Source: Celeribacter ethanolicus (GTDB taxonomy: Bacteria; Pseudomonadota; Alphaproteobacteria; Rhodobacterales; Rhodobacteraceae). Taken from it: a stretch of DNA of 64,000 bases. This document shows positions 1 through 64,000 of the stretch, one piece after another. The position numbers and the translations under genes are program-made. Position 1 is the first letter of the stretch; the number at the start of each line of letters is the position of its first letter. The stretch covers positions 62,001 to 126,000 of the forward strand of contig NZ_LRUC01000045.1 in the NCBI RefSeq assembly GCF_001550095.1, given 5' to 3'. Under the pieces are notes generated by a model. That model ran no database searches and was not told the origin of the DNA. It saw nothing but the letters and a program-made list of their open reading frames with translations.

Positions 1-328
1 TGTCGCGGGTGAGACGACGCAGCGCCTCACCCTTGACGTTGGAAATATCCTTGCCGTCGAAAATCACCCGCCCGTCGGAGATCGGCAGACGCCGCAGGAT
101 GGCCCGACCGAGGGTCGATTTGCCGGAACCGGATTCGCCGACGAGGCCAAGCGTCTTGCCGCGCGCCAGATCGAAGGTGATGTTCTCCAGCGCCTGGATC
201 TTCTTCGGCGGGCCGAAGGGGCGTTCGCGTTCGCCATCGAAGGTGACGCCAAGCCCACGTACCGAGAGGATCGGCATTTCGGGGGCGACGGGATGATCCG
301 TCGCGAAACGATTGGACTGATCGGTCAT
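1..328 (-). CDS. Peptide-type ABC transporter ATP-binding protein (DppF/OppF-like), partial
   Basis: About 109 N-terminal residues of a second ATPase subunit of a dipeptide/oligopeptide importer; the rest lies beyond the left edge. The reverse-strand reading begins MTDQSNRF and reaches a Walker A motif GESGSGKST near residue 75, followed by LGRAILRRLPISDG, typical of DppF/OppF. The start at 328 lies 5 bases after the stop of the preceding ATPase gene, so it is the last visible gene of the operon. Energising ATP hydrolysis at the inner face of the membrane is inferred from the family. Signature and Walker B motifs are outside the window. Confidence 0.85.
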   Translation of the reverse strand, partial: MTDQSNRFATDHPVAPEMPILSVRGLGVTFDGERERPFGPPKKIQALENITFDLARGKTLGLVGESGSGKSTLGRAILRRLPISDGRVIFDGKDISNVKGEALRRLTRD

Positions 329-333
329 CGCGC

Positions 334-1353
<1,020 letters not shown>

Positions 1354-1375
1354 TGTTCTGTTCCTTGTCGTCCCA

Positions 1376-2344
1376 TCAGGCCTTCGTGCGGCGCATCTTG
1401 GCGGCGCGGCCCCGGGCGTAGCGTTTTTCGCGTTCGGCGGGTTCGGTGGTGACACGCAGCCAGTTGGCGAAAAGATTGATCGAGAGCACCGTCATCGCGA
1501 TGGCGAGCCCCGGGAAGGTGATCGGCCACCAGGCGATCATCATGTAATTCTTGCCGCCCGCCACATCGAGGCCCCAGCTCGTCGCCGGAGGTTGCACCCC
1601 GAGGCCCAGAAACGACAGCGCCGCTTCGGCGAGAATGATGTTGGTGAATTCGAGAATGCCCAGTGTCAGAAGCGGCGCGATCAGGTTCGGCAGGATGTGC
1701 TTGATGATGATCCGCGAGCTTTTGCAGCCGACCACCTCGGCCGCCTCGATGAAGGGCGTCTGGCGCAAGGACATGACGATGCCGCGCACCACGCGGGTGT
1801 AGATCATCCAGTTCGAGAAGGCCAGAACGACGATGATCGTCGTGGTCGACGGCCCGATCACCGCCACCAGCAGAAGCGTGAGCAGAAGGCCCGGAAAAGC
1901 CACCTGCACATCGACAATGCGCATGATGACGGCATCGGTCAGACCGCCCTTGTAGCCCGCAATCAGCCCGGCCATGACGCCGAAACTGCCCGCAAGCGCC
2001 ACGACGGAGACAGACACCAGAAGCGAAGAACGCGCACCGTAAAGAAGCCGCGAAAGGATGTCCCGCCCCAGCATATCGGTGCCCAGAAGATAGCCGGGCA
2101 CGCTGCCCTCCATCCAGACCGGCGGTTTGAGCCGCGCCATGACGGATTGCGCCGCCGGGTCATGCGGTGCGATCAGCGGCGCGAAGAGCGCCACCAGAAC
2201 CAGAAGGACGAGAAAGGCGAAGCCTGCGAACCCGGCCTTGTCACGCCACAATTCGGAGAGAAAGCGCCCGACGGGAGCGAGGGACATGAGCAAGCCTTGT
2301 TTCAGGGTCGTTTCAGGAAGCGAAGAGGTTGAAGTGATGGTCAT
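1376..2344 (-). CDS. Peptide-type ABC transporter permease (DppC-like)
   Basis: A 322-residue inner-membrane permease of the BPD_transp_1 family. An N-terminal membrane helix (GFAGFAFLVLLVLVALFAP) leads to LIAPHDP and the LGTDMLGRDILSRLLYGARS motif typical of DppC/OppC. Further hydrophobic segments follow, with the EAA-type cytoplasmic loop near EAAEVVGCKSSRIIIKHILPN. The start is 3 bases downstream of the DppB-like stop, implying translational coupling. The tail is basic (KRYARGRAAKMRRTKA). It would form half of the membrane channel. Assignment to the family is firm; substrate is unknown. Confidence 0.92.
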   Translation of the reverse strand: MTITSTSSLPETTLKQGLLMSLAPVGRFLSELWRDKAGFAGFAFLVLLVLVALFAPLIAPHDPAAQSVMARLKPPVWMEGSVPGYLLGTDMLGRDILSRLLYGARSSLLVSVSVVALAGSFGVMAGLIAGYKGGLTDAVIMRIVDVQVAFPGLLLTLLLVAVIGPSTTTIIVVLAFSNWMIYTRVVRGIVMSLRQTPFIEAAEVVGCKSSRIIIKHILPNLIAPLLTLGILEFTNIILAEAALSFLGLGVQPPATSWGLDVAGGKNYMMIAWWPITFPGLAIAMTVLSINLFANWLRVTTEPAEREKRYARGRAAKMRRTKA

Positions 2345-2347
2345 GGC

Positions 2348-3268
2348 TCAGGCGTCCTTGATCCGCGGGTCGATCAGCTTGAACAGCACATCGAGCAGGA
2401 TGTTGACGAGGACGATGCCCACCGCCACGACGAACACGATGGCCTGAAGCAGGAAGAGATCGCTCTGCCCGATGGCTTTCATCGCGGTAAAGCCCAGTCC
2501 CGGCCAGGCGAAGACCGTCTCAACGACAACCGTGTAGCCTGCCCAGGCGCTGATCACCTCCCAGCCCGCAAGGGTCAGGACAGGCACCAGCGCGTTGCGC
2601 ATGGCATGTTGGAACAGCACCCGCACAAAGGGCAGCCCGCGCGCTTTCGCGGTACGCACATATTGCTGGTTCAGCTCGTTGATCACCGAGGAGCGCACCA
2701 GCATCATGATCCGCGCCATGGCCGGCACAGCGAGCGTCAAGGCCGGCAGGATCAGATGTGCCAGCGTGCCAGTCCCCGAGGTCGGCACCCAGCCGAGCCC
2801 CACGGCAAAGATCATGATCAGCAGAAGCCCCAGCCAGAATTGCGGGATCGACAACCCGGTCAGGCTCAGCCCGACGATCAGCCGGTCGAACAGCCCGTCG
2901 GGCCGGATCGCTGCCACCGCACCGAGAGGAATACCGATCACGATGGCCAGGAACATCCCCGCCCCGATCAGCTCCAGAGTCTTCGGCAATTTGCCCAGCA
3001 CTACGTCGAGCGCCGGTTTGCGTTGCCAGATACTTTCGCCGAAATCGAACCGCATGAGATCGCCGAGAAAGGCAAAAAATTGCTGGCCCAGCGGCTTGTC
3101 CAGCCCGAATTGCGCCTCAAACGCCGCGCGCTGCGCGTCGCTGGCCGAGAGCGGCAACATCACCTTGGCCGGGTCGCCAATCAGCCGGGTTGCAACAAAC
3201 ACCACAATCGTTACGCCAAGCACCACAAGAAGGCCCTGAACAGCTCTTCTCAAAATGAACGTCCCCAT
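2348..3268 (-). CDS. Peptide-type ABC transporter permease (DppB-like)
   Basis: A 306-residue permease. The opening MGTFILRRAVQGLLVVLG followed by VVFVATRLIGDPAKVMLP is diagnostic of the DppB/OppB family. The frame is open upstream to 3415, but the ATG at 3268 matches the family start. Hydrophobic segments are spread through the protein, and the EAA-like loop appears around YVRTAKARGLPFVRVLFQHA. The C-terminus VLFKLIDPRIKDA is typical. It lies 89 bases after the binding-protein stop and 3 bases before the DppC-like start, as expected of a dppBC pair. Confidence 0.92.
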   Translation of the reverse strand: MGTFILRRAVQGLLVVLGVTIVVFVATRLIGDPAKVMLPLSASDAQRAAFEAQFGLDKPLGQQFFAFLGDLMRFDFGESIWQRKPALDVVLGKLPKTLELIGAGMFLAIVIGIPLGAVAAIRPDGLFDRLIVGLSLTGLSIPQFWLGLLLIMIFAVGLGWVPTSGTGTLAHLILPALTLAVPAMARIMMLVRSSVINELNQQYVRTAKARGLPFVRVLFQHAMRNALVPVLTLAGWEVISAWAGYTVVVETVFAWPGLGFTAMKAIGQSDLFLLQAIVFVVAVGIVLVNILLDVLFKLIDPRIKDA

Positions 3269-3357
3269 AAGTCCGCTCCATATCGTCTGAATTACGTGGG
3301 ACAGAGCGGACCAGCCGCTCTGCCTGCGAGAAACATGCGTCCTGAGATCAGCAGTGA

Positions 3358-4857
3358 TCACTCTGAGACGGACATTTCCTTGACGAGAAGTTTCGCGTCG
3401 ATGCGCGGGGTCCATTCCAACCGTTCGCTCAGCCCGTAGATGTCTTCCTGATTGAGCAACGGCGCGAGATAGTCGAGCTCGAAGGCTTTCTGTGTGATCT
3501 CGGCATAGAGCGCCTTGCGGGCCTCGACATCGGTTTCGGTGCGTGCCGCCTGAATTTTCGCAGCCATCTCCTCGTCGACATTGGAGGCGTAGCTGGCGTT
3601 ATACTCAAGCCCGGCGGTCAGCGGACGATCGGCATCCAGAAGCTCGTCGGAGTTGGTCACGAAAATCGCGTCCGGGCGATGTTCCTTGTCGAAGAGCTGG
3701 TTGAGATATTCGCCGAATTCCTCGATATGGATGTCCACATCCAGCCCGATTTCCGACCAATAGGCCCCCACGGCTTCGATCAGTTCGCGATCCTTGAGCC
3801 AGCGCCCGGATTCCCCCACCAAAGTGATGGTCTTGCCGGTCGCCCCCGCCTCTTCGATCAGCGCCCTGGCGGCCTCCGGATCGTAAGCATATTGCGGCAG
3901 GCTTTCATTGAAGCCAAAGCTCTTCGGGTTGACGAGCTGGCCATGGACCGGGATCGCATTGCCGACGAACAGGCTTTCGGCCAGCGCACTACGGTCGATC
4001 GCGAGGTTGAGCGCACGGCGGACCTTCGGATCTTCCATCACCGGGTTCGCGGTCGACAGGATCAGCGTCGAGGTCTCCAGCCCCTGCGTGGTGATCGCTT
4101 TCGGCACGGCGGCGGCGAATTCCGGGTAGAGGTTGCGGATCAGGTCCAACTCCCCCGCCATCAGCCCCGACAGGCGCGTGCCCGCCTCGCCGATGAAACG
4201 ATAGGTGACATCGTCGATCTCCGGCGCCTCGCCCCAGTAGCTGTCGTTGCGCACAAGCGTGATGCCTTCGCCCGGTGCCCATTCGGAGAGCATGTAAGGA
4301 CCGGTGCCCGCCGGTGCACGACCGAATTGTTCATCCGCCGCATAGGTCGTCGGCACCATTTTCATCCAGTACATCCGCGCTGGCAGAACCGGATCGGGAC
4401 CGCTGGTCTTGATGTGAACCGTCAGATCGTCGACTACTTCGGCCCCTTCGATCGTGCCGAAATAGGCCATCTGTTCCGAGTTATAGGCCGGGTCGATGAT
4501 CCGGGTGACCGAGGCCACAACGCTGGCCGCATCGAAGGGCTCGCCATTGGTGAAGGTCACACCGGGTTTCAGCTTGAATTCCCAGGTCAGATCGTCGATC
4601 TGGCTCGGCATCTCCGCGGCAAGCCCGGGCACGAGCGTGCCATCCGTCGTGCGCTCCAGAAGCGTTTCGAAGATATTGTCGGTCACCGCCCGTTCGGCCC
4701 CGTCGTCACGCTGTTGCGGGTCGAGGGTGGTTGGCTCGGATCCGATCGCGATCGTAACACCTGCGGCATGAAGCGGCAGAGCGGTGCCCAGCAAAAGCGC
4801 AGAGACGAGCGCGCGCGATAACGCGGCACGAAGTGCAGTACGATAAGGTGCGTTCAT
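3358..4857 (-). CDS. Peptide-type ABC transporter substrate-binding protein (SBP_bac_5)
   Basis: A 499-residue periplasmic binding protein of the DppA/OppA family. A signal peptide covers about residues 1-32, ending in LPLHAAG. The mature start GVTIAIGSEPTTLDPQQRDDG is the classic cluster C binding-protein opening, and the LVRNDSYWGEAPEIDDVTYRFI segment is also typical. It is the first gene of the minus-strand importer operon and should carry the promoter in 4858-5423. Ligands of this family include peptides, nickel complexes, sugars and opines; none can be chosen from sequence. Confidence 0.92.
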   Translation of the reverse strand: MNAPYRTALRAALSRALVSALLLGTALPLHAAGVTIAIGSEPTTLDPQQRDDGAERAVTDNIFETLLERTTDGTLVPGLAAEMPSQIDDLTWEFKLKPGVTFTNGEPFDAASVVASVTRIIDPAYNSEQMAYFGTIEGAEVVDDLTVHIKTSGPDPVLPARMYWMKMVPTTYAADEQFGRAPAGTGPYMLSEWAPGEGITLVRNDSYWGEAPEIDDVTYRFIGEAGTRLSGLMAGELDLIRNLYPEFAAAVPKAITTQGLETSTLILSTANPVMEDPKVRRALNLAIDRSALAESLFVGNAIPVHGQLVNPKSFGFNESLPQYAYDPEAARALIEEAGATGKTITLVGESGRWLKDRELIEAVGAYWSEIGLDVDIHIEEFGEYLNQLFDKEHRPDAIFVTNSDELLDADRPLTAGLEYNASYASNVDEEMAAKIQAARTETDVEARKALYAEITQKAFELDYLAPLLNQEDIYGLSERLEWTPRIDAKLLVKEMSVSE

Positions 4858-5077
4858 TTGTTTTCCCGTTGGCTAGGAGGTCTGTCCCGATTTTTCGGGT
4901 TCTTCTGTTGAGCGCCGACATTCCCTGACATCAGCCTAGGGAGCGGTCGGAATCCCTGTCAACGGCTTCGAGAGCATAATGCGGCCATCCGGGCGACGCG
5001 TCGCAAAACAATAGGGTGACGCACAATAATTAAGCGGATTTCGCCCACTATTTATGCGAATTCTTGGGCAATGCCGT

Positions 5078-5098
5078 CCATTTGGTATTCCAAAATGG
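5078..5098. promoter_or_regulatory. Inverted repeat TTTGG-TATT-CCAAA
   Basis: The core TTTGG and CCAAA arms (5081-5094) are perfect with a 4-base spacer. The repeat extends outward as CCA and TGG with one extra A on the right. The size fits an operator for a dimeric regulator of the ABC operon or the SDR gene. No regulator is encoded next to it, so the partner is unknown. Confidence 0.35.
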
Positions 5099-5271
5099 TC
5101 AAGACCTCACATGACCTTAGAGTCAGCCACTCCATGAAACACAGACAAGAATCGCTTTTCAAAACGTCACAACAGGCAGTTACGACCATATAAATTGCAT
5201 ATTTTTCGAAAAAATCGCATCTCCCGTCCCGCATCGCCGAACGCGGTGGGAATGGCTTGTAGGAATTTTTA

Positions 5272-5284
5272 GTATACCATATAC
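5272..5284. promoter_or_regulatory. Inverted repeat GTATA-CCA-TATAC
   Basis: A perfect 5-base inverted repeat with a 3-base centre in the divergent intergenic region, about 140 bases upstream of the SDR start. GTATAC-like half-sites are common in operators of FCD-type GntR regulators, which is established for that family. Its use here is inference, since no GntR gene is present in the window. Confidence 0.35.
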
Positions 5285-5423
5285 AGATTACGAGTTGAGA
5301 CATTCCCAAACTCATACTCAAAGTCACGCCGCGCAGGTTCGGAGGTGACCGAGCTGGCGCATCGACCTCAGGTCGGCCCCGCTCGTCTCCCCACCCGCGC
5401 GGCGTGCGCATGGAACGGAACGC

Positions 5424-6188
5424 ATGACCGACACATTGAAACGCACCCTGATCGTCACCGGCGCCGCCAGCGGCATCGGCGCCGCCATCGCCCGCAAATG
5501 CGCGGGCCCCGACACCCGGCTTTTGCTGCACACCGGCAAGAATGCAGACACGCTTGCCGCCGTGGCCCAAGACTGCATCGCCGCCGGATCGCAGGTGATC
5601 ACCGTACTCGGCAACCTTGCCGATCCGGCACTCCCCGCCCAGCTCGTCAGCCGCGCCCGCACCGCATTCGGAACGGTCGACCAGATCGTCAGCAACGCGG
5701 GCAAGGCCTCGAAAGCGCCCTTCGGCCAGTTCAGCCATGACGATCTCATACGCGATTTCGCCATGATGCCGGGCGCCTTCGCCGGGCTCGTCACGGCGGC
5801 CTTGCCGGATCTCGAAACCTCGCCCTGGGGTCGGGTCGTGGCGATCAGCTCCTTCGTCGCCCATGTCCACGGTAAGGCGGGCACCAGCTTTCCGACCACC
5901 TCGGCAGCCAAAGCCGCGATCGAGGCACTGGTCGAAGCTCTCGCCCTGCAACTCGCCCCGATGGGCACGACCGTCAATTCCGTGGTCCCCGGTTTCACCC
6001 GCAAACAGGGCGGCGGACATCTGGCCGTCACCACGGACACGCTGTCCGCCGCCATGGCCGCCACGCCCACGGGCCGCCTGACCGAACCCGATGACATTGC
6101 CGCCACCGTGGCGTTCCTTCTGTCGCAAGAGGCAGGCCAGATCACCGGCACGACCGTCCATGTCGACGGCGGACTAACACTGGGGTAA
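5424..6188 (+). CDS. SDR-family NAD(P)-dependent oxidoreductase
   Basis: A 254-residue short-chain dehydrogenase/reductase. The cofactor motif TGAASGIGAAIA lies near residues 12-23 and SNAG near 93. The SSFVAH strand around residue 137 supplies the usual Ser. The active-site segment reads TSFPTTSAAKAAIEAL, so the expected Tyr of the YxxxK motif is replaced by Thr, with Lys kept at TSAAK. That makes the standard catalytic triad doubtful. The C-terminal ITGTTVHVDGGLTLG is typical of SDRs. Its stop is 3 bases before the TauE/SafE start, so the two are probably co-transcribed. The substrate is unknown. Confidence 0.85.
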   Translation: MTDTLKRTLIVTGAASGIGAAIARKCAGPDTRLLLHTGKNADTLAAVAQDCIAAGSQVITVLGNLADPALPAQLVSRARTAFGTVDQIVSNAGKASKAPFGQFSHDDLIRDFAMMPGAFAGLVTAALPDLETSPWGRVVAISSFVAHVHGKAGTSFPTTSAAKAAIEALVEALALQLAPMGTTVNSVVPGFTRKQGGGHLAVTTDTLSAAMAATPTGRLTEPDDIAATVAFLLSQEAGQITGTTVHVDGGLTLG

Positions 6189-6191
6189 GCC

Positions 6192-7019
6192 ATGACCGAC
6201 CTGACGCTCTATCTGCAACTCGGCGCGGTGCTGATCGCGACCGGTTTCGTCGCCGGGATCATCGCCGGACTTCTGGGCCTCGGCGGCGGCATCGTCCTCG
6301 TCCCCGCCTTCTATTTTCTGTTTTCCGCCATGGGCTATGAAAGCGCCCATCTGATGCAGGTCTGTGTCGCCACCTCTCTGGCCACCATCGTCGTGACCTC
6401 GCTGCGCTCCGTGCAATCGCATCGCAAACGCGACACGGTCGACATGGACATCCTGAGGACATGGGCGCCGGGCATCGTGCTTGGGGCGGTGATCGGGACA
6501 CTGGTGGCCACGCGCCTGTCCTCCCATGTCCTTCTGGCCATTTTTGGCATGTTGGGCATGCTGGTCTCCGCCCAGATGGCCTTTGGCGGACCAAAGGAGG
6601 CCACCGAAGACCATCGCCTGCCCGGTGAACCGCTGCGCTCCGCGCTCAGTTCCGGCATCGGCTTTCTGTCGGTGCTGATGGGGATCGGAGGCGGCTCTTT
6701 CGGCGTGCCGGTCCTGACCCTCTCCGGCCTGTCGATGCACCGCGCCGTGGGCACGGCCGCCGGGTTCGGCCTTTTAATCGCCCTCCCTTCGACCATCAGC
6801 TTCGCGCTGCATGGCTGGGAACTGACCGACAAACCGCCCTTTTCCCTCGGGCTAATCAACCTCCCGGCCTTTGCCGCCACCATCGCAATGACCCTGATCT
6901 CCACACCTCTGGGCGTCGCGCTCGCCCATAAGCTGCCCGCGAAAAAGCTCAAGCGGCTCTTCGCGGTCTTCCTGTTCCTCACCGCTGCGCGGATGTTGAT
7001 GAAAGCCTTCGGGAGCTGA
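6192..7019 (+). CDS. TauE/SafE-family membrane permease
   Basis: A 275-residue integral membrane protein with about seven or eight hydrophobic segments. The first repeat includes GFVAGIIAGLLGLGGGIVLVPA and the second GFLSVLMGIGGGSFGVPVL. These paired glycine-rich LGxGGG motifs are the hallmark of TauE/SafE (DUF81) proteins. Family members export or import small organic anions such as sulfite, sulfoacetate or other acids. It directly follows an SDR gene, so it may move a substrate or product of that enzyme; this is inference. Confidence 0.88.
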   Translation: MTDLTLYLQLGAVLIATGFVAGIIAGLLGLGGGIVLVPAFYFLFSAMGYESAHLMQVCVATSLATIVVTSLRSVQSHRKRDTVDMDILRTWAPGIVLGAVIGTLVATRLSSHVLLAIFGMLGMLVSAQMAFGGPKEATEDHRLPGEPLRSALSSGIGFLSVLMGIGGGSFGVPVLTLSGLSMHRAVGTAAGFGLLIALPSTISFALHGWELTDKPPFSLGLINLPAFAATIAMTLISTPLGVALAHKLPAKKLKRLFAVFLFLTAARMLMKAFGS

Positions 7020-7036
7020 CCCCAAGGGATCGGGCG

Positions 7037-7801
7037 TCACGCGATGCTGAGGCCCGATCCGCCCAACAGCCGCCGCACCGAGCCGACGGCAGAGCGCGGC
7101 GTATAAGCCCCACTCACCCCGCCAAGAGATTGGGACGACACGCGAATATCCCATTCGAGCCCCTGCCCTTCGACATGGATCAGATGTTCCATCGTCGCCT
7201 TGCCCGGCTCCGCGACCACACGGCTCTGCGTCCGGTCGAACCCGATCCCGGCCAGCGCGATGGCGGCATGGACATTGACGTTGCGGGGGAATTGCAGGCA
7301 GGCCTCGCGCGCCGTTCCCTCGAACAGCGGACCCGCCGCATCCTCGGCAAGCCCGAGGCTCGGCCCGCTCTTGACCGTGGTGATCGTCACACGTTCGATC
7401 ACATCGCGCCCGTCCGCCAGACCGTCGAGCGCCATGACCGCACCATGCGGCACGAAAAACCGCGTCCCCGCCGCCGCACAGGCTGCGCGCACCGCATGCT
7501 CCGTTTCCGGGCGCGACAACGCAGTGCAACTGAAGGCGCAGAGATCGCTGTTGGCGAGGAGCGCCGCACCGTGCGCATGGATCACCTCCGGCACCGCCGC
7601 TTCGATCACCAGATCGACCTCACAGCTCAGAGCTTCCGCCATCTCGGTCAGGATCAACGCCTCCGGCACCCCTTCCGGTTTGCGGCGACCGGCCAGCATA
7701 TAGACCAGCTCGACGCCTTCCATCTCCGCCAGCGCATCGTGAATGGCGACACCGATCTTGCCGGCCCCGAGGATGCCGATCTTGCGCGAAATAGAGGTCA
7801 T
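7037..7801 (-). CDS. Aspartate dehydrogenase-like NAD(P)-dependent oxidoreductase
   Basis: A 254-residue protein of the L-aspartate dehydrogenase (NadX-like) family. The N-terminal Rossmann motif is GILGAGKIGVAIHDAL. DLVIEAAVPEVIHAHG follows, then the family segment FPRNVNVHAAIALAGIGFDRT near residue 175. Family enzymes interconvert oxaloacetate plus ammonia with L-aspartate or iminoaspartate, using NAD(P). It converges on the TauE/SafE gene with an 17-base gap and lies upstream of amino-acid flavoenzyme genes on the same strand, which suggests an amino-acid nitrogen role. The exact amino acid is not certain. Confidence 0.8.
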   Translation of the reverse strand: MTSISRKIGILGAGKIGVAIHDALAEMEGVELVYMLAGRRKPEGVPEALILTEMAEALSCEVDLVIEAAVPEVIHAHGAALLANSDLCAFSCTALSRPETEHAVRAACAAAGTRFFVPHGAVMALDGLADGRDVIERVTITTVKSGPSLGLAEDAAGPLFEGTAREACLQFPRNVNVHAAIALAGIGFDRTQSRVVAEPGKATMEHLIHVEGQGLEWDIRVSSQSLGGVSGAYTPRSAVGSVRRLLGGSGLSIA

Positions 7802-7967
7802 GAGGAGCGGCCTTCTTATCAGGTTTCAAAGTCGTGAGAATTGACCATAAATCCTCATTTTCGTCAATGAATACAGCATGTTTTGAGATTTATTTTCAGC
7901 ACAAACACAAGGCGAAACCCGGCTCTTTTGCCACGAATTTGTGCGCCCCGCCCGGATGCCTCGAAAC

Positions 7968-9638
7968 TCACCCCGCAAGTGCCACAGGTCCCTGTTCCGC
8001 ATAGAGATCGCCCGGCCCCGGATTGGCCGGATCGGAACCGCCGCCGAGATGCGCAACGATGCCCCAGACCGCGTTCAGCCCGGTCTGAACCGCCCCCTCG
8101 ACCCAGGCCGGGGTCCAGCTCACACTGTCGCCGGCAAGGAAAATTCCGCGCTGTTCCGCGGGCATGTCACCCTGCATGAAATGGCTGTAAACCCGGTGGT
8201 TGTAGCGGTAATGGCCCGGCAACGCCCCCTTGAAGGCACCGAGGAAATTCTCGTCCGCCTCCCAGCTGATGCATTTCGGCACGCCCCGGATATGGCTTGC
8301 AATATCGACCTCCGGGTAGATTTTCCCCAAGGCTTTCAAAGCCAGATCCACACGCTTCTCATCGCTCAGCGGCAGCAGCTTGAGCGCATCCGTCATCCAG
8401 GCATACGAGAGGCAGATCACCCCCGGCTGATCCGGGCCGTTATCGAAGAAATAGGTGCCCCGGGTGATCCGGTCGGTCAGTGTCATGGACATGACGGGCC
8501 GCCCGGTCTTCGGATCCACGTCATTCCAGAACGGCCGATCCACCATGACGAATGTTTTGGCCGCCTGCATGTAACGCGTCCGGTCGAGCGCCATCCAGAG
8601 CGGCTGGGCAAAAAGCTCCTCATCCACCTCGATCGCCGTGGTCAGGAGGTGGCTCTGACAGGTCACGAGCACCGCTTCATACGCCGCCTCATTGCCCCAT
8701 TGATCCGTGACCAGAAGCGGGCCATTCCGATTGGAACGGGAAATCTTCATGACTCTTGAACGGGTTGCGCCGCCATGCAGAGAGGCGAGCGAGGTGCCTT
8801 CCGGCCAAGATGCGCAAGGCGGCGCGGCGTGCCACAGACGGCGCAAGACGCTTTCGACCCCGCCGACGACATAGCGCTGATCGTCGTCAAATCCGAGCAG
8901 GTTCACCCGCAGGATTTCCAGCATCGAGTTCGGGAAATCGGAATCCCAGCCGCCGGTGCCGAAGCCCACCTGGCCGAACACTTCGCGATGTCGGAAGCTG
9001 AGGGACTGGAACGCGTCGGAACTCGTGACGAAATCGTAGAAGGTGCGTTCGTCCCAGGCCGCGACGAGGGGATTCCACAGGGATTTGACCCGCGCGGCAT
9101 CCTTGGCGCGGATGGCATTCTGCAATTCGGTGAAGGCCGCTCCCCCGTCGAGCGCCTGCGCATAGGCCGTCGCAATCTCCTGATAAAGGGCGGGTAACTC
9201 CTTCAAGTCACGGGCAAAAACCGTTTCCCCCTCAAGGTCGATCACGGTCGAACCGGCGGCACTGGTCAAAGGGTTCGGGAAGGGTTTCGTCGTGAGCCCC
9301 ATGAGATCGAGATAATGGTAGAACCCCGCCGAGGAGGCGGGAAAGCGCATGCCGCCCATCTCGGCAATCACAGGCGGAGAGCCTTCGAACCCCGTGCCGT
9401 CGAAACTCTCGGATCGCAGCCGTCCTCCGAAACGCGACGCCTCGTAAATCACGGGCTTCAAACCGATTTTCATCAATTCATAAGCCGCGATCACGCCCGA
9501 GGCCCCGGCCCCGATCACCGCCACCTCGGTGCCCAGAACGTCCTTCGGCACAGCGCCCAACCCCGCCGGATGGGCGAGCCAGTCGTCATGGGCAAAGGTG
9601 AAATCGGGCCCGAAGGCGGTCAGCGGCGGCAGGGTCAT
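7968..9638 (-). CDS. Flavin amine oxidase, tryptophan 2-monooxygenase-like
   Basis: A 556-residue flavoenzyme. The FAD dinucleotide motif VAVIGAGASGVIAAYELM lies near residue 38, followed by IYEASRFGGRLRS, which matches the flavin amine oxidase consensus. Late motifs are RGIFLAGDSVSWTPAWVEGA and TGLNAVW near residue 510. Length and layout resemble bacterial tryptophan 2-monooxygenase (IaaM type), which converts L-tryptophan to indole-3-acetamide. Other L-amino-acid oxidases share the fold, so the substrate is an inference supported by the iac cluster 20 kb away. The ATG at 9638 (MTLPPL) was preferred to one 12 codons upstream. Confidence 0.72.
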   Translation of the reverse strand: MTLPPLTAFGPDFTFAHDDWLAHPAGLGAVPKDVLGTEVAVIGAGASGVIAAYELMKIGLKPVIYEASRFGGRLRSESFDGTGFEGSPPVIAEMGGMRFPASSAGFYHYLDLMGLTTKPFPNPLTSAAGSTVIDLEGETVFARDLKELPALYQEIATAYAQALDGGAAFTELQNAIRAKDAARVKSLWNPLVAAWDERTFYDFVTSSDAFQSLSFRHREVFGQVGFGTGGWDSDFPNSMLEILRVNLLGFDDDQRYVVGGVESVLRRLWHAAPPCASWPEGTSLASLHGGATRSRVMKISRSNRNGPLLVTDQWGNEAAYEAVLVTCQSHLLTTAIEVDEELFAQPLWMALDRTRYMQAAKTFVMVDRPFWNDVDPKTGRPVMSMTLTDRITRGTYFFDNGPDQPGVICLSYAWMTDALKLLPLSDEKRVDLALKALGKIYPEVDIASHIRGVPKCISWEADENFLGAFKGALPGHYRYNHRVYSHFMQGDMPAEQRGIFLAGDSVSWTPAWVEGAVQTGLNAVWGIVAHLGGGSDPANPGPGDLYAEQGPVALAG

Positions 9639-9695
9639 GGCAGGATCTTTCCGGTCAAAACGAAGGGGCGGCAAAACGTCGGATTGGCGTCGGAT

Positions 9696-10991
9696 TTATG
9701 TCGGACCTCTGAGGGCGACACCACGCCCGAAGCGCGCGGGAGAGAACGGCGCGGAATCGCGGCGCGGAGGACGTCCGGCGATCAGATCGGCAACGATCTC
9801 CGCCGTGGCCGGGGCCGAGGCGAGGCCGACGTGACCGTGCCCGAAGGCATGGATCACCTCCGGCACCGCCGAGGCCCTGCCGATCACCGGCTTGCCATCG
9901 GGCATGGACGGACGACACCCCATCCAGCGTTTCAGATCATGCGACCGACCGGCCAGTGCCGGATAACTGCGCTTCAGATGCGACAGCAAAACTTCCGCCC
10001 GCGCCCAGTTCGGCGGCGCATCCGGGACGGCGATTTCCACCTGCCCGGCGGCGCGCAGCCCTCCGCGCGTGGTGACATTGGCCATTTTGCCGTCCTGCGG
10101 CATCACCGGCACATCGAGGCGAAACGGCGCATCGGCGATCTCCACATGATAGCCCCGCTCGGCGGCCAGCGGCAGACGATCCCCCGCCTCGGTCGCAAAA
10201 GGCGCTGAGGCGATCCCGGCGGCGATCACCGCCCGGTCACAGAGCAGATCTCCACCCGCGCAGCGCAGCCCCCGCAATTGACCGCCCGAAAGATGGAGCC
10301 CCAGAACCCGGTCCTGCCGCAGCTCCGCACCCGAGACGGTGAGATAACGCGCCAGACCGGCGACATAGCCGCCGGGGTCGACGCAATGCGCGCCCTCGGA
10401 GATCAGGATACCGAAACCGTAGTCAGACGAAAGATCGGGAGCCAGAGCGCGCAGCCGCGCAGCGGTGCAGTCCTCCATGACAACGCCACATTCGGCCCGG
10501 ATCTGCCACCCCGAACATTCGGCCTGCCATGCCGCGCGATCCCGGAAAGCGTAGAGCAAACCGGTCTGGCGGATCAGATCAGACTGCCCCGTGCGGGCCG
10601 CGAGTTCCGCGTGGCGCGCCGGAGCGTCCCGCAGCAACAGGTTGAGATCCCCGGCGATGCGGGCGACATTACCCGGGCGGTTCCCGGCACGCAGGAACGC
10701 CCAAAGCCAAGGCAGCAGTCCCGGCAGATCGCGCAGCCGGACGGAAAGCGCCCCGGTCGGATCGAGCAGCATTTTCGGCACCTGCCGCCATAGCCCCGGA
10801 GCCGACATCGGCAGAACAGAGGCCGGACTGATGAACGCGCCATTGCCATAGCTCGCGGCCTGCGCGCCCCCGGGCGCAGCGGGATCGACCACAGTCACCC
10901 TGTGACCTTCGGACAGGAGCCGTTCGGCCACACAAAGCCCGACAATGCCCGCGCCGATCACGGCGATATGTCTGGAATGAAAATTGCTCAT
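9696..10991 (-). CDS. FAD-dependent D-amino-acid dehydrogenase-like oxidoreductase (DAO family)
   Basis: A 431-residue DAO/DadA-type flavoprotein. It begins with IAVIGAGIVGLCVAERLLSE and VTVVDPAAPGGAQAASYGN, typical of DadA. C-terminal motifs are RWMGCRPSMPDGKPVIG and HAFGHGHVGLASAPATAE. DadA enzymes oxidatively deaminate D-amino acids to keto acids, passing electrons to the respiratory chain. The start at 10991 (MSNFHSRH) gives the family N-terminus; the frame continues upstream without family similarity. It is divergent from a LysR gene 166 bases away, the usual arrangement for an autoregulated regulator-target pair, and lies 57 bases before the monooxygenase gene on the same strand. Confidence 0.82.
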   Translation of the reverse strand: MSNFHSRHIAVIGAGIVGLCVAERLLSEGHRVTVVDPAAPGGAQAASYGNGAFISPASVLPMSAPGLWRQVPKMLLDPTGALSVRLRDLPGLLPWLWAFLRAGNRPGNVARIAGDLNLLLRDAPARHAELAARTGQSDLIRQTGLLYAFRDRAAWQAECSGWQIRAECGVVMEDCTAARLRALAPDLSSDYGFGILISEGAHCVDPGGYVAGLARYLTVSGAELRQDRVLGLHLSGGQLRGLRCAGGDLLCDRAVIAAGIASAPFATEAGDRLPLAAERGYHVEIADAPFRLDVPVMPQDGKMANVTTRGGLRAAGQVEIAVPDAPPNWARAEVLLSHLKRSYPALAGRSHDLKRWMGCRPSMPDGKPVIGRASAVPEVIHAFGHGHVGLASAPATAEIVADLIAGRPPRRDSAPFSPARFGRGVALRGPT

Positions 10992-11157
10992 GCTCGGCCA
11001 ATCCCGCAGAGGCAGCTTTGCAGGCCACCTGTGAGGGAGGACGTCGTGACCCTTGTTTCGGATGTGTTTGAAACAGTTTGCCAGAGGGTGCGAAAAAAGG
11101 AAGGATGCAAAAAACCATTCCGACATGAGTTTTACTCATGAGAAAGACCGGTCCCCG

Positions 11158-12048
11158 ATGCGCCGTTTCATCCCCTCCCTCGCCGCGCTCGAATGTTTCG
11201 AAGCCGCCGCGCGGCATCGCAGCTTCACCCATGCCGCGCAGGATCTCGGCATCACGCAAAGCGGGGTCAGCCGACAGATCGCCGCGCTGGAACAATTCCT
11301 CGGCCTCAAACTGTTTCAGCGCATCGGCTCGCGCCTCGTCCTGACCGAGGTGGGAGAGGCCTATCTGAGGGACACGCATCGCCTGCTGTCCGATCTGGAA
11401 AACTCGGCGATCGACGCGGTGCGCGGGCAGAGCCTGAGCGGGGTCTTCACCCTCGCGGCGCCCACCGGCTTTGCCACCCATTGGCTGATCCCGCGCCTCG
11501 CCCGGTTGCGGGCGGCGCAGCCGGAACTGTTGATCGAGATTCGCATGCAGGATGACAAGGTGCCACCGCAGGAGAGCCGCGCCGATCTGATTGTCCGGCG
11601 AGGTGGCGGCGCATGGGCCGGGGTTCGGGCGGAGCCGCTTACCCCCGAAGAGCTGACCGTGATCGCCGCGCCAGACCTGCCCGGACTGCAAATGCCGCTC
11701 GACATCCTGGATTTCGACCGACTGCCATCGTTGCAAAACGCCAAACGCCCGGACCTCTGGCTGACATGGCTGCGCGGCACGGCGGTGGCGTACAAGGGGG
11801 CGATCCTGGGGCCACGGTTCGACAGCAGCGCGGCGCTGATCGCAGGTGCGCGCCACGGGCTCGGGCTGGCGCTGGTGCCCCGCATGTATGTCGCGCGGGA
11901 GATCGGAGACGGGCACCTCATGGAGCCGTTTGCGGGCAAGACCCACAGCGCCGAGAGTTTCTGGGCACTGCGCCCGGAACACCTGCCGCCGCATCCGCGA
12001 AGCGCACAGGTCCTGGCCTGGCTCAAGAGGGAAATGAAAGCCGCATGA
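11158..12048 (+). CDS. LysR-family transcriptional regulator (GcvA-like)
   Basis: A 296-residue LysR protein. The N-terminal winged HTH includes RSFTHAAQDLGITQSGVSRQ at about residues 21-40, then LGLKLFQRIGSRLVLTEVG. The effector domain contains LAAPTGFATHWLIPRL and ARHGLGLALVPRMY, typical of the GcvA branch. Divergence from the DadA-like gene makes that operon the likely target. The ATG at 11158 (MRRFIPSLAALECFE) matches the family start; an alternative ATG lies 11 codons upstream at 11125. A weak GC hairpin follows downstream. The inducer is unknown. Confidence 0.9.
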   Translation: MRRFIPSLAALECFEAAARHRSFTHAAQDLGITQSGVSRQIAALEQFLGLKLFQRIGSRLVLTEVGEAYLRDTHRLLSDLENSAIDAVRGQSLSGVFTLAAPTGFATHWLIPRLARLRAAQPELLIEIRMQDDKVPPQESRADLIVRRGGGAWAGVRAEPLTPEELTVIAAPDLPGLQMPLDILDFDRLPSLQNAKRPDLWLTWLRGTAVAYKGAILGPRFDSSAALIAGARHGLGLALVPRMYVAREIGDGHLMEPFAGKTHSAESFWALRPEHLPPHPRSAQVLAWLKREMKAA

Positions 12049-12071
12049 GGCGGCACGGCACACCGCCGAGA

Positions 12072-12092
12072 CCCGACGACGGTCGGGCGTTT
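12072..12092 (+). terminator. Possible weak terminator after the LysR gene
   Basis: A 6-base perfect GC-rich stem (CCCGAC/GTCGGG) with a GACG loop, followed by CGTTT. It sits in the 99-base gap between converging genes. The T-run is only three bases, so termination strength is doubtful. Confidence 0.3.
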
Positions 12093-12147
12093 CACCTCCG
12101 CCCGGACGGGCGAAGGCGGGAGATGTCGTCATGCCACAGAGAATAAC

Positions 12148-12951
12148 TCAGAGAATGCCGGTCTCCTTCGCGACCCGGCGATAACCCGCGCCTGCAGTAA
12201 ATCCGCCGTCGATGACGAAATCCTCGCCGGTGATGAAGCCGGAAGCGTCGGAGGCCAGAAACAGCACGAGCTGGGCGACCTCATCGGCCTCGCCCGCGCG
12301 CGCCATCGGCGTCATGCCGATCATCGGGCCGAGATGCGGCGAATTGCGGTTGAGGTCGGTGACGATGAGGCCGGGACAGATCGCATTGACGCGAATGCCC
12401 TGATCGGCGAACTCCATCGCCGCCGTGCGCGTCAGCCCGCGGATCGCCCATTTCGAGGCGGTATAAGCCGGGTCGTAATGACCGGAAAAGGCACTGTTCG
12501 ACGAGATGTTGACGATCGAACCGCCGCCGGTCTCGGCCATCATCGGAGCCGCGAGTTTGATACCGATGAAGGCCCCGGTGGCGTTGACCTCAAGCACCTT
12601 TTTCCATTCACCAACCGACATATCCGCGATGGTCTTGCGGTTGATGATGCCCGCGTTGTTGACAAGGATGTCGAGCCGCCCGGTCCAGTCGCGGATCAGC
12701 GCCAGCGCCTCGAGCCATGCAACCTCGGAGGTCACGTCGAGCTTGAGAAATTTTGCGTCGCATCCCTCGGCGGTGAGCCGCGCGGCCAAAGCTTCTCCCT
12801 CGTCCAGCACGTCGCAGATCAGCACGGAAGCCCCGGCCGTGGCGAGCAGTTCGGCTTCGACCGCACCTTGCCCGCGCGCCGCGCCCGTGACCAGCGCGGT
12901 CTTGCCGGTCAGATCGGTCAAAGCCTCTTTGAGTTTGCCAAAATCGCTCAT
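12148..12951 (-). CDS. SDR-family NAD(P)-dependent oxidoreductase
   Basis: A 267-residue classical SDR. The cofactor motif TGAARGQGAVEAEL lies near residues 21-34, NNAG near 98, and ISSNSAFSG near 147. The catalytic YTASK is near residue 160 (DPAYTASKWAIRGLTRTAA). The C-terminus shows FITGEDFVIDGGFTAGAGY. The catalytic residues are intact. It is the last gene of a cupin-FAH-SDR operon: its ATG overlaps the FAH stop by 4 bases (ATGA). Similar SDR/FAH pairs occur in sugar-acid and aromatic side-chain pathways, so a dehydrogenase step on a hydroxy-acid intermediate is plausible but unproven. Confidence 0.88.
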   Translation of the reverse strand: MSDFGKLKEALTDLTGKTALVTGAARGQGAVEAELLATAGASVLICDVLDEGEALAARLTAEGCDAKFLKLDVTSEVAWLEALALIRDWTGRLDILVNNAGIINRKTIADMSVGEWKKVLEVNATGAFIGIKLAAPMMAETGGGSIVNISSNSAFSGHYDPAYTASKWAIRGLTRTAAMEFADQGIRVNAICPGLIVTDLNRNSPHLGPMIGMTPMARAGEADEVAQLVLFLASDASGFITGEDFVIDGGFTAGAGYRRVAKETGIL

Positions 12952-13790
12952 GCCTGCACCATCCTTTGTCTTTGTTCCCCAAGCCCCGTGGCCCCGAGCG
13001 TCATCACCTGACCGGGTTTCAGGAACACCGGCGGCTTCATCCCAAGCCCCACGCCCGGCGGCGTGCCGGTGGCGATGATGTCGCCGGGCTCAAGCGTCAT
13101 GAATTGAGAGATGTAACTCACCAGCGTGGCAACGCCGAAGATCATCGTGCGGGTGTTGCCGGTCTGGCGGCGTTCGCCATCGACATCGAGCCAGAGGTCG
13201 ATGTCGGCAAGATCGGCGATCTCATCCCTGGTCGCGAGCCATGGCCCGACCGGACCGAAAGTGTCATGCGACTTGCCCTTGGTCCATTGCCCGCCGCGCT
13301 CCGACTGGAAGGCACGCTCGGACACGTCATTGACCAAAGCGTAACCCGCCACATAATCGAGCGCCTCATCCTCGCTGACGTATTTGGCCCGCGTGCCGAT
13401 CACCACGCCCAGCTCGACCTCCCAATCGGTTTTCTCCGACCCGCGCGGGATTTCCACGTCATCGTTCGGCCCGCAGATCGCGTTCGACGCCTTGGCAAAC
13501 AGGATCGGCTCGGCGGGCGGCTCCTTACCCGTTTCCCTGGCGTGATCGGCATAGTTCAGGCCGACGCAAATGAACTTACCGGGCCGGGCAATCGCCGATC
13601 CGAGCCGAGGATCGCCCATGACCTTCGGCAGAGAGGCCGGGTCCAGAGCCGCCAGTTGAGCAAGCGCCGAAGGGGCCAAAGCCACCCCGTCGATGTCACC
13701 GACATGGGCGGAAAGGTCGCGGATCGCGCCCTCCCCGTCCAGCAGGCCGGGCTTTTCGGCCCCGGCCGCACCATATCTTACCAACCGCAT
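12948..13790 (-). CDS. Fumarylacetoacetate hydrolase (FAH)-family protein
   Basis: A 280-residue FAH-fold protein. The N-terminal domain covers about residues 1-70 (MRLVRYGAAGAEKPGLLDGE). The catalytic FAH domain includes KFICVGLNYADHARETG, the metal-binding WEVELGVVIG near residue 120, and GDIIATGTPPGVGLG near 245. Members hydrolyse C-C bonds, hydrate keto-dienoates, or decarboxylate 2-oxo acids. The Glu pair of the WEVELGVVIG motif and the downstream Asp typical of the Mg site are present. The start is 3 bases before the cupin stop, indicating one operon. The reaction cannot be fixed from sequence. Confidence 0.88.
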   Translation of the reverse strand: MRLVRYGAAGAEKPGLLDGEGAIRDLSAHVGDIDGVALAPSALAQLAALDPASLPKVMGDPRLGSAIARPGKFICVGLNYADHARETGKEPPAEPILFAKASNAICGPNDDVEIPRGSEKTDWEVELGVVIGTRAKYVSEDEALDYVAGYALVNDVSERAFQSERGGQWTKGKSHDTFGPVGPWLATRDEIADLADIDLWLDVDGERRQTGNTRTMIFGVATLVSYISQFMTLEPGDIIATGTPPGVGLGMKPPVFLKPGQVMTLGATGLGEQRQRMVQA

Positions 13791-13792
13791 GA

Positions 13793-14218
13793 TCAGGCCC
13801 GACGATAGCCTTCCAGCGCCTCGTCCGGCACATCCGGCAGGTTGGTCACCAGATTGTCCGGCGTCCGGCAGGTCAGCCACACCAGTTCCTCGGTGGTGGA
13901 CATGTTCACTTCGACATGCGGCATGAAGGGCGGCACGAAGACGAAATCACCCTCATACATGTCGATGAACTCCTTGTAATCCTCGCCGAAATAAATCCGG
14001 CCATGGCCCTTGAGCACGTAACCGCCGGTTTCGCATTCCTCGTGGTGATGCGGCGGGGAGCGGTGACCCGGCTCGTTGGAGACGCGCCCGAACCAGATTT
14101 TCGTGGCGGGCGTGTGCTGCGGGCTGACGCCGGATTTACGGACACATTCGCCCGATTGCAGCGTGGTTTCATCGAGCTCTCCGGCCCGGGTGACGACGGG
14201 AACGACTTGGTCGGTCAT
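13793..14218 (-). CDS. Cupin-domain protein
   Basis: A 141-residue single-domain cupin. The first cupin motif GHRSPPHHHEECETGGYVLKG supplies metal-binding His and Glu near residues 50-70, and the second motif includes GDFVFVPPFMPHVEVN near 92-107. Such small cupins serve as dioxygenases, isomerases or ligand-binding helpers. It is the first gene of the cupin-FAH-SDR operon and faces the cyclase gene across a 379-base control region. The ATG at 14218 lies after a GGGAGGATC-like ribosome site (reverse strand). The substrate is unknown. Confidence 0.85.
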   Translation of the reverse strand: MTDQVVPVVTRAGELDETTLQSGECVRKSGVSPQHTPATKIWFGRVSNEPGHRSPPHHHEECETGGYVLKGHGRIYFGEDYKEFIDMYEGDFVFVPPFMPHVEVNMSTTEELVWLTCRTPDNLVTNLPDVPDEALEGYRRA

Positions 14219-14457
14219 GATGGGATCCTCCCTGAGGACTGCTGACTGAGAAATACGGGTGAACTGCGCAGGTTGCGCAGGGCAAGGATCAGGATGCATA
14301 TTTTGTTTTAAACTTCAATCTTTTTATTACACCAATCGCATCGCAGATGCAGGCACAAAAGGCTCGAAGAGTCGTCATCATCACATCCAATAACCTTTCA
14401 TTATCGCCTAAAATAGTGATTTTGCAGGCGCAGAAACGTAAAAATGCGTTTATTATT

Positions 14458-14471
14458 TATGCAAATGCATA
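14458..14471. promoter_or_regulatory. Candidate operator TATGCA-AA-TGCATA
   Basis: A perfect 6-base inverted repeat with a 2-base centre. It shares ATGCNNNTGCATA with a second copy exactly 80 bases downstream. It lies 127 bases upstream of the cyclase start. Binding by the MarR protein encoded at 16962 is a reasonable guess only. Confidence 0.45.
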
Positions 14472-14538
14472 GAGTTTCGTCGCGAAGATCCCAAGAAATT
14501 CTCTTTTATTAATTTTTGGACTTGAAGTAAAAAAATAC

Positions 14539-14550
14539 ATGCGCTTGCAT
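14539..14550. promoter_or_regulatory. Candidate operator ATGC-GCTT-GCAT
   Basis: The second copy of the ATGC-N4-GCAT repeat, 48 bases upstream of the cyclase ATG and therefore likely near its promoter. Sequence outside the arms differs from the first copy, so the conserved part is ATGC, three variable bases, then TGCATA. Confidence 0.45.
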
Positions 14551-14597
14551 ACATCCAGTCTGAAACACAACCAATACAAATCATCAGGGAGCACGAA

Positions 14598-15386
14598 ATG
14601 ACCACTCAGGACACCCTCGCACAGCTTGCGACAGGCCTGCTCACCGGCGCGATCAAGGTGATCGACTGCGCCGCCACCCTCGGCCCGAAAACGCCGCTTC
14701 TGAAACTGCCGCCGGAGATCGCCGACGACACGCCGCCGATCGAGATTCACAAGATCTCCGAATATGGCGACCGCGGGCCGTTCTGGGCCTGGAACTGGCT
14801 GAAACTCGGCGAGCATTCCGGCACGCATTACGATGCCCCGCACCACTGGATCACCGGCAAGGATTACCCGGACGGAGCCGTCGACACCATCGACCCGCAA
14901 TATTTCGTGGCCCCGGCCAATGTCATCGACTGTTCGAAAGAGGCCGCCGCCGACCCGGATTTCCTTTTGACCAAGGACGCGCTGATCGCCTGGGAACAGG
15001 AGCACGGCGAGATCAAGGCAGGCGAATGGGTGCTGATGCGCACCGATTGGGACCAGTATAACGAAGACGCCGGCACATTCCTCAATGCCGACGAGACCGG
15101 CCCTCACACCCCCGGGCCCTCGGTCGATTGCATCGAATACCTGATGGAAAAGAAGGCGCTCGGCTGGGGCACGCAATGTGTGGGCACCGACGCGGGCGCC
15201 GCGGGGGGCTTTGAACCGCCCTACCCGGCCCACAACCTGCTGCACAAGAACAACCGCTACGGTCTGGCCTCCCTCACCAATCTCGACAAGCTGCCGCCGA
15301 AAGGCGCGGTGTTCATCACCGCACCGCTGAAGATCGAGAACGGCACCGGCTCGCCCGTGCGTGCCCTCGCACTGGTCGCGGCATAA
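14598..15386 (+). CDS. Cyclase-family (kynurenine formamidase-like) metal-dependent hydrolase
   Basis: A 262-residue protein of the cyclase family (COG1878). The metal-binding signature HSGTHYDAPHHW lies near residues 75-86, and later VGTDAGAAGGFEPPYPAHNLL provides the other conserved active-site loop. Known members hydrolyse N-formylkynurenine or isatin, or act on polyketides. It starts a plus-strand operon with ribosome site CAGGGAGC, and its stop is 13 bases before the FAD oxidoreductase start. Because tryptophan and indole catabolic genes occur in the same window, a formamidase or isatin-hydrolase-like role is attractive, but no subfamily residue proves it. Confidence 0.85.
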   Translation: MTTQDTLAQLATGLLTGAIKVIDCAATLGPKTPLLKLPPEIADDTPPIEIHKISEYGDRGPFWAWNWLKLGEHSGTHYDAPHHWITGKDYPDGAVDTIDPQYFVAPANVIDCSKEAAADPDFLLTKDALIAWEQEHGEIKAGEWVLMRTDWDQYNEDAGTFLNADETGPHTPGPSVDCIEYLMEKKALGWGTQCVGTDAGAAGGFEPPYPAHNLLHKNNRYGLASLTNLDKLPPKGAVFITAPLKIENGTGSPVRALALVAA

Positions 15387-15399
15387 GGGAGAGAGGCGC

Positions 15400-16965
15400 A
15401 TGACACCGACCTGCGACATCGCAATCATCGGCTCCGGCATCAACGCGCTTACGGCGGGGGCGATGCTGGCCAAATCCGGCAAGAAGGTTGCGCTCTTCGA
15501 ACGTGAAGAGGTCGCGGGTGGCTGCATGCGCACCGAAACACTGGCCGAGGGGGTGAGCTATGACCCCCTCGCCACCACCTTCGTTCTTTGGGTGACCGGG
15601 GCGGCGCATGGCGCCTTGGGTGAGGACCTTGCCCGCCATGGCGTCGAATTCTGCGCCACCGACACACCCACGGGCGTCCTGCTCCCTGATGGCAGGGCGC
15701 TCACCTACAAGATGGACCGCGCCGCCAATGTCGCGGCCTTCAACGCGGCCCATCCCGGCGATGGCGACCAGCTTGCCGCCGATCTCGATGCGTTTGCCGC
15801 CGATGCGGAACTGCTGTTCGGGCTGATGGGCGGCGATCCGTGGTCGAAATCCACCGCGAAACTCCTCACCAAAGAGGCGTGGAAACGTAAACCGCATGGG
15901 CTGGCCACGACCATGGGCGGGGCGTTGCAGTCGATGCGCGGCTGGCTTGAGACCTCGTTTGCGTCTGACCTGAACCGTGCGCTCTGGGCACCGTGGTGCC
16001 TGCATGCGGGGCTTGGGCCGGAGGCGTCGTTTTCCGGCCAGATGGGTCAGGTGATCGGCTTTGCCCTCGAGCTTGCCGGGGCTCCGGTGGTGAAAGGCGG
16101 CGCGGCCAATATGGTGCGCGGGCTGATCGCCATCATCGAAGAGCACGGCGGCACGGTCACGACCGGGGCCGAGGTGGCCGAAATCACCCTAGCGAATGGC
16201 GTGGCGACCGGTGTGAAACTGGCATCCGGCGAGGTGGTGACCGCGAGCAAGGTGCTGGCCTCGACCACGCCGAACCAGCTTTACGACACACTTGCGCCCA
16301 TGCCGGAACGTCAGGACGATCTGCGCAGATACCGCTATGGCAAGGGCGATTTCCAACTGCATTACCTGCTGAACGGGCCTGTGAAGTGGAGGACGAAAGG
16401 GATTGAGAAGGTTCAGCTTCTTCATATCACACCGGGGCTCGACGGGGTGTCGAAAGCGGGCAACGAGGCGGAGCGCGGCCTGTTGCCCGAGGTGCCGACG
16501 ATCTGTGTCGGTCAGCCCTCTGCCGCCGATCCGACCCGCGCGCCCGAAGGCCAGAGCGTGCTCTGGCTCCAGCTCCCCGAAGCGCCACGCATCGTCAAGG
16601 GCGACGCCAAGGGCGAGATCGACGTGCCCGAAGGCGGCCAATGGACCGAGGCGCTGCGCGAAGCCTATGCCGACCGGATCGAGGCCATTCTCGCCCAGCA
16701 TATCGAGGGCTTCCGCGACCAGATCGTCACCCGCCGCGCGATCTCTCCCGCCGATCTCGAAGGCTACAATATGAACCTCGTGGGCGGCGATCCCTATGGC
16801 GGGGCCTGCAACCTCGAACAGTTCTTCCTCTGGCGGCCCTTCGCGGGCAGCAAGCGCCACGATACCGGCATCAAGAACCTCTACCACATCGGCGCCTCGA
16901 CCCATCCGGGACCGGGCCTGTCGGGCGGATCGGGCTTTCTGACCGCGAAGGAGCTGGGCGCATGA
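15400..16965 (+). CDS. Phytoene-dehydrogenase-like FAD oxidoreductase, copy 1
   Basis: A 521-residue COG1233-type flavoprotein. It opens with CDIAIIGSGINALTAGAMLA and GKKVALFEREEVAGGCMRTE, an intact FAD-binding motif. The C-terminal motif GASTHPGPGLSGGSGFLTAK is the usual second flavin-contact region. Despite the family name, these proteins often act on non-carotenoid substrates. It is clearly paralogous to the gene at 21175: both share VGQPS..DP(T/S)RAPEG, NLVGGD and a closing GGSG/GAGSG region. No carotenoid genes are nearby. The start at 15400 has an AGGGAGAG ribosome site. Its stop overlaps the MarR start (ATGA). Confidence 0.82.
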   Translation: MTPTCDIAIIGSGINALTAGAMLAKSGKKVALFEREEVAGGCMRTETLAEGVSYDPLATTFVLWVTGAAHGALGEDLARHGVEFCATDTPTGVLLPDGRALTYKMDRAANVAAFNAAHPGDGDQLAADLDAFAADAELLFGLMGGDPWSKSTAKLLTKEAWKRKPHGLATTMGGALQSMRGWLETSFASDLNRALWAPWCLHAGLGPEASFSGQMGQVIGFALELAGAPVVKGGAANMVRGLIAIIEEHGGTVTTGAEVAEITLANGVATGVKLASGEVVTASKVLASTTPNQLYDTLAPMPERQDDLRRYRYGKGDFQLHYLLNGPVKWRTKGIEKVQLLHITPGLDGVSKAGNEAERGLLPEVPTICVGQPSAADPTRAPEGQSVLWLQLPEAPRIVKGDAKGEIDVPEGGQWTEALREAYADRIEAILAQHIEGFRDQIVTRRAISPADLEGYNMNLVGGDPYGGACNLEQFFLWRPFAGSKRHDTGIKNLYHIGASTHPGPGLSGGSGFLTAKELGA

Positions 16966-17408
16966 TCGACAACCCCGAGGAGCTTGAGGACTTCACCCCC
17001 TATCTGATGAACCGCATCATGGCGCGTTATAACAAAGGCGTCGAAGCCGCCTTGAAAGAGGTCGGCGTCTCGGTCGCCCAGATGCGGGCGCTCGCGGTTC
17101 TGGCCGAGGGCGGCCCCTGCACGATCAAAGAGCTGTCGGTGATGACGGTGATCAAGCAATCGACCCTGTCACGCACTCTGGACGCGATGGAGGCCGCCGG
17201 GCTGATCCGTCGTGAGGCGGGCGAGACCGACAGCCGCATTCGCAAGATCCATCTGACCGAGACCGGCGCAGCCGCCTATCGCGCCGCATGGCCCGCCATG
17301 GAACACATGCGCGACACGATGCTGGCAAGCCTCTCGGAAGCCGAGCGCGCAACGCTCAAGGACATGCTCTCGCGGGTGCTGCACGACATCCGCCACCACG
17401 ATTTTTAA
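16962..17408 (+). CDS. MarR-family transcriptional regulator
   Basis: A 148-residue winged-helix regulator. The HTH covers roughly residues 40-85, including CTIKELSVMTVIKQSTLSRT and LDAMEAAGLIRREAGETDSR, the classic MarR wing. MarR proteins usually repress neighbouring catabolic or efflux genes and release DNA on binding an aromatic ligand. Its ATG at 16962 overlaps the preceding stop, and it lies 55 bases before iorA, so it is embedded in the operon it probably controls. The ATGC-N4-GCAT repeats upstream of the operon are candidate sites. Confidence 0.9.
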   Translation: MIDNPEELEDFTPYLMNRIMARYNKGVEAALKEVGVSVAQMRALAVLAEGGPCTIKELSVMTVIKQSTLSRTLDAMEAAGLIRREAGETDSRIRKIHLTETGAAAYRAAWPAMEHMRDTMLASLSEAERATLKDMLSRVLHDIRHHDF

Positions 17409-17463
17409 ACGCACAGCGCCCCTAAAGGGAAAACCCCAAACGGGCAAACCAAGGAGACACCCC

Positions 17464-19608
17464 ATGGCTGAAAGATCCTTCGCCAAGGAAGTCCAGAAAC
17501 TCAGACAAGGCGACGGGGAGGTCTTCACCGGCGAAGGCATCCTCGGCATCACCAAGGCCCTGCTGGAAAACGGCGTCGGCTATGTCGGCGGCTATCAGGG
17601 CTCGCCGATTTCGCACCTGATGGATGTTCTGGCCGATGCGCAGGAGATCCTCGGCGAGCTGGGCGTGCATTTCGAGGCCTCCGCCAACGAGGCCACTGCC
17701 ACCGCCATGCTCGCGGCCTCGGTGCATTATCCGATCCGCGGCGCCGTCACCTATAAATCCGTCGTCGGCACCAATGTGGCCTCCGATGCACTCTCCAACC
17801 TCGCCTCGGGCGGGGTCACGGGTGGCGCGCTGATCATCGTGGGCGAGGATTTCGGCGAAGGCTCCTCGATCATGCAGGAACGCACCTATGCGTTCGCCAT
17901 GAAATCGCAGGTCTGGATGCTCGATCCGCGCCCGAACCTGCCCTGCATCACCAAGGCGGTGGGCGACGGGTTCGAGCTTTCGGAAGTGTCGAACACGCCC
18001 GTGATGTTGCAGGTCGGCATCCGCTCCTGCCACGTTCACGGCCATTTCACCGCAAAGGACAACAAGCGTCCTTCGATGACCGTGTCCGATGCGCTGGAGA
18101 ACCCGCGCCGCGATCTGAACCGCATCGTCCTGCCACCCGCGACCTATCTGCACGAGCAGGAAAAGCTCACGAAACGCCTGCCCGCCGCGCAGAATTTCAT
18201 TGTCGAGCGCGAGATCAACGAACGCTTTGGCAGGAAAGATGCGAAAGTCGGCCTGATCCTTCAGGGCGGCGCCTATAACACCGTGATCCGGGCTTTGAAC
18301 CGTCTGGGCCTTGCCGATCTCTATGGCGACACCGAGGTCGACATGATGGTGCTGAACTGCATCTATCCGCTGGTGGATGAGCAGTTGATGGACTTCTGTG
18401 AGGGCAAGGACGCGGTTCTGGTGATCGAGGAAGGCCACCCGAATTACATCGAACAACAGATCGCCACCATGCTCTACAAGCGCGGCAAAACCGTGAAGCT
18501 CGAAGGCAAGGGCGTGCTGCCGATGGGCGGCGAATACACCGGGCAGGTGATGGTCGACAGCCTCGGGGCCTTCTTCGCGCAATACGCGCCCTCAATGCTG
18601 CCGGTTGCGAAAACCGCCACCAACGAGGAACCCGTCGCGATCCCCGATCTGTCGAAAACCCTGCCGGGGCGTCCGCCCGGGTTCTGCACCGGCTGCCCGG
18701 AACGCCCGATTTTCGCCGCCACCAAACTCGTGGAGGAAGAGCTGGGCGAGCACCACATTTCCTCCGACATCGGCTGTCACCTGTTCTCGATCATGCCGCC
18801 CTTCGATCTTGGCGCGACGACCATGGGCTACGGCCTCGGCCCCGCCTCCGCCGCCGCCTTCCACAATGAGAACAAAAAGGGCCGTCGCTCGATCTCTTTC
18901 GTCGGCGATGGTGGGTTCTGGCACAACGGGCTGACCTCGTCGGTGGGCAATGCGGTGTTCAACAAATCCGACAACGTGATCGTTATCGTCGACAATTTCT
19001 ACTCCTCCGCGACCGGCGGTCAGGACATCCTGTCGTCCCGCGCCGTCAACAAGACGAAGCAGACCCAGAACTCCATTGTCGAGGCCTGTAAGGGCATGGG
19101 CGTGAAATGGGTGCGTCAGGTGGATCGCACCTATGACGTGACCAAGATGCGCGACACTTTGAAAGAGGCGCTTACCACCGAGGAGGAAGGCCCCAAGGTC
19201 ATCGTCGCCTCGTCGGAATGCATGTTGAACAAACAGCGCCGCGTCAAACCGGAGATGGCCAAGGCCGCCAAGGAAGGCAAACGCGTCGTCCGACCCCGGT
19301 TCGGTGTCGATGAAGACGTCTGCACCGGCGATCATGCCTGCATGCGGCTGTCGGGCTGCCCGTCTTTGTCCGTGAAGGACACGGGCGATCCGCTGCGCGA
19401 CGATCCGGTGGCGGCGATCGACCAGACCTGTGTCGGCTGCGGCAACTGTGGCGAGGTGGCGGATGCCGCCGTGCTCTGCCCGTCCTTCTATCAGGCCGAG
19501 ATCGTCAGCAACCCGACCGAGGGCGAAAAACGCCGCGCCGCGCGCGCCTCGAAAATTATCTCCTGGCTGCAAAGCCGCCGCGACGCGAAACGCGTGGCCT
19601 TTGCCTGA
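17464..19608 (+). CDS. iorA: Indolepyruvate ferredoxin oxidoreductase, alpha subunit
   Basis: A 714-residue 2-oxoacid:ferredoxin oxidoreductase alpha subunit. The N-terminal pyrimidine domain contains GYVGGYQGSPISHLMDVL near residue 40. The thiamine-diphosphate domain has GFCTGCPERPIF near 400 and GDGGFWHNGL near 490. The C-terminal ferredoxin domain shows CTGDHACMRLSGCP and CVGCGNCGEVADAAVLCP. The second motif is a canonical 4Fe-4S site; the first has only three cysteines. Known enzymes oxidatively decarboxylate aryl pyruvates to aryl-acetyl-CoA. It is followed 12 bases later by the beta-type gene. Confidence 0.9.
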   Translation: MAERSFAKEVQKLRQGDGEVFTGEGILGITKALLENGVGYVGGYQGSPISHLMDVLADAQEILGELGVHFEASANEATATAMLAASVHYPIRGAVTYKSVVGTNVASDALSNLASGGVTGGALIIVGEDFGEGSSIMQERTYAFAMKSQVWMLDPRPNLPCITKAVGDGFELSEVSNTPVMLQVGIRSCHVHGHFTAKDNKRPSMTVSDALENPRRDLNRIVLPPATYLHEQEKLTKRLPAAQNFIVEREINERFGRKDAKVGLILQGGAYNTVIRALNRLGLADLYGDTEVDMMVLNCIYPLVDEQLMDFCEGKDAVLVIEEGHPNYIEQQIATMLYKRGKTVKLEGKGVLPMGGEYTGQVMVDSLGAFFAQYAPSMLPVAKTATNEEPVAIPDLSKTLPGRPPGFCTGCPERPIFAATKLVEEELGEHHISSDIGCHLFSIMPPFDLGATTMGYGLGPASAAAFHNENKKGRRSISFVGDGGFWHNGLTSSVGNAVFNKSDNVIVIVDNFYSSATGGQDILSSRAVNKTKQTQNSIVEACKGMGVKWVRQVDRTYDVTKMRDTLKEALTTEEEGPKVIVASSECMLNKQRRVKPEMAKAAKEGKRVVRPRFGVDEDVCTGDHACMRLSGCPSLSVKDTGDPLRDDPVAAIDQTCVGCGNCGEVADAAVLCPSFYQAEIVSNPTEGEKRRAARASKIISWLQSRRDAKRVAFA

Positions 19609-19620
19609 GGACTATACAAC

Positions 19621-21171
19621 ATGAACATGCAAGCCAAACCGATCATCGCCCGCCGCTCCCCCGGTCCCGACGGGGAAAAGGTCATCACGCTGGCGGCCCT
19701 CGCCGTCGGCGGTCAGGGCGGCGGGGTGCTCACCAACTGGATCGTCGATGTCGCCGAAGCCAATGGTTATAACGCGCAATCCACCTCGGTCGCGGGCGTG
19801 GCGCAGCGCACCGGAGCGACGATCTATTACGTCGAAATGTGCCGCGACACCGGTCGCCAGCCGGTGTTTGCGCTCTCGCCCGCCGTGGGGGACGTGGACA
19901 TTCTCATGGCCTCGGAGCTCATGGAGGGCGGGCGCGCCATCATGCGCGGCTTCGTGACGCCGGGCCGCACCACGCTCATCGCCTCAACCCACCGCATCCC
20001 CGCCGTGTCGGAAAAAATCGCCCCCGGCGACGGGCGCGCCAACGGGCCGGAGGTGATCAAAGCGATGGACATCGCCGCCGATCACGTTGTGGCCTTCGAC
20101 ATGGAAACCGTCGCGAAAAAGGCGGGTTCGGTGATCTCCTCGTCGCTTCTGGGCGCTCTGGCGGGCTCCGGCGCGCTGCCGTTTTCGCGCGAAAGCTATG
20201 AGGAAGTGATCCGCAAATCGGGCCGGGGCGTCGAGGCCTCGCTGCGGGCCTTTGGCGAGGCTTACGAAATCGCCAAGGGCAACAAACCCGCGCCGGTCTT
20301 TGAAGAGGCCCCGGCGAAGCCCGTCCCGGTGCTCAACGTGCCGGAGAAACTCAAGGCGAAATGGGCCACGCTGGAAAGCCGCCTGACCGCCCTGCCCCTT
20401 GAGGTTCAGGAGATGGCGGGTCTGGGTCTCAAGAAGGTCGTGGATTATCAGGACGTAGACTACGGCAGCGAGTATCTCGACAAGCTGGACGAGATCGTGG
20501 CCCTCGACAAAGCCCCCTATGAGATGAGCGTGAGTGCCGCGAAATACATCGCCCGCGCGCTCTGTTACGACGACATCCTGCGCGTCGCCGACATCAAGAC
20601 CCGCGCCAGCCGCTTTGAGCGCGTCAAGGGCGAGGTCGTCGTGAAAGACGATCAGGTCCTGATGCTGACCGAATATTTCCACCCGCGTTTTGAGGAATTC
20701 ACCACCACCCTGCCCAAGGGCCTCGGCACATGGGTGCAGGGCAAAAAGGGTTTTGAGGCCTGGTACACCAAACGCTTCGACAAGGGCCGCCGTATCCGCA
20801 CCGACAGCCTCCGGGGCTTTCTGATGCTCTGGATCGTGTCCTCCCTGCGCCCGATGCGCCGCAAACTCCTGCGCCATCAAAGCGAAATGGCCCATGTGGC
20901 TGCATGGTTCGCAACCGTCAAAGAGGTCGCCAGGACCGATCCGGCGCTGGCCTCCGAAATCCTCGCCAACTACCGGCTGATCAAGGGCTATTCCGACACC
21001 CACGCCCGTGGCCTGTCGAAATTCGCCCGCGTCATGGGCGCGCTCGATATGCTGAAGGGCCGCACGGATGCCGCCGACTGGATGCGCCGGCTGCGCACAG
21101 CCGCGCTTGAGGATGAAAAGGGCAAGGCACTCGATGGCGCTTTGGCCACCGTCAAAAGCTTTGCGGGGTAA
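19621..21171 (+). CDS. iorB: Indolepyruvate oxidoreductase beta-type subunit with C-terminal extension
   Basis: A 516-residue protein. The N-terminal part (about 20-205) is the gamma/beta domain of 2-oxoacid oxidoreductases: LAALAVGGQGGGVLTNWIVD and NAQSTSVAGVAQRTGATIYYVE are diagnostic. Archaeal IorB is about 200 residues; here some 300 extra residues follow, rich in charged helices (for example LSKFARVMGALDMLKGRTDA), resembling the DUF6537-type tail of proteobacterial fused indolepyruvate oxidoreductases. It would complete the IorA enzyme and lies between iorA and FAD oxidoreductase 2 (3-base gap). The tail function is unknown. Confidence 0.85.
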   Translation: MNMQAKPIIARRSPGPDGEKVITLAALAVGGQGGGVLTNWIVDVAEANGYNAQSTSVAGVAQRTGATIYYVEMCRDTGRQPVFALSPAVGDVDILMASELMEGGRAIMRGFVTPGRTTLIASTHRIPAVSEKIAPGDGRANGPEVIKAMDIAADHVVAFDMETVAKKAGSVISSSLLGALAGSGALPFSRESYEEVIRKSGRGVEASLRAFGEAYEIAKGNKPAPVFEEAPAKPVPVLNVPEKLKAKWATLESRLTALPLEVQEMAGLGLKKVVDYQDVDYGSEYLDKLDEIVALDKAPYEMSVSAAKYIARALCYDDILRVADIKTRASRFERVKGEVVVKDDQVLMLTEYFHPRFEEFTTTLPKGLGTWVQGKKGFEAWYTKRFDKGRRIRTDSLRGFLMLWIVSSLRPMRRKLLRHQSEMAHVAAWFATVKEVARTDPALASEILANYRLIKGYSDTHARGLSKFARVMGALDMLKGRTDAADWMRRLRTAALEDEKGKALDGALATVKSFAG

Positions 21172-21174
21172 GTC

Positions 21175-22719
21175 ATGAGCGAGATTGTCCTCATCGGCGC
21201 CGGGATCAACGGGCTGGTCGCCGCCGCCGAACTGGCTCTGCGCGGCAAAAAGGTCCGCATTCTGGAACGCGGCCCGACGCCGGGCGGGGCGGTGCGGACC
21301 GAAGAGCTGACTCTGCCGGGTTTTCGCCATGACGTGGCCGCCATGAACCTCTCGATGTTCGCGGGCTCCGCCTTCATGGCTGCCCATGGCGCGGACATGG
21401 CGAAACACGGCATGGAATTCGTCCCGATCGACCGCCCCTTCGCCCAGGCGATGGCGCCGGGCGATTACCTTGGCGTCTCGACCGACCCCGAGGAAACGCT
21501 GGCAACCTTCGCCTCCGAGGCGGACAAGGTCACATGGCGGCAGATGATGGCGGAGTTCCCCGAACGTATCGCCGTTCTCGGCCCGCTCTTCGGCACGCCG
21601 ATGCGGCGCGGCCCCCTGCTCAAATATCTCTGGAAAAGCTGGCGCGCGCTGGGCACGACGAAGACGCTCGAGACGCTGCAATTCCTGCTCTCGACCCCGC
21701 GTGCCTGGCTTGAGGACACGTTCGAGGACCCACGCCTGTGCACCGCGCTCTCGACATGGGGGCTGCACATCGACTTTGCCCCCGACGTCGCGGGCGGTGC
21801 GGTCTTTCCCTATCTCGAAGGCATGGCGGGCCAGGCCATGGGTATGGTAATCGGCAAGGGCGGAGCGGATGTGGCGACCCGGGCGCTGGTCTCGATCATC
21901 GCAGCCCACGGCGGGCGGATCGACTGCGACACCGAAGTGACCGAGATCCTTCATGCGAACGGTCAGATCACCGGTGTTGTCGCCAATGGTAAAAAGATTG
22001 AGACCTCAACCATTCTTGCCTCGCTGGCACCGAAACATCTCCTGCGCCTCATAGGCGGCAGTTCCGGCAACGCACGATACGACCGCGGCCTCGCCAAATT
22101 CCGCCATGCCCCCGGCACAATGATGGTGCATCTGGCGCTCGACGCGCCGGTGCCATGGCTGGCCGAGGCGCTCAAGGGCTTTGCCTATGTCCATATCGGG
22201 CGCTCCATGGATACGGCAGCGGCGACCTATGCACAGGCTCTGGCCGGGTTCTTGCCGGAGACTCCGCTTCTGGTGGTCGGCCAGCCCTCGCTCTTCGACC
22301 CGAGCCGCGCGCCCGAAGGCAAACATACGCTCTGGGTTCAGGCCCGCGTTGTGCCCGCCGAGATCAAGGGCGATGAAAAAGGCGAGATTTCCGCAAGAAA
22401 CTGGGCTGATGCGAAAGAGGCCATGGCCGAGCGCGTGCTCGATCTGATCGAGGAACAGGCCCCCGGGTTCCGCGCGCATATCCTCGCTCGCCATGTGGTG
22501 TCGCCGCTCGATCTGGAGGCCGGAAACCCCAATCTCGTCGGCGGCGATCAGGTCTGCGGCTCGCATCACCTGACCCAAAACTTCCTGTTCCGCCCCGTTC
22601 TGGGATTTGCCGATGGCCACACCCCGCTTGAGGGCCTGTCGCTGATCGGCGCGGCCGCCTGGCCGGGCGGCGGCACCGGGGCCGGATCGGGGCATTTCGC
22701 CGCCCAGATGATCAAATAA
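21175..22719 (+). CDS. Phytoene-dehydrogenase-like FAD oxidoreductase, copy 2
   Basis: A 514-residue COG1233 flavoprotein resembling PYROXD2-type oxidoreductases. The N-terminus EIVLIGAGINGLVAAAELAL and RILERGPTPGGAVRTEELTL forms the FAD site, and the C-terminus has AAWPGGGTGAGSGHFAAQ. It shares DPSRAPEGKHTLWVQ, KGDEKGEI and NLVGGDQ with copy 1 at 15400, so the operon holds two diverged paralogues around the MarR and ior genes. Its start is 3 bases after the iorB stop. A role in supplying or consuming electrons, or oxidising a pathway intermediate, is inference. Confidence 0.82.
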   Translation: MSEIVLIGAGINGLVAAAELALRGKKVRILERGPTPGGAVRTEELTLPGFRHDVAAMNLSMFAGSAFMAAHGADMAKHGMEFVPIDRPFAQAMAPGDYLGVSTDPEETLATFASEADKVTWRQMMAEFPERIAVLGPLFGTPMRRGPLLKYLWKSWRALGTTKTLETLQFLLSTPRAWLEDTFEDPRLCTALSTWGLHIDFAPDVAGGAVFPYLEGMAGQAMGMVIGKGGADVATRALVSIIAAHGGRIDCDTEVTEILHANGQITGVVANGKKIETSTILASLAPKHLLRLIGGSSGNARYDRGLAKFRHAPGTMMVHLALDAPVPWLAEALKGFAYVHIGRSMDTAAATYAQALAGFLPETPLLVVGQPSLFDPSRAPEGKHTLWVQARVVPAEIKGDEKGEISARNWADAKEAMAERVLDLIEEQAPGFRAHILARHVVSPLDLEAGNPNLVGGDQVCGSHHLTQNFLFRPVLGFADGHTPLEGLSLIGAAAWPGGGTGAGSGHFAAQMIK

Positions 22720-22853
22720 CCTGCACAGAGCGGGCAAGAACGGGAAAATCCGGCGCATCTGCATCTTTATGCTTTAAATATGAAATAACTATATCCAAAA
22801 TAAAACCAACCGAGTCCGGAAAACGGGCCGGAGATCGCCAACAGGAGAGACAT

Positions 22854-24395
22854 ATGACGGCCAACGGACATCTGACACGGCGCGGCTTCATGGGCGCGTC
22901 CGTCGCGCTCACCGCGCTTCTGGCTTCGGGTGCAAGCGTGCTGGCACAGGACGGCACGAACCTGACCATCGCCTATAACATCCCGGTACAAAGTTGGGAC
23001 CCGACCACCGGCCCCGCCGCCGTGAACCCGGTTTTGCAATCCATCTATCTGGCGGTGTTCGACCGCTATATCGCGCAGGCCCCCGACCTGTCCTTCGGTC
23101 CCGGTCTGCTGACCGACTGGGGCTTCAGCGCGGACCAGTCGAAGATCACCATGACCGTGCGCGACGGCGTGAAATGGCACAACGGTGCCGCGCTCACCCC
23201 CGAGGACATCGTCTGGTCGCTGGAGCGCGCCGCCAATCCGGAGACCGGCAACCCGATGCAATTCGTCTGGTCGAAGATCGGCAATTTCACGGTCGAGAGC
23301 AACGTCATCACCGCCGATGTGCTGGATTTCGAACCGGCGCTGTTCAAATGGATGGCCTTCCTGACCGCCTTCGTGCTGCCGAAAGCCTATTACGAAGAGC
23401 TCGGCGCGGAAGGCTTCGAGAAAGCCCCCATCGGCACCGGCCCCTACATGGTCGACGCTTTCGAGCAAGGCGCCTATGTCCGACTCAAGGCCTTCCCCGA
23501 CTATTGGGGCGACGCGCCGGCATTCGAGACCGTGACGATCAAATTCGTCACCGATGCGGCGTCGCGCGTGGCCGAGGTGGAAAGCGGCAATTCGGACGTC
23601 ACCGTCAACATCCCCTATGAGGAATACGACCGTCTGATCGCCAAGGACGGGCTTTCGGGCGTGGCCGTGCCAATCACCGACATCGGCATGATCTTCCTCA
23701 ACGACACCGGCCCGATGCTCGACAAGAACGTGCGCCTTGCCGCGCATCACGCCATCGACAAGCAATTGATCATCGACCGGCTACTGCGCGGTTATGGCGT
23801 ACCGCTTTCGACGCTCGAAGCGCCGGGCTACGCGGCCTATGACGAGAGCATTGTCGTGACCTACGACCCTGAAAGGTCGAAGGAACTTCTTGCGGCCTCG
23901 GGCTATTCCACCGACAATCCGGTCAAATTCACCATCCAGACCACCCGCGGGCTCAAGCCCAAGGATTACGAGATGGTGCAGGCCATCGTCGGCATGTGGC
24001 GCAAGGTCGGAATCGAAGCGGAGATCGAGGTCTACGAGATCGCCAAGCATTACGAATTGCGCGCCACCGACCAGCTCGCGCCCGCCGCCTTCTACAACTG
24101 GGGCAACTCCATCGGCGACCCGTCGACCGCCACCGGTTTCTCAATGTTCGGCCCCTCGCCGCATGCGGTCTGGGACACCGAGGACCTTGTGAACAGGATT
24201 GCACCGCTCTTTGTCGAACGCGACGAGGCGGCCCGCATCCAGGGCTACAAGGACGTGTCGCGCTACATCGCCGAAGAGGGCTATGTCATCCCGCTTCTGC
24301 AATATGTCATGCCCGTCGTGTTCTCAAACACCGTCTCGGTCACGCCCTATACCTCCGGCGATCTTCTGCCGCAGGCGATCACCCCCGCGACCTGA
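22854..24395 (+). CDS. Peptide-type ABC transporter substrate-binding protein (SBP_bac_5), Tat-type signal
   Basis: A 513-residue periplasmic binding protein. The N-terminus HLTRRGFMGASVALTALL carries a twin-arginine pattern followed by a hydrophobic stretch and a cleavage-like ASVLAQDG, so export by the Tat pathway is likely. The mature opening LTIAYNIPVQSWDPTTGP, the GTGPYMVDAF motif and LKAFPDYWGDAPAFETVTIK are typical of cluster C binding proteins. It begins a second five-gene importer downstream of the ior region, in the same orientation, 134 bases after FAD oxidoreductase 2. The ligand is unknown. Confidence 0.9.
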   Translation: MTANGHLTRRGFMGASVALTALLASGASVLAQDGTNLTIAYNIPVQSWDPTTGPAAVNPVLQSIYLAVFDRYIAQAPDLSFGPGLLTDWGFSADQSKITMTVRDGVKWHNGAALTPEDIVWSLERAANPETGNPMQFVWSKIGNFTVESNVITADVLDFEPALFKWMAFLTAFVLPKAYYEELGAEGFEKAPIGTGPYMVDAFEQGAYVRLKAFPDYWGDAPAFETVTIKFVTDAASRVAEVESGNSDVTVNIPYEEYDRLIAKDGLSGVAVPITDIGMIFLNDTGPMLDKNVRLAAHHAIDKQLIIDRLLRGYGVPLSTLEAPGYAAYDESIVVTYDPERSKELLAASGYSTDNPVKFTIQTTRGLKPKDYEMVQAIVGMWRKVGIEAEIEVYEIAKHYELRATDQLAPAAFYNWGNSIGDPSTATGFSMFGPSPHAVWDTEDLVNRIAPLFVERDEAARIQGYKDVSRYIAEEGYVIPLLQYVMPVVFSNTVSVTPYTSGDLLPQAITPAT

Positions 24396-24462
24396 TCGCG
24401 GCGTTCAGGCCCGGCGATCTCGCCCCTTGATCGCCGGGCCCCTTTGCCAAAACGAGACACTC

Positions 24463-25470
24463 ATGCTTCTCAAGACCGTTCTGACCCGGCTGGCGACGAC
24501 GCTGGTAACGCTGTTCGGCGTGGCCGTCGTTGTGTTCACCCTCGTGCGCGTGGCGCCGGGCAATCCCATTGCGATGATGCTGCCGCCCGGCGCGACCGAA
24601 GAGGACATCGCCAATCTCACCCGGCTTTACGGCTTTGACAAAAGCCTGCCGGAACAATTCGCGATCTGGCTCAGCGGCGTCGTCCAAGGCGATTTCGGCA
24701 CCTCGATCACCCTGCGCCAGCCAGTGATGGAGCTGGTGCTGGGCCGCCTGCCCGCCACTCTGGAACTCTCCATCATGGCGCTCGTCATCGCCGTGACACT
24801 TGGCGGTCTGGTGGCCGTGATCGGCGCGCGCAAACGCGGCACCGGTACCGAAGTCGGGCTCGATCTGACCAATGGCGCGGTGCTCTCTGTGCCGGATTTT
24901 CTCTGGGGGCTGATCTTCGTTCTTCTGTTCGGCGTGCTCTGGCCGGTGCTGTCGATCTCGGGCCGGGTCGATCCAAGGCTCGACATTGATTTCACCTCGA
25001 ATTTCTACGTGATCGAGGGCCTCCTGCGCGGTCGTTTCGATGTGGTCGGCTCGACGCTGTCGCATATGCTGATGCCCGCCATGTCTCTGGCCCTGCCCTT
25101 GGCCGCGATGATCGCGCAGCTTCTCAAACAGTCGCTCAAGGAAGTGCTGCACCTCGATTACACCACGCTCGCCCGTGTTCGCGGGTTTTCCGAAACCGCC
25201 GTCATCCTGCGCGAGGCGCTGCGCAACGCGGCCCTGCCGACGCTCACGCTCGTGGGGGTGCAGTTCACATTCCTGATCGGCGGCACCGTCATCGTGGAGC
25301 GCATCTTCGCCTATGAAGGCCTTGGCAACATGGCGATCGACGCGGTGATCAACCGCGATCTGCCGCTCATTCAGGGCATCGTCATCCTGTTCGCCGCGCT
25401 GTTCATCGTGATCAACCTTCTGGTCGATCTGTCCTACACCCTTCTGAACCCGAGGCTGCGCCATGGCTGA
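24463..25470 (+). CDS. Peptide-type ABC transporter permease (DppB-like)
   Basis: A 335-residue DppB/OppB-family permease. It starts LLKTVLTRLATTLVTLFGVAV and VVFTLVRVAPGNPIAMMLPP, characteristic of the family. The EAA-like loop is TTLARVRGFSETAVILREAL, and the C-terminus ends TLLNPRLRHG. The ATG at 24463 was chosen as the family start; the open frame extends upstream across the end of the binding-protein gene. Its last 8 bases overlap the next permease start, implying coupled translation. Confidence 0.9.
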   Translation: MLLKTVLTRLATTLVTLFGVAVVVFTLVRVAPGNPIAMMLPPGATEEDIANLTRLYGFDKSLPEQFAIWLSGVVQGDFGTSITLRQPVMELVLGRLPATLELSIMALVIAVTLGGLVAVIGARKRGTGTEVGLDLTNGAVLSVPDFLWGLIFVLLFGVLWPVLSISGRVDPRLDIDFTSNFYVIEGLLRGRFDVVGSTLSHMLMPAMSLALPLAAMIAQLLKQSLKEVLHLDYTTLARVRGFSETAVILREALRNAALPTLTLVGVQFTFLIGGTVIVERIFAYEGLGNMAIDAVINRDLPLIQGIVILFAALFIVINLLVDLSYTLLNPRLRHG

Positions 25471-26329
25471 CACCACCACCTCCGCCCCTCGCGCCCGGCG
25501 CATCGGGCCGGTCAACCTGCGGCTCTGGCTGCCGCTTCTGTGGATCGCCCTTGTCATCGCCGCAGCGATTTTCGCGCCTCTGCTGGCCCCGCACGATCCG
25601 CTGGAACAGGACCTGATGCTCGAACGCCTGCCGCCGTGGTTCATCGCGGGCAGCGAGCCGGGCTATTGGCTGGGCACCGACAGTCTGGGCCGCGATGTGC
25701 TGTCGCGGATGATCTATGGCGCCCGCATTGCCCTCATTGTCAGCTTCACCGCCGCTCTCGCCGCCTGCGTCGTCGGCACCGCCATGGGCCTGATCGCAGG
25801 CTTCTATGGCGGCTGGTGGGATCGGGTGATCTCCCGGCTCGTCGACATCTGGATGGCCTTTCCGCCGGTGCTCTTCGCCGTCCTGCTGGTGGCGGTTCTC
25901 GGCACCGGGCTGGGATCGGTCATCCTCGCCATTGCGGTCATCGACTGGACCCGCTTTGCCCGCGTCATCCGGGCCGAGACCATGGTTCAGGCGCGGATGG
26001 ATTACGTCGACAGCGCCCGGATCGGCGGCGCACGCCGGATGACCGCGCTGATCTCGGAAATCCTGCCCAATATCCTGCCCTCGGTTATCGCGCTTCTGAC
26101 GCTCGAAATGGGCATCGCGGTGATCGTCGAGGCGATCCTGTCCTTCGTCAACCTGTCGATCTCCTCGGACGATCCGACATGGGGGGCGATGATCGCCGAA
26201 GGCCGCGGCGCAATCCATTTCGCATGGTGGGTGCTGTTGTTCCCGCTGATCTCGCTGTTCCTGACCGTCCTGAGCTTCTCGACGCTCGGAGAAGGTCTCA
26301 AACGTCATTTCGATCCGGTGCTGCAATGA
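25463..26329 (+). CDS. Peptide-type ABC transporter permease (DppC-like)
   Basis: A 288-residue DppC/OppC-family permease. The N-terminal helix IALVIAAAIFAPLLAPHDP is followed by YWLGTDSLGRDVLSRMIYGA, the family motif. The EAA-like loop lies near YVDSARIGGARRMTALISEI. It overlaps the upstream permease by 8 bases, and its TGA overlaps the ATPase ATG by 3 bases. With the DppB-like partner it forms the channel of the second importer. Confidence 0.92.
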   Translation: MADTTTSAPRARRIGPVNLRLWLPLLWIALVIAAAIFAPLLAPHDPLEQDLMLERLPPWFIAGSEPGYWLGTDSLGRDVLSRMIYGARIALIVSFTAALAACVVGTAMGLIAGFYGGWWDRVISRLVDIWMAFPPVLFAVLLVAVLGTGLGSVILAIAVIDWTRFARVIRAETMVQARMDYVDSARIGGARRMTALISEILPNILPSVIALLTLEMGIAVIVEAILSFVNLSISSDDPTWGAMIAEGRGAIHFAWWVLLFPLISLFLTVLSFSTLGEGLKRHFDPVLQ

Positions 26330-27213
26330 AACCCCATGCCCACACGCTTGACGTGATCAAGCTCAACATCGCCCTGCCGAACGGGCGCCGCCTTTTACGC
26401 GATGTCTCTCTGACTCTCGAACCCGGCGAGGTGCGCGCGCTGGTGGGCGAAAGCGGCGCGGGCAAGTCGATGATCGGCAAATCCGTCCTCGGCATCCTGC
26501 CGCCCAATGTGACGATCACCGAAGGGGAAATCCTGCTCGAGGGCCAGCACCTCAACATGATGACGCCGGCGACCCGGCGCAAAACCGTGGCGCAATCGGC
26601 GGCCTTGATCCCGCAGGACCCGCTGACGGCACTCAACCCGGTGCGCAAGATCGGGCCACAGATCGTGGACCCGCTGGTGCGCATTCAGGGCTGGTCGCGC
26701 AGCGATGCCGAGGCCCGTGCGCTCGATCTTCTCGACCGGGTGCATATCCGCGACCCGAAGCGGGTGATGGGGAGCTATCCGCATGAGCTCTCGGGCGGTA
26801 TGCGCCAGCGCGTGCTGATTGCCGCCGCCTTTGCCCCCTCGCCGCGTCTGATCGTGGCGGACGAACCGACCACGGCGCTCGACGTGACGGTCCAAAAGCA
26901 AATCCTGCGGCTCATTCGCGAACTGCAACAGGAGACCGGCACCGCCGTCCTCTTCGTCACTCATGACATGGGCGTCGTCGCCAAGATCAGCCAGAAGGTC
27001 ACCGTGCTGTTTGCGGGCAAGGTGATGGAGGATGCCCCGACGCCCGAGGTCTTCACCAATCCCCGGCACCCTTACACCCGCGCGCTGATCGCTGCGACCC
27101 CGAGCTATGCCGATCTGGACCGGCCCTTTTCGCCAGTGCCCGCCGCCCTGATCAAGGATCTGCACGCACGGATCGCACAGGACGACATGCTCTACACAGG
27201 AGGCCGCAGATGA
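26326..27213 (+). CDS. Peptide-type ABC transporter ATP-binding protein (DppD-like)
   Basis: A 295-residue ABC ATPase. Walker A is GESGAGKSM near residue 42, the signature LSGGMRQRV near 150, and Walker [13 protein letters not shown] near 170, followed by [11 protein letters not shown] with the switch His. At 295 residues it is slightly short for DppD and lacks an obvious cysteine cluster near its end. Start and stop overlap both neighbours (ATGA), showing tight operon structure with the second importer. Confidence 0.9.
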
Positions 27214-28019
27214 GCGCGCTGTTTTCCGTTCGCGACCTGCGCCTGTCCTTCCCGGACCGGGCGCATAAACCCCTGTTCGGCGCCGCTCCGCGCAACGAGG
27301 TTCTGAAAGGTTTCAGCCTCGACATCCCCGAGGGGCAGATCACCGGCATCGTCGGCGAGTCCGGCTCCGGCAAATCGACCTTCGGGCGGGTTCTGGTGCG
27401 ACTTCTGGAGCCCGACAGCGGGCAGGTTCTGTTCGACGGGCAAGAGATCGGCCATCTGGGCGAGGCGGCGCTGCGCCCCTTGCGCCGCGATCTTCAGATG
27501 ATCTTTCAGGACCCGATGTCGTCGCTCAACCCGCGTCACAGGGTCTGGCGGATCATCTCCCAGCCGATGAAACGCTATGGCCGGGGCGGCACGAAATCGG
27601 ATGCCATCGCGGCGCTCGACAAGGTCGGCCTGCCGCCCGCCTTCGCCGAACGCTACCCGCATGAGCTTTCGGGCGGGCAGCGTCAAAGGGTCGGCATCGC
27701 CCGTGCCATCGCGCTTGAGCCGCGGTTCATTCTGGCCGACGAGATCGTCTCCGGCCTCGATGTCTCCTCACAGGCACAGGTGTTGTCCCTGCTCAAGGAC
27801 CTCGCCCGGGACATGGGGCTGACCGTGGCGTTCATTTCGCACGATCTCTCGGTGATCCGCCATCTCTGTGACAATGTCATCGTGCTGAACCATGGCGAGA
27901 TCGTCGATCACGGCCCGGTGGCAGAGGTGTTCGAGCGCCCGTCTTCGGAGATCACCAAAACGCTGCTGTCAGCCATTCCCCTGCCGGAGCTCGACGCGGG
28001 CTGGTTCGACGAGCCCTGA
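27210..28019 (+). CDS. Peptide-type ABC transporter ATP-binding protein (DppF-like)
   Basis: A 269-residue ABC ATPase. Walker A is GESGSGKSTFG near residue 51, the DppF-type Q-loop QMIFQDPMSSLNPRH near 95, the signature LSGGQRQRV near 153, and Walker B ILADEIVSGLD near 175. The C-terminus EITKTLLSAIPLPELD is typical. It ends the second importer operon, and a strong hairpin terminator begins 24 bases after the stop. Confidence 0.9.
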   Translation: MSALFSVRDLRLSFPDRAHKPLFGAAPRNEVLKGFSLDIPEGQITGIVGESGSGKSTFGRVLVRLLEPDSGQVLFDGQEIGHLGEAALRPLRRDLQMIFQDPMSSLNPRHRVWRIISQPMKRYGRGGTKSDAIAALDKVGLPPAFAERYPHELSGGQRQRVGIARAIALEPRFILADEIVSGLDVSSQAQVLSLLKDLARDMGLTVAFISHDLSVIRHLCDNVIVLNHGEIVDHGPVAEVFERPSSEITKTLLSAIPLPELDAGWFDEP

Positions 28020-28042
28020 CCGCCCCCGACAATCCGAAACGC

Positions 28043-28071
28043 AAAACACCCGCTTTTTGGCGGGTGTTTTT
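28043..28071. terminator. Bidirectional intrinsic terminator
   Basis: A perfect 11-base stem (AAAACACCCGC with GCGGGTGTTTT) around a TTTTTG loop, with T-runs on both strands. It lies between the converging second ABC importer operon and the TRAP large-subunit gene, so it can serve both directions. Confidence 0.9.
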
Positions 28072-28119
28072 GAATGCGGCGGGCCTCTTGCCGGACGACC
28101 CGCCGCTCTGAACCCAGCG

Positions 28120-29418
28120 TCACATCATGTTGGGGACAAGCAGGACGATCGCCGGGAAGGCCAGAATGAGAACGACCCGCAGCACATCCACCAGCAGGAA
28201 GGAGGTGAGGCCCCGGAAAATGGTTCCGAGCTGCACGTCCTTGACCACGGATTTCAGCACGAAGGCGTTGAGACCGACGGGGGGCGTGATGTAGCTCACC
28301 TCGGTCACGATCACCACATAAATGCCGAACCAGATCAGATCGAAGCCCTGGGCTGCGACGATCGGATAGAAGATCGGCACGGTCAGGGTGATCATCGACA
28401 GGCCTTCGAGCACACAGCCCAGCACCAGATAGACCAGCGTGATGATCAGGATCACCATCAGCGGATTGTCCCCGACCGAAGTCACCAGCGTCTGGATGTC
28501 CCGGCTCATGCCCGAGAGGTTGACGTAATTGGCGAAGGTCAGCGCACCGAACAGGATGAAGAACATCATCGCCGTGGTCTTGGCGGTTTCGAACAGGGTC
28601 GAAAGCGTCTGAGACAGGTTGAGACGACCTTGGAGCAGCACCAGAAGGAAGGCGCCCCCTGCCCCCATGCCGGCACTTTCCGTCGGCGTGAACACCCCGA
28701 AATAGATGCCGCCCATGACGAAGGCGAAGAGACCGAGAGCTCCGGCCACGCCCTTGAGCGCGACGATCCGCTCCCGGAGCGGCAGCTTGTCCTCGACCGG
28801 CAGGTCGAAATGCCCGAAACGGATCGAGATCCGCACCGCGACGGCGTAGAGCACGACGCCCAGAATGCCCGGCAGAATGCCCGCGAGGAACAGCTTGCCG
28901 ATGTCCTGCTGGGTCATGATGCCGTAGAACACGAGGATCACGGAGGGCGGGATCAGGATGCCAAGCGTGCCGCCCGCCGCGATGGACGCGGTCGAAAGGC
29001 TGTCCGGGTAGCCGAATTTGCGCATGTTCGGCAGGGCGATCTTGGCCATGGTCGAAGCGGTCGCAAGCGACGAGCCGCAGACCGAGGAAAAGCCGCCGCA
29101 GGCCACCACGGTCGCCACCGCCAGCCCGCCCTTGCGGTGCCGGAGCCAGGCATAGGCGGCGGAATAGAGATCGCGTGCGATGCCCGATTGCACCACGAAA
29201 TTCCCCATCATCAGAAACAGCGGCAGGATCGACAGCGAATAGCTGCGGCTGTGTTCGAAATAGGTCTGCCCCAGCAGCGAATAGGACGGCGACCAGCCGA
29301 TGATCGCGGCGGTGCCGACCGTGCCCAGAAGCGCCAGAGCGAACGAAATCGGCACGCCGAGAAACAGCAGGATGAACAGGACGAGCGTCCCGAATTCCCA
29401 ATGAGCAAGCAAGGACAT
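28120..29418 (-). CDS. TRAP transporter large permease (DctM-like), TRAP 1
   Basis: A 432-residue membrane protein of the DctM family with about a dozen hydrophobic segments. It starts LVLFILLFLGVPISFALALLG and contains GGTLGILIPPSVILVFYGIM, a DctM hallmark. It is the last gene of a minus-strand dctP-dctQ-dctM operon and begins 1 base after the DctQ stop. TRAP systems use ion gradients to import organic acids. Its position beside iacR and the iac operon suggests an indole or aromatic-acid substrate; this is inference. Confidence 0.93.
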   Translation of the reverse strand: MSLLAHWEFGTLVLFILLFLGVPISFALALLGTVGTAAIIGWSPSYSLLGQTYFEHSRSYSLSILPLFLMMGNFVVQSGIARDLYSAAYAWLRHRKGGLAVATVVACGGFSSVCGSSLATASTMAKIALPNMRKFGYPDSLSTASIAAGGTLGILIPPSVILVFYGIMTQQDIGKLFLAGILPGILGVVLYAVAVRISIRFGHFDLPVEDKLPLRERIVALKGVAGALGLFAFVMGGIYFGVFTPTESAGMGAGGAFLLVLLQGRLNLSQTLSTLFETAKTTAMMFFILFGALTFANYVNLSGMSRDIQTLVTSVGDNPLMVILIITLVYLVLGCVLEGLSMITLTVPIFYPIVAAQGFDLIWFGIYVVIVTEVSYITPPVGLNAFVLKSVVKDVQLGTIFRGLTSFLLVDVLRVVLILAFPAIVLLVPNMM

Positions 29419-29419
29419 C

Positions 29420-29941
29420 TCAGTTTTTACCTCTCATCGGGTAGAAGATTTCGGCGAACATGATCACCGCGGAGACGATGCAGAGCATCGCCGAAAAATA
29501 GCCGATCGGCGCGATCGGCAGCTCCAGGGTTGCCGTGGTGCCGCCATAGCCCGCGACCTGCGACGCGGTCACCCAGAGCCGCCAGGCGATCATCACCTGC
29601 ACGCCAACGGAGAGCAAAAGCACGATGGGGCGGCGGATCTTGTCGATGGCCAGCGGCAGCCGGTCGGTGATCAGATCGACAGTGACATGTTCCCGGTCCA
29701 GCGTCGCCGCCGGAAGCCCGAGAAAGATCAGCGCCGCGAGCATCAGCTCGGTCAGCTCGGTCGCGCCCTTCACCGGGCTGTTGAGCAGGTAGCGGCCCAG
29801 TACATCGACCACCGTCAGCCCCATCATCGCGATCAGCAACACCGCACAGGCCACGGCGATCACGCCGTGAATGGGTCGGGCTGCCTTGGGAGGCAGCCCT
29901 TGTTCATGCGGTCCGGCAATATTTTCGGACAGGTTGATCAT
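29420..29941 (-). CDS. TRAP transporter small permease (DctQ-like), TRAP 1
   Basis: A 173-residue DctQ-type protein with four predicted membrane helices: VIAVACAVLLIAMMGLTVVD, LTELMLAALIFLGLP, IVLLLSVGVQVMIAWRLW and IGYFSAMLCIVSAVIMFAEI. It carries a polar 30-residue N-terminal tail. The start overlaps the DctP stop by 4 bases (ATGA). It links the large permease to the binding-protein step in the inner membrane. Confidence 0.9.
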   Translation of the reverse strand: MINLSENIAGPHEQGLPPKAARPIHGVIAVACAVLLIAMMGLTVVDVLGRYLLNSPVKGATELTELMLAALIFLGLPAATLDREHVTVDLITDRLPLAIDKIRRPIVLLLSVGVQVMIAWRLWVTASQVAGYGGTTATLELPIAPIGYFSAMLCIVSAVIMFAEIFYPMRGKN

Positions 29942-30972
29942 TCTTCGGCCTCGATCTTGGCAATCTCGTCGAACAACATGTCATAGGCCGCCTGCCCGTC
30001 AATCCCCGTTTCGCTCACCTTGGCGATCTGGCTGGCCACAATCGGTGCCAGACGGTCGCGCAGCACTTCGATTTCCTCGGGCGTGGCGGCCTTGAGCGCG
30101 ATCTTGCCCTCCATGGAGGCGCGGCCCTCGGCATCGACCTTGTCCCACATCTCGCCCGCGCGGCGCGCAAAGGCCTCGCCCAGAAGCGGCTCGATCAGGG
30201 CCTGATCCTCGGGCGAAATCGAATTCCATTTCGCCTCGTTCATCACCACGAACATCGCGGTGTTATAAAGCCCGCCCGGCACGGTGTAGCCGTAATCAAG
30301 AATGTCGTTGAGGTTGAAGAAGTTGACGGATTCGAACGGGAAGAAAATCCCGTCCGCCACGCCCTGGGACAAAAGCTCATAGGCTTTCGAGGACGGTCCC
30401 TCGACCGGCACGGCGCCCAGATCGGTGGCAATCGAATGCGCCAGAGCCGAGCCGATGCGGATTTTCTGACCGGAGATGTCTTCGGGCGTCTCGATCGGTT
30501 TGGTCGAGAAAATCTCCCCCGGACCATGGGTGAAAAGGGTCAGAACCTTCACGCCCTCATATTCGCCTGCGTCCTTGAGCAGCGCCTCATGCACGCGCCA
30601 GAAGGCCACGGAAGTTGCGACCGAACTGTCGGACATGAAAGGCATTTCCGCGATCATCGGCGTCTTGAACCGGCCGGGCGTGTAGCCATGCACGGAATAG
30701 GCAATGTCGGCCACGCCGTTTTTCGCAAGATCGAACGCGGCGGGCGGCGGCCCCAAGGGGGCGGGCAGCATGTTGATCTTCACCCGGCCTTCGGTGACGC
30801 GTTCGATGTCGGCCATCCACGGCACGAAGAGCTCGGAGACCTGCGGATGAGTCGGCGGCAGCCAGCTGTTCATCGTCAAGACCGTGTCGGCCTGCGCAAT
30901 CCCGGTGTAGAGTGCGATGGATGCCGCCACTGAGGTGACCCGCGTGGCGATCTTTTTGAGTTTCACGTTCAT
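29938..30972 (-). CDS. TRAP transporter substrate-binding protein (DctP-like), TRAP 1
   Basis: A 344-residue periplasmic binding protein. The signal peptide runs to about residue 28 (SIALYTGIAQAD), and the mature part begins TVLTMNSWLPPTHPQVSELF. SGQKIRIGSALAHSIATDLG and QGVADGIFFPFESVNFFNL are typical of DctP ligand domains. The ATG at 30972 follows an AGGGA site 9 bases upstream; a GTG two codons earlier is too close to that site. It is divergent from the iacR-like gene across 118 bases. Confidence 0.9.
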   Translation of the reverse strand: MNVKLKKIATRVTSVAASIALYTGIAQADTVLTMNSWLPPTHPQVSELFVPWMADIERVTEGRVKINMLPAPLGPPPAAFDLAKNGVADIAYSVHGYTPGRFKTPMIAEMPFMSDSSVATSVAFWRVHEALLKDAGEYEGVKVLTLFTHGPGEIFSTKPIETPEDISGQKIRIGSALAHSIATDLGAVPVEGPSSKAYELLSQGVADGIFFPFESVNFFNLNDILDYGYTVPGGLYNTAMFVVMNEAKWNSISPEDQALIEPLLGEAFARRAGEMWDKVDAEGRASMEGKIALKAATPEEIEVLRDRLAPIVASQIAKVSETGIDGQAAYDMLFDEIAKIEAEE

Positions 30973-31001
30973 TTTCACATTCCCTATTGGTGAGTGATGA
31001 T

Positions 31002-31019
31002 GGTAAGACGCCCGTTACC
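31002..31019. promoter_or_regulatory. Inverted repeat GGTAA-N8-TTACC
   Basis: Perfect 5-base arms separated by 8 bases in the 118-base gap between the TRAP 1 binding-protein gene and the iacR-like gene. The location suits an operator for either divergent promoter. No experimental site is known to me for this sequence. Confidence 0.35.
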
Positions 31020-31032
31020 GGACTTTATTATT

Positions 31033-31053
31033 GTTCAAACCCGCTGTTTGGAC
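31033..31053. promoter_or_regulatory. Candidate MarR operator GTTCAAAC-CCGCT-GTTTGGAC
   Basis: A 21-base near-perfect inverted repeat (7 of 8 arm bases pair) located 38-58 bases upstream of the iacR-like ATG. Size and symmetry fit sites bound by MarR dimers, so autoregulation is a reasonable inference. Confidence 0.45.
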
Positions 31054-31090
31054 GGCCCGTGCGCCGTACAGCGTATGACAGAGGCCATGT

Positions 31091-31579
31091 ATGACCCCGC
31101 CGACCGATCCGATGCCTTCCTCTCTGACCGATGACTCGCGAGACACGGAACATTTCCGTGACACATGGCCCTATTTCTGGATCGACCGCGCCAATGCCTA
31201 TTACATGCGCGCGCTCGACAAGCGGCTCAAACCGCTGGGCATCGACACGCCGCGCTGGCGCGTGCTGATGTCGCTCTATGAGCAGGATTACATGTCGGTC
31301 TCCGAGATCGCCGAGTTTTCCACGCTCAAGCTCAACACCACGACCAAGATCGTTCAGCGCATGGTCGCCGCAGGTCTGGTCGAGACCCGGGTGCGCCCGA
31401 CCGATGGCCGGGTGACCGAGGTCTGCCTGACCGGGAAAGGCGACGATCTGCGCGCCAAGGCGCTCGGCGAGGTCAACCGCATCCGCGACGAAAGCTTTTA
31501 CAACACCTCGCCCGCCGAACTTCAGACGCTCAACGAAATCCTCGCGAAGATCTCGAAAGATCTCGCCCGGATGATCTGA
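31091..31579 (+). CDS. iacR: MarR-family regulator of the iac cluster (IacR-like)
   Basis: A 162-residue MarR protein. The helix-turn-helix and wing lie at about residues 60-110: MSVSEIAEFSTLKLNTTTKI, then MVAAGLVETRVRPTDGRVTE. A long N-terminal part contains DTWPYFWIDRANAYYMRALD. In Pseudomonas putida 1290 the iac genes are accompanied by a MarR-type gene iacR, which is established. Assignment here rests on family and location, convergent with the iac operon end. It is divergent from TRAP 1, so it may control both. The ATG at 31091 was chosen; an ATG 4 bases earlier is out of frame. Confidence 0.8.
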   Translation: MTPPTDPMPSSLTDDSRDTEHFRDTWPYFWIDRANAYYMRALDKRLKPLGIDTPRWRVLMSLYEQDYMSVSEIAEFSTLKLNTTTKIVQRMVAAGLVETRVRPTDGRVTEVCLTGKGDDLRAKALGEVNRIRDESFYNTSPAELQTLNEILAKISKDLARMI

Positions 31580-31596
31580 GGCGCAGCACACCCGCA

Positions 31597-32100
31597 TCAC
31601 TGCGACCCCGTCACAAGGTGATGGTAGTCGCGGCTGAACCAGACCAGCCCGTGTCGGGTCTCATCCGACAGGCGCACCGCCTCGACCTGACAGAAGAACA
31701 CGGAATGCGTGCCCTCTTCCTGACGGCCCGTGATCCGGCAATCGAAGGCGACATTGGCGTCCGACAAAAGCGGCGCGCCGGTCGCCTCCGTCAGCCAGTC
31801 GCCATAGGAAAACCGGTCGACGCCCGCGACATAGCGCGCGAAATGGCCAGAGAGATCCTGATGCTCGGCGGCCAGAACATTGACCGCCAGCACACCGTTT
31901 TCCACGAATTTATCGTGCGCATAGGCGCTTTTGTTGATGCAGACCAGAAGCGTCGGCGGCTGATCCGTCACCGAACAGACCGCCGAGGCCACAAGCCCGT
32001 GCCGACCCGCCGGCCCGTCGGTGGTGATCAGGTTCACCGCCGCACCGAGCCGGCTCATGCCTTCGCGAAAATCGCGCTGGGTTTCCGTCAGTTCCGTCAT
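31597..32100 (-). CDS. iacG: Flavin reductase of the iac pathway (IacG-like)
   Basis: A 167-residue flavin-reductase-domain protein. DFREGMSRLGAAVNLITTDG lies at the N-terminus, then GLVASAVCSVTDQPPTLLVC, which is the flavin-binding signature, and HSVFFCQVEAVRL late in the protein. Such reductases supply reduced flavin to a partner monooxygenase, here most likely IacA. The ATG at 32100 has a GAGGA site 4-8 bases upstream, better than the ATG at 32109. It is the last gene of the iacHABCDEFG operon, converging on iacR with an 17-base gap. Confidence 0.88.
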   Translation of the reverse strand: MTELTETQRDFREGMSRLGAAVNLITTDGPAGRHGLVASAVCSVTDQPPTLLVCINKSAYAHDKFVENGVLAVNVLAAEHQDLSGHFARYVAGVDRFSYGDWLTEATGAPLLSDANVAFDCRITGRQEEGTHSVFFCQVEAVRLSDETRHGLVWFSRDYHHLVTGSQ

Positions 32101-32112
32101 GGTCCTCATGGC

Positions 32113-33075
32113 TCAGATATCCAACACCAGTTTCGGCCCCTTGGCCCGCGAACAGCAGGCACAGATCACGTCACCGTCCTCGCGCTCCTCTTCGGTGAGG
32201 AACTGATCGCGGTGGTCGATCTCGCCCGCCAGCACATCGGTCAGGCAGGTGCCGCAGACGCCCTCTTCGCATTTCACCTCGATCTTGATGCCTTCGCGCG
32301 CCAGAGCTTTCGCAATGGTGTCGTCGGAACCCACGGTGATGGTCACGCCCGATTGTGCGCATTCGACCTCGAAGCTGTCGCCCGTGAGTTCCACATCCGC
32401 CGAGAAATATTCGCGGTGGACATTGGCCGTCGCATGACCGGCGGCTTCGGCGGTGTCGATCACCCAGTCCATGAACCCTTGCGGACCGCAGACATAGAGA
32501 TGGGTGGCGGCATTCGGCGCAGGAAGATCGCGTTTGAGATCAAGCTTTTGCGCCGCGTCCATATCGTCGAAGTGGAACACCACCTTGTCGGCAAAGCCGC
32601 AACCTTTCAGCTCGTCCATGAAAGCGGTCACGCCTTCGGAGCGGGTGCAGTAATGCAGGGTGAAGTCTTTGCCCAAGGCATGGAGCCGCTTGGCCATCGC
32701 GATCATCGGCGTAATCCCGATGCCGCCGCCCAAGAGCACGGTGGTCTCGGCGCTCTCCTCCAGCGGGAAGTGATTGCGCGGGCCTTCGACGGTGAAGACC
32801 GCGCCCTCGACAGCCGTCTCATGCACCTTGACGGAACCGCCCCGGCTTTGCGGGTCTTTCAAGACGCCGATCTCGTAAAACCCGGTCTCCGCCGGATCGG
32901 AGCAAAGCGAATATTGCCGCCACATGTCGAGATCCGGCAGGTAGAGATCGAGATGCGCCCCCGCCTCATAGGGCAGGATCGCGCCGCCGGCCTCCGGGGC
33001 AAACCGGATTCGGGCGATGTCACCCTTGTCGTCGATCCGGGCGATGACTTTGAGGTTTTGTGCGTTATCGGTCAT
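32113..33075 (-). CDS. iacF: Ferredoxin reductase component of the iac dioxygenase (IacF-like)
   Basis: A 320-residue phthalate-dioxygenase-reductase-type protein. The flavin domain includes RQYSLCSDPAE near residue 55 and a nucleotide motif GGGIGITPMIAMAKRL near 115. The C-terminal plant-type 2Fe-2S domain has CEEGVCGTC near 270 and a distal Cys in VICACCSRA. It would pass electrons from NAD(P)H to the Rieske oxygenase IacC/IacD. The ATG at 33075 lies 2 bases after the IacE stop; an in-frame GTG one codon earlier overlaps that stop. Confidence 0.9.
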   Translation of the reverse strand: MTDNAQNLKVIARIDDKGDIARIRFAPEAGGAILPYEAGAHLDLYLPDLDMWRQYSLCSDPAETGFYEIGVLKDPQSRGGSVKVHETAVEGAVFTVEGPRNHFPLEESAETTVLLGGGIGITPMIAMAKRLHALGKDFTLHYCTRSEGVTAFMDELKGCGFADKVVFHFDDMDAAQKLDLKRDLPAPNAATHLYVCGPQGFMDWVIDTAEAAGHATANVHREYFSADVELTGDSFEVECAQSGVTITVGSDDTIAKALAREGIKIEVKCEEGVCGTCLTDVLAGEIDHRDQFLTEEEREDGDVICACCSRAKGPKLVLDI

Positions 33076-33077
33076 CA

Positions 33078-33839
33078 CTATCTCACATAAAGCCCGCCGT
33101 TGACGTCCCAGCAGGCGCCGTTGACAAAGGCCGCCTCGGGACTGGCAAGCATCACCACCATCTGCGCCACGAACTCGGGATCGCCGAGACGCTGCACCGG
33201 AATATTGGCAATCGCCGCCTCGATCTTGTCGCCCAGAACGCCCCGGACCATCGGCGTGTCCATCGGACCCGGCGCAATGGCGTTGCAGGTGATCCCAAAC
33301 GGAGCGAGATCGCGGGCAAACACTTTGGTCAGGGTCAGGATCGCACCTTTCGAGGCGGCATAATGCGCGCCCGTCGCCGTGCCGCCATTCTGCCCCGCCA
33401 AAGAGGCCATATTGACGATCCGGCCATAGCCGCGGTCCTTGAAGTGGCGCGCAAAGATCTGGCTGCCGGCAAAGGTGCCGCCCGCGTTCGTGGCCATGAT
33501 GTCATTGAACGTGGCTGGGTCGATCTCCATCAGCGGCTGCGCCATGGTGCGCGCGGCGTTGTTCACCAACACCTCGACGGAGCCGTAGCGCTCGATGCAT
33601 TTATCGAGCACGCTTTGGAAATCCGCGGGCTTGGAGACGTCCAGCGTGGCGGTGATCGCGGTCTCGCCCGCAAGGTCCAGTTCGGAGGCGAGAGCTTGCG
33701 CCTCCTCGCCGGGATTTATGTCGGCGATCACCACGCGGTAGCCCGCCTTGTGCAGCGCCCGCACGACGGAGGCGCCAAAGCCGCGCGCCCCGCCCGTGAC
33801 AACAGCGGTTTGGATTTTCTCAGGCAAAGGGGCCACCAT
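33078..33839 (-). CDS. iacE: SDR dehydrogenase of the iac pathway (IacE-like)
   Basis: A 253-residue short-chain dehydrogenase. The cofactor motif TGGARGFGASVV lies near residues 15-26, NNAA near 93, ASLAGQNGG near 145, and the catalytic HYAASKGAILTL near 157. The C-terminal FVNGACWDVNGGLYVR is typical. In the iac pathway IacE is assigned to an intermediate conversion between hydroxylated indole-acetate species; the precise step is less settled than for IacA. Its ATG shares one base with the IacD TGA, showing operon coupling. Confidence 0.88.
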   Translation of the reverse strand: MVAPLPEKIQTAVVTGGARGFGASVVRALHKAGYRVVIADINPGEEAQALASELDLAGETAITATLDVSKPADFQSVLDKCIERYGSVEVLVNNAARTMAQPLMEIDPATFNDIMATNAGGTFAGSQIFARHFKDRGYGRIVNMASLAGQNGGTATGAHYAASKGAILTLTKVFARDLAPFGITCNAIAPGPMDTPMVRGVLGDKIEAAIANIPVQRLGDPEFVAQMVVMLASPEAAFVNGACWDVNGGLYVR

Positions 33840-34333
33840 CAGAACAAATAGCTGAACGAATTCAGCATCCCATCGGAGTTGAGAAGACGGATCACCTTTT
33901 GCTGGAGCTTGAACCCGCCCTCGGTGACTTTGAGGATATATTCGACATTGCCCGCCCAGATGCGCTGGCGGCCGAATTTGTCCTCGACCAGATGTTCGGC
34001 ACAGGAGACGGTGATCAGATCGCCCTCCGCGGCCTCGATCCGGAACCGCGACAGGGTGCGCACGGTTTGCGCGGGTGGCGCGGAGGAAATCGAGAACCCG
34101 GCATGAAACCGACCGACCCGGTCACGCCGCATCTTGGCGTTGTCGTAACACAGGTTGACGGAATTCTTGAAATCCACCGTGTCGCCGATGGGCATGATGT
34201 ACAGCCCGTCGTCGGTCCACAGATCGAGCCAGTCGTCATATTCCTTCAGGTCGAGCATGGCGCTCTCGGCCCAGATGAAGGCCGTGACATCGGCCAGCAT
34301 GGATTTGGTGTCGATTTTGCTCATCTCGGTCAT
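33839..34333 (-). CDS. iacD: Rieske-type dioxygenase small subunit (IacD-like)
   Basis: A 164-residue ring-hydroxylating dioxygenase beta subunit of the NTF2-like fold. Motifs include FIWAESAMLDLKEYDDWLDL near residue 20 and DDGLYIMPIGD near 45. GRFHAGFSISSAPPAQTVRT and the C-terminal FKLQQKVIRLLNSDG are typical. It has no cofactor site and stabilises the alpha subunit. The ATG at 34333 overlaps the IacC stop (ATGA), which decides the start over a GTG seven codons upstream. Confidence 0.9.
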   Translation of the reverse strand: MTEMSKIDTKSMLADVTAFIWAESAMLDLKEYDDWLDLWTDDGLYIMPIGDTVDFKNSVNLCYDNAKMRRDRVGRFHAGFSISSAPPAQTVRTLSRFRIEAAEGDLITVSCAEHLVEDKFGRQRIWAGNVEYILKVTEGGFKLQQKVIRLLNSDGMLNSFSYLF

Positions 34334-35607
34334 TGCGCCATCATCCTTTTCCACATTTTGTAAGCGGCACGCATGCCGGTTTCGGCGGAGATATGGCCGC
34401 GCGGGCCGAACTCGCCCGGCTCCTCGTCGACCATGCCCCGGTTCACGAGGATCTTGAGATCCGGGCCACCCTTGGTGCCGCGCTGGATGCGTTCCCAGAC
34501 CTCGGCATCGTCGGGAGAGCCAAAGCCCATCGGTCCCTGGAAATGTTCATGCAGACGGATGCGCGCCTGGTTCGCGGCCTCCGGGCCGCCGTCCATGCCG
34601 ATGGCGATGTGACGGATGTCGGTCTGCTCCACGTTGATCGGGGTCAGCACGCGGAAGAAGGCGAGCGAGAAGGACACGTTCGGGAAGAGGTTGAGGTTGA
34701 ACCCCGCCCCGCTCACTGCGCGGACGATTTTCTTGACCTGATCTTCCGGGTAACCCTCATCGCGCAGCTCCTGCGCCAGATCGGCAAAGCGTTCCGGGAT
34801 CGGCGCATCGAGGTTCTCGTCGAGATCGACCAGTTCGGGGATCATGGTCATGACAGAGTGACCGTTGCCCAGATCTTCGACATAGCCGACGCCCTTGTCG
34901 AGGAAGTCGAACATCTCTTCGGTCGCGCCGTCGAGCGTCTGCATGAAGCTCTTGTGCACGATCGGGAAGTGATAGGCATCGGTGGTGTTCTCAAGCTGGA
35001 CTTTCCAGTTCATCGGCACGGAGAACTGATGTTCGCCCAGCACCTTCACCGGGAAACCGCCGCCCTGTTTCATGAACAGGTCGATATATTTGCGCACGCC
35101 CTCGCCGAGGAAATCCTCAAGCGGTTCGATGTCTTCCTTGAAGGTCGCGAACACCATGCCGTTATAGGCCTCGGTGCGCAGTTTCACGAGACCGTGCTGG
35201 GATTTGTCGAAATCGTCGCCGTATTGCTCCGGATAAGGCAGCGCACGCAGCGAACCGTCGAGGCCATAGCCCCAGCCGTGATAGGGGCACTGGAAGGAAG
35301 ACGTCTTGCCCTTCTTCACTTCGCAGACGGTGGCGGCGCGGTGGCGGCAGCGGTTGACCATGCAATGGATCTTGCCCTTGCGGTCACGCACCACGATCAC
35401 CGGCTCAAGGCCGACCTGCGACAGCTTGAAAGAGCCCTTGTCAGGGAATTCGCTTTCATGCGCGACCCAGACCCAGGTGTTCTTAAAGATCTTCTCCATC
35501 TCTTCATTGAAGAGCTCGGGATCTTCGTACATTTCGGTGGCGACCTTGGCGTTCTTCTCGTCGTAGAGCGCGTCGAGATCGCTGAATTTCGGCATATCGA
35601 GAGACAT
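34330..35607 (-). CDS. iacC: Rieske-type dioxygenase large subunit (IacC-like)
   Basis: A 425-residue ring-hydroxylating dioxygenase alpha subunit. The Rieske motif CRHRAATVC...CPYHGW (C-x-H, then C-x2-H) lies near residues 86-108, and the mononuclear iron site TTDAYHFPIVH near 208. In the iac pathway this oxygenase, with IacD and IacF, carries out the late oxygenation leading toward catechol. The ATG at 35607 follows a strong TAAGGAGGAC site 3-12 bases upstream. Spacing to the IacB stop is 23 bases. Both metal sites look intact, so the enzyme should be functional. Confidence 0.92.
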   Translation of the reverse strand: MSLDMPKFSDLDALYDEKNAKVATEMYEDPELFNEEMEKIFKNTWVWVAHESEFPDKGSFKLSQVGLEPVIVVRDRKGKIHCMVNRCRHRAATVCEVKKGKTSSFQCPYHGWGYGLDGSLRALPYPEQYGDDFDKSQHGLVKLRTEAYNGMVFATFKEDIEPLEDFLGEGVRKYIDLFMKQGGGFPVKVLGEHQFSVPMNWKVQLENTTDAYHFPIVHKSFMQTLDGATEEMFDFLDKGVGYVEDLGNGHSVMTMIPELVDLDENLDAPIPERFADLAQELRDEGYPEDQVKKIVRAVSGAGFNLNLFPNVSFSLAFFRVLTPINVEQTDIRHIAIGMDGGPEAANQARIRLHEHFQGPMGFGSPDDAEVWERIQRGTKGGPDLKILVNRGMVDEEPGEFGPRGHISAETGMRAAYKMWKRMMAQ

Positions 35608-35630
35608 GTCGTCCTCCTTACGTTGCGGAC

Positions 35631-35993
35631 TTAAAGCTGCGGGATTTCGAGAGCACGGCCCATGCGCGCCTCGACGGTCATGTATTTCCAAAGGCGATCG
35701 TTGCCCTCACCCACCACGATGGTGCGCAGAAGGTTACAGGCGGCCATGACATCCTCGCGGGTCGGGAAATCGGCCATGATGTACCAGGTGTAGGGAAAGC
35801 CCACGGAGGCGCCGACAAAGGTCTGGTCGTCGTCGAAAGTGCCGACGATCTCGACCCCTTCCATCTGGTCGATCTTGAACATCAGCTCTTGGGTGGCTTT
35901 CCAGACCGGCCCGATCTGGTCAAACGGCAGGCTGAAAAACGCGGCGTGGTTGTTGAAGCACAACAGGGTGCGGATCGGTTTCTGGTCGCTCAT
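35631..35993 (-). CDS. iacB: Small iac-pathway protein (IacB-like)
   Basis: A 120-residue protein with no cofactor motif. It contains EIVGTFDDDQTFVGASVGFP and WYIMADFPTREDVMAACNLL, suggesting a small alpha-beta barrel fold similar to EthD-type dimers. In characterised iac operons a protein of this size lies directly between iacA and iacC, and here the order is the same. It has been proposed to assist an intermediate conversion. Assignment is by position and size more than by motif. Confidence 0.78.
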   Translation of the reverse strand: MSDQKPIRTLLCFNNHAAFFSLPFDQIGPVWKATQELMFKIDQMEGVEIVGTFDDDQTFVGASVGFPYTWYIMADFPTREDVMAACNLLRTIVVGEGNDRLWKYMTVEARMGRALEIPQL

Positions 35994-36050
35994 GTCTCTG
36001 GTCCTCTCTGAAGGAAAATCTTTGCAATATGTCTGGGAACTGCGCAGGCG

Positions 36051-37202
36051 TTAAGGGTAACCCGGCATGGTCGGCTGATCGAAGAACCCGGCCCCGGCGG
36101 CGGTCCATGTCCCCTCGCCCATGAAGGCGTGCTGCGCCACGCAGGCGGCATCCACCATGCAGCGGCCAAGCGTGTGACCCGTCGCCATCACGCCGGAACC
36201 GCCGATGACAAAGGCCATGCGCGCGGCTTCGGCGCCGTCGCGGGCCGCCTTGCTGGCCACGAGGCGCAGGCGGATTTTCATGTCCGGGCTGACCTCTCCG
36301 GTGGTTTTCAACTCGTCCCAACCGGCCTCGATCGTATCGTAGAACGCCGCGCGGGCACCCATCAGAAGGCCCTGCGCACGCGCGAATTCCGCCTGCACAT
36401 AGGGCCGCGCGCCGGGGTTCGGCGCACCGGTGATCGAGGCGCGCTGACGGGCATCCTCGACGAGGAAATCCAAGGCCTCGCGCGCCGCCCCCAAGGCCAC
36501 GACGGCCAGAACCTGCGCCGCGAGCGCCATCGCCGGAAAACGGAAGATCGCATCGTCCAAAAGCGGTTTGCCGCCCCGGATGAAGGTCCATTCGGGCGCA
36601 ACCACCACACCCTCGGCCACAGCGTCATGCGATCCGGTCGCCGACAGGCCGATGGTGTTCCATGTCTCGTCCACCGCCACCTTGTCGCGCGGCATGACGG
36701 CCACGCGCGGCAGCGGCGTGTCATCGCCCTCGACCTTGATCCCCATGCCGACGATGGAAGACCCCATGATGCCCGAGCACCACGGCCAGCGGCCCGACAC
36801 TTTGAACCCGCCCGCGACCTTCTCGGCCTTTTGCGGCGGGAACATCGCCCCCGCGAACACCGTGTCCGGGTCCTTGCCGTAAATCGCCGCGTAAGTTTCG
36901 GGCGGAAGCGCCGCGAGATAGGTGGCGGACACCCCGAAGGACGCCACCCAGCCGGTGGAGGCGTCAGCGGCGGAAATATCCTCGATCAGGCGGCAGAAAT
37001 CGGCGGGGCTCAGCTCGTCGCCGCCAAAACGCGCCGGGACAAAGGCGCGATAGGCGCCGATCTGTTGCAGCTTTTTCACCATGTCGAGCGGCACATGCCG
37101 CAGTGTGGTGAATTCGGCCCGGCGTGCCCGGATCTCATCCAGCACGGAGACATAGGCGGCCGTGTCGGCCTGTTCAAAAGCCAGTTTCGAAAGATAGGTC
37201 AT
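36051..37202 (-). CDS. iacA: Indole-3-acetate monooxygenase (IacA-like), acyl-CoA-dehydrogenase fold
   Basis: A 383-residue group D flavin monooxygenase of the acyl-CoA dehydrogenase superfamily. Segments include FGGDELSPADFCRLIEDISA, AADASTGWVASFGVSATYLA and the flavin-contact region GGFKVSGRWPWCSGIMGSS. The C-terminal half is helical (MAFVIGGSGVMATGHTLGRC). IacA starts auxin breakdown by hydroxylating indole-3-acetate and uses reduced flavin, fitting the iacG reductase in the operon. It overlaps the iacH stop by 4 bases (ATGA). Related enzymes act on indole or 4-hydroxyphenylacetate, but the full iac context supports the call. Confidence 0.88.
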   Translation of the reverse strand: MTYLSKLAFEQADTAAYVSVLDEIRARRAEFTTLRHVPLDMVKKLQQIGAYRAFVPARFGGDELSPADFCRLIEDISAADASTGWVASFGVSATYLAALPPETYAAIYGKDPDTVFAGAMFPPQKAEKVAGGFKVSGRWPWCSGIMGSSIVGMGIKVEGDDTPLPRVAVMPRDKVAVDETWNTIGLSATGSHDAVAEGVVVAPEWTFIRGGKPLLDDAIFRFPAMALAAQVLAVVALGAAREALDFLVEDARQRASITGAPNPGARPYVQAEFARAQGLLMGARAAFYDTIEAGWDELKTTGEVSPDMKIRLRLVASKAARDGAEAARMAFVIGGSGVMATGHTLGRCMVDAACVAQHAFMGEGTWTAAGAGFFDQPTMPGYP

Positions 37203-38362
37203 TGGTTACGGTCCTTTGACTGAAACAGCGGGATGCAGGACGTGATCCAGCGCGCAACGGCGCAGAGCTTGGCGTCCTCGCCCTTGCGTCCGATGATCTG
37301 CAACCCGATGGGCAGACCGGCGTTCGAACGTGCAGGCAGTGTGATGGCGGGATGGCCCGAAAGGTTGAACGGGCGCTGAAAACGGGTGAGCGAGAGGACA
37401 TTCTGCGGGTCCTGAGCCTCGGCAAGCGTCGGCGGCACGGTCGGCAGCGAGGGCGTGACCAGGGCGTCATAACGCTCCAGAAGCGCGTCCACCTCGGCGG
37501 TGAAGCGGGTGCGGACCGCTTCGGCCTCAGCACGCTGCGCGTCCGTGATTTTCCGGGCATTCCTGAGCCGTGCAGCGATGTCCAGCCCGAAGGGCGCGCC
37601 CTGATCCAGCATCGGCCCGAAGTCCTGCGCCATTTCATGCGACATCACCACCATGCCCGCGTCGAAAGCCGCCTCGAACGAAGGCAGGATGTCGTAAGGC
37701 ATGTCCGGATAGGCGTCCATCAGCGCGTAAACCAGCGGATCGCCCACCTCGGCGTCTACTCCTTCGGATTTGATCCGGCCCAGTTTCGGCGCATGGAGCA
37801 GCTTTTCCGGCACGAATGTCGGGTCGATCGCCGTCATGCCGCGCACCAGCATGTCCATGTCCCGCGCCAGAATGCCCGGACAATCGAGCGAACTGTGCAC
37901 GGGTGTCAGCCCCTTGCGGCTCACCCGGCCATAGGTCGGTTTGATCCCGATCACGCCACAGCAGGTGGCGGGCTGGCGCACCGAGCCGCCGGTATCGGTA
38001 CCCACGGCGAAATCGCAAAGCCCCTCGGCCACGGCCACGGCAGAGCCGGAAGACGAGCCGCCGGGAATGCGATCCGGACAGAGCGGATTGACCGGCGTGC
38101 CGGTGAAACCGTTGACCCCGGTCATGCCGAAGGCGATCTCATGCATATTGGCCTTGCCGATGATCCTGCATCCCGCCTCCAGCAGGGCGTCGACCAGATC
38201 GGCGTTTCGTGCGGCGGGCGGCTGCGATGCGAAAGCCCGCGAGCCACAGCCCGTGACGGTGCCTTCGACATCAATACAATCCTTGACGACCACGGTCGGA
38301 CCGCCCCCGCCAAGGGACAGCTCTCCGACCAGCGTCGCGGCGCTGGGAGTCTGTGCGTTCAT
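37199..38362 (-). CDS. iacH: Amidase of the iac cluster (IacH-like)
   Basis: A 387-residue amidase-signature enzyme. The catalytic Lys is in TVVVKDCIDVEGT near residue 28. GGSSSGSAVAVAEGL supplies the cis-Ser near 105, and TDTGGSVRQPATCCG the Ser nucleophile near 130. IacH of Pseudomonas is an amidase-family protein and may release indole-3-acetate from indole-3-acetamide or conjugates. It is the first gene of the iac operon, so its promoter drives the whole set. The ATG at 38362 follows a weak GGGAAAG site. Confidence 0.88.
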   Translation of the reverse strand: MNAQTPSAATLVGELSLGGGGPTVVVKDCIDVEGTVTGCGSRAFASQPPAARNADLVDALLEAGCRIIGKANMHEIAFGMTGVNGFTGTPVNPLCPDRIPGGSSSGSAVAVAEGLCDFAVGTDTGGSVRQPATCCGVIGIKPTYGRVSRKGLTPVHSSLDCPGILARDMDMLVRGMTAIDPTFVPEKLLHAPKLGRIKSEGVDAEVGDPLVYALMDAYPDMPYDILPSFEAAFDAGMVVMSHEMAQDFGPMLDQGAPFGLDIAARLRNARKITDAQRAEAEAVRTRFTAEVDALLERYDALVTPSLPTVPPTLAEAQDPQNVLSLTRFQRPFNLSGHPAITLPARSNAGLPIGLQIIGRKGEDAKLCAVARWITSCIPLFQSKDRNQ

Positions 38363-38403
38363 CTTCTTTCCCTGTTGCGGGTCTTGGCCGTTCTTGCGGC
38401 TCT

Positions 38404-38439
38404 TTACGGTAACTTTCACGCAAAAAGACGACAGGTCAA
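38404..38439 (-). promoter_or_regulatory. Likely iacH operon promoter with overlapping operator
   Basis: On the minus strand a TTGACC -35 element (38434-38439) is followed 21 bases later by TTACCGTAA (38404-38412), which would cover the -10/start area. The same TTACG arm pairs with CGCAA at 38419-38423 across 10 bases. A similar layout occurs upstream of TRAP 2. No good -10 hexamer was found. Confidence 0.5.
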
Positions 38440-38492
38440 GTGAAAAATGAAATAAATCCTTTACCCAAACATTCTCATTTCGTAAAAAACAT

Positions 38493-38501
38493 TTACAGTA
38501 A
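38493..38501. promoter_or_regulatory. TTACAGTAA element upstream of iacI
   Basis: A 9-base palindrome of the TTACNGTAA type, 103 bases upstream of the iacI start and 131 bases upstream of iacH. It is the second copy in this divergent region and may be a further site for the cluster regulator. Confidence 0.45.
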
Positions 38502-38604
38502 TTTTACCGCTTTAAATCCTGGCACACTCTCCCACCAAAGATCAAAAAACAGGCAGGGCGTGTCTTGACCACAGGGAGCGCGAGTCGCGCAAGAAAGGAC
38601 AGAG

Positions 38605-39177
38605 ATGTCACAAGACACCACGCACACGATAGAAACCCTCACCCGCCGCATCGAGAATCTCGAAGCCGCAAACGAAATCCGCAACGTCCAGATGCGCTAC
38701 ATGTTCCTCTGCGACACGCCGCTGCCGGAATATGGCGTCAAGGACGACGCGGAACGCATCGACCTGATCATGGAGCTGTTCTCTGAGGAGGCCGTCTGGG
38801 AAGGCGTCGGCGAATATTACGACGGCCAGTTCGGTCGCGCCGAGGGCAAGGCGGCCGTGCGCAAGCATTTCGAAGGCTTCTGGGGCGGCAAGACCGATCC
38901 GGCGCTGATCCTCAACTGCCATTATGTGACCTCTGAGCAGATCCACATCGCGGACGACGGCCTCACCGCGACCGGGCAATGGGTGCATATGCAACCCTGG
39001 CTGTTCTCTGACGGCAAGGCGCTGCTGCGCTCGTCACGTTTGTTCAACGCCTTCAAGAAATGCGACGATGGTGTCTGGCGCTATACCCGCAACCGGACGG
39101 AGAACGTGTTCGTCGCGCCGCTTCCCGCGACCTGGGCGTCGGATTACCCGTCGAAATCCGTGTTGATGAAACCGTAA
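38605..39177 (+). CDS. iacI: SnoaL/NTF2-like protein of the iac cluster (IacI-like)
   Basis: A 190-residue protein of the NTF2-like/SnoaL fold. It contains ENLEAANEIRNVQMRYMFLC, LFSEEAVWEGVGEYYDGQFG, NCHYVTSEQIHIADDGLTAT and a C-terminal FVAPLPATWASDYPSKSVLM. Ring-hydroxylating small-subunit-like folds of this type serve as isomerases, hydratases or structural partners. iacI is a conserved member of characterised iac clusters; its role is unresolved. It is transcribed alone, divergent from iacH, with an AAGGACAG ribosome site, and ends before a very strong terminator. Confidence 0.8.
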   Translation: MSQDTTHTIETLTRRIENLEAANEIRNVQMRYMFLCDTPLPEYGVKDDAERIDLIMELFSEEAVWEGVGEYYDGQFGRAEGKAAVRKHFEGFWGGKTDPALILNCHYVTSEQIHIADDGLTATGQWVHMQPWLFSDGKALLRSSRLFNAFKKCDDGVWRYTRNRTENVFVAPLPATWASDYPSKSVLMKP

Positions 39178-39189
39178 GCGGTTCTCAAA

Positions 39190-39227
39190 ACACAAAAAAG
39201 GGCGCCCCTCGGCGCCCTTTTTTGTGT
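39190..39227. terminator. Perfect 17-base-pair bidirectional terminator
   Basis: Arms 39190-39206 and 39211-39227 are exactly complementary around a CCTC loop. The GC-rich core GGGCGCC is flanked by A6 and T6, giving T-runs on both strands. It separates iacI from the converging TRAP 2 large-subunit gene. Confidence 0.93.
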
Positions 39228-39250
39228 CTGCTGTGCGATCCCCGCCGACG

Positions 39251-40576
39251 TCACCAAAGCGCCAGTTTAGGAAAAACCATCGTGAGCACCAGAATGCCGA
39301 TCTGCATCGCCACGAAGGGCAGGACCGAGCGGTAAATCTGGGTAATCTCCACATCCGGTACAGCATTTTTCAGATAGAACAACGCCATCCCCACCGGCGG
39401 GGTCAGGAAGGACGCTTGCAGACAGATCGCCATCAGGATCGCCACCCATGCCGGATCGTGACCCAAGGCCGTGAGCACCGGCAGAACCAGCGGCGCGACG
39501 ATCAGGATGATCTCCATCCAGTCGAGGAAGAAGCCCAAGAGGAAAACGATGAACAGAATGAGGATCAGCGTCCCTGTCGGTGGCAGCGGGATCGCGTGCA
39601 GCGCGCCTTCGATCAGTTCGTCGCCGCCGTAGCCCCGCAACACGACGGAGAAACAGGACGCCCCGAAGATCAGCGCGAAGAGAAAGGCGGTGGTCAGCCC
39701 GGTGCCTTCACAGACCTCCCGGAAGTCCGCCCAACTGAGCCGCCGGGAGGCCACCGCGATCAAGGTCGCGCCCGCCGCCCCGACGCCCGAGGCCTCGGTC
39801 GGGGTCGCGATGCCGAAAACGATGGACCCCAGCACGGCAATGACCAGCAAAAGCGGCGCCACCAGCGAACCGAGCAGATCGCGCAGGATCTCCCCCGCGC
39901 CTCGCCCTGTTTCCAGCGCGCGGGCGGGCGCGCGGTCAGGGTGCAGGATGGCATAAATCACCGCATAGACCACATAGGCGACGGCCAGCAAAAGCCCGGG
40001 GATCATCGCACCACGGAACAGATCGCCCACAGGAATCTGCAACTGATCGCCCATGACGATAAGCATGATCGAGGGCGGGATGAGAATGCCGAGACAGCCG
40101 GTCGCACCGACAACGCCCAGCCCCAGCCGGTCGTCATAGCCCGCCCCGCGCATCGCCGGCATGGCGATGGTGGCGAGCAACATGACGGAGGCCCCGATGA
40201 TGCCCGTCGAGGCGGCCAGCACCACGCCGATCAGCACGACGGACACCGCCATACCACCGGGCACGACGCGCAGAAGCGAATGCATCCGGGTCAACAGGCG
40301 CTCCGCCACGCCGGATTTGTCGAGCATCATCCCCATGAACACGAACATCGACATCGGGATCAGGGAATAGCTCGACAGCGTGTCGAAAATCCGGTTGGCG
40401 ACAAAGCCGATCATCCGAAGAGACGCCATATCGGCATCGACCGAGAAATAATCGAGCATGGTGCCCAGAGAGGCAAAGCCCACGGCCACCCCGCCCAGCA
40501 CAAAGGCGATCGGATAGCCGGAGAACATCACCACCAGAAAGGTCGAGAACAGCAGAAAAACGAAAAGAACATCCAT
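39251..40576 (-). CDS. TRAP transporter large permease (DctM-like), TRAP 2
   Basis: A 441-residue DctM-type membrane protein with many hydrophobic segments. It starts LFVFLLFSTFLVVMFSGYPIAFVLGG and contains GATGCLGILIPPSIMLIVMG, the DctM motif. GMALFYLKNAVPDVEITQIY near the end is typical. It follows the DctQ gene after 6 bases in a minus-strand dctP-dctQ-dctM operon. Together with TRAP 1 it brackets the iac genes, so both are candidates for uptake of indole-3-acetate or related acids. Which one, if either, does this is unknown. Confidence 0.93.
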   Translation of the reverse strand: MDVLFVFLLFSTFLVVMFSGYPIAFVLGGVAVGFASLGTMLDYFSVDADMASLRMIGFVANRIFDTLSSYSLIPMSMFVFMGMMLDKSGVAERLLTRMHSLLRVVPGGMAVSVVLIGVVLAASTGIIGASVMLLATIAMPAMRGAGYDDRLGLGVVGATGCLGILIPPSIMLIVMGDQLQIPVGDLFRGAMIPGLLLAVAYVVYAVIYAILHPDRAPARALETGRGAGEILRDLLGSLVAPLLLVIAVLGSIVFGIATPTEASGVGAAGATLIAVASRRLSWADFREVCEGTGLTTAFLFALIFGASCFSVVLRGYGGDELIEGALHAIPLPPTGTLILILFIVFLLGFFLDWMEIILIVAPLVLPVLTALGHDPAWVAILMAICLQASFLTPPVGMALFYLKNAVPDVEITQIYRSVLPFVAMQIGILVLTMVFPKLALW

Positions 40577-40582
40577 CTCAAC

Positions 40583-41095
40583 TCACTCCCGATACGTCTT
40601 GGGTCCGAAAAGGAACAGAAGAGATTTCAACAGGATCGCCACCCCTTGCAGGAACAGAAGCGACAACCCCGCCGCCATCACGCCCTTGATCAGGTAACGC
40701 GCCGGCAGGCCCGAGGGCATGGGAGAGCCTTCCTTAAGGTTCCAGGAATACTTGAAGATCGTCCAGGCGGAGCCGGTGACGTACCACAGAAAAGGCAGGA
40801 GCAGGAACACGACGCCGAGCACTTCGACAATCGCCCGCGCCGTGGGCGACATCCTGGCGTGAAACGCATCGACGCGGACATGCACGTCCTTCTGATAGGC
40901 CCAGGCGAGGCAGGACATCACGGCGATGGCGTTGAGATGCCATTGCAATTCCTCGAGCTGGATGAAGCCGAGGCCAAGCGCATAGCGGGAGAAGACATTG
41001 ACCAGAATGGTGAGCATCAGAAGCGGCAGGAACAGGCTGCCGATGCGACCGATCCCGGCGATGAACCGTTCGGTATAGGAAATGAGTGCGGTCAT
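40583..41095 (-). CDS. TRAP transporter small permease (DctQ-like), TRAP 2
   Basis: A 170-residue DctQ-type membrane protein. Helices include GSLFLPLLMLTILVNVFSRY, LQWHLNAIAVMSCLAWAYQK and IVEVLGVVFLLLPFLWYVTG. QKDVHVRVDAFHARMSPTAR is a conserved DctQ loop. The ATG at 41095 (MTALISYTERF) was taken; the open frame runs 12 codons further upstream into an unlikely sequence. The gap after the DctP stop is 41 bases. Confidence 0.88.
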   Translation of the reverse strand: MTALISYTERFIAGIGRIGSLFLPLLMLTILVNVFSRYALGLGFIQLEELQWHLNAIAVMSCLAWAYQKDVHVRVDAFHARMSPTARAIVEVLGVVFLLLPFLWYVTGSAWTIFKYSWNLKEGSPMPSGLPARYLIKGVMAAGLSLLFLQGVAILLKSLLFLFGPKTYRE

Positions 41096-41136
41096 GACGA
41101 TGCGCGCCGGAGGCCCCTGCCCCCGGCGCATCTTTC

Positions 41137-42192
41137 TCAGCGGCGTTCGGACCAGGCGGCGGTCTTGGCGCGGTAGGCCTCAAGCGAGTCCCAGACCCGT
41201 TTGAAATCCGCGTCCGCGGCAACCTGTTCGGCAATCACCTCGTCAAAGGCAGTGTGCAGGCCCTCAAGCACCTCCGGCGGGAAGCTCTTGATCTCCACAC
41301 CGGCCTCTTCAAACGTCGCAATCGCATCGCCATTGGCCGTGAGCGTCGAGATCACGGAGGTCAGGTTGACCGCCTTGCAGGTCTCTTCGATGAGGGTCTG
41401 CTGCGCCGGGTCGAGGCTGTCCCATTTCGCCATATTGACGATCAGCTCGTTCATCGCCGCCGGTTGGTGCCAGCCCGGCAGGTAGTAATATTTGCCGACG
41501 TCCTGAAGGCCCAGCGTGATGTCGATGGCGGGCATGGACAACTCGGTGCCGTCGATGATGCCCTTTTCCATCCCCGGATAGATCTCGCCGCCCGGCAAAA
41601 GCACGATGGACGCGCCGACCTTGGCCATGGCCTCGCCTGCGAGACCGGCAAAACGGATCTTCTTGCCCTTCAGATCGTCGAGCGAATTGATCTCGAAGTT
41701 GTACCAGCCGCCCGCCTCGCTATCCATGAGGCCGCAGGGAATGGTTTTGACGCCCTGTTTGGCGTAGATTTCAGCCCAAATCTCGGCGCCGCCACCCTCG
41801 TAGAGCCAGCCGGTGTGGGTCAGCACATCGGGGCCGAAGGGAATGCCCCCAAAGAGTTGCACCGCCGGGAAGCGACCGGCGACATAGAGCGGCGAGGTGA
41901 TCCCCGCATCGAGCGAGCCCTGTTGCACCGCGTCAAAGATTTGCAGCGACGGCACCAGCTTGCCCGCGCCGTAAACCGTCACGTCGAGCGCCCCGCCCGA
42001 TGCTTCGTTGAGCTTTTCGCCGAGATAGGCCGCATTGGCACCCGAAGCCGGCATAGTCAGCGGCCAGGCGCTCTGGATGTCGAGCTTGGTGCCGCCGGCA
42101 AGTGCCGGGGTCGCCATCGCCGCCGTCACAGCCAGCGCGCCGAGGGTCTTCCCGAGGCTGTTTTTCAGGGTCGTTTTCATCTGTGCAGTCAT
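41137..42192 (-). CDS. TRAP transporter substrate-binding protein (DctP-like), TRAP 2
   Basis: A 351-residue periplasmic binding protein. The signal peptide covers about residues 1-32 (LGALAVTAAMATPALAGG). The mature part begins TKLDIQSAWPLTMPASGANA, with LKGKKIRFAGLAGEAMAKVG and GWHQPAAMNELIVNMAKW following. This subclass resembles the mannitol/chloroaromatic-type DctP proteins, a loose similarity. The ATG at 42192 has a TGGAG site 7-11 bases upstream; MKTTLK at 42180 is an alternative. It is the first gene of its operon, with a promoter and operator-like sequence 176-225 bases upstream. Confidence 0.88.
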   Translation of the reverse strand: MTAQMKTTLKNSLGKTLGALAVTAAMATPALAGGTKLDIQSAWPLTMPASGANAAYLGEKLNEASGGALDVTVYGAGKLVPSLQIFDAVQQGSLDAGITSPLYVAGRFPAVQLFGGIPFGPDVLTHTGWLYEGGGAEIWAEIYAKQGVKTIPCGLMDSEAGGWYNFEINSLDDLKGKKIRFAGLAGEAMAKVGASIVLLPGGEIYPGMEKGIIDGTELSMPAIDITLGLQDVGKYYYLPGWHQPAAMNELIVNMAKWDSLDPAQQTLIEETCKAVNLTSVISTLTANGDAIATFEEAGVEIKSFPPEVLEGLHTAFDEVIAEQVAADADFKRVWDSLEAYRAKTAAWSERR

Positions 42193-42349
42193 CTCACGTC
42201 TCCAGTTGGATGGGGGCCGGCACACCCTCGGACAAACACAGGACCTGCGCGGTCTTGCAGGTTTGGGACCTTGAAAGCCACCATACGGAACCGGTCGCCC
42301 CGAGACAGGAGCGGGCCGTATCCGGCAGGAGGTTTGACGGTGCGTTTGA

Positions 42350-42362
42350 CCGGAACTTCCGG
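42350..42362. repeat. Inverted repeat CCGGAA-C-TTCCGG
   Basis: Perfect 6-base arms around one base, located just downstream of the TRAP 2 operator-like element on the transcribed side. It could be a second protein-binding site or a small hairpin in the leader. Function unknown. Confidence 0.35.
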
Positions 42363-42367
42363 CAGTT

Positions 42368-42417
42368 TTACGTTATTATTACCGTAATTATTGACCGACA
42401 TCCGAGACACCTGTCAA
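42368..42417 (-). promoter_or_regulatory. Likely TRAP 2 promoter with TTACG-N10-CGTAA operator
   Basis: On the minus strand a consensus TTGACA -35 (42412-42417) is followed after 19 bases by AATAAT (42387-42392). Overlapping its downstream side is TTACCGTAA (42379-42387). TTACG (42368-42372) and CGTAA (42383-42387) form a perfect 20-base inverted repeat with a 10-base centre. The iacH promoter has the related TTACG-N10-CGCAA. Confidence 0.55.
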
Positions 42418-42723
42418 ATGGTTTTCCTGAAAAATAGATGACAAGGCACATATTGCCCAAAAAACAAGCATGCCAGACTCCCACACGGAGCTCGGTGGCT
42501 CAGAGTGAAATCGTCACAGAAACCACCACTGACGCGCGGCATTTCCCGGCATCCGTCCCGTCCCCGTCAGGATAAACCCAGGTTATAGGGGCCTGATAAA
42601 GACAGGGAAATCGCATGGGGCAGATCGCAGCACGGGGAAGATCGCCCTTGACCCGAGAGACGCGCACATGGTCTCTCGACCTCGACACATTCAAAAACGC
42701 ACATCCATTTCGGAGACCCAGCC

Positions 42724-44217
42724 ATGGCCACACGCACCCGTTCGGCGGCAGGCCTCGCCATTCTCGGAGCCACCCTCGCCCTCACCCTGACCGCAGGCGG
42801 TCTCGTCTATCAGGCCGCCACCGGCCCGAAAACCAATGCCGCCACGCGCAGCCCGAAAGCGCGGGCCTATACGGTCGACGTGGCCACCCTGACCCCCGAA
42901 ACCCTCACCCCGGTGATCTCCGCCTATGGTCGCCTCGAGGCCGCGCACCGGCTCGAATTGCGCAGCGCGGTGGCGGGCACGCTCATCGAACTGGCGGAGA
43001 GCTTCCGCAACGGCGGGCGGGTTGCGGCGGGCGATCTGTTGTACCGCATCGACCCGGCCAGACTGCAAAGCGCTTATGAGCTCGCGCAGACCGATGTCGC
43101 CGAGGCGGAGGCCAATCTCAACGAGATCCGCGCGACGCTCGAACTGTCGCGGCTTGAGGCACAGGCCGCCGAAGACCAGCGCGATCTGCGCATCCAGGCC
43201 TACACCCGCCAGCTCGACCTGCGCGACCGCGGCGTGGCGACGGCGGAGGCGCTTGAAACCGCGTCTCTGGCCCGCGCTGCCGCCGAACAGACCCTGATCA
43301 ACCGGCAACAGGCGGTCGCAGGCAACGAAGCGCAGCTCGCACAGGCGCAGATCCTGCTGGAGCGCCGCCAGATCGCCCTCAGGGAGGCCGCCCGTGCCCT
43401 GTCGGACACCGAAATGCGCGCGCCTTTCGACGGCGTGCTCTCCGAAGTCACCGCCCTGCCCGGCGGGCTGGTGTCGGTCAACGAACAATTGGGGATGCTG
43501 GTCGATCCCGGGCAGATCGAGGTCGCTTTTCGCCTCACCGGCAATCAATACGGTCGCCTCCTCAATGACGCGGGCGCGCTGCGCAAGGCGGAAATCACGG
43601 TGCTGATCCAGCGCGGGCGGCAGGAAACCGAAGTCCCCGCCCGGCTCGACCGCACCGCCGTCGCGCTCGAGGACGGTCAGGTCGGGCGGCTGGTCTACGC
43701 CCGCCTCACCGATCCCGACCCGAGCCTTGTGCAACCCGGCGATTTCGTGGCGCTGCGCATCCCCGAAAAGCCGCTGTCGAATGTGGCCCGCATTCCGGCC
43801 AGCGCCGTCACCACCGACGGGCGCATGTTGCTGATCGGCGCGGCCAACCGGCTCGAAGAGATCCCCGTGACTCTGCTGCGCCATCAGGGCGACGACCTGA
43901 TCGTCGCGGATGTGCCCTTCGGTCGGCAATATGTCACCGCCCGGGCGCTTCAGCTTGGACCGGGGATCGTTGTGACACCGGTGGTGCCGGCCCCGGCGGA
44001 CACAAGCGCAAGCGCCGCGCCTGCCGTCCTCCCCGCCCCTGCGGCTGACACCATTGCCCTCGATCACACCCGCCGCGCCGCAATCATCGCTTTCATCGAA
44101 GCCAGCGACAAGATGAAGCCCGAGAAGAAAGCGCAATTCCTCGAAGAGCTGAGCCGGCCGGAAGTGCCGCGCGCCACCGTCGAGAAATTCGAAGCCATGA
44201 TCGCGGAGGCGCAGTGA
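42724..44217 (+). CDS. RND efflux periplasmic adaptor (HlyD/MFP family)
   Basis: A 497-residue membrane fusion protein. The N-terminal anchor lies at residues 9-31 (LAILGATLALTLTAGGLVY). A lipoyl/barrel-sandwich half follows (HRLELRSAVAGTLIELAESF), then a long alpha-helical hairpin from about 110 to 220 rich in Ala, Glu and Arg. The returning half contains MRAPFDGVLSEVTALPGGLV. An unusual C-terminal part has an Ala/Pro-rich linker near 420-440 and a helical end EKKAQFLEELSRPEVP. It couples the pump to an outer-membrane channel, which is not encoded nearby. Confidence 0.9.
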   Translation: MATRTRSAAGLAILGATLALTLTAGGLVYQAATGPKTNAATRSPKARAYTVDVATLTPETLTPVISAYGRLEAAHRLELRSAVAGTLIELAESFRNGGRVAAGDLLYRIDPARLQSAYELAQTDVAEAEANLNEIRATLELSRLEAQAAEDQRDLRIQAYTRQLDLRDRGVATAEALETASLARAAAEQTLINRQQAVAGNEAQLAQAQILLERRQIALREAARALSDTEMRAPFDGVLSEVTALPGGLVSVNEQLGMLVDPGQIEVAFRLTGNQYGRLLNDAGALRKAEITVLIQRGRQETEVPARLDRTAVALEDGQVGRLVYARLTDPDPSLVQPGDFVALRIPEKPLSNVARIPASAVTTDGRMLLIGAANRLEEIPVTLLRHQGDDLIVADVPFGRQYVTARALQLGPGIVVTPVVPAPADTSASAAPAVLPAPAADTIALDHTRRAAIIAFIEASDKMKPEKKAQFLEELSRPEVPRATVEKFEAMIAEAQ

Positions 44218-47200
44218 TGGCCGCCTCCGGTACGCCCTCCGGCCTTCTGGCCTATTTCACCCGCCACCGCACCGCGGCGGCCTTTGTCATGGTTCTGATG
44301 CTGGCCTTTGGCCTCGTCTCCTCAACGAAAATCCGCTCGCAATTCTTCCCCGACGTGGTGGTCGACACGGTCACCGTCACGGTCGACTGGGACGGCGCAG
44401 GGCCCGAGGAGATCGACCGCGCCGTCGTCGCCCTTCTGGAGCCCGCACTGCAAGGCGTCGAAGGGGTCGCAAGCTCCACCGCCGTATCGAAAGAAGGCTC
44501 GACCACGCTGACCCTCACCCTCGATCCCGGCTGGGACATGGCGCGGGCGACCGAGGATGTGAAAGCGGCGGTCGAGACGGTCAAGAGCCTGCCGGAGAAT
44601 ACCGAAGAGCCGGTCGTGCGGCGCGGTGTCTGGCGCGACAAGGTGACCGAGGTGATGATCTGGGGCGACATCGGCCCGGAGCAATTAGGCCAGATCGGTG
44701 ACGATTTCGTCGCCCGGCTCTACCGCGCCGGTCTGACCCGCAGCTCGATCACCGGGGTCGCCGCCCCGCAGATCGACGTCAGCGTGTCCGAGGCCGCCCG
44801 CGTGCGCCATGACATCGGGCTGAGCGACATCTCGGCGGCCATCGCGCGCCAGGTCGACACCCGGCCTGCGGGCGACGTCGGCGACAACGGCGCGCGGCTC
44901 TCGGCCGGGCGTGACACCCGCGAGGCGGATGCGCTGCGCGATCTGGTGATCCGGATCAATGACGACGGCTCGAAACTTTACCTTCGCAACCTTGCCACCA
45001 TAGAGACCACCCGCTCCGACGCCGGTCAGGCCTATGCCGTCAACGGCCTCCCCGCCGTCTTGATCCGCGTCGACCGGACGGCGCAAGGCGATGCCATCGG
45101 CATGGAAGCCACCGTGCGCCGGATTGCCGACGAGATGGGGCCGGAGCTGCCCGAAGGCGTCTCCGTCCAACTGATCAACGCCCGCGCCCAGGACATCACC
45201 GACCGGCTCGACATCCTGATGAAAAACGGCATCTCCGGTCTGGCGCTGGTGCTTGTGGTGCTGTTTCTCTTCCTCTCGGCGCGCACGGCGCTTTGGGTCG
45301 CGATGGGCATTCCGGTCTCCATGCTCGCCGCCATCGGCGTCATGTATGTTGGCGGGCTGACCCTCAACATGATGTCACTTTTCGGCCTGATTATCACTCT
45401 GGGCATCGTGGTCGATGACGCCATCGTCGTGGCCGAACATGCCGACCACCGGGCGCGGCGGCTGGGTGAAAGCCCCGACCTCGCGCCGGTCAACGCCGTG
45501 CGGCGGATGCTCGGTCCGGTGTTCAGTTCGACGACCACCACGATCCTCGCCTTTGTCGGCCTTCTGTTCATCGGCGGCGAATTCGGCAGCCTGATCGCCG
45601 ACATTCCCTATGTGGTCGCCGCCGTTCTCGCCGCTTCCCTCGTCGAGAGTTTCCTGATCCTGCCGCATCACATGCGCCACGCCCTGATGCATGGCGCGAA
45701 AGAACGGTGGTACGACTGGCCCTCGCGCCAGTTCAATCGCGGCTTTACCTGGATCTCGGAGCGCGGCTTCGCCCCCTTCATGACCCTCGTCCTGCGCCTG
45801 CGCTATCCGGTGGTTGCCGCGATGCTGCTGCTCCTGTCGCTTTCGGTCGCACAGGTGCTTCGCGGCTCGGTGCCATGGGCGTTTTTCACCGCCCCCGAGC
45901 GCAGTTCGGTGACCGGCAATTTCGCCTTCCTCCCCGGCGCCACCCGCGAGGACGCGCTAGCCTTCACCCGCGAACTCGACCGCGCAGCCAAGGCCGTCGG
46001 TGCCGCCCATGAGGCCGAAACCGGCCTCGATCCGCTGGTGCATATCCTCACACAGGTCGGCGGCACGGCGGCCAAGGGCATTCCCGGCGAGGACACCATG
46101 GACCCCGACACGCTGGGCTCGATCGACATCGGCCTCGTCGGCGCGGATCAACGCGACTTCTCCGGTCAGGACCTCGTACGCGAGCTGATGGCGGAGATCA
46201 AACGCCCGGCGGGGATCGCGGTTCTGAATTTCCGTTCGCAGGGCGTCGGCCCCGGCGGGGATTCGCTTTCGGTCAATTTCTACGGCACCGACAGCGACCG
46301 CCTGAAAGCCGCCGCCACCGATCTCATCGCCGCCCTCGGCCAGTTCCCCGAAATCACCGGGCTGCAAGACAGCCTGCCCTATGGCCGCGAGGACATCCGG
46401 CTCGACCTGACCCCCACCGGCGAGGCGCTTGGCTTTACCACCGCAGCGATCGGCGCGGAGCTGTTCGGGCGTTTGAACGGTCTGACGGCGGCGGAATTCC
46501 CGGCGGGCACGCGCACCACCGAAGTGACCGTCAAAGTGCCCGAAGCGGAACGCACCGCCGATTATCTCGACAGCACGCTGATGCAGAGCCCGGAAGGGCA
46601 ATGGCTGCCGCTGGGCGAGATCGTGACGGCGGAGAGCAGCCTCGCCTTCTCCACCATCTCGCGCGAGAACGGGCGGCAGTTGGTGAGCATCACCGGCGCG
46701 CTCTCCGAGGACAATCCGGTCCGCGCAGGCGAGATCGGTCGCGCGCTCAACGACGAGATCCTGCCGCAGATCGCCGCGCGCTACGATCTCGACTGGGATC
46801 TGGGCGGGCTGGTGTCGCAACAGAACGCCTTCCTCGACGAGGCGATGGTCGGGTTCATGCTTTGCATCCTCGGCATTTATCTCGTCCTGGGCTGGGTCTT
46901 CGGGAGCTGGACCCGCCCGTTGATCGTCATGGCCGTCATCCCCTTCGGCCTCATTGGCGCGGTCTGGGGCCATGCGCAGTTCGGCCTCGCCATGTCGCTC
47001 TTTACCATCATCGGCCTCATCGGCATGTCCGGGATCATCATCAATGACGCCATCGTTCTGGTCACCACGATTCAGGACAACGCCCGCACCATGCCGATCC
47101 TGCGTGCCGCCGTCTCAGGCGCGACCGAGCGATTGCGCCCGATCCTTCTGACCACGCTCACCACCGTTCTGGGCCTTGCGCCGCTGATGTATGAGCAGAG

Positions 47201-47594
47201 CCGTCAGTCGCTGTTTCTCAAACCCACGGTGGTGACGCTGGTCTATGGCCTCACCGTCGGCTTTTTCATCGTGCTCCTCCTGGTGCCCGCGCTTTTGCTG
47301 GTCCAGAACGATCTGTCGCAACGGCTCACCAGCCTGCGCCATCTGATCCGGGGCCACCGGATGCCCGAGCGCCTGCGCCGGGCGGCGGGGGGCACGGCTT
47401 TGGCGGTCATCGCGGTGACTCTGGTGCTGATGCTGCCTTGGGCGCTGACCGGCACGGCGCTGATCCCCCTACCGGGCCTGCCGCCGCTCCTGTCAAGCCT
47501 GATCGTGACGCTTCTGGCCGATCTGGTGCTCGCTTGGGGCTTTCTCCGGCTGAGCCGGAAAATGGGGGATGACCGCCCTGCGCCTTCCCGGTAA
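44217..47594 (+). CDS. RND efflux transporter inner-membrane pump
   Basis: A 1125-residue resistance-nodulation-division permease. The first helix is followed by FFPDVVVDTVTVTVDWDGAG, a porter-domain opening. Transmembrane segment 4 carries GIVVDDAIVVAEHADHRARR with the paired Asp needed for proton coupling, and the second half has GMSGIIINDAIVLVTTI. Length matches the family. The ATG at 44217 overlaps the adaptor TGA; a GTG one codon earlier is possible. Substrate range cannot be read from sequence; aromatic solutes from the nearby catabolic region are one guess. Confidence 0.93.
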   Translation: MAASGTPSGLLAYFTRHRTAAAFVMVLMLAFGLVSSTKIRSQFFPDVVVDTVTVTVDWDGAGPEEIDRAVVALLEPALQGVEGVASSTAVSKEGSTTLTLTLDPGWDMARATEDVKAAVETVKSLPENTEEPVVRRGVWRDKVTEVMIWGDIGPEQLGQIGDDFVARLYRAGLTRSSITGVAAPQIDVSVSEAARVRHDIGLSDISAAIARQVDTRPAGDVGDNGARLSAGRDTREADALRDLVIRINDDGSKLYLRNLATIETTRSDAGQAYAVNGLPAVLIRVDRTAQGDAIGMEATVRRIADEMGPELPEGVSVQLINARAQDITDRLDILMKNGISGLALVLVVLFLFLSARTALWVAMGIPVSMLAAIGVMYVGGLTLNMMSLFGLIITLGIVVDDAIVVAEHADHRARRLGESPDLAPVNAVRRMLGPVFSSTTTTILAFVGLLFIGGEFGSLIADIPYVVAAVLAASLVESFLILPHHMRHALMHGAKERWYDWPSRQFNRGFTWISERGFAPFMTLVLRLRYPVVAAMLLLLSLSVAQVLRGSVPWAFFTAPERSSVTGNFAFLPGATREDALAFTRELDRAAKAVGAAHEAETGLDPLVHILTQVGGTAAKGIPGEDTMDPDTLGSIDIGLVGADQRDFSGQDLVRELMAEIKRPAGIAVLNFRSQGVGPGGDSLSVNFYGTDSDRLKAAATDLIAALGQFPEITGLQDSLPYGREDIRLDLTPTGEALGFTTAAIGAELFGRLNGLTAAEFPAGTRTTEVTVKVPEAERTADYLDSTLMQSPEGQWLPLGEIVTAESSLAFSTISRENGRQLVSITGALSEDNPVRAGEIGRALNDEILPQIAARYDLDWDLGGLVSQQNAFLDEAMVGFMLCILGIYLVLGWVFGSWTRPLIVMAVIPFGLIGAVWGHAQFGLAMSLFTIIGLIGMSGIIINDAIVLVTTIQDNARTMPILRAAVSGATERLRPILLTTLTTVLGLAPLMYEQSRQSLFLKPTVVTLVYGLTVGFFIVLLLVPALLLVQNDLSQRLTSLRHLIRGHRMPERLRRAAGGTALAVIAVTLVLMLPWALTGTALIPLPGLPPLLSSLIVTLLADLVLAWGFLRLSRKMGDDRPAPSR

Positions 47595-47624
47595 GCTCGC
47601 CGAAAATCCTTTCGAAAGAAGCGC

Positions 47625-48569
47625 ATGACCCAGCCCGTCATCGTCAACCAGATCGACCCGGAGTTCGGCCAGACGCTCCGCGCGCACCCCTCCCTGCCGC
47701 GGGTGATCGACCATTTCGACCGCGAGCAGCCATGGGACCTGCCCGAAGACGCGCAGGCGCTCGTGACCCGCGCTTTCCGGTCCTGGCTCAAGGCCCCGGA
47801 GGTGGTCAATCTTCCGGCGCTGAAATGGGTTCAGACCTTTTCCGCCGGGATCGAGATTTACCCCGACTGGCTGATGCAGGGCCGCGTGATCACCAACGGT
47901 CGCGGCCTGACCGCGCCGCAGATCGCGGAATATGTCATGGCTGCGATGCTCTTGGTAGAGAAGGATATTTACGGCGCGCGCACGACATCCTTAGATGATT
48001 GGGGCACGCGGGTATTCGGCACGCTGGAGGGCAAGACGCTTGGCCTGATCGGCTATGGCGCGATTGGCGAAGCGGTGGCGAAACGCGCGCGGCCCTTTGA
48101 CATGGAGGTGCTGGCCTGTCGGCGCGGGCCGTGGCGCGAGGTTCCGGAGGGGATCACACCCTGCGCCACGCCCGAAGCGGTCATGGCCACCTCCGATCAT
48201 GTGGTGATCGCCATGCCTCTGACGCCCGAGACGGAGGGCCTGGTGAATGCCGCCCTGCTCGCGCAGGCCAAGCCCGGGCTGCATCTGATCAACGTCGCGC
48301 GCGGGGCGCTGGTGGATCAGGGCGCGCTCTTGCAGGCACTCGATGACGGGCGCCTGAGCAAAGCGACGCTCGACGTCACCCATCCCGAACCGCCTTCGGA
48401 AGACGATCCGATCTGGCGCCATCCCAAGGTCCTTCTGACCCCGCATGAATCCTACAAGGGCGGCCTGTCGGAGCGCGCCCGCTTCGAACAGAAAACGCTG
48501 CGCAATCTCGACGCATGGCTTGCGGGCCGACCGATGACGGATGTCGTCGATCTGACCCGCGGATATTGA
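47625..48569 (+). CDS. D-2-hydroxyacid dehydrogenase-family protein
   Basis: A 314-residue NAD-binding oxidoreductase. The cofactor motif LGLIGYGAIGEAVAKRARPF lies near residue 137. Catalytic-region motifs are HLINVARGALVDQGALL (Arg near 227), LDVTHPEPPSEDDP (Glu) and VLLTPHES (His near 283). All three catalytic positions appear present. It starts 30 bases after the RND pump stop and is on the same strand, but likely functions separately. Enzymes of this group reduce 2-oxo acids such as glyoxylate or hydroxypyruvate. Confidence 0.88.
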   Translation: MTQPVIVNQIDPEFGQTLRAHPSLPRVIDHFDREQPWDLPEDAQALVTRAFRSWLKAPEVVNLPALKWVQTFSAGIEIYPDWLMQGRVITNGRGLTAPQIAEYVMAAMLLVEKDIYGARTTSLDDWGTRVFGTLEGKTLGLIGYGAIGEAVAKRARPFDMEVLACRRGPWREVPEGITPCATPEAVMATSDHVVIAMPLTPETEGLVNAALLAQAKPGLHLINVARGALVDQGALLQALDDGRLSKATLDVTHPEPPSEDDPIWRHPKVLLTPHESYKGGLSERARFEQKTLRNLDAWLAGRPMTDVVDLTRGY

Positions 48570-48571
48570 GA

Positions 48572-48760
48572 TTACGCCCCGGTGAAATTCGGCACATCGA
48601 CCGGTTCGAGATCGGCCGGGCTGACGCCCTCCTCAATCTCCTGACAGGCGACCGGGTAATGGTCGGCGGTGGTGCATTGCGACACCGGGTATTTTTCCAC
48701 CTGATCGCAGGCAGCAAGGGTCAGCGTGGCCAGCGCCACAGGCAGGATCAGCTTTGTCAT
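48572..48760 (-). CDS. Small putative lipoprotein
   Basis: A 62-residue protein with an N-terminal signal and lipobox: LILPVALATLTLAACDQVEK, where Cys near residue 18 would be lipidated. The mature part has two further cysteines (SQCTTADHYPVACQEIEEG). The start at 48760 has an AGGAG site upstream. It converges on the dehydrogenase gene with a 2-base gap and faces a second small lipoprotein gene. Function unknown. Confidence 0.65.
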   Translation of the reverse strand: MTKLILPVALATLTLAACDQVEKYPVSQCTTADHYPVACQEIEEGVSPADLEPVDVPNFTGA

Positions 48761-48929
48761 CTCACAGCTCCTCATGAAGTTTCGCCCTCTATGTGGGCGT
48801 TTTGACAAAACCGTCAATATGAGAAATCGCCAAAAATGAACGAAACGGTTCACTTTTTGCAACACGGAAACCCTCTTCCCCTATGACCACGATCCTTTAC
48901 GGTCTTCACGACACCTCAAGGGACCCAAA

Positions 48930-49268
48930 ATGACACGCATTGCAATGCTCTCGGCACTTCTGCTCTCGGGCTGTTACGGCTTCGTCGTCGACCATCGGAG
49001 CTATGGCACAGGGCGCGGCCCCACGGCCACCCTGTCGGTCACAGCCACTCACCGGCTCGATCATTTGAGCCTTGCACATTGTGACGACAGCGCCCCGCCG
49101 CTCGTGCTGATCGCCCGCAAACGCGACGATCCCCGCCGCGATCCGGCCTGGGAGATCACCCTCGACGCGAACACCTGCTACGAGGTCGAGGCCCGCTCGT
49201 GGCGGCTCAATTTTTACAAACGCCTCACGCTTGCGCCCGATGCCAGCGAGCGGATCGCGCTCGACTGA
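48930..49268 (+). CDS. Small putative lipoprotein
   Basis: A 112-residue protein beginning MTRIAMLSALLLSGCYGFVV, giving a lipobox LLSGC with Cys at residue 15. The rest holds mixed beta-type segments (TATLSVTATHRLDHLSLAHC) and WEITLDANTCYEVEARSW with two more Cys. A GGGACC ribosome-like site precedes the ATG. It converges on the adenine deaminase gene with a 2-base gap. No family was recognised. Confidence 0.6.
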   Translation: MTRIAMLSALLLSGCYGFVVDHRSYGTGRGPTATLSVTATHRLDHLSLAHCDDSAPPLVLIARKRDDPRRDPAWEITLDANTCYEVEARSWRLNFYKRLTLAPDASERIALD

Positions 49269-49270
49269 CT

Positions 49271-50965
49271 TCAGGCGATGATCTCGAACTTGGTGACGTC
49301 CACCATGCCCCGGTCGGTGATCTTGAGCGCCGGAATGACCGGCAGCGCCAGAAACGCCAGTTGCAGGAACGGCTCTTCCAGCGTCACCCCAAGCGACGCC
49401 GCCGCCGCCCGCAGATCGACAAGGTGATCGCGCACCACCTCGAAGGGCTCCAAACTCATCAGCCCCGCCACCGGCAGCGCCAGTTCGGCCAAAACCTTGC
49501 CGTCCCGTACCACGACAAACCCGCCCTCGATCTCCGACAACCGGTTCGCCGCCAGCGCCATATCGGCGTAATCGACGCCAACGCAGGCGATGTTGTGATG
49601 ATCGTGACAGACGGTCGAGGCAATCGCCCCCGCCTGTAGCCCAAAGCCTTTGACAAAGCCCGAGGCGATATTGCCGTTCTTGCCGTGCCGTTCGATCACC
49701 GTGATCCGGGACAGATCGCGCGCCGGGTCCGGCGCCTTGTCGCCATCGACAATCGGCACGGTCTCGCGCAGATGCTCGGTGATGATCTTGCCCTCGATGA
49801 TCCCGATCACATCCACCTCTTGGCGGTTGCCCGTGGCGCGGAACTGCTCCGGACGGACCTTCGGCGCCTTGACCGAGCCACGCCCCACAGGCGCCACATG
49901 CCCGCGTGCCGCAAAGGCCTCGTCCGTCACTTCAACCCCGCCCGCGAAAACCTTCTGAGCATTGCAGTTTTCCAGACTGTCCAGCACAACAATATCGGCC
50001 CGTTTGCCGGGCGCGATCATGCCGCGATCCTTCAACCCAAAGGCTTCGGCCGCCGACAGAGTGGCCGCGCGGTACACCGCCAGAGCGGGACTTCCGAGCG
50101 AAATCAATGTGCGGATGACGTAATCCAGATGCCCGTATTCGCCGATGTCCAGCGGGTTCCGGTCATCGGTACAAAGACACATATAGGGCGCGGTCAGATG
50201 GGTCAAAAGCGGTTGCAGCGCGTGCATATCTTTCGACACCGAGCCTTCGCGGATCAAAACCCGCATCCCCTTGCGCAGCTTCTCGCGCGCCTCTTCGGCG
50301 GTCGTGGCCTCATGTTCGGTGCGGATGCCCGCCGCGATATAGGCGTTGAGATCGGTACCGGAAAGCTGCGGACAATGGCCGTCGATATGCCCATCCTCAA
50401 ACAGCCGGATTTTCTTCATCGCCTCGGGGTCGCGGTAGATCACGCCGGGGTAATTCATGAACTCGGCCAAACCGATGCCCGACGGATGCCCCATCACCTC
50501 GGCCAAATCCCCGGCCAAAAGCTCCGCCCCCGCCGTTTCCATATGCGTGGACGGCACGCAGGACGACAGCTGCACCCGGATCGACATCAGCGTATGTTCG
50601 GACGCCGCCTGAAAATAGCGGATGCCCGGCAGGCCAATGACATTGGCGATCTCATGCGGATCGCAAATCGCCGTCGTCACACCGCGCGGCAGGACGCAGC
50701 GGTCAAACTCGAACGGCGTCACCAGCGAGCTTTCGATATGCAAATGCGTGTCGATGAACCCCGGCACGATCACCTGCCCTGTGACGTCGATCTCGCGCTT
50801 GCCCTCGTAGCGCTCAAAAACGCCCACGATCCGGTCGCCGACGATGGCCACATCGCCGACGATCAGCTCGCCGGTCATCAGATCGAAGATCGAGCCATTC
50901 TTGAGCACAATGTCGGCGGGTTCCTCGCCCCGCGCCACCGCAATCCGATGTTCCAGATCCGCCAT
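49271..50965 (-). CDS. ade: Adenine deaminase
   Basis: A 564-residue amidohydrolase-superfamily adenine deaminase converting adenine to hypoxanthine and ammonia. The metal-binding motif [20 protein letters not shown] lies near residues 60-80. [20 protein letters not shown] and [20 protein letters not shown] follow, and the C-terminal domain has [20 protein letters not shown]. These are typical of the AdeC family, which uses iron or manganese. The ATG at 50965 follows a TAAGGAGGCGG site; longer frames upstream overlap the next gene. It may share a transcript with the siroheme-synthase-like gene 10 bases upstream. Confidence 0.93.
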
Positions 50966-50975
50966 TTCCGCCTCC

Positions 50976-51968
50976 TTAAACCCGCACCGCCGGCACGCGC
51001 TCGACATCCTCGGGCAGACCCAAAGCCGCCCGTTCCGCATCGCGCCGCGGCACCAGCCAGACGACCCGCGCGCCTTTTTCATAATCTTGCAGAACAACAT
51101 GACGCTGGTCCGACAAAAGCCAGCCCTCCGTGCCATGGCTCTGCCCCACGATCACCCGTTCCGCATCGCGACGCGCCAGTTCCAGCATCGGGGCAAATTC
51201 CGCCTCGGCACAGACAATGAGATCGGCCTCCTGCAACCGCTGCACGGCGCGCAGCGTCAGCAGATCCGGGTCCGGGCTGCCCACCGGCAAAAGCGCCACG
51301 GCGCCACGCCCCGCATCGCCGGGCGCCCCGCCCGCCGCAATCGCCGCCTTGATCCGCTCCGCTGCCTCGCGTTCCGCCCCTCGGGCAAACAGATTGCGTG
51401 GCGCATCATGATAGACCCAACGCCAGAACGCCCGGCGTTTCTCGCGCGGCACGTCCTTGGCCACCGCGTCGCGCAGCCGCCCGCCAAGCGCCACCAACTC
51501 GCCCAGGCGCGGCTCCAGCATCTCCTCCAGCCGGGTCTTGATCTGGCGCGCCAAAACCGGGGCCGCGCCTTCTGTGCCGATCGCCACCACCAAAGGATCG
51601 CGATCCACCAGCGACGGCGTGTTCGCTTCGCAAAGATCGGGCCGATCCACGACGTTCACCAGTGCGCCCGCATCGCGAACAATCTGCGCCATGCGCACAT
51701 CGCAATCCTCATCCTCGGTACAGACAAAGACCAAGGCCGCATTGGCGAAAACATCCGCAGCCGTTTCTGCGGTGATCTCCTCCGCAAGCTGAACCGCCCG
51801 CCCCTCGGCCACCAAAGCCGCCAGTTCCGGCTCCAGCTCAGGGGCCGCCAGCACGATCCGCGCTTCGGTCTTGAGCATCAGCCGCGCCTTTTGCGCCGCC
51901 GTCTCACCGCCGCCGATGATCACGACATCGCGCCCGGTCATGCGCAGGAACATGGGAAAGAATTTCAT
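50976..51968 (-). CDS. Siroheme synthase-like protein with shortened methyltransferase domain
   Basis: A 330-residue protein. The N-terminal part (about 1-210) is the precorrin-2 dehydrogenase/ferrochelatase module: [20 protein letters not shown] for NAD binding, [15 protein letters not shown], and [20 protein letters not shown]. The remaining 110 residues begin [20 protein letters not shown], matching only the first part of an SUMT (uroporphyrinogen-III methyltransferase) domain, then diverge. Complete CysG is about 460 residues, so methyltransferase activity is doubtful. No cysI or other sulfite-reduction gene is next to it. It should supply the oxidation and iron-insertion steps of siroheme synthesis. 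Confidence 0.82.
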
Positions 51969-52189
51969 AGGGCGCGGCCTCTTGATGGACTTTCACCCAA
52001 GGTCTCCCATTGGCCCGGAAATGACAAGCCTGTCTCTTTTGCGCACCGGTCTTAACCTGTTTTTTACCCGTGCGCGCCCAAGACCCCTGCGATCGAGGAC
52101 CTAAAGCTCTGGTCAAAAAACCTTTTCTTGACAATTTCGAGCCTAGGGTCACCGTGAACCCCGACAAGTTTCATTTTGCAAAGCGTGAC

Positions 52190-53785
52190 ATGACCTCCCC
52201 CAACCCGGCCTCCCCCGCCTCTGACACTCAAAACGACGATCTTCTCGATCTCTTCATCATCGGCGGCGGCGTCAATGGTTGTGGCATCGCCCGCGATGCG
52301 GCGGGCCGGGGCCTCAAGGTGGCTCTGGCCGAAATGGGCGATCTGGCGCAGGCGACCTCCTCGGCCTCGTCCAAACTCTTTCATGGCGGTCTGCGCTATC
52401 TCGAATATGGCGAGGTCCGGCTGGTGCGCGAGGCTTTGGAGGAACGCGAAGTGTTGCTCAACGCCATGCCGCATATCGCCTTCCCGATGCGCTTTGTCCT
52501 GCCGATCTCGAAAGAAATGCGGTTCGACGCCGACACGCCGATCTCGAAGCTGTTGAAATACACCATGCCCTGGCTCAAAGGCCAGCGCCCCGGCTGGATC
52601 ATCCGCGTCGGGCTTTGGATGTATGACCACCTCGGCAAGCGCAAAATTCTACCCGGAACCACCGGCTATGATCTCACGGGTCGCCCCGAGGGCGCGCCTT
52701 TGAAAGACATGTTCAAACACGCGTTCGAATATTCCGACGTTTGGGTCAATGACGCGCGTCTCGTCGTGCTCAATGCCATGGACGCCCGCGCTCTCGGCGC
52801 GAAAATCATGACCCGCGCCAAAGTAACCTCGGCGCGGCGTGAGGCGGATCACTGGGAAATCGACGTCGAGGGCCAAGGCACCTTCCGCGCAAAGGCACTG
52901 GTCAATGCGGGCGGGCCTTGGGTCGCCGACATCCTCACCGGCGTCATCGGCGTCAATTCGACCGAACGCGTGCGCCTCGTGCGCGGCTCGCATATCGTCG
53001 TCAATCGGCTCTACGAACACGACAAGGCCTATTTCCTTCAGGGCTCCGATGGCCGCATCATCTTTTTCCTGCCCTATCAGCGCGATTTCACCATGATCGG
53101 CACCACGGAAGCGCCCCATGAGGCCGACCCTCTGGTGGCCGAGGCGACTTTTGAGGAAAAGCGCTACCTGCTTGATTTCGCAAACCAATATCTCAAAACA
53201 CCACTGACGCAGGCCGATGTGGTCCATAGCTTCGCTGGCGTCCGCCCGCTCTATGAAGACGGCGCCTCGACGGCCACGGCAGCGACCCGCGAATATGTCC
53301 TGTCGCTCGATGAAAACGGCCCGCCCTTGCTCAATGTCTTCGGCGGCAAGATCACCACCTACCGCAAACTCGCCGAGGCGGCGCTTGCCAAGCTCACGCC
53401 GTTTTTCGTCATGAAAAATCCGTGGACCAAAGGCGCGCCGCTCCCCGGCGGTTTCACCTATGGCCACGATCTCGAACAGGTGACCTCGCTCACCCTGCAA
53501 TTTCCCTTCCTGTCGCCCGAGGCCGCCGACCGGCTCGTGCATCTCTATGGCCGCAACGCCGCCGCGATCTTCGAGGATGTGGTTGGCCCCTCCGACATGG
53601 GCCGCGATTTCGGCCATGGTCTGACGGAGGCCGAGCTGCGCTATCTCATCCGCGAGGAATTCGCCCGCGACGTGGCCGATGTGATCTGGCGGCGCACCAA
53701 GCTGGGCCTGCGCCTGACGGCGGCCGAGATCGCCGCCATCGACGACTGGATGCGCCAGAACGTCCCTCTGCTTGCCGATCTCTAA
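52190..53785 (+). CDS. glpD: Glycerol-3-phosphate dehydrogenase, FAD-dependent
   Basis: A 531-residue membrane-associated flavoenzyme oxidising glycerol-3-phosphate to dihydroxyacetone phosphate. The FAD motif [20 protein letters not shown] lies near residue 21, then [20 protein letters not shown], a GlpD signature. [15 protein letters not shown] near 383 and TEELRY-type C-terminal helices match the family. The ATG at 52190 (MTSPNPAS) was chosen; the frame extends 40 codons upstream without family character. glpK follows 31 bases later, so it heads a glycerol operon with a damaged kinase. Confidence 0.94.
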
Positions 53786-53816
53786 ACCTCAGCCTATCGT
53801 GAGCGCGGGAGGCACC

Positions 53817-55278
53817 ATGACTGACACACTCGTCGCCCTCGATCAGGGCACCACATCCACGCGCGCCATCCTCTACGACGCCAATCTGACCCCGATGGCC
53901 AGCGCGCAGGAGGAATTCGCCCAGCATTACCCGCATTCCGGCTGGGTCGAACACGATGCGATGGACCTCTGGAAGACGTCGCGCCGCTGTCTCGCAGAAG
54001 TGCTGAAAGACGCCCGCCCCGCCGCCCTGGGCCTCACCAACCAACGCGAAACCACCGTGGTCTGGGACGCCGAGACCGGCAAGCCTCTGGCCCCCGCCAT
54101 CGTCTGGCAGGACCGCCGCACCTCTGAAGTCTGCGCCAAACTGCGGGCGGAGGGCTTCGAGGACGAGATCACATCGCGCACCGGCCTCCTGCTCGACCCC
54201 TATTTCTCCGCCACCAAACTCGCGTGGATTCTCGACCAGACCGAAGGCGCGCGTGCGGCTGCCAAATCGGGCCGGGTGAAATTTGGCACGGTCGACACAT
54301 GGCTGATCTGGAACCTCACCGAAGGCCGGGTGCATGCCACCGATGCCACCAACGCCTGCCGCACCATGCTCTACAATATCCACGAGGGGCGCTGGGACCG
54401 GACCATTTGCGACCGCCTCGACATTCCGATGGAAATGCTCCCCGAAGTGCGCGACAGCTCCGGCGATTTCGGTGAGACCACGCTCTTCGGCGCGCCCCTC
54501 CCGATCCGCGGCGTCGCGGGCGATCAGCAGGCGGCGACCGTCGGTCAGGCCTGCTTTACCCCCGGCATGATGAAATCCACCTATGGCACCGGCTGTTTCG
54601 CGCTGCTGAACACCGGCACCGAGCCGATCGCCTCGCAACACCGCTTGCTCACCACCGTGGCCTACCAGTTGAACGGCACGCCGACCTACGCGCTCGAAGG
54701 GTCGATCTTTGTCGCCGGTGCCGTGGTGCAATGGCTGCGCGACGGGCTGGGCGTGATCGAAAACGCCGCCGACACGCTCGCCATGGCGCAACAGGCCGAT
54801 CCCGAGCAACAGCTCTACCTCGTCCCCGCCTTCACGGGCCTCGGCGCACCGTGGTGGGACGCGGACGCGCGCGGCGCGATCTATGACCCGCAACACCGGC
54901 CCCAATGAGTTCGCCCGCGCCGCGCTCGAAAGCGTCGGCTACCAGACACGGGACCTCATAGAGGCCATGCACGCCGATTGGACCGCGCCGCAGGACACGA
55001 CGCTGCGCGTCGATGGCGGGCTTTCGGCCAACCCTTTCGCGATGCAATTCCTCGCCGACATCCTCGGCGCGCCCGTCGACCGCCCCGCCAATCTGGAAAC
55101 CACAGCCCTGGGCGCCGCCTATCTCGCGGGGCTCGCGACCGGTCTCTGCCCGGAGCCCGAGGCCTTCACCGCAAACTGGCGCGCGGAGGCCACCTTCAGC
55201 CCCGAAATGGACGCCGCCACCCGTGATGCGAAATACAGTGGCTGGACCGACGCCATCCGCCGCACGCTGACGCGCTAA
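53817..55278 (+). pseudogene. glpK: Glycerol kinase, frameshifted
   Basis: An FGGY-family glycerol kinase split across two frames. The first part (53817-54908) begins [17 protein letters not shown] and runs 363 codons to [11 protein letters not shown] and stop. The family sequence resumes in another frame from 54883 ([16 protein letters not shown] through [15 protein letters not shown]). Known GlpK proteins have GAI-(F/Y)-G-(L/M)-TRNTGP here, so five bases seem lost between two ATG triplets near 54881-54886. The C-terminal half holds part of the ATP site, so the truncated product should be inactive. A sequencing error is possible. Confidence 0.85.
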
Positions 55279-55303
55279 GGGTTTTCTGATGGCCTAAATA
55301 CTC

Positions 55304-55329
55304 AAAAAGTCGGGGTTTTCCCCGCCTTT
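55304..55329 (-). terminator. Terminator of the xyl operon
   Basis: On the minus strand a 10-base stem with one mismatch (AAAGGCGGGG with CCCCGACTTT) around an AAAA loop is followed by a T5 run. It lies directly after the xylA stop, between xylA and the converging glpK. Confidence 0.75.
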
Positions 55330-55333
55330 CCCA

Positions 55334-56638
55334 TCAGATGAACCCGCTCACAAGGTTCTCCAACCGCTCCTGCCGCCCCGAGCGCGGCTCCGGGTTGATC
55401 GCGTCGGCCAGCACCCGCGCCTCGATCCCTTCGAGATCGCCGTGATCCAACATATCCGCATTCTCCGGCCGCCCCCAATCGGCATAGCGCGCCGCCCGGT
55501 TGGCCTCCAGCCGCCCGTCCTCCAACAGCGCCGCCGCCGCTTTCAGCCCCCGCGCGCACATATCCATGCCGCCGACATGGGCCAAAATCAAATCCTCAGG
55601 GTCCAGCGATTGCCGCCGAATGCGCGCATCGAAATTGGTGCCGCCGGTGGTGAAGCCCCCCGCTTTCAACACCTCGTAATAGGCCAGCGCCACCTCATGC
55701 GGCGCGTTCGGGAACTGGTCCGTGTCCCAGCCGGACTGGTAATCGTTGCGGTTCATGTCGATCGAGCCGAAAATCCCCAGAGAGGCCGCCAGCGCCAGCT
55801 CATGCTCAAAGGAATGCCCCGCGAGGATGGCATGCCCCTGCTCGATGTTCATCTTGACCTCGCCCTCAAGGCCATAGCGTTTCAGAAAGCCATAAACCGT
55901 TGCCACGTCGAAATCGTACTGGTGTTTCGACGGCTCCTGCGGCTTCGGCTCCACCAGAATGGCGCCTTTCCAACCCCGCTTGTGTTTGTATTCCACCACC
56001 ATTTCCAGCATCCGCGCAGCCTGATCCGCCTCGCGCGTCAGATCGGTATTGAGCAGCGTCTCATAGCCCTCGCGTCCGCCCCAAAGCACGTAATTCTCGC
56101 CGCCCAGCTTGATCGTCGCATCCATGCAGCTCTTGATCGTCGCCGCAGAGTAGGCAAACACCTCCGGGTCCGGGTTGGTCGCCGATCCGGCCATGAACCG
56201 GCGATGGGTAAAGAGGTTCGCGGTGCCCCAAAGCAGTTTCGTTTTCGAGCTTTCCATCTTCTCGGTGAAATAATCGACGATCTCTTCGAGGTTGCGTTTG
56301 CTCTCGGCAAAACTCGCGCCTTCGGGCCGCACATCGAGGTCGTGGAAACAGAAGAACGGCGCTTGCAGGATGTCGAACATCTCGAAGGCCACATCGGCCT
56401 TCATTTTGGCCTTCTCCATGCCCTCGCCGAACCACGGACGATCAAAGGTCCGCCCGCCGAACGGGTCGCCGCCCTCATAGGCAAAGCTGTGCCAATAGGC
56501 GACGGCAAAGCGCAGATGCTCCTCCATCCGCTTGCCCATCACCACCTCGTCGGGGTTGTAATGTTTGAAAGCGAACTCGTTGTCGCTCGCCGGGCCTTCA
56601 TATGTGATCTTCGGGATGTTCTGGAAAAACTCTGTCAT
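55334..56638 (-). CDS. xylA: Xylose isomerase
   Basis: A 434-residue xylose isomerase converting D-xylose to D-xylulose in the cytoplasm. Signature motifs are [12 protein letters not shown] (catalytic His near residue 100), [17 protein letters not shown], and the second metal site [19 protein letters not shown] near 305. Length matches proteobacterial XylA. Its start overlaps the xylB... stop lies 3 bases inside the preceding gene pair arrangement: xylB ends at 56635, so the xylA ATG and xylB frame share ATGA. In transcript order xylA is first of this pair only on the map's left; it is downstream of the transporter genes as the last operon gene. Confidence 0.95.
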
Positions 56639-58074
56639 GTCAGCCTCTTGAGTGCATGTTGTGCGGCCTTGAAGCGGGCGAACCCGTCGTCATAAGCCGC
56701 CGTCAAATCGGAAATCGGGTCAATGGTGGCCTGGATGCGCGGCGCGGTGGCGATCTCCGCACCGCCGCCGGTCGTGGCCATCATGCCCAGACGCGCGGCA
56801 CCGAAGGCGCCACCAAAATCGCCAGCGACGGGCAGGTCCACCGGCACGCCCAAAGCGGTGGCAATCGCCTCCAGCCAGTAATGCGATTTCGAGCCGCCAC
56901 CGACGGCCAGAAGCCGGTCGATCCTGGTCCCGGTCGCGGCCAGTGCTTCGGCGCAGTCTTTGATCGCAAAGGTGACCCCTTCGAGCACCGCGCGGGTACC
57001 CGCCGCCGTGTCGGTCGCGTGTTCGAGGCCCGTGAAAGCGCCCCGGATCGCGGCATCGTTCAATGGCGTGCGTTCGCCGCCCAAATAGGGCAGGAATTGT
57101 GTCCTGGTCGGCGCTTTGAGCGATCCCAGATTGGCCGTCAGCTCCGCCGCACCTTTGCCGACAAAGCGACCGTACCAGTTGAGCGCATCGGTCGCGGCCA
57201 GGATCACGCCCATCTGGTGCCAGGTCTCCGGCAGAGCATGGCAAAAGGTGTGAACGGCAGTTTCCGCATCCGGCTGATAGCCGTCATTGGCCGCGAACAA
57301 CACGCCGGAGGTGCCGAGCGACACGAAAGCCTGTCCGGCTTTGACGACGCCCCCCCCGATGGCCGAGGCGGCATTGTCACCGCCACCGCCCGCGATCACG
57401 CATGACGGGGACAGGCCCCATTGGGCCGCCAGTTCCGGGCGCAATTGACCGGAAACTTCGGAGCCCTCGACCAGACGCGGCATGTAACTGCGATCCATGT
57501 CTGTAGCCGCCAAAAGCGCATCCGACCAATTCCGTGCGGCGGTGTCGAACCAGGCGGTGCCAGCGCTGTCGGACATCTCACCGACGAACTCTCCGGTGAG
57601 GTAGAGGCGCAGATAATCTTTCGGAAGCAAGACCTTGACGGTCGCTTTGAAAGTGTCCGGCTCATTGTGTTTTACCCACACAAGCTTGGGTGCGGTGAAG
57701 CCCGGAAAGACGATATTGCCGGTGATGGCGCGAAACTGCGGATCGGCGTCGAGCGCGGCAGCCTCGCGGTAGGACCGCGTGTCGTTCCACAGGATGCAGG
57801 GACGCAAGACCCGATCTGAGGCATCAAGCAACGTCGCGCCGTGCATCTGCCCCGACAGACCGATGCCCTTCACGCCCGACAGGTCCGCCTTGTCGCCCAA
57901 AGCCGCCATGACCGTGTCGCAGGCGGCAAGCCAACTGGCCGGGTCCTGTTCCGACCAGCCATCCTGCGGGCGCTCGTTGGTGAGCGCCGCATTCGCCTCC
58001 GCCACGACGCTCTGATCCGCGTCGATCAGAAGGGCTTTGAGACCGGAGGTCCCGAGATCAAGTCCGATATACAT
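56635..58074 (-). CDS. xylB: Xylulokinase
   Basis: A 479-residue FGGY kinase phosphorylating D-xylulose. The N-terminal phosphate motif [19 protein letters not shown] is intact, and [10 protein letters not shown] near 80 is a XylB marker for the active site. [18 protein letters not shown] near 230 and [18 protein letters not shown] near 390 supply the ATP-site segments. In transcription order it precedes xylA, and its stop overlaps the xylA ATG by 4 bases. The gap to the upstream ATPase gene is 56 bases. It should feed xylulose-5-phosphate into the pentose phosphate pathway. Confidence 0.94.
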
Positions 58075-58130
58075 GTGACATCCGTTGGTTGAGAACGGGA
58101 CACCTGCCCCGTTTTATCAATGCGCCGGGT

Positions 58131-58898
58131 TCAATACGCCTGCGGCGGCTTTTTCCCCATGATGATCATGCCGAGAATATCCTCGTCCGTGACCTCGCCC
58201 ACGTTGACCGTACCGACCTTCTGACCGTTCTTCATCACCATCGCCCGGTCGCAAAGCCGCATGACGTTGTGAATGTCGTGCTCGATGAGGAAAATCCCCA
58301 GCCCCTGCGCCTTCAGTTCCTCGATCAGCTCCGCGACCATCTGGGTCTCATGCGGGCCCAGCGCGGCGGTGGGTTCATCCATGATCAGGATCTTGGCGTT
58401 GAAATAGACCGCCCGGGCGATGGCCACCGATTGCCTTTGACCGCCCGAAAGTGCGGAGACCGGCACTTTGAACTTCTGGAAGTTCGGGTTGAGCCGCCCC
58501 ATGATCTTGCGGGTCTCGGCCTCCATCGCCGGCTCGTCGACAAAGCCCAGAGGCGTCACCAACTCGCGGCCCAGGAACAGGTTCGACGCCGCATCGAGAT
58601 TGTCCGCCAGCGCCAGCGTCTGGTAGATCGTTTCGACATTGTAACGCCGCGCATCGCGGGTGTTGCGGATCTCGGCTTTCTCTCCATTGATAAAAATCTC
58701 GCCCGCATCCTTCTGATAGGCACCGGAGAGGCATTTGATCAGGGTCGATTTGCCCGCGCCGTTATGGCCCAGAAGGCCCACGACCTCGCCGGGATAGAGA
58801 TCAATCGTGACATGATCCACCGCCTTGACGCCGCCGAAGGCGATGGAGATGTCTTTCAATTCGACAAGAGGCGTGCCGGTGTTCGGATTGCTGCTCAT
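58131..58898 (-). CDS. Sugar ABC transporter ATP-binding protein (XylG-like, single domain)
   Basis: A 255-residue ABC ATPase. Walker [19 protein letters not shown] lies near residue 43, the signature LSGGQRQSV near 147, and Walker [16 protein letters not shown] near 168, followed by [12 protein letters not shown] with the switch His. XylG of Escherichia coli has two ABC modules in about 510 residues; here only one is present, so a homodimer is expected. It sits between permease and xylB in the xylose operon. Confidence 0.88.
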
Positions 58899-58910
58899 GA
58901 TCGTCTCTCC

Positions 58911-60230
58911 TTACACCTTGATGCCAAGTTTCTTGCGGTACTGAATGTCGATCCAGACCGCGAACACGAGGACCGAGCCGACGACGATGTTCTGAAGCGG
59001 CGCATCGACACCCACCATCGCCATGCCGGATTGCAGCGATTGCATGATCAGCGCGCCCAGGATCGCCCCGTGAATAGTGCCGATGCCACCGGACAAAGCC
59101 GTGCCGCCGATCACCGCCGCCGCGATCACGCGCAGCTCGTCCAGAGTGCCGATGTCATTGGCATGCGACGCCAGACGCGCGGAGGCGATCACCGCGGAGA
59201 GGCCACAGAGAAACCCCATCAACGCAAAAATCTTGACCGTCAGCAGTTTGGTGTTGATCCCCGACAGCTCCGCCGCATCCGGGTTGCCGCCGGTGGCGAA
59301 GATATATTTGCCGAGCCGCGTCTTCTTGGCGAGCATCGTCATGGCAATCGCCACCACGATCAGCACAATGACCGACACCGGCAGGCCGTAGGCCTCGGTA
59401 TAGCCATCGGGCAGCACCTCGCCCCGCGCTTCGAACATGCGCCGCAGCTTGCCGGTCGGAATGTCATAGGCGTTGAGCGTGGCGACATAGCCGATAATGA
59501 CCGCAACGATCAGGCCACCCACAGTGAATTCGGCCCAGAGCGGCTTCGTCGGGAACCCGTGGCTCTTCTTGGCCTTGCGCGCGTTATAAAGCGCATAGAC
59601 AGAGGCCGCGACGGCCAAAGCGCCAACGATCCAGGACAAGGTCACCCCAAGCGTGCCTTCCGCCCCGCCCAGAACGAGATAGGTCTTGTCCAGAGGCGCA
59701 ATCGTCTGGCCGTCGGTGACATACCAGCCGACATAGCGCCAGATCAGCAGCCCCCCAAGGGTGACGATGAAGGCCGGGATGCCCTGATAGCCGATGAGCC
59801 AGCCATTGAAAGCACCGATCAGCGTGCCCACGGTCAGGCATGTCAGGATCGCCAAGGGCGCGATCATCGGATTGCCGTAGTCGAGACCGATCACTTGCGG
59901 CAGCCAGCGCGCCTGCATCATCGCGCCCATGGCAGAGGCGATGGCCAGCACGGCGCCGACGGAAAGGTCGATATGACGGGTGACGATGACGAACACCATG
60001 CCGGTCGCCATGATCGCCACGGACACGGTCTGAACCGTCAGATTGAAGGTGTTGCGCGGCGTGATGAACCGCCCCTCGGTGAAGAAATTGAAGGCCAACG
60101 CAATGGCAATGAAGGCCCCCACCATCCCCATGAGACGCATGTCGAGTTCCAGTTGCCCCAACAGGCTCTTGCGCATTGCCGGCAGGCCGCTGTCCGGGCC
60201 TGTTCCCTGATCTGCCCTGTGATCTGTCAT
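58911..60230 (-). CDS. xylH: Xylose-type ABC transporter permease (XylH-like)
   Basis: A 439-residue inner-membrane permease of the BPD_transp_2 (ribose/xylose) family with about ten hydrophobic segments. VIVTRHIDLSVGAVLAIASA near residue 95 and the late VIGGTALSGGIGTIHGAILG are family hallmarks. RTIFATGGN-type sequence appears as YIFATGGNPDAAELSGIN. The ATG at 60230 was chosen because an AAGGA site lies 8 bases upstream; an ATG two codons earlier is also possible. The substrate is taken as xylose from the neighbouring xylA and xylB. Confidence 0.9.
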   Translation of the reverse strand: MTDHRADQGTGPDSGLPAMRKSLLGQLELDMRLMGMVGAFIAIALAFNFFTEGRFITPRNTFNLTVQTVSVAIMATGMVFVIVTRHIDLSVGAVLAIASAMGAMMQARWLPQVIGLDYGNPMIAPLAILTCLTVGTLIGAFNGWLIGYQGIPAFIVTLGGLLIWRYVGWYVTDGQTIAPLDKTYLVLGGAEGTLGVTLSWIVGALAVAASVYALYNARKAKKSHGFPTKPLWAEFTVGGLIVAVIIGYVATLNAYDIPTGKLRRMFEARGEVLPDGYTEAYGLPVSVIVLIVVAIAMTMLAKKTRLGKYIFATGGNPDAAELSGINTKLLTVKIFALMGFLCGLSAVIASARLASHANDIGTLDELRVIAAAVIGGTALSGGIGTIHGAILGALIMQSLQSGMAMVGVDAPLQNIVVGSVLVFAVWIDIQYRKKLGIKV

Positions 60231-60341
60231 CGTCATGATCCTTTTCGCCCCTCCCAAAGGCGTCTCAGTCCCGCCGGTTCCCCGGCAGGACCTGCGCAGG
60301 CCACACCCGCGCAGGTCTTTCGGTCCCAGTTCAAGTGCGGA

Positions 60342-61382
60342 TCAGTTACAGGGCGACGGGCCGTCCGTGACGCCCTGGCACAGCGCATCCTTGGTGATCC
60401 AGCCGGCATCCACCACCACGTCGAGGTTGTCGCGGGTGATCGGGATCGGCGCGAGGAACATGGCCTTCATCTCCTTGCCGCCCGGGGTGGTGAAATCGAC
60501 CGTGCCCTCGACATCGGACGCCATCATCCCCCCTGCCAGTTCAACCGCGATCTCGGCGGCATTCTTGCCCAGCTCGCGCGAGTCCTTCCACACCGACACC
60601 GTCTGGGTGCCAAGCGCGATACGATTAAGGGCGGCGTGATCGCCATCCTGACCGGAGACCGGAATGCCCGCCATGCCCTGCGCCATGAGCGCGGCCACAG
60701 CGCCGCCCGCCGTACCGTCATTCGAGGCCACGACCGCATCCACCTTGTTGTCATTGGCGGTCAGGATCGATTCCATGTTGCGCTGCGCATTGGCCGGAAG
60801 CCAGGCGTCGGTATAGGCCTCGCCCACAATGGTGATGTCGCCCGCGTCAATCGCCGCCTGCAACACCTCTTGCTGACCGCCGCGCAGGAAGTCGGCGTTC
60901 GGATCGGTCGGCGAGCCCTTGATCATCACGTAATTGCCGGTCGGCTGGGCCTCATAGACCGCTTTCGCCTGCAACCGCCCGACCTCGACATTGTCGAAGG
61001 TCAGGTAATAGGCGCGCGGGTCCTCGATCAGCCGGTCATAGGCGATCACCGGGATCTCCTCGTCGGCGGCCATCTGCACCGCCGGGATCACCGCCTGGGT
61101 GTCCTGCGCCAGAACGATCAGCGCATCGACGCCCTGCGCAATCAGGCTTTCAATGTCGGAAAGCTGTTTGGCCGAGGACGATTGCGCGTCCGCCGAGACA
61201 TAGGTCGCGCCCGCCGCCTCAAGAGCCGCCTTGATCGCGCCCTCGTCCGTCTTCCAGCGCTCCTCCTGAAAGTTGGACCAGCTCACGCCCACCGTCAGCC
61301 CTTCGGCCATGGCGGACGTCGTGGCAGACGCCGTGAAACCGGCCGCCACAATCGTGGCCGCCATCAACATGGATTTACGCAT
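60342..61382 (-). CDS. xylF: D-xylose-binding periplasmic protein
   Basis: A 346-residue sugar-binding protein of the periplasmic_binding_4 family. A signal peptide runs to about residue 26 (ASATTSAMAEG). The mature N-terminus LTVGVSWSNFQEERWKTDEG is close to known XylF proteins. Binding-region motifs include PVIAYDRLIEDPRAYYLTFD, GNYVMIKGSPTDPNADFLRG and VSGQDGDHAALNRIALGTQT. It is the first gene of the xylFHG-BA operon and faces the ROK regulator gene across 223 bases. It delivers the sugar to XylH. Confidence 0.93.
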   Translation of the reverse strand: MRKSMLMAATIVAAGFTASATTSAMAEGLTVGVSWSNFQEERWKTDEGAIKAALEAAGATYVSADAQSSSAKQLSDIESLIAQGVDALIVLAQDTQAVIPAVQMAADEEIPVIAYDRLIEDPRAYYLTFDNVEVGRLQAKAVYEAQPTGNYVMIKGSPTDPNADFLRGGQQEVLQAAIDAGDITIVGEAYTDAWLPANAQRNMESILTANDNKVDAVVASNDGTAGGAVAALMAQGMAGIPVSGQDGDHAALNRIALGTQTVSVWKDSRELGKNAAEIAVELAGGMMASDVEGTVDFTTPGGKEMKAMFLAPIPITRDNLDVVVDAGWITKDALCQGVTDGPSPCN

Positions 61383-61485
61383 GAATTTCCTCCCAAAGAT
61401 TCACACCGTCGCCGCCCTCCTCCTCAAGAGACCAAACGACAGCCCGACTCGCAGCCGGATGTCAAAAGCATGCCATATTTAATTC

Positions 61486-61494
61486 ACCTGTCAA
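61486..61494. promoter_or_regulatory. xylF promoter -35 and ACCTGTC half-site
   Basis: On the minus strand TTGACA (61489-61494) is a consensus -35 for xylF, though no clear -10 follows. It overlaps ACCTGTC (61486-61492), preceded on the plus strand by TTTAATT (61478-61484). An opposite copy, TTTAATTA then GACAGGT, lies at 61583-61597. Confidence 0.4.
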
Positions 61495-61582
61495 AAAAAT
61501 AATCTCGCTTTTGCCGAAAAATTAGGTGTAAATGAATCATCAAACAGATGAAAACCGTGAAATTTCATGCTGCAGGGCGGCA

Positions 61583-61597
61583 TTTAATTAGACAGGT
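61583..61597. promoter_or_regulatory. TTTAATTA-GACAGGT element at the ROK regulator start
   Basis: It carries the complementary half-site GACAGGT beside TTTAATT, matching the site at 61478-61492 in inverted form, 105 bases apart. It ends 8 bases before the regulator ATG, so binding there would repress the regulator itself. Operator function is inference. Confidence 0.35.
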
Positions 61598-61605
61598 AAA
61601 CTATA

Positions 61606-62913
61606 ATGCCCGACACTGGACTGCCAGATACGCCCGCCGCGCCCGATCCCACGACCACGGACCTCGCCTCGGACACCTCCCCGGAGCATCGGGCACAAGG
61701 CACCGGCTGCGGACCGCTGTTTCCAACGCCGGACAGCAGCGCCAAATCGACACGTCAACAGCTTTTCGAAGCGGTACGCGCCGCAGGCGCGATCCCGCGC
61801 GTGGATCTGTCGCGCCAGACCGGGTTTTCCCCCGCCACCGTGACCCAAACCGCCGCCGACCTGATCGCCACGGGGCTGATCGAGGAAACCGACCTGCCGC
61901 GCCGCGAAGGCGATGGCGGGCGCGGTCGCCCGCCCGTCGGCCTCAAGATCCGGCCCTGCGCCGGGATGGTCGTCGGGGTCAAAATCTCCGACCGTTCGAA
62001 CTCCGCCGTGGTGCTTGATCTCGCCGGTCAGCTTCTCGGCTCCGCCACCCTGCCCGCGCCGCCCACCGCGCGCAGCACCGAAGAGATCCTGACCGAAGCG
62101 GAGGTGCTCGTACAGGCCGCCCTGCAAGACGCCGGACGCATCGACGCCCGCCCCGACGCCATCGCCCTCGGCCTGCCCGGCATGGTCGATTTCGATCTCG
62201 GCCGCGTGCTCTGGTGCCCCTTCATGGAAGAATCCGACATTCCGCTCCGCGATCTGCTGACCGCCCGTCTCTGCGCGCCGGTGCGGATCGACAATGACGC
62301 CAACCTTCTGGCGCTCGCGGAGCTGTGGTTCGGCGAGGGGCGCGGTCTCGACAACTTCGCCGTGGTCTCCATCGAGCATGGCGTCGGCATGGGGCTTGTG
62401 ATCAACCACCGCCTGCATCGCGGCGGCATGGGGCATGGCATGGAGATCGGTCACACGAAGGTGCAGCTCGACGGCGCGCTCTGTCGCTGCGGTCAGCGCG
62501 GCTGCCTTGAGGCCTATGTCGCCGATTACGCCTTGGTGCGCGAGGCGCACACCGCGCTCAACCTCGGCCATCAAAGCACCTGCGCCGACGTGATGCTGGA
62601 AACCCTCTACCGACAGGCCAAGGAGGGCAACGCCTTGGCCCGGACGATCTTTTCCCGCGCGGGGCGCTATCTTGCCGTCGGGCTTGCCAATGTGGTGACG
62701 CTGTTCGATCCGGCCTTGATCCTTCTCTCCGGCGACCGTTTGCGCTACGATTTTCTCTATGCCGAAGAGGTGCTGAGCGAGACCCGCGCGCTCACCCATC
62801 GTCCCGGTCGACCGCCCACGCCCGTGGAAATCCACGCCTGGGGCGATCTGGTCTGGGCACGGGGCGCGGGGGCGCTGGCGCTTGAATTTGCCACGGAGAC
62901 ATTGGTCGGATGA
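61606..62913 (+). CDS. ROK-family transcriptional regulator (XylR-type)
   Basis: A 435-residue ROK repressor-type protein. A winged HTH lies at about residues 48-100, including GAIPRVDLSRQTGFSPATVT. The sugar-kinase-like domain follows with IDNDANLLALAELWFGEGRG near 228 and the zinc motif CRCGQRGCLEAYVADY near 294. Divergent orientation from xylF strongly suggests control of the xylose operon, as for ROK-type XylR proteins. A 45-residue disordered N-terminal tail rich in Pro, Thr and Asp precedes the HTH and is unusual. Its stop overlaps the next ATG (ATGA). Confidence 0.88.
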   Translation: MPDTGLPDTPAAPDPTTTDLASDTSPEHRAQGTGCGPLFPTPDSSAKSTRQQLFEAVRAAGAIPRVDLSRQTGFSPATVTQTAADLIATGLIEETDLPRREGDGGRGRPPVGLKIRPCAGMVVGVKISDRSNSAVVLDLAGQLLGSATLPAPPTARSTEEILTEAEVLVQAALQDAGRIDARPDAIALGLPGMVDFDLGRVLWCPFMEESDIPLRDLLTARLCAPVRIDNDANLLALAELWFGEGRGLDNFAVVSIEHGVGMGLVINHRLHRGGMGHGMEIGHTKVQLDGALCRCGQRGCLEAYVADYALVREAHTALNLGHQSTCADVMLETLYRQAKEGNALARTIFSRAGRYLAVGLANVVTLFDPALILLSGDRLRYDFLYAEEVLSETRALTHRPGRPPTPVEIHAWGDLVWARGAGALALEFATETLVG

Positions 62914-64000
62914 CCCGCGCCCGCTTTTTCGCCGCAGCCCTTGCCCTGCCTGTCCTTGCCCTGCCCGTCGCGGCACAGGCCCAGACCATCCCGCAATTCC
63001 AAGACCGCTCCGACGCCCTCCCGGCGCAAATCTACGCCGGAGGCTGGGAATTTTACGTCGGCGGCGGGCTGGCGGTGTTCGATTGCAACGGCGACGGCCT
63101 ACCGGAGATCTTCGCAGCGGGCGGTGCGATCCCGGCCAGCCTGATGCTCAACCGCTCCGGTCAGGGGCGCGCGCTTCGGTTCGACCGCGCCCCCCTGCCG
63201 CTAATCTCCGGCGTCACCGGGGCCTACCCGCTCGACATCGACAGCGACGGCACGCTCGATCTCGCCGTGCTGCGCGTGGGCGAAAATCTCTTGCTCAAAG
63301 GCATGGGCGACTGCCGCTTCGAGGTGGCAAACGACGCTTGGGGCTTTGACGGCGGAGACCGCTGGACCACCGCTTTCGCGGCCGGTTGGGAGGGCGACAC
63401 TGACCGCCCAACGCTGTTCTTCGGCAATTACGTCAACCGCGACGACCCGAACGGCCCGTTCGAGGCCTGCGACAGCAATGAATTGCACCGCCCAGCCGTG
63501 CACGGTTGGGACAAAACCCCGCTCAGCCCCGGCTTTTGCACCCTCTCCGCCCTGATCTCCAAAGGCGCGCGCGGCGTCCAGAGCCTGCGGCTGTCGAACG
63601 ACCGGCATTACTACGTCAAAGGCGGCTATGAGCAGGTCTATGACCTTCAAAAAAATCGTTTTCTCGACGTGAGCGACGGCTGGGAGCGGGTCTCGCTCTG
63701 GGGCATGGGCATCGCCGAGCGCGACATCAACGGCGACGCGGTGCCGGATGTCATGCTGACCTCGATGGGCGATCAGCTTTTGCAATTCGGCCACCCGGGC
63801 GGCACCTATGAACCCGCGCCTTTCGACATCGGCACCTATGCGCACCGGCCTCACCTGGGCGATGACGGGCGCGCCTCGACCGGCTGGGCGGCGGATTGGG
63901 GCGATCTGGACAATGACGGACGCGTCGATCTGTTCATCGCCAAGGGCAATGTCGAACAGATGCCCAACAATGCCGCGCGCGACCCGAACAACCTTTTGCA
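62910..64000 (+). CDS. Secreted FG-GAP/VCBS-repeat protein (CRTAC1-like), partial
   Basis: The first 363 residues of a protein that continues past the right edge. A signal peptide of about 25 residues (FFAAALALPVLALPVAAQAQ) is followed by a beta-propeller type chain with repeated calcium-binding loops: DCNGDGLPE, DIDSDGTLD, DINGDAVPD and DLDNDGRVD. These are FG-GAP/VCBS-like repeats as in CRTAC1 proteins. It is translationally coupled to the ROK regulator by ATGA overlap. The role is unknown; extracellular adhesion or carbohydrate-related function is possible. Confidence 0.8.
   Translation, partial: MTRARFFAAALALPVLALPVAAQAQTIPQFQDRSDALPAQIYAGGWEFYVGGGLAVFDCNGDGLPEIFAAGGAIPASLMLNRSGQGRALRFDRAPLPLISGVTGAYPLDIDSDGTLDLAVLRVGENLLLKGMGDCRFEVANDAWGFDGGDRWTTAFAAGWEGDTDRPTLFFGNYVNRDDPNGPFEACDSNELHRPAVHGWDKTPLSPGFCTLSALISKGARGVQSLRLSNDRHYYVKGGYEQVYDLQKNRFLDVSDGWERVSLWGMGIAERDINGDAVPDVMLTSMGDQLLQFGHPGGTYEPAPFDIGTYAHRPHLGDDGRASTGWAADWGDLDNDGRVDLFIAKGNVEQMPNNAARDPNNLL

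Follow-up and report, generated by a model that had tools for sequence, protein, structure and literature searches.

The window (the whole 64,000-nucleotide stretch of DNA analysed here) carries ten iac genes between positions 31091 and 39177, each of which is an uninterrupted ORF in our reading of the sequence and its frames (Table 1). The genes iacH-A-B-C-D-E-F-G follow one another in this order on the minus strand, iacI is divergent and iacR adjoins iacG. The ten-gene set, its coordinates and this order had been proposed in a sequence-only reading and are borne out: the frames are open, the order is correct on the sequence and the Pfam domains match, with iacB lacking a Pfam hit. The ATGA overlaps mentioned in the same reading are seen at the H/A and C/D junctions; D and E overlap by one base, and the spacing is 57 bases between A and B and 23 bases between B and C. 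The start of iacH is most likely the ATG at 38362 (387 aa) rather than the GTG at 38419 (406 aa), because the longer form would contain the conserved palindrome described below.

Table 1. Features of the iac locus and its surroundings in the window.
Feature	Position	Strand	Evidence
TRAP transporter 1 (DctP-DctQ-DctM), candidate auxin importer	28120..30978	-	dctM over cut-off; 4P56 nearest to DctP, E 2e-69
iacR, MarR-family regulator, probably a repressor released by auxin	31091..31579	+	Pfam MarR; PDB 7KUA match
iacG, flavin reductase	31597..32109	-	PF01613, E 7e-38
iacF, PDR-type reductase for Rieske oxygenase	32113..33075	-	Fer2 and NAD-binding domains; cysteine motif
iacE, short-chain dehydrogenase	33078..33839	-	PF13561, E 1.3e-55
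iacD, ring-hydroxylating oxygenase beta subunit	33839..34333	-	PF00866, E 7e-19; start ATG 34333
iacC, Rieske oxygenase alpha subunit	34330..35607	-	PF00355 and PF00848
iacB, small conserved protein, 120 aa	35631..35993	-	no Pfam or NCBIfam hit
iacA, acyl-CoA-dehydrogenase-like flavin monooxygenase	36051..37202	-	PF08028, E 1.5e-13; tree
iacH, amidase	37199..38362	-	PF01425, E 1.9e-75; catalytic motifs
first TTACNGTAA palindrome (candidate IacR operator), 42 bases upstream of iacH	38404..38412	.	motif scans
second TTACNGTAA palindrome, in the iacH/iacI intergenic region	38493..38501	.	motif scans
iacI, SnoaL-like protein, divergent	38605..39177	+	PF13577 (SnoaL_4 in Pfam search)
TRAP transporter 2 (DctP-DctQ-DctM), possibly same regulon	39251..42192	-	dctM over cut-off; DctP nearest 2HZK, 7UG8
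third TTACNGTAA palindrome, 187 bases before TRAP 2 operon	42379..42387	.	motif scans

Pattern searches found the Rieske CxH...CxxH and the Nx2Dx2Hx4H iron-site motifs, the ferredoxin cysteines, the SDR YxxxK, and VVKD, GGSSSGSA and GTDTGGS in the amidase IacH; the metal motifs had been described as intact, and all three patterns (Rieske, iron-site and ferredoxin cysteine) are indeed there. IacC is 95% identical to its counterpart in Celeribacter litoreus. The structure model of IacB (mean pLDDT 88) has no match in the PDB at an E value of 0.001 or better; the top rows of that search include ferredoxin-like and chlorite-dismutase/HemQ folds. Matches to IacB occur in 28 of 72,556 plasmid records, four of the 28 being annotated as IacB.

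IacA and IacG are members of large families, and the top PDB match for IacA, Rv3094c, is not an auxin enzyme, so that one may ask whether the cluster is a general indole or hydroxyphenylacetate oxygenase system that merely resembles iac. A tree was built from 40 IacA-like proteins, among which there is no named indole oxygenase. It places the window protein in a 23-row set with 100/100 support in which all rows are iac-linked, and every one of the smallest well-supported sets around that protein is iac-linked throughout. The outer border of the larger iac set is less clear: four other ACAD-type oxygenases lie outside it at a weak fork (83/45), and two homologues without demonstrated iac linkage (L159 and L015) lie inside it. 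The window IacA also scores far below the NCBIfam cut-offs for p-hydroxyphenylacetate hydroxylase (101 against 650 bits) and HsaA (147 against 450 bits). Grouping with indole or hydroxyphenylacetate oxygenases, the outcome that the sequence-only reading had named as contrary to its proposal, is in part opposed by the iac-linked set and by these scores, the outer border of the larger set being weak. Taken with the entire ten-gene set, including IacB and IacR, these data make a general oxygenase cluster very improbable.

The best PDB match of the regulator is 7KUA (E 4.7e-24). The structures 7KUA, 7L1I and 7L19 are given in published work as IacR of P. putida (1290), A. baumannii and E. soli. 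The window protein matches the IacR-type structures with E values from 5e-24 to 6e-19, versus 1e-7 to 2e-6 for the IadR type, and by these comparisons it is an IacR-type and not an IadR-type MarR protein. Its Tyr38 aligns with Tyr44 of P. putida 1290 IacR, which contacts the auxin carboxylate (a numbering of 7KUA that relies on an inferred 24-residue tag), and a tyrosine occupies this position in 55 of 55 aligned rows. According to the accessible part of PMC9613470, the iad loci of Variovorax and Ruegeria pomeroyi likewise degrade auxin aerobically and are controlled by a MarR protein, and iac and iad types both have iacC/iacD homologues, but iad loci differ in gene content, in their anthranilate product and in their IadR-type regulator. 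An iad-like locus that converts auxin to anthranilate is contradicted here by the presence of iacA, B, G, H and I and by the type of regulator, and we give it hardly any credence; judged by gene content and regulator, the locus is iac-like.

It belongs to an already known kind. Genes A-I and R are held in common with P. putida 1290, whose IacR is, among solved structures, the nearest to the window regulator. The order there is iacABCDEFGRHI (PMC11373566, as far as available), whereas the window has H first, a divergent I and TRAP operons on either side. The same partial source describes a marine iac locus in Marinomonas sp. NFXS50/MWYL1, with an ABC transporter, the order ABICDEFG then H, and class II aldolase and ketopantoate-reductase companions; such companions do not adjoin iac in the window. 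Two plasmid-borne loci from Acinetobacter and Klebsiella (L011 and L012) are ordered H-A-B-I-C-D-E-F-G, with I inside the operon, unlike the window; their IacA and IacC are 43% and 63% identical to those studied here. Both have no TTACNGTAA before iacH, and catABC adjoins iac in L011. Our literature search on iac in Roseobacter gave only a Chlamydomonas match.

The host is Celeribacter-type and hence probably a marine alphaproteobacterium, the latter as had been supposed. Auxin is exchanged between algae and bacteria, and algae may be its natural source here, as the sequence-only reading suggested. Within the Celeribacter group, iacB is present in 12 of 20 genomes. For the wider comparison, the top 80 among 269 related stretches served as named loci; iac genes were counted from tblastn maps because the ORF caller overlooked many of them where GC content was high, with identity thresholds of our choosing and with loci ended by contig edges kept. 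In 74 of these 80 loci all of A-H lie within about 10 kb, for which reason we regard the cluster as more than a chance grouping, and iacI is found in 76. A class II aldolase and/or ketopantoate-reductase gene is near iac in 30 of the 80, and a hydroxyquinol-type dioxygenase lies within 10 kb in 27, accompanied in 25 of the latter by a maleylacetate-reductase-like gene. Mutual exclusion of these two modules was considered, their overlap being 0, and was set aside, the median p of tree-corrected pairs being 0.125.

In 44 of 85 loci the palindrome TTACNGTAA lies upstream of iacH. Exact sites are concentrated (53 of 69) in 2% of the sequence searched, a comparison in which the background windows are coding stretches and which favours any AT-rich promoter motif. 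No site was found within 300 bases of the starts of iacA (0/86), iacC (0/88), iacE (0/88) or iacF (0/87). The palindrome occurs in 32 of 42 loci with an IacR at least 50% identical to that of the window and in 2 of 16 below 50%, kinship being uncorrected. An IacR operator has already been put to use in PMC8242030. We propose TTACNGTAA as a candidate IacR operator, with IacR as its putative binding protein. It is also present in 10 of the 27 loci that have no iacR nearby, and therefore some other regulator may bind the palindrome. One high-scoring site elsewhere in the genome precedes a HerA-like gene for which no connection is apparent.

TRAP transporter 1 adjoins iac in the window, and its binding protein resembles aromatic-acid binders; from this we suggest that it probably imports auxin. 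Among the 80 named loci, 35 have a similar DctP (at least 45% identity) close to iac. For TRAP 2, the closest structures to DctP are 2HZK and 7UG8 ‘Ketoacid-binding protein’, and a similar DctP (at least 60% identity) is near iac in 10 of the same 80. The palindrome before TRAP 2 is found in C. persicus too (L031 and L141); the scan of the window showed none upstream of TRAP 1, and TTACNGTAA precedes only 3 of 53 DctP-like genes. A literature search on TRAP transporters with auxin in Rhodobacter matched only the Nereida ignava genome.

Taken together, these genes very probably form a functional iac-type locus through which a Celeribacter species would degrade auxin, an activity predicted from gene content. 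Auxin would enter, probably via TRAP transporter 1. By analogy with published work on other species, IacR would repress as a MarR protein from TTACNGTAA at the iacH and iacI promoters and before TRAP 2, and would be released on binding auxin. IacA, with reduced flavin from IacG, would form 2-oxindole-acetate, which IacE would convert to dioxindole-acetate. These two steps and the catechol product are published for other species (PMC9613470 and PMC7225977, in the parts available), and the accessible text of PMC7225977 calls the gap from dioxindole-acetate to catechol unfilled. IacH, IacI and IacB, in presumed roles, and the Rieske system IacCDF would strip the nitrogen and the side chain to give catechol, which would be opened, most likely by meta-cleavage enzymes from elsewhere in the genome.

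The ring-cleavage genes of the host do not adjoin iac. One run on contig C49 of the host genome has meta-cleavage genes over curated cut-offs: catechol 2,3-dioxygenase (410 bits for a cut-off of 320), 2-hydroxymuconic semialdehyde dehydrogenase (871/693), acetaldehyde dehydrogenase (478/282) and 4-hydroxy-2-oxovalerate aldolase (573/286), the hydratase being slightly below its cut-off (330/350). Muconolactone isomerase was not found in the host genome, and therefore the ortho route looks incomplete.

The hydroxyquinol-type genes near iac in relatives imply that the pathway may not stop at catechol in some of them, and they raise an alternative in which the locus is of the iac type but its main substrate is another indole acid, such as 5-hydroxyindole-acetate (an idea from general chemistry), or hydroxyquinol is fed to ring cleavage. 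Besides the 27 loci mentioned above, 5 of the 12 iac-bearing genomes of the genus have a hydroxyquinol-type dioxygenase about 9 kb from iacB, with a TGA inside two of the five matches and at least three of the five also in the 80-locus set; on the IacC tree the dioxygenase label needs 14 changes, at least 10 of them on well-supported branches. Hydroxyquinol was at first favoured as the product here, muconolactone isomerase being absent and both intradiol enzymes of the host being hydroxyquinol-dioxygenase-like. It was weakened by the catechol 2,3-dioxygenase and further meta-cleavage genes, by a muconate cycloisomerase adjoining one of the host intradiol genes, and by the iac-linked dioxygenase subtype, which differs from that of the host. 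Moreover, the closest hydroxyquinol-type gene of the host is at a different locus, muconolactone isomerase is also present in 19 of 26 hydroxyquinol-linked genomes searched, and of the 9 iac-bearing genomes in the sample of the order, only 2 have the iac-linked subtype. A literature search joining auxin to hydroxyquinol and maleylacetate reductase matched only a paper on Corynebacterium and indole; among the matches listed by a looser search none had hydroxyquinol, and among those listed for 5-hydroxyindole-acetate with iac none was relevant. We consider this alternative improbable for the window. With no hydroxyquinol-dioxygenase/maleylacetate-reductase pair adjoining iac and with most of the catechol meta-cleavage route in the genome, the catechol reading stands here as a prediction that fits the genome.

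The TRAP neighbour, the TTACNGTAA palindrome and the hydroxyquinol-type genes near iac in relatives go beyond the sequence-only reading. They lead us to a tentative and rather doubtful generalization: in alphaproteobacteria and Halomonadaceae, iac may be a mobile core to which different modules for uptake and ring cleavage can be attached, its alphaproteobacterial branch being under the putative operator TTACNGTAA, which here would reach a TRAP transporter. Since roughly one in three of the loci studied has hydroxyquinol cleavage as its partner, the same enzymes might act on indole-acetates hydroxylated on the ring, such as those derived from serotonin, or yield hydroxyquinol, not catechol. 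In the sources consulted, most work on bacterial auxin breakdown concerns isolates from plants and soil, and the marine examples are Marinomonas and Ruegeria pomeroyi. A complete and apparently regulated locus, with iac in 12 of 20 Celeribacter-group genomes, offers a tractable marine alphaproteobacterial test case, in which the candidate operator and the TRAP transporter open regulation and uptake to testing. The hydroxyquinol link in relatives touches the gap between dioxindole-acetate and catechol, and the way iac is wired in the Celeribacter lineage poses a new question as to how the pathway ends.

The iac genes of the window form a cluster of an already known kind, to which the window adds a candidate operator and a likely importer. 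The sequence-only reading had named ten iac genes for the degradation of the auxin indole-3-acetate and called the set complete, and this was correctly read: gene calls, Pfam and the sequence itself place all ten in the window, open and in the expected order. ATGA overlaps occur at H/A and C/D, the remaining operon junctions being short gaps, and a pattern search found the metal and catalytic motifs in the encoded proteins. IacB, which has no Pfam model, yields a predicted structure (mean pLDDT 88) that looks ferredoxin-like, and dimeric ferredoxin-like proteins and HemQ/chlorite dismutase are among its nearest solved folds, all weak matches.

Features of the iac region and its flanks
Feature	Position	Strand	Remarks
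iacH-A-B-C-D-E-F-G	38362 to 31597	minus	gene calls, Pfam and sequence
iacB	35631-35993		
iacI	38605-39177		divergent from iacH
iacR	31091-31579	plus	faces iacG
TRAP 1 operon (DctP-DctQ-DctM)	28120-30978		complete; adjoins iacR
TRAP 2 operon (DctP-DctQ-DctM)	39251-42192		complete; beyond iacI

The IacA tree places the window protein inside a set of 23 rows with support of 100/100, every row being iac-linked. Support is weak at the outer limit of the larger iac set, within which two homologues without demonstrated iac linkage (L159 and L015) also fall. The nearest named IacC, from Celeribacter litoreus, is 95% identical, and the host probably belongs to Celeribacter in a broad sense. The best solved relatives of the window IacR are 7KUA, 7L1I and 7L19, with IadR-type structures (from the other auxin route, which yields anthranilate) far lower; papers identify these entries as the IacR proteins from P. 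putida, A. baumannii and E. soli. Tyr38 of the window protein aligns with Tyr44 of P. putida IacR, a contact of the auxin carboxylate (allowing for a presumed tag offset), and the equivalent tyrosine is kept in 55 of 55 aligned regulators.

We compared 80 named loci, the best 80 of 269 found with IacC, a sample biased to close kin. Within these, A to H all lie within about 10 kb in 74, I in 76 and R in 56. IacB is a good marker of iac: it is carried by 12 of the 20 genomes of the genus versus none of the 41 other genomes of the same sample, by nine of 292 genomes in the order sample, and was matched in 28 of 72 556 plasmid records. Such a patchy distribution fits an accessory function. One genome (G007) with a full-length iacB also holds two short pieces 80–81% identical to IacB (C1:2298764-2298946), perhaps a decayed second iac locus.

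All 4-base inverted repeats with gaps of 0 to 11 were scanned in the stretch before iacH. TTAC-N-GTAA ranked top (44 of 85 loci; background windows from the same loci average 0.0), but this background is coding sequence, which flatters AT-rich motifs, and site-position counts therefore weigh more than the rank. The 1.75 Mb searched contain 69 exact sites, 53 of them in the 37 kb before iacH, while none lies within 300 bases upstream of the starts of iacA, iacC, iacE or iacF (0/86, 0/88, 0/88 and 0/87, respectively). The window has three sites versus 0.03 expected, two between iacH and iacI and one before TRAP 2; no exact site was found at TRAP 1. The two promoter sites are 89–90 bases apart in the window, C. 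persicus and C. baekdonensis. The whole host genome contains eight sites, compared with 42 matches to the reversed pattern. Scored with a matrix that leaves the window out, the three window sites reach 21.7–26.1; four of the other five score 7.5–15.4 and one scores 24.8. The latter, TTACNGTAA at L175:2199 (host contig C41:37698), precedes a gene for a HerA-like ATPase that has no obvious connection to auxin. The palindrome accompanies close IacR relatives (32 of 42 such loci versus two of 16 others, in counts that ignore kinship), which suggests IacR as its binder, although ten of the 27 loci that lack a local iacR have it too, which speaks against this.

TRAP 1 is the leading candidate for auxin import: a relative of its DctP (at least 45% identity) lies near iac in 35 of the best 80 of 269 loci, and this DctP matches 4P56 (E = 2e-69) and 7nr2 (E = 3e-47), binders of mandelate and lignin-type aromatic acids. 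Another TRAP binding protein, R. palustris TarP, has nanomolar affinity for cinnamates (PMC3610893). The closest matches of the TRAP 2 DctP are 2HZK, labelled sorbitol/mannitol, and 7UG8, which binds keto acids. In Halomonadaceae loci (L072, L074-L081 and L108) an inserted TRAP transporter separates iacF from iacG.

In published iac loci catechol is fed into catABC (PMC7225977). No muconolactone isomerase was found in the host genome. Host use of catechol by meta-cleavage is plausible because one run on contig C49 encodes catechol 2,3-dioxygenase, 2-hydroxymuconic semialdehyde dehydrogenase, acetaldehyde dehydrogenase and 4-hydroxy-2-oxovalerate aldolase, all over the cut-offs, with a hydratase narrowly below its own. 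Four of 20 genomes of the genus, all with iac, have a catechol 2,3-dioxygenase that passes the cut-off. On host contig C5 (locus L133), genes for a hydroxyquinol-type dioxygenase and a maleylacetate-reductase-like protein are separated by about 6 kb that includes a branched-chain-type ABC transporter; they probably belong to another aromatic pathway.

Other neighbours of iac recur as well. A ketopantoate-reductase-like gene and/or a class II aldolase lies near iac in 30 of the best 80 of 269 loci (at least L030, L035, L047, L051, L057, L074 and L077-L081), and both companions are also reported for Marinomonas iac. An APC permease and an AraC regulator occur near iac at L010, L036, L038, L050, L061 and L100, with an aldehyde dehydrogenase in four of the six and an annotated tyramine oxidase subunit at L010; these neighbours may channel tryptamine-like amines into auxin degradation.

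The dioxygenase of host locus L005 has 6-chlorohydroxyquinol dioxygenase, PnpC and hydroxyquinol dioxygenase as best PDB matches. A protein at least 60% identical to it is encoded no more than 10 kb from iac in 27 of the best 80 of 269 loci (L033, L034, L040, L041, L049, L053-L056, L060, L063-L066, L069, L070, L073, L075, L082-L086, L088, L092, L104 and L109). In 25 of them it is accompanied by a maleylacetate-reductase-like gene, a name drawn from Fe-alcohol-dehydrogenase domains, the genomic context and a single PLSDB annotation; the threshold of an equivalog model was not reached. The arrangements vary among Celeribacter, Rhizobium, Azospirillum, Halomonas and Acidocella, and on the IacC tree the dioxygenase label switches at least ten times along well-supported branches. 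The genus has five dioxygenases of the 65–68% subtype, each about 9 kb from iacB, and at least three of them also belong to the 80 loci. The order sample has four copies of the subtype in three genomes, one of which lacks iac; two of the nine iac-bearing genomes have it near iacB. The recurrence of this proximity across the loci and the genus and order samples points to a functional link between the dioxygenase and iac in those relatives. Muconolactone isomerase is present in 19 of 26 hydroxyquinol-linked genomes searched, versus six of 23 with the ketopantoate-reductase/aldolase module, which makes it less likely that catechol cleavage has simply been replaced. Chemically, 5-hydroxyindole-acetate passing through iac is predicted to yield hydroxyquinol. 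In some relatives with the hydroxyquinol-type module near iac, the pathway may end elsewhere than at catechol.
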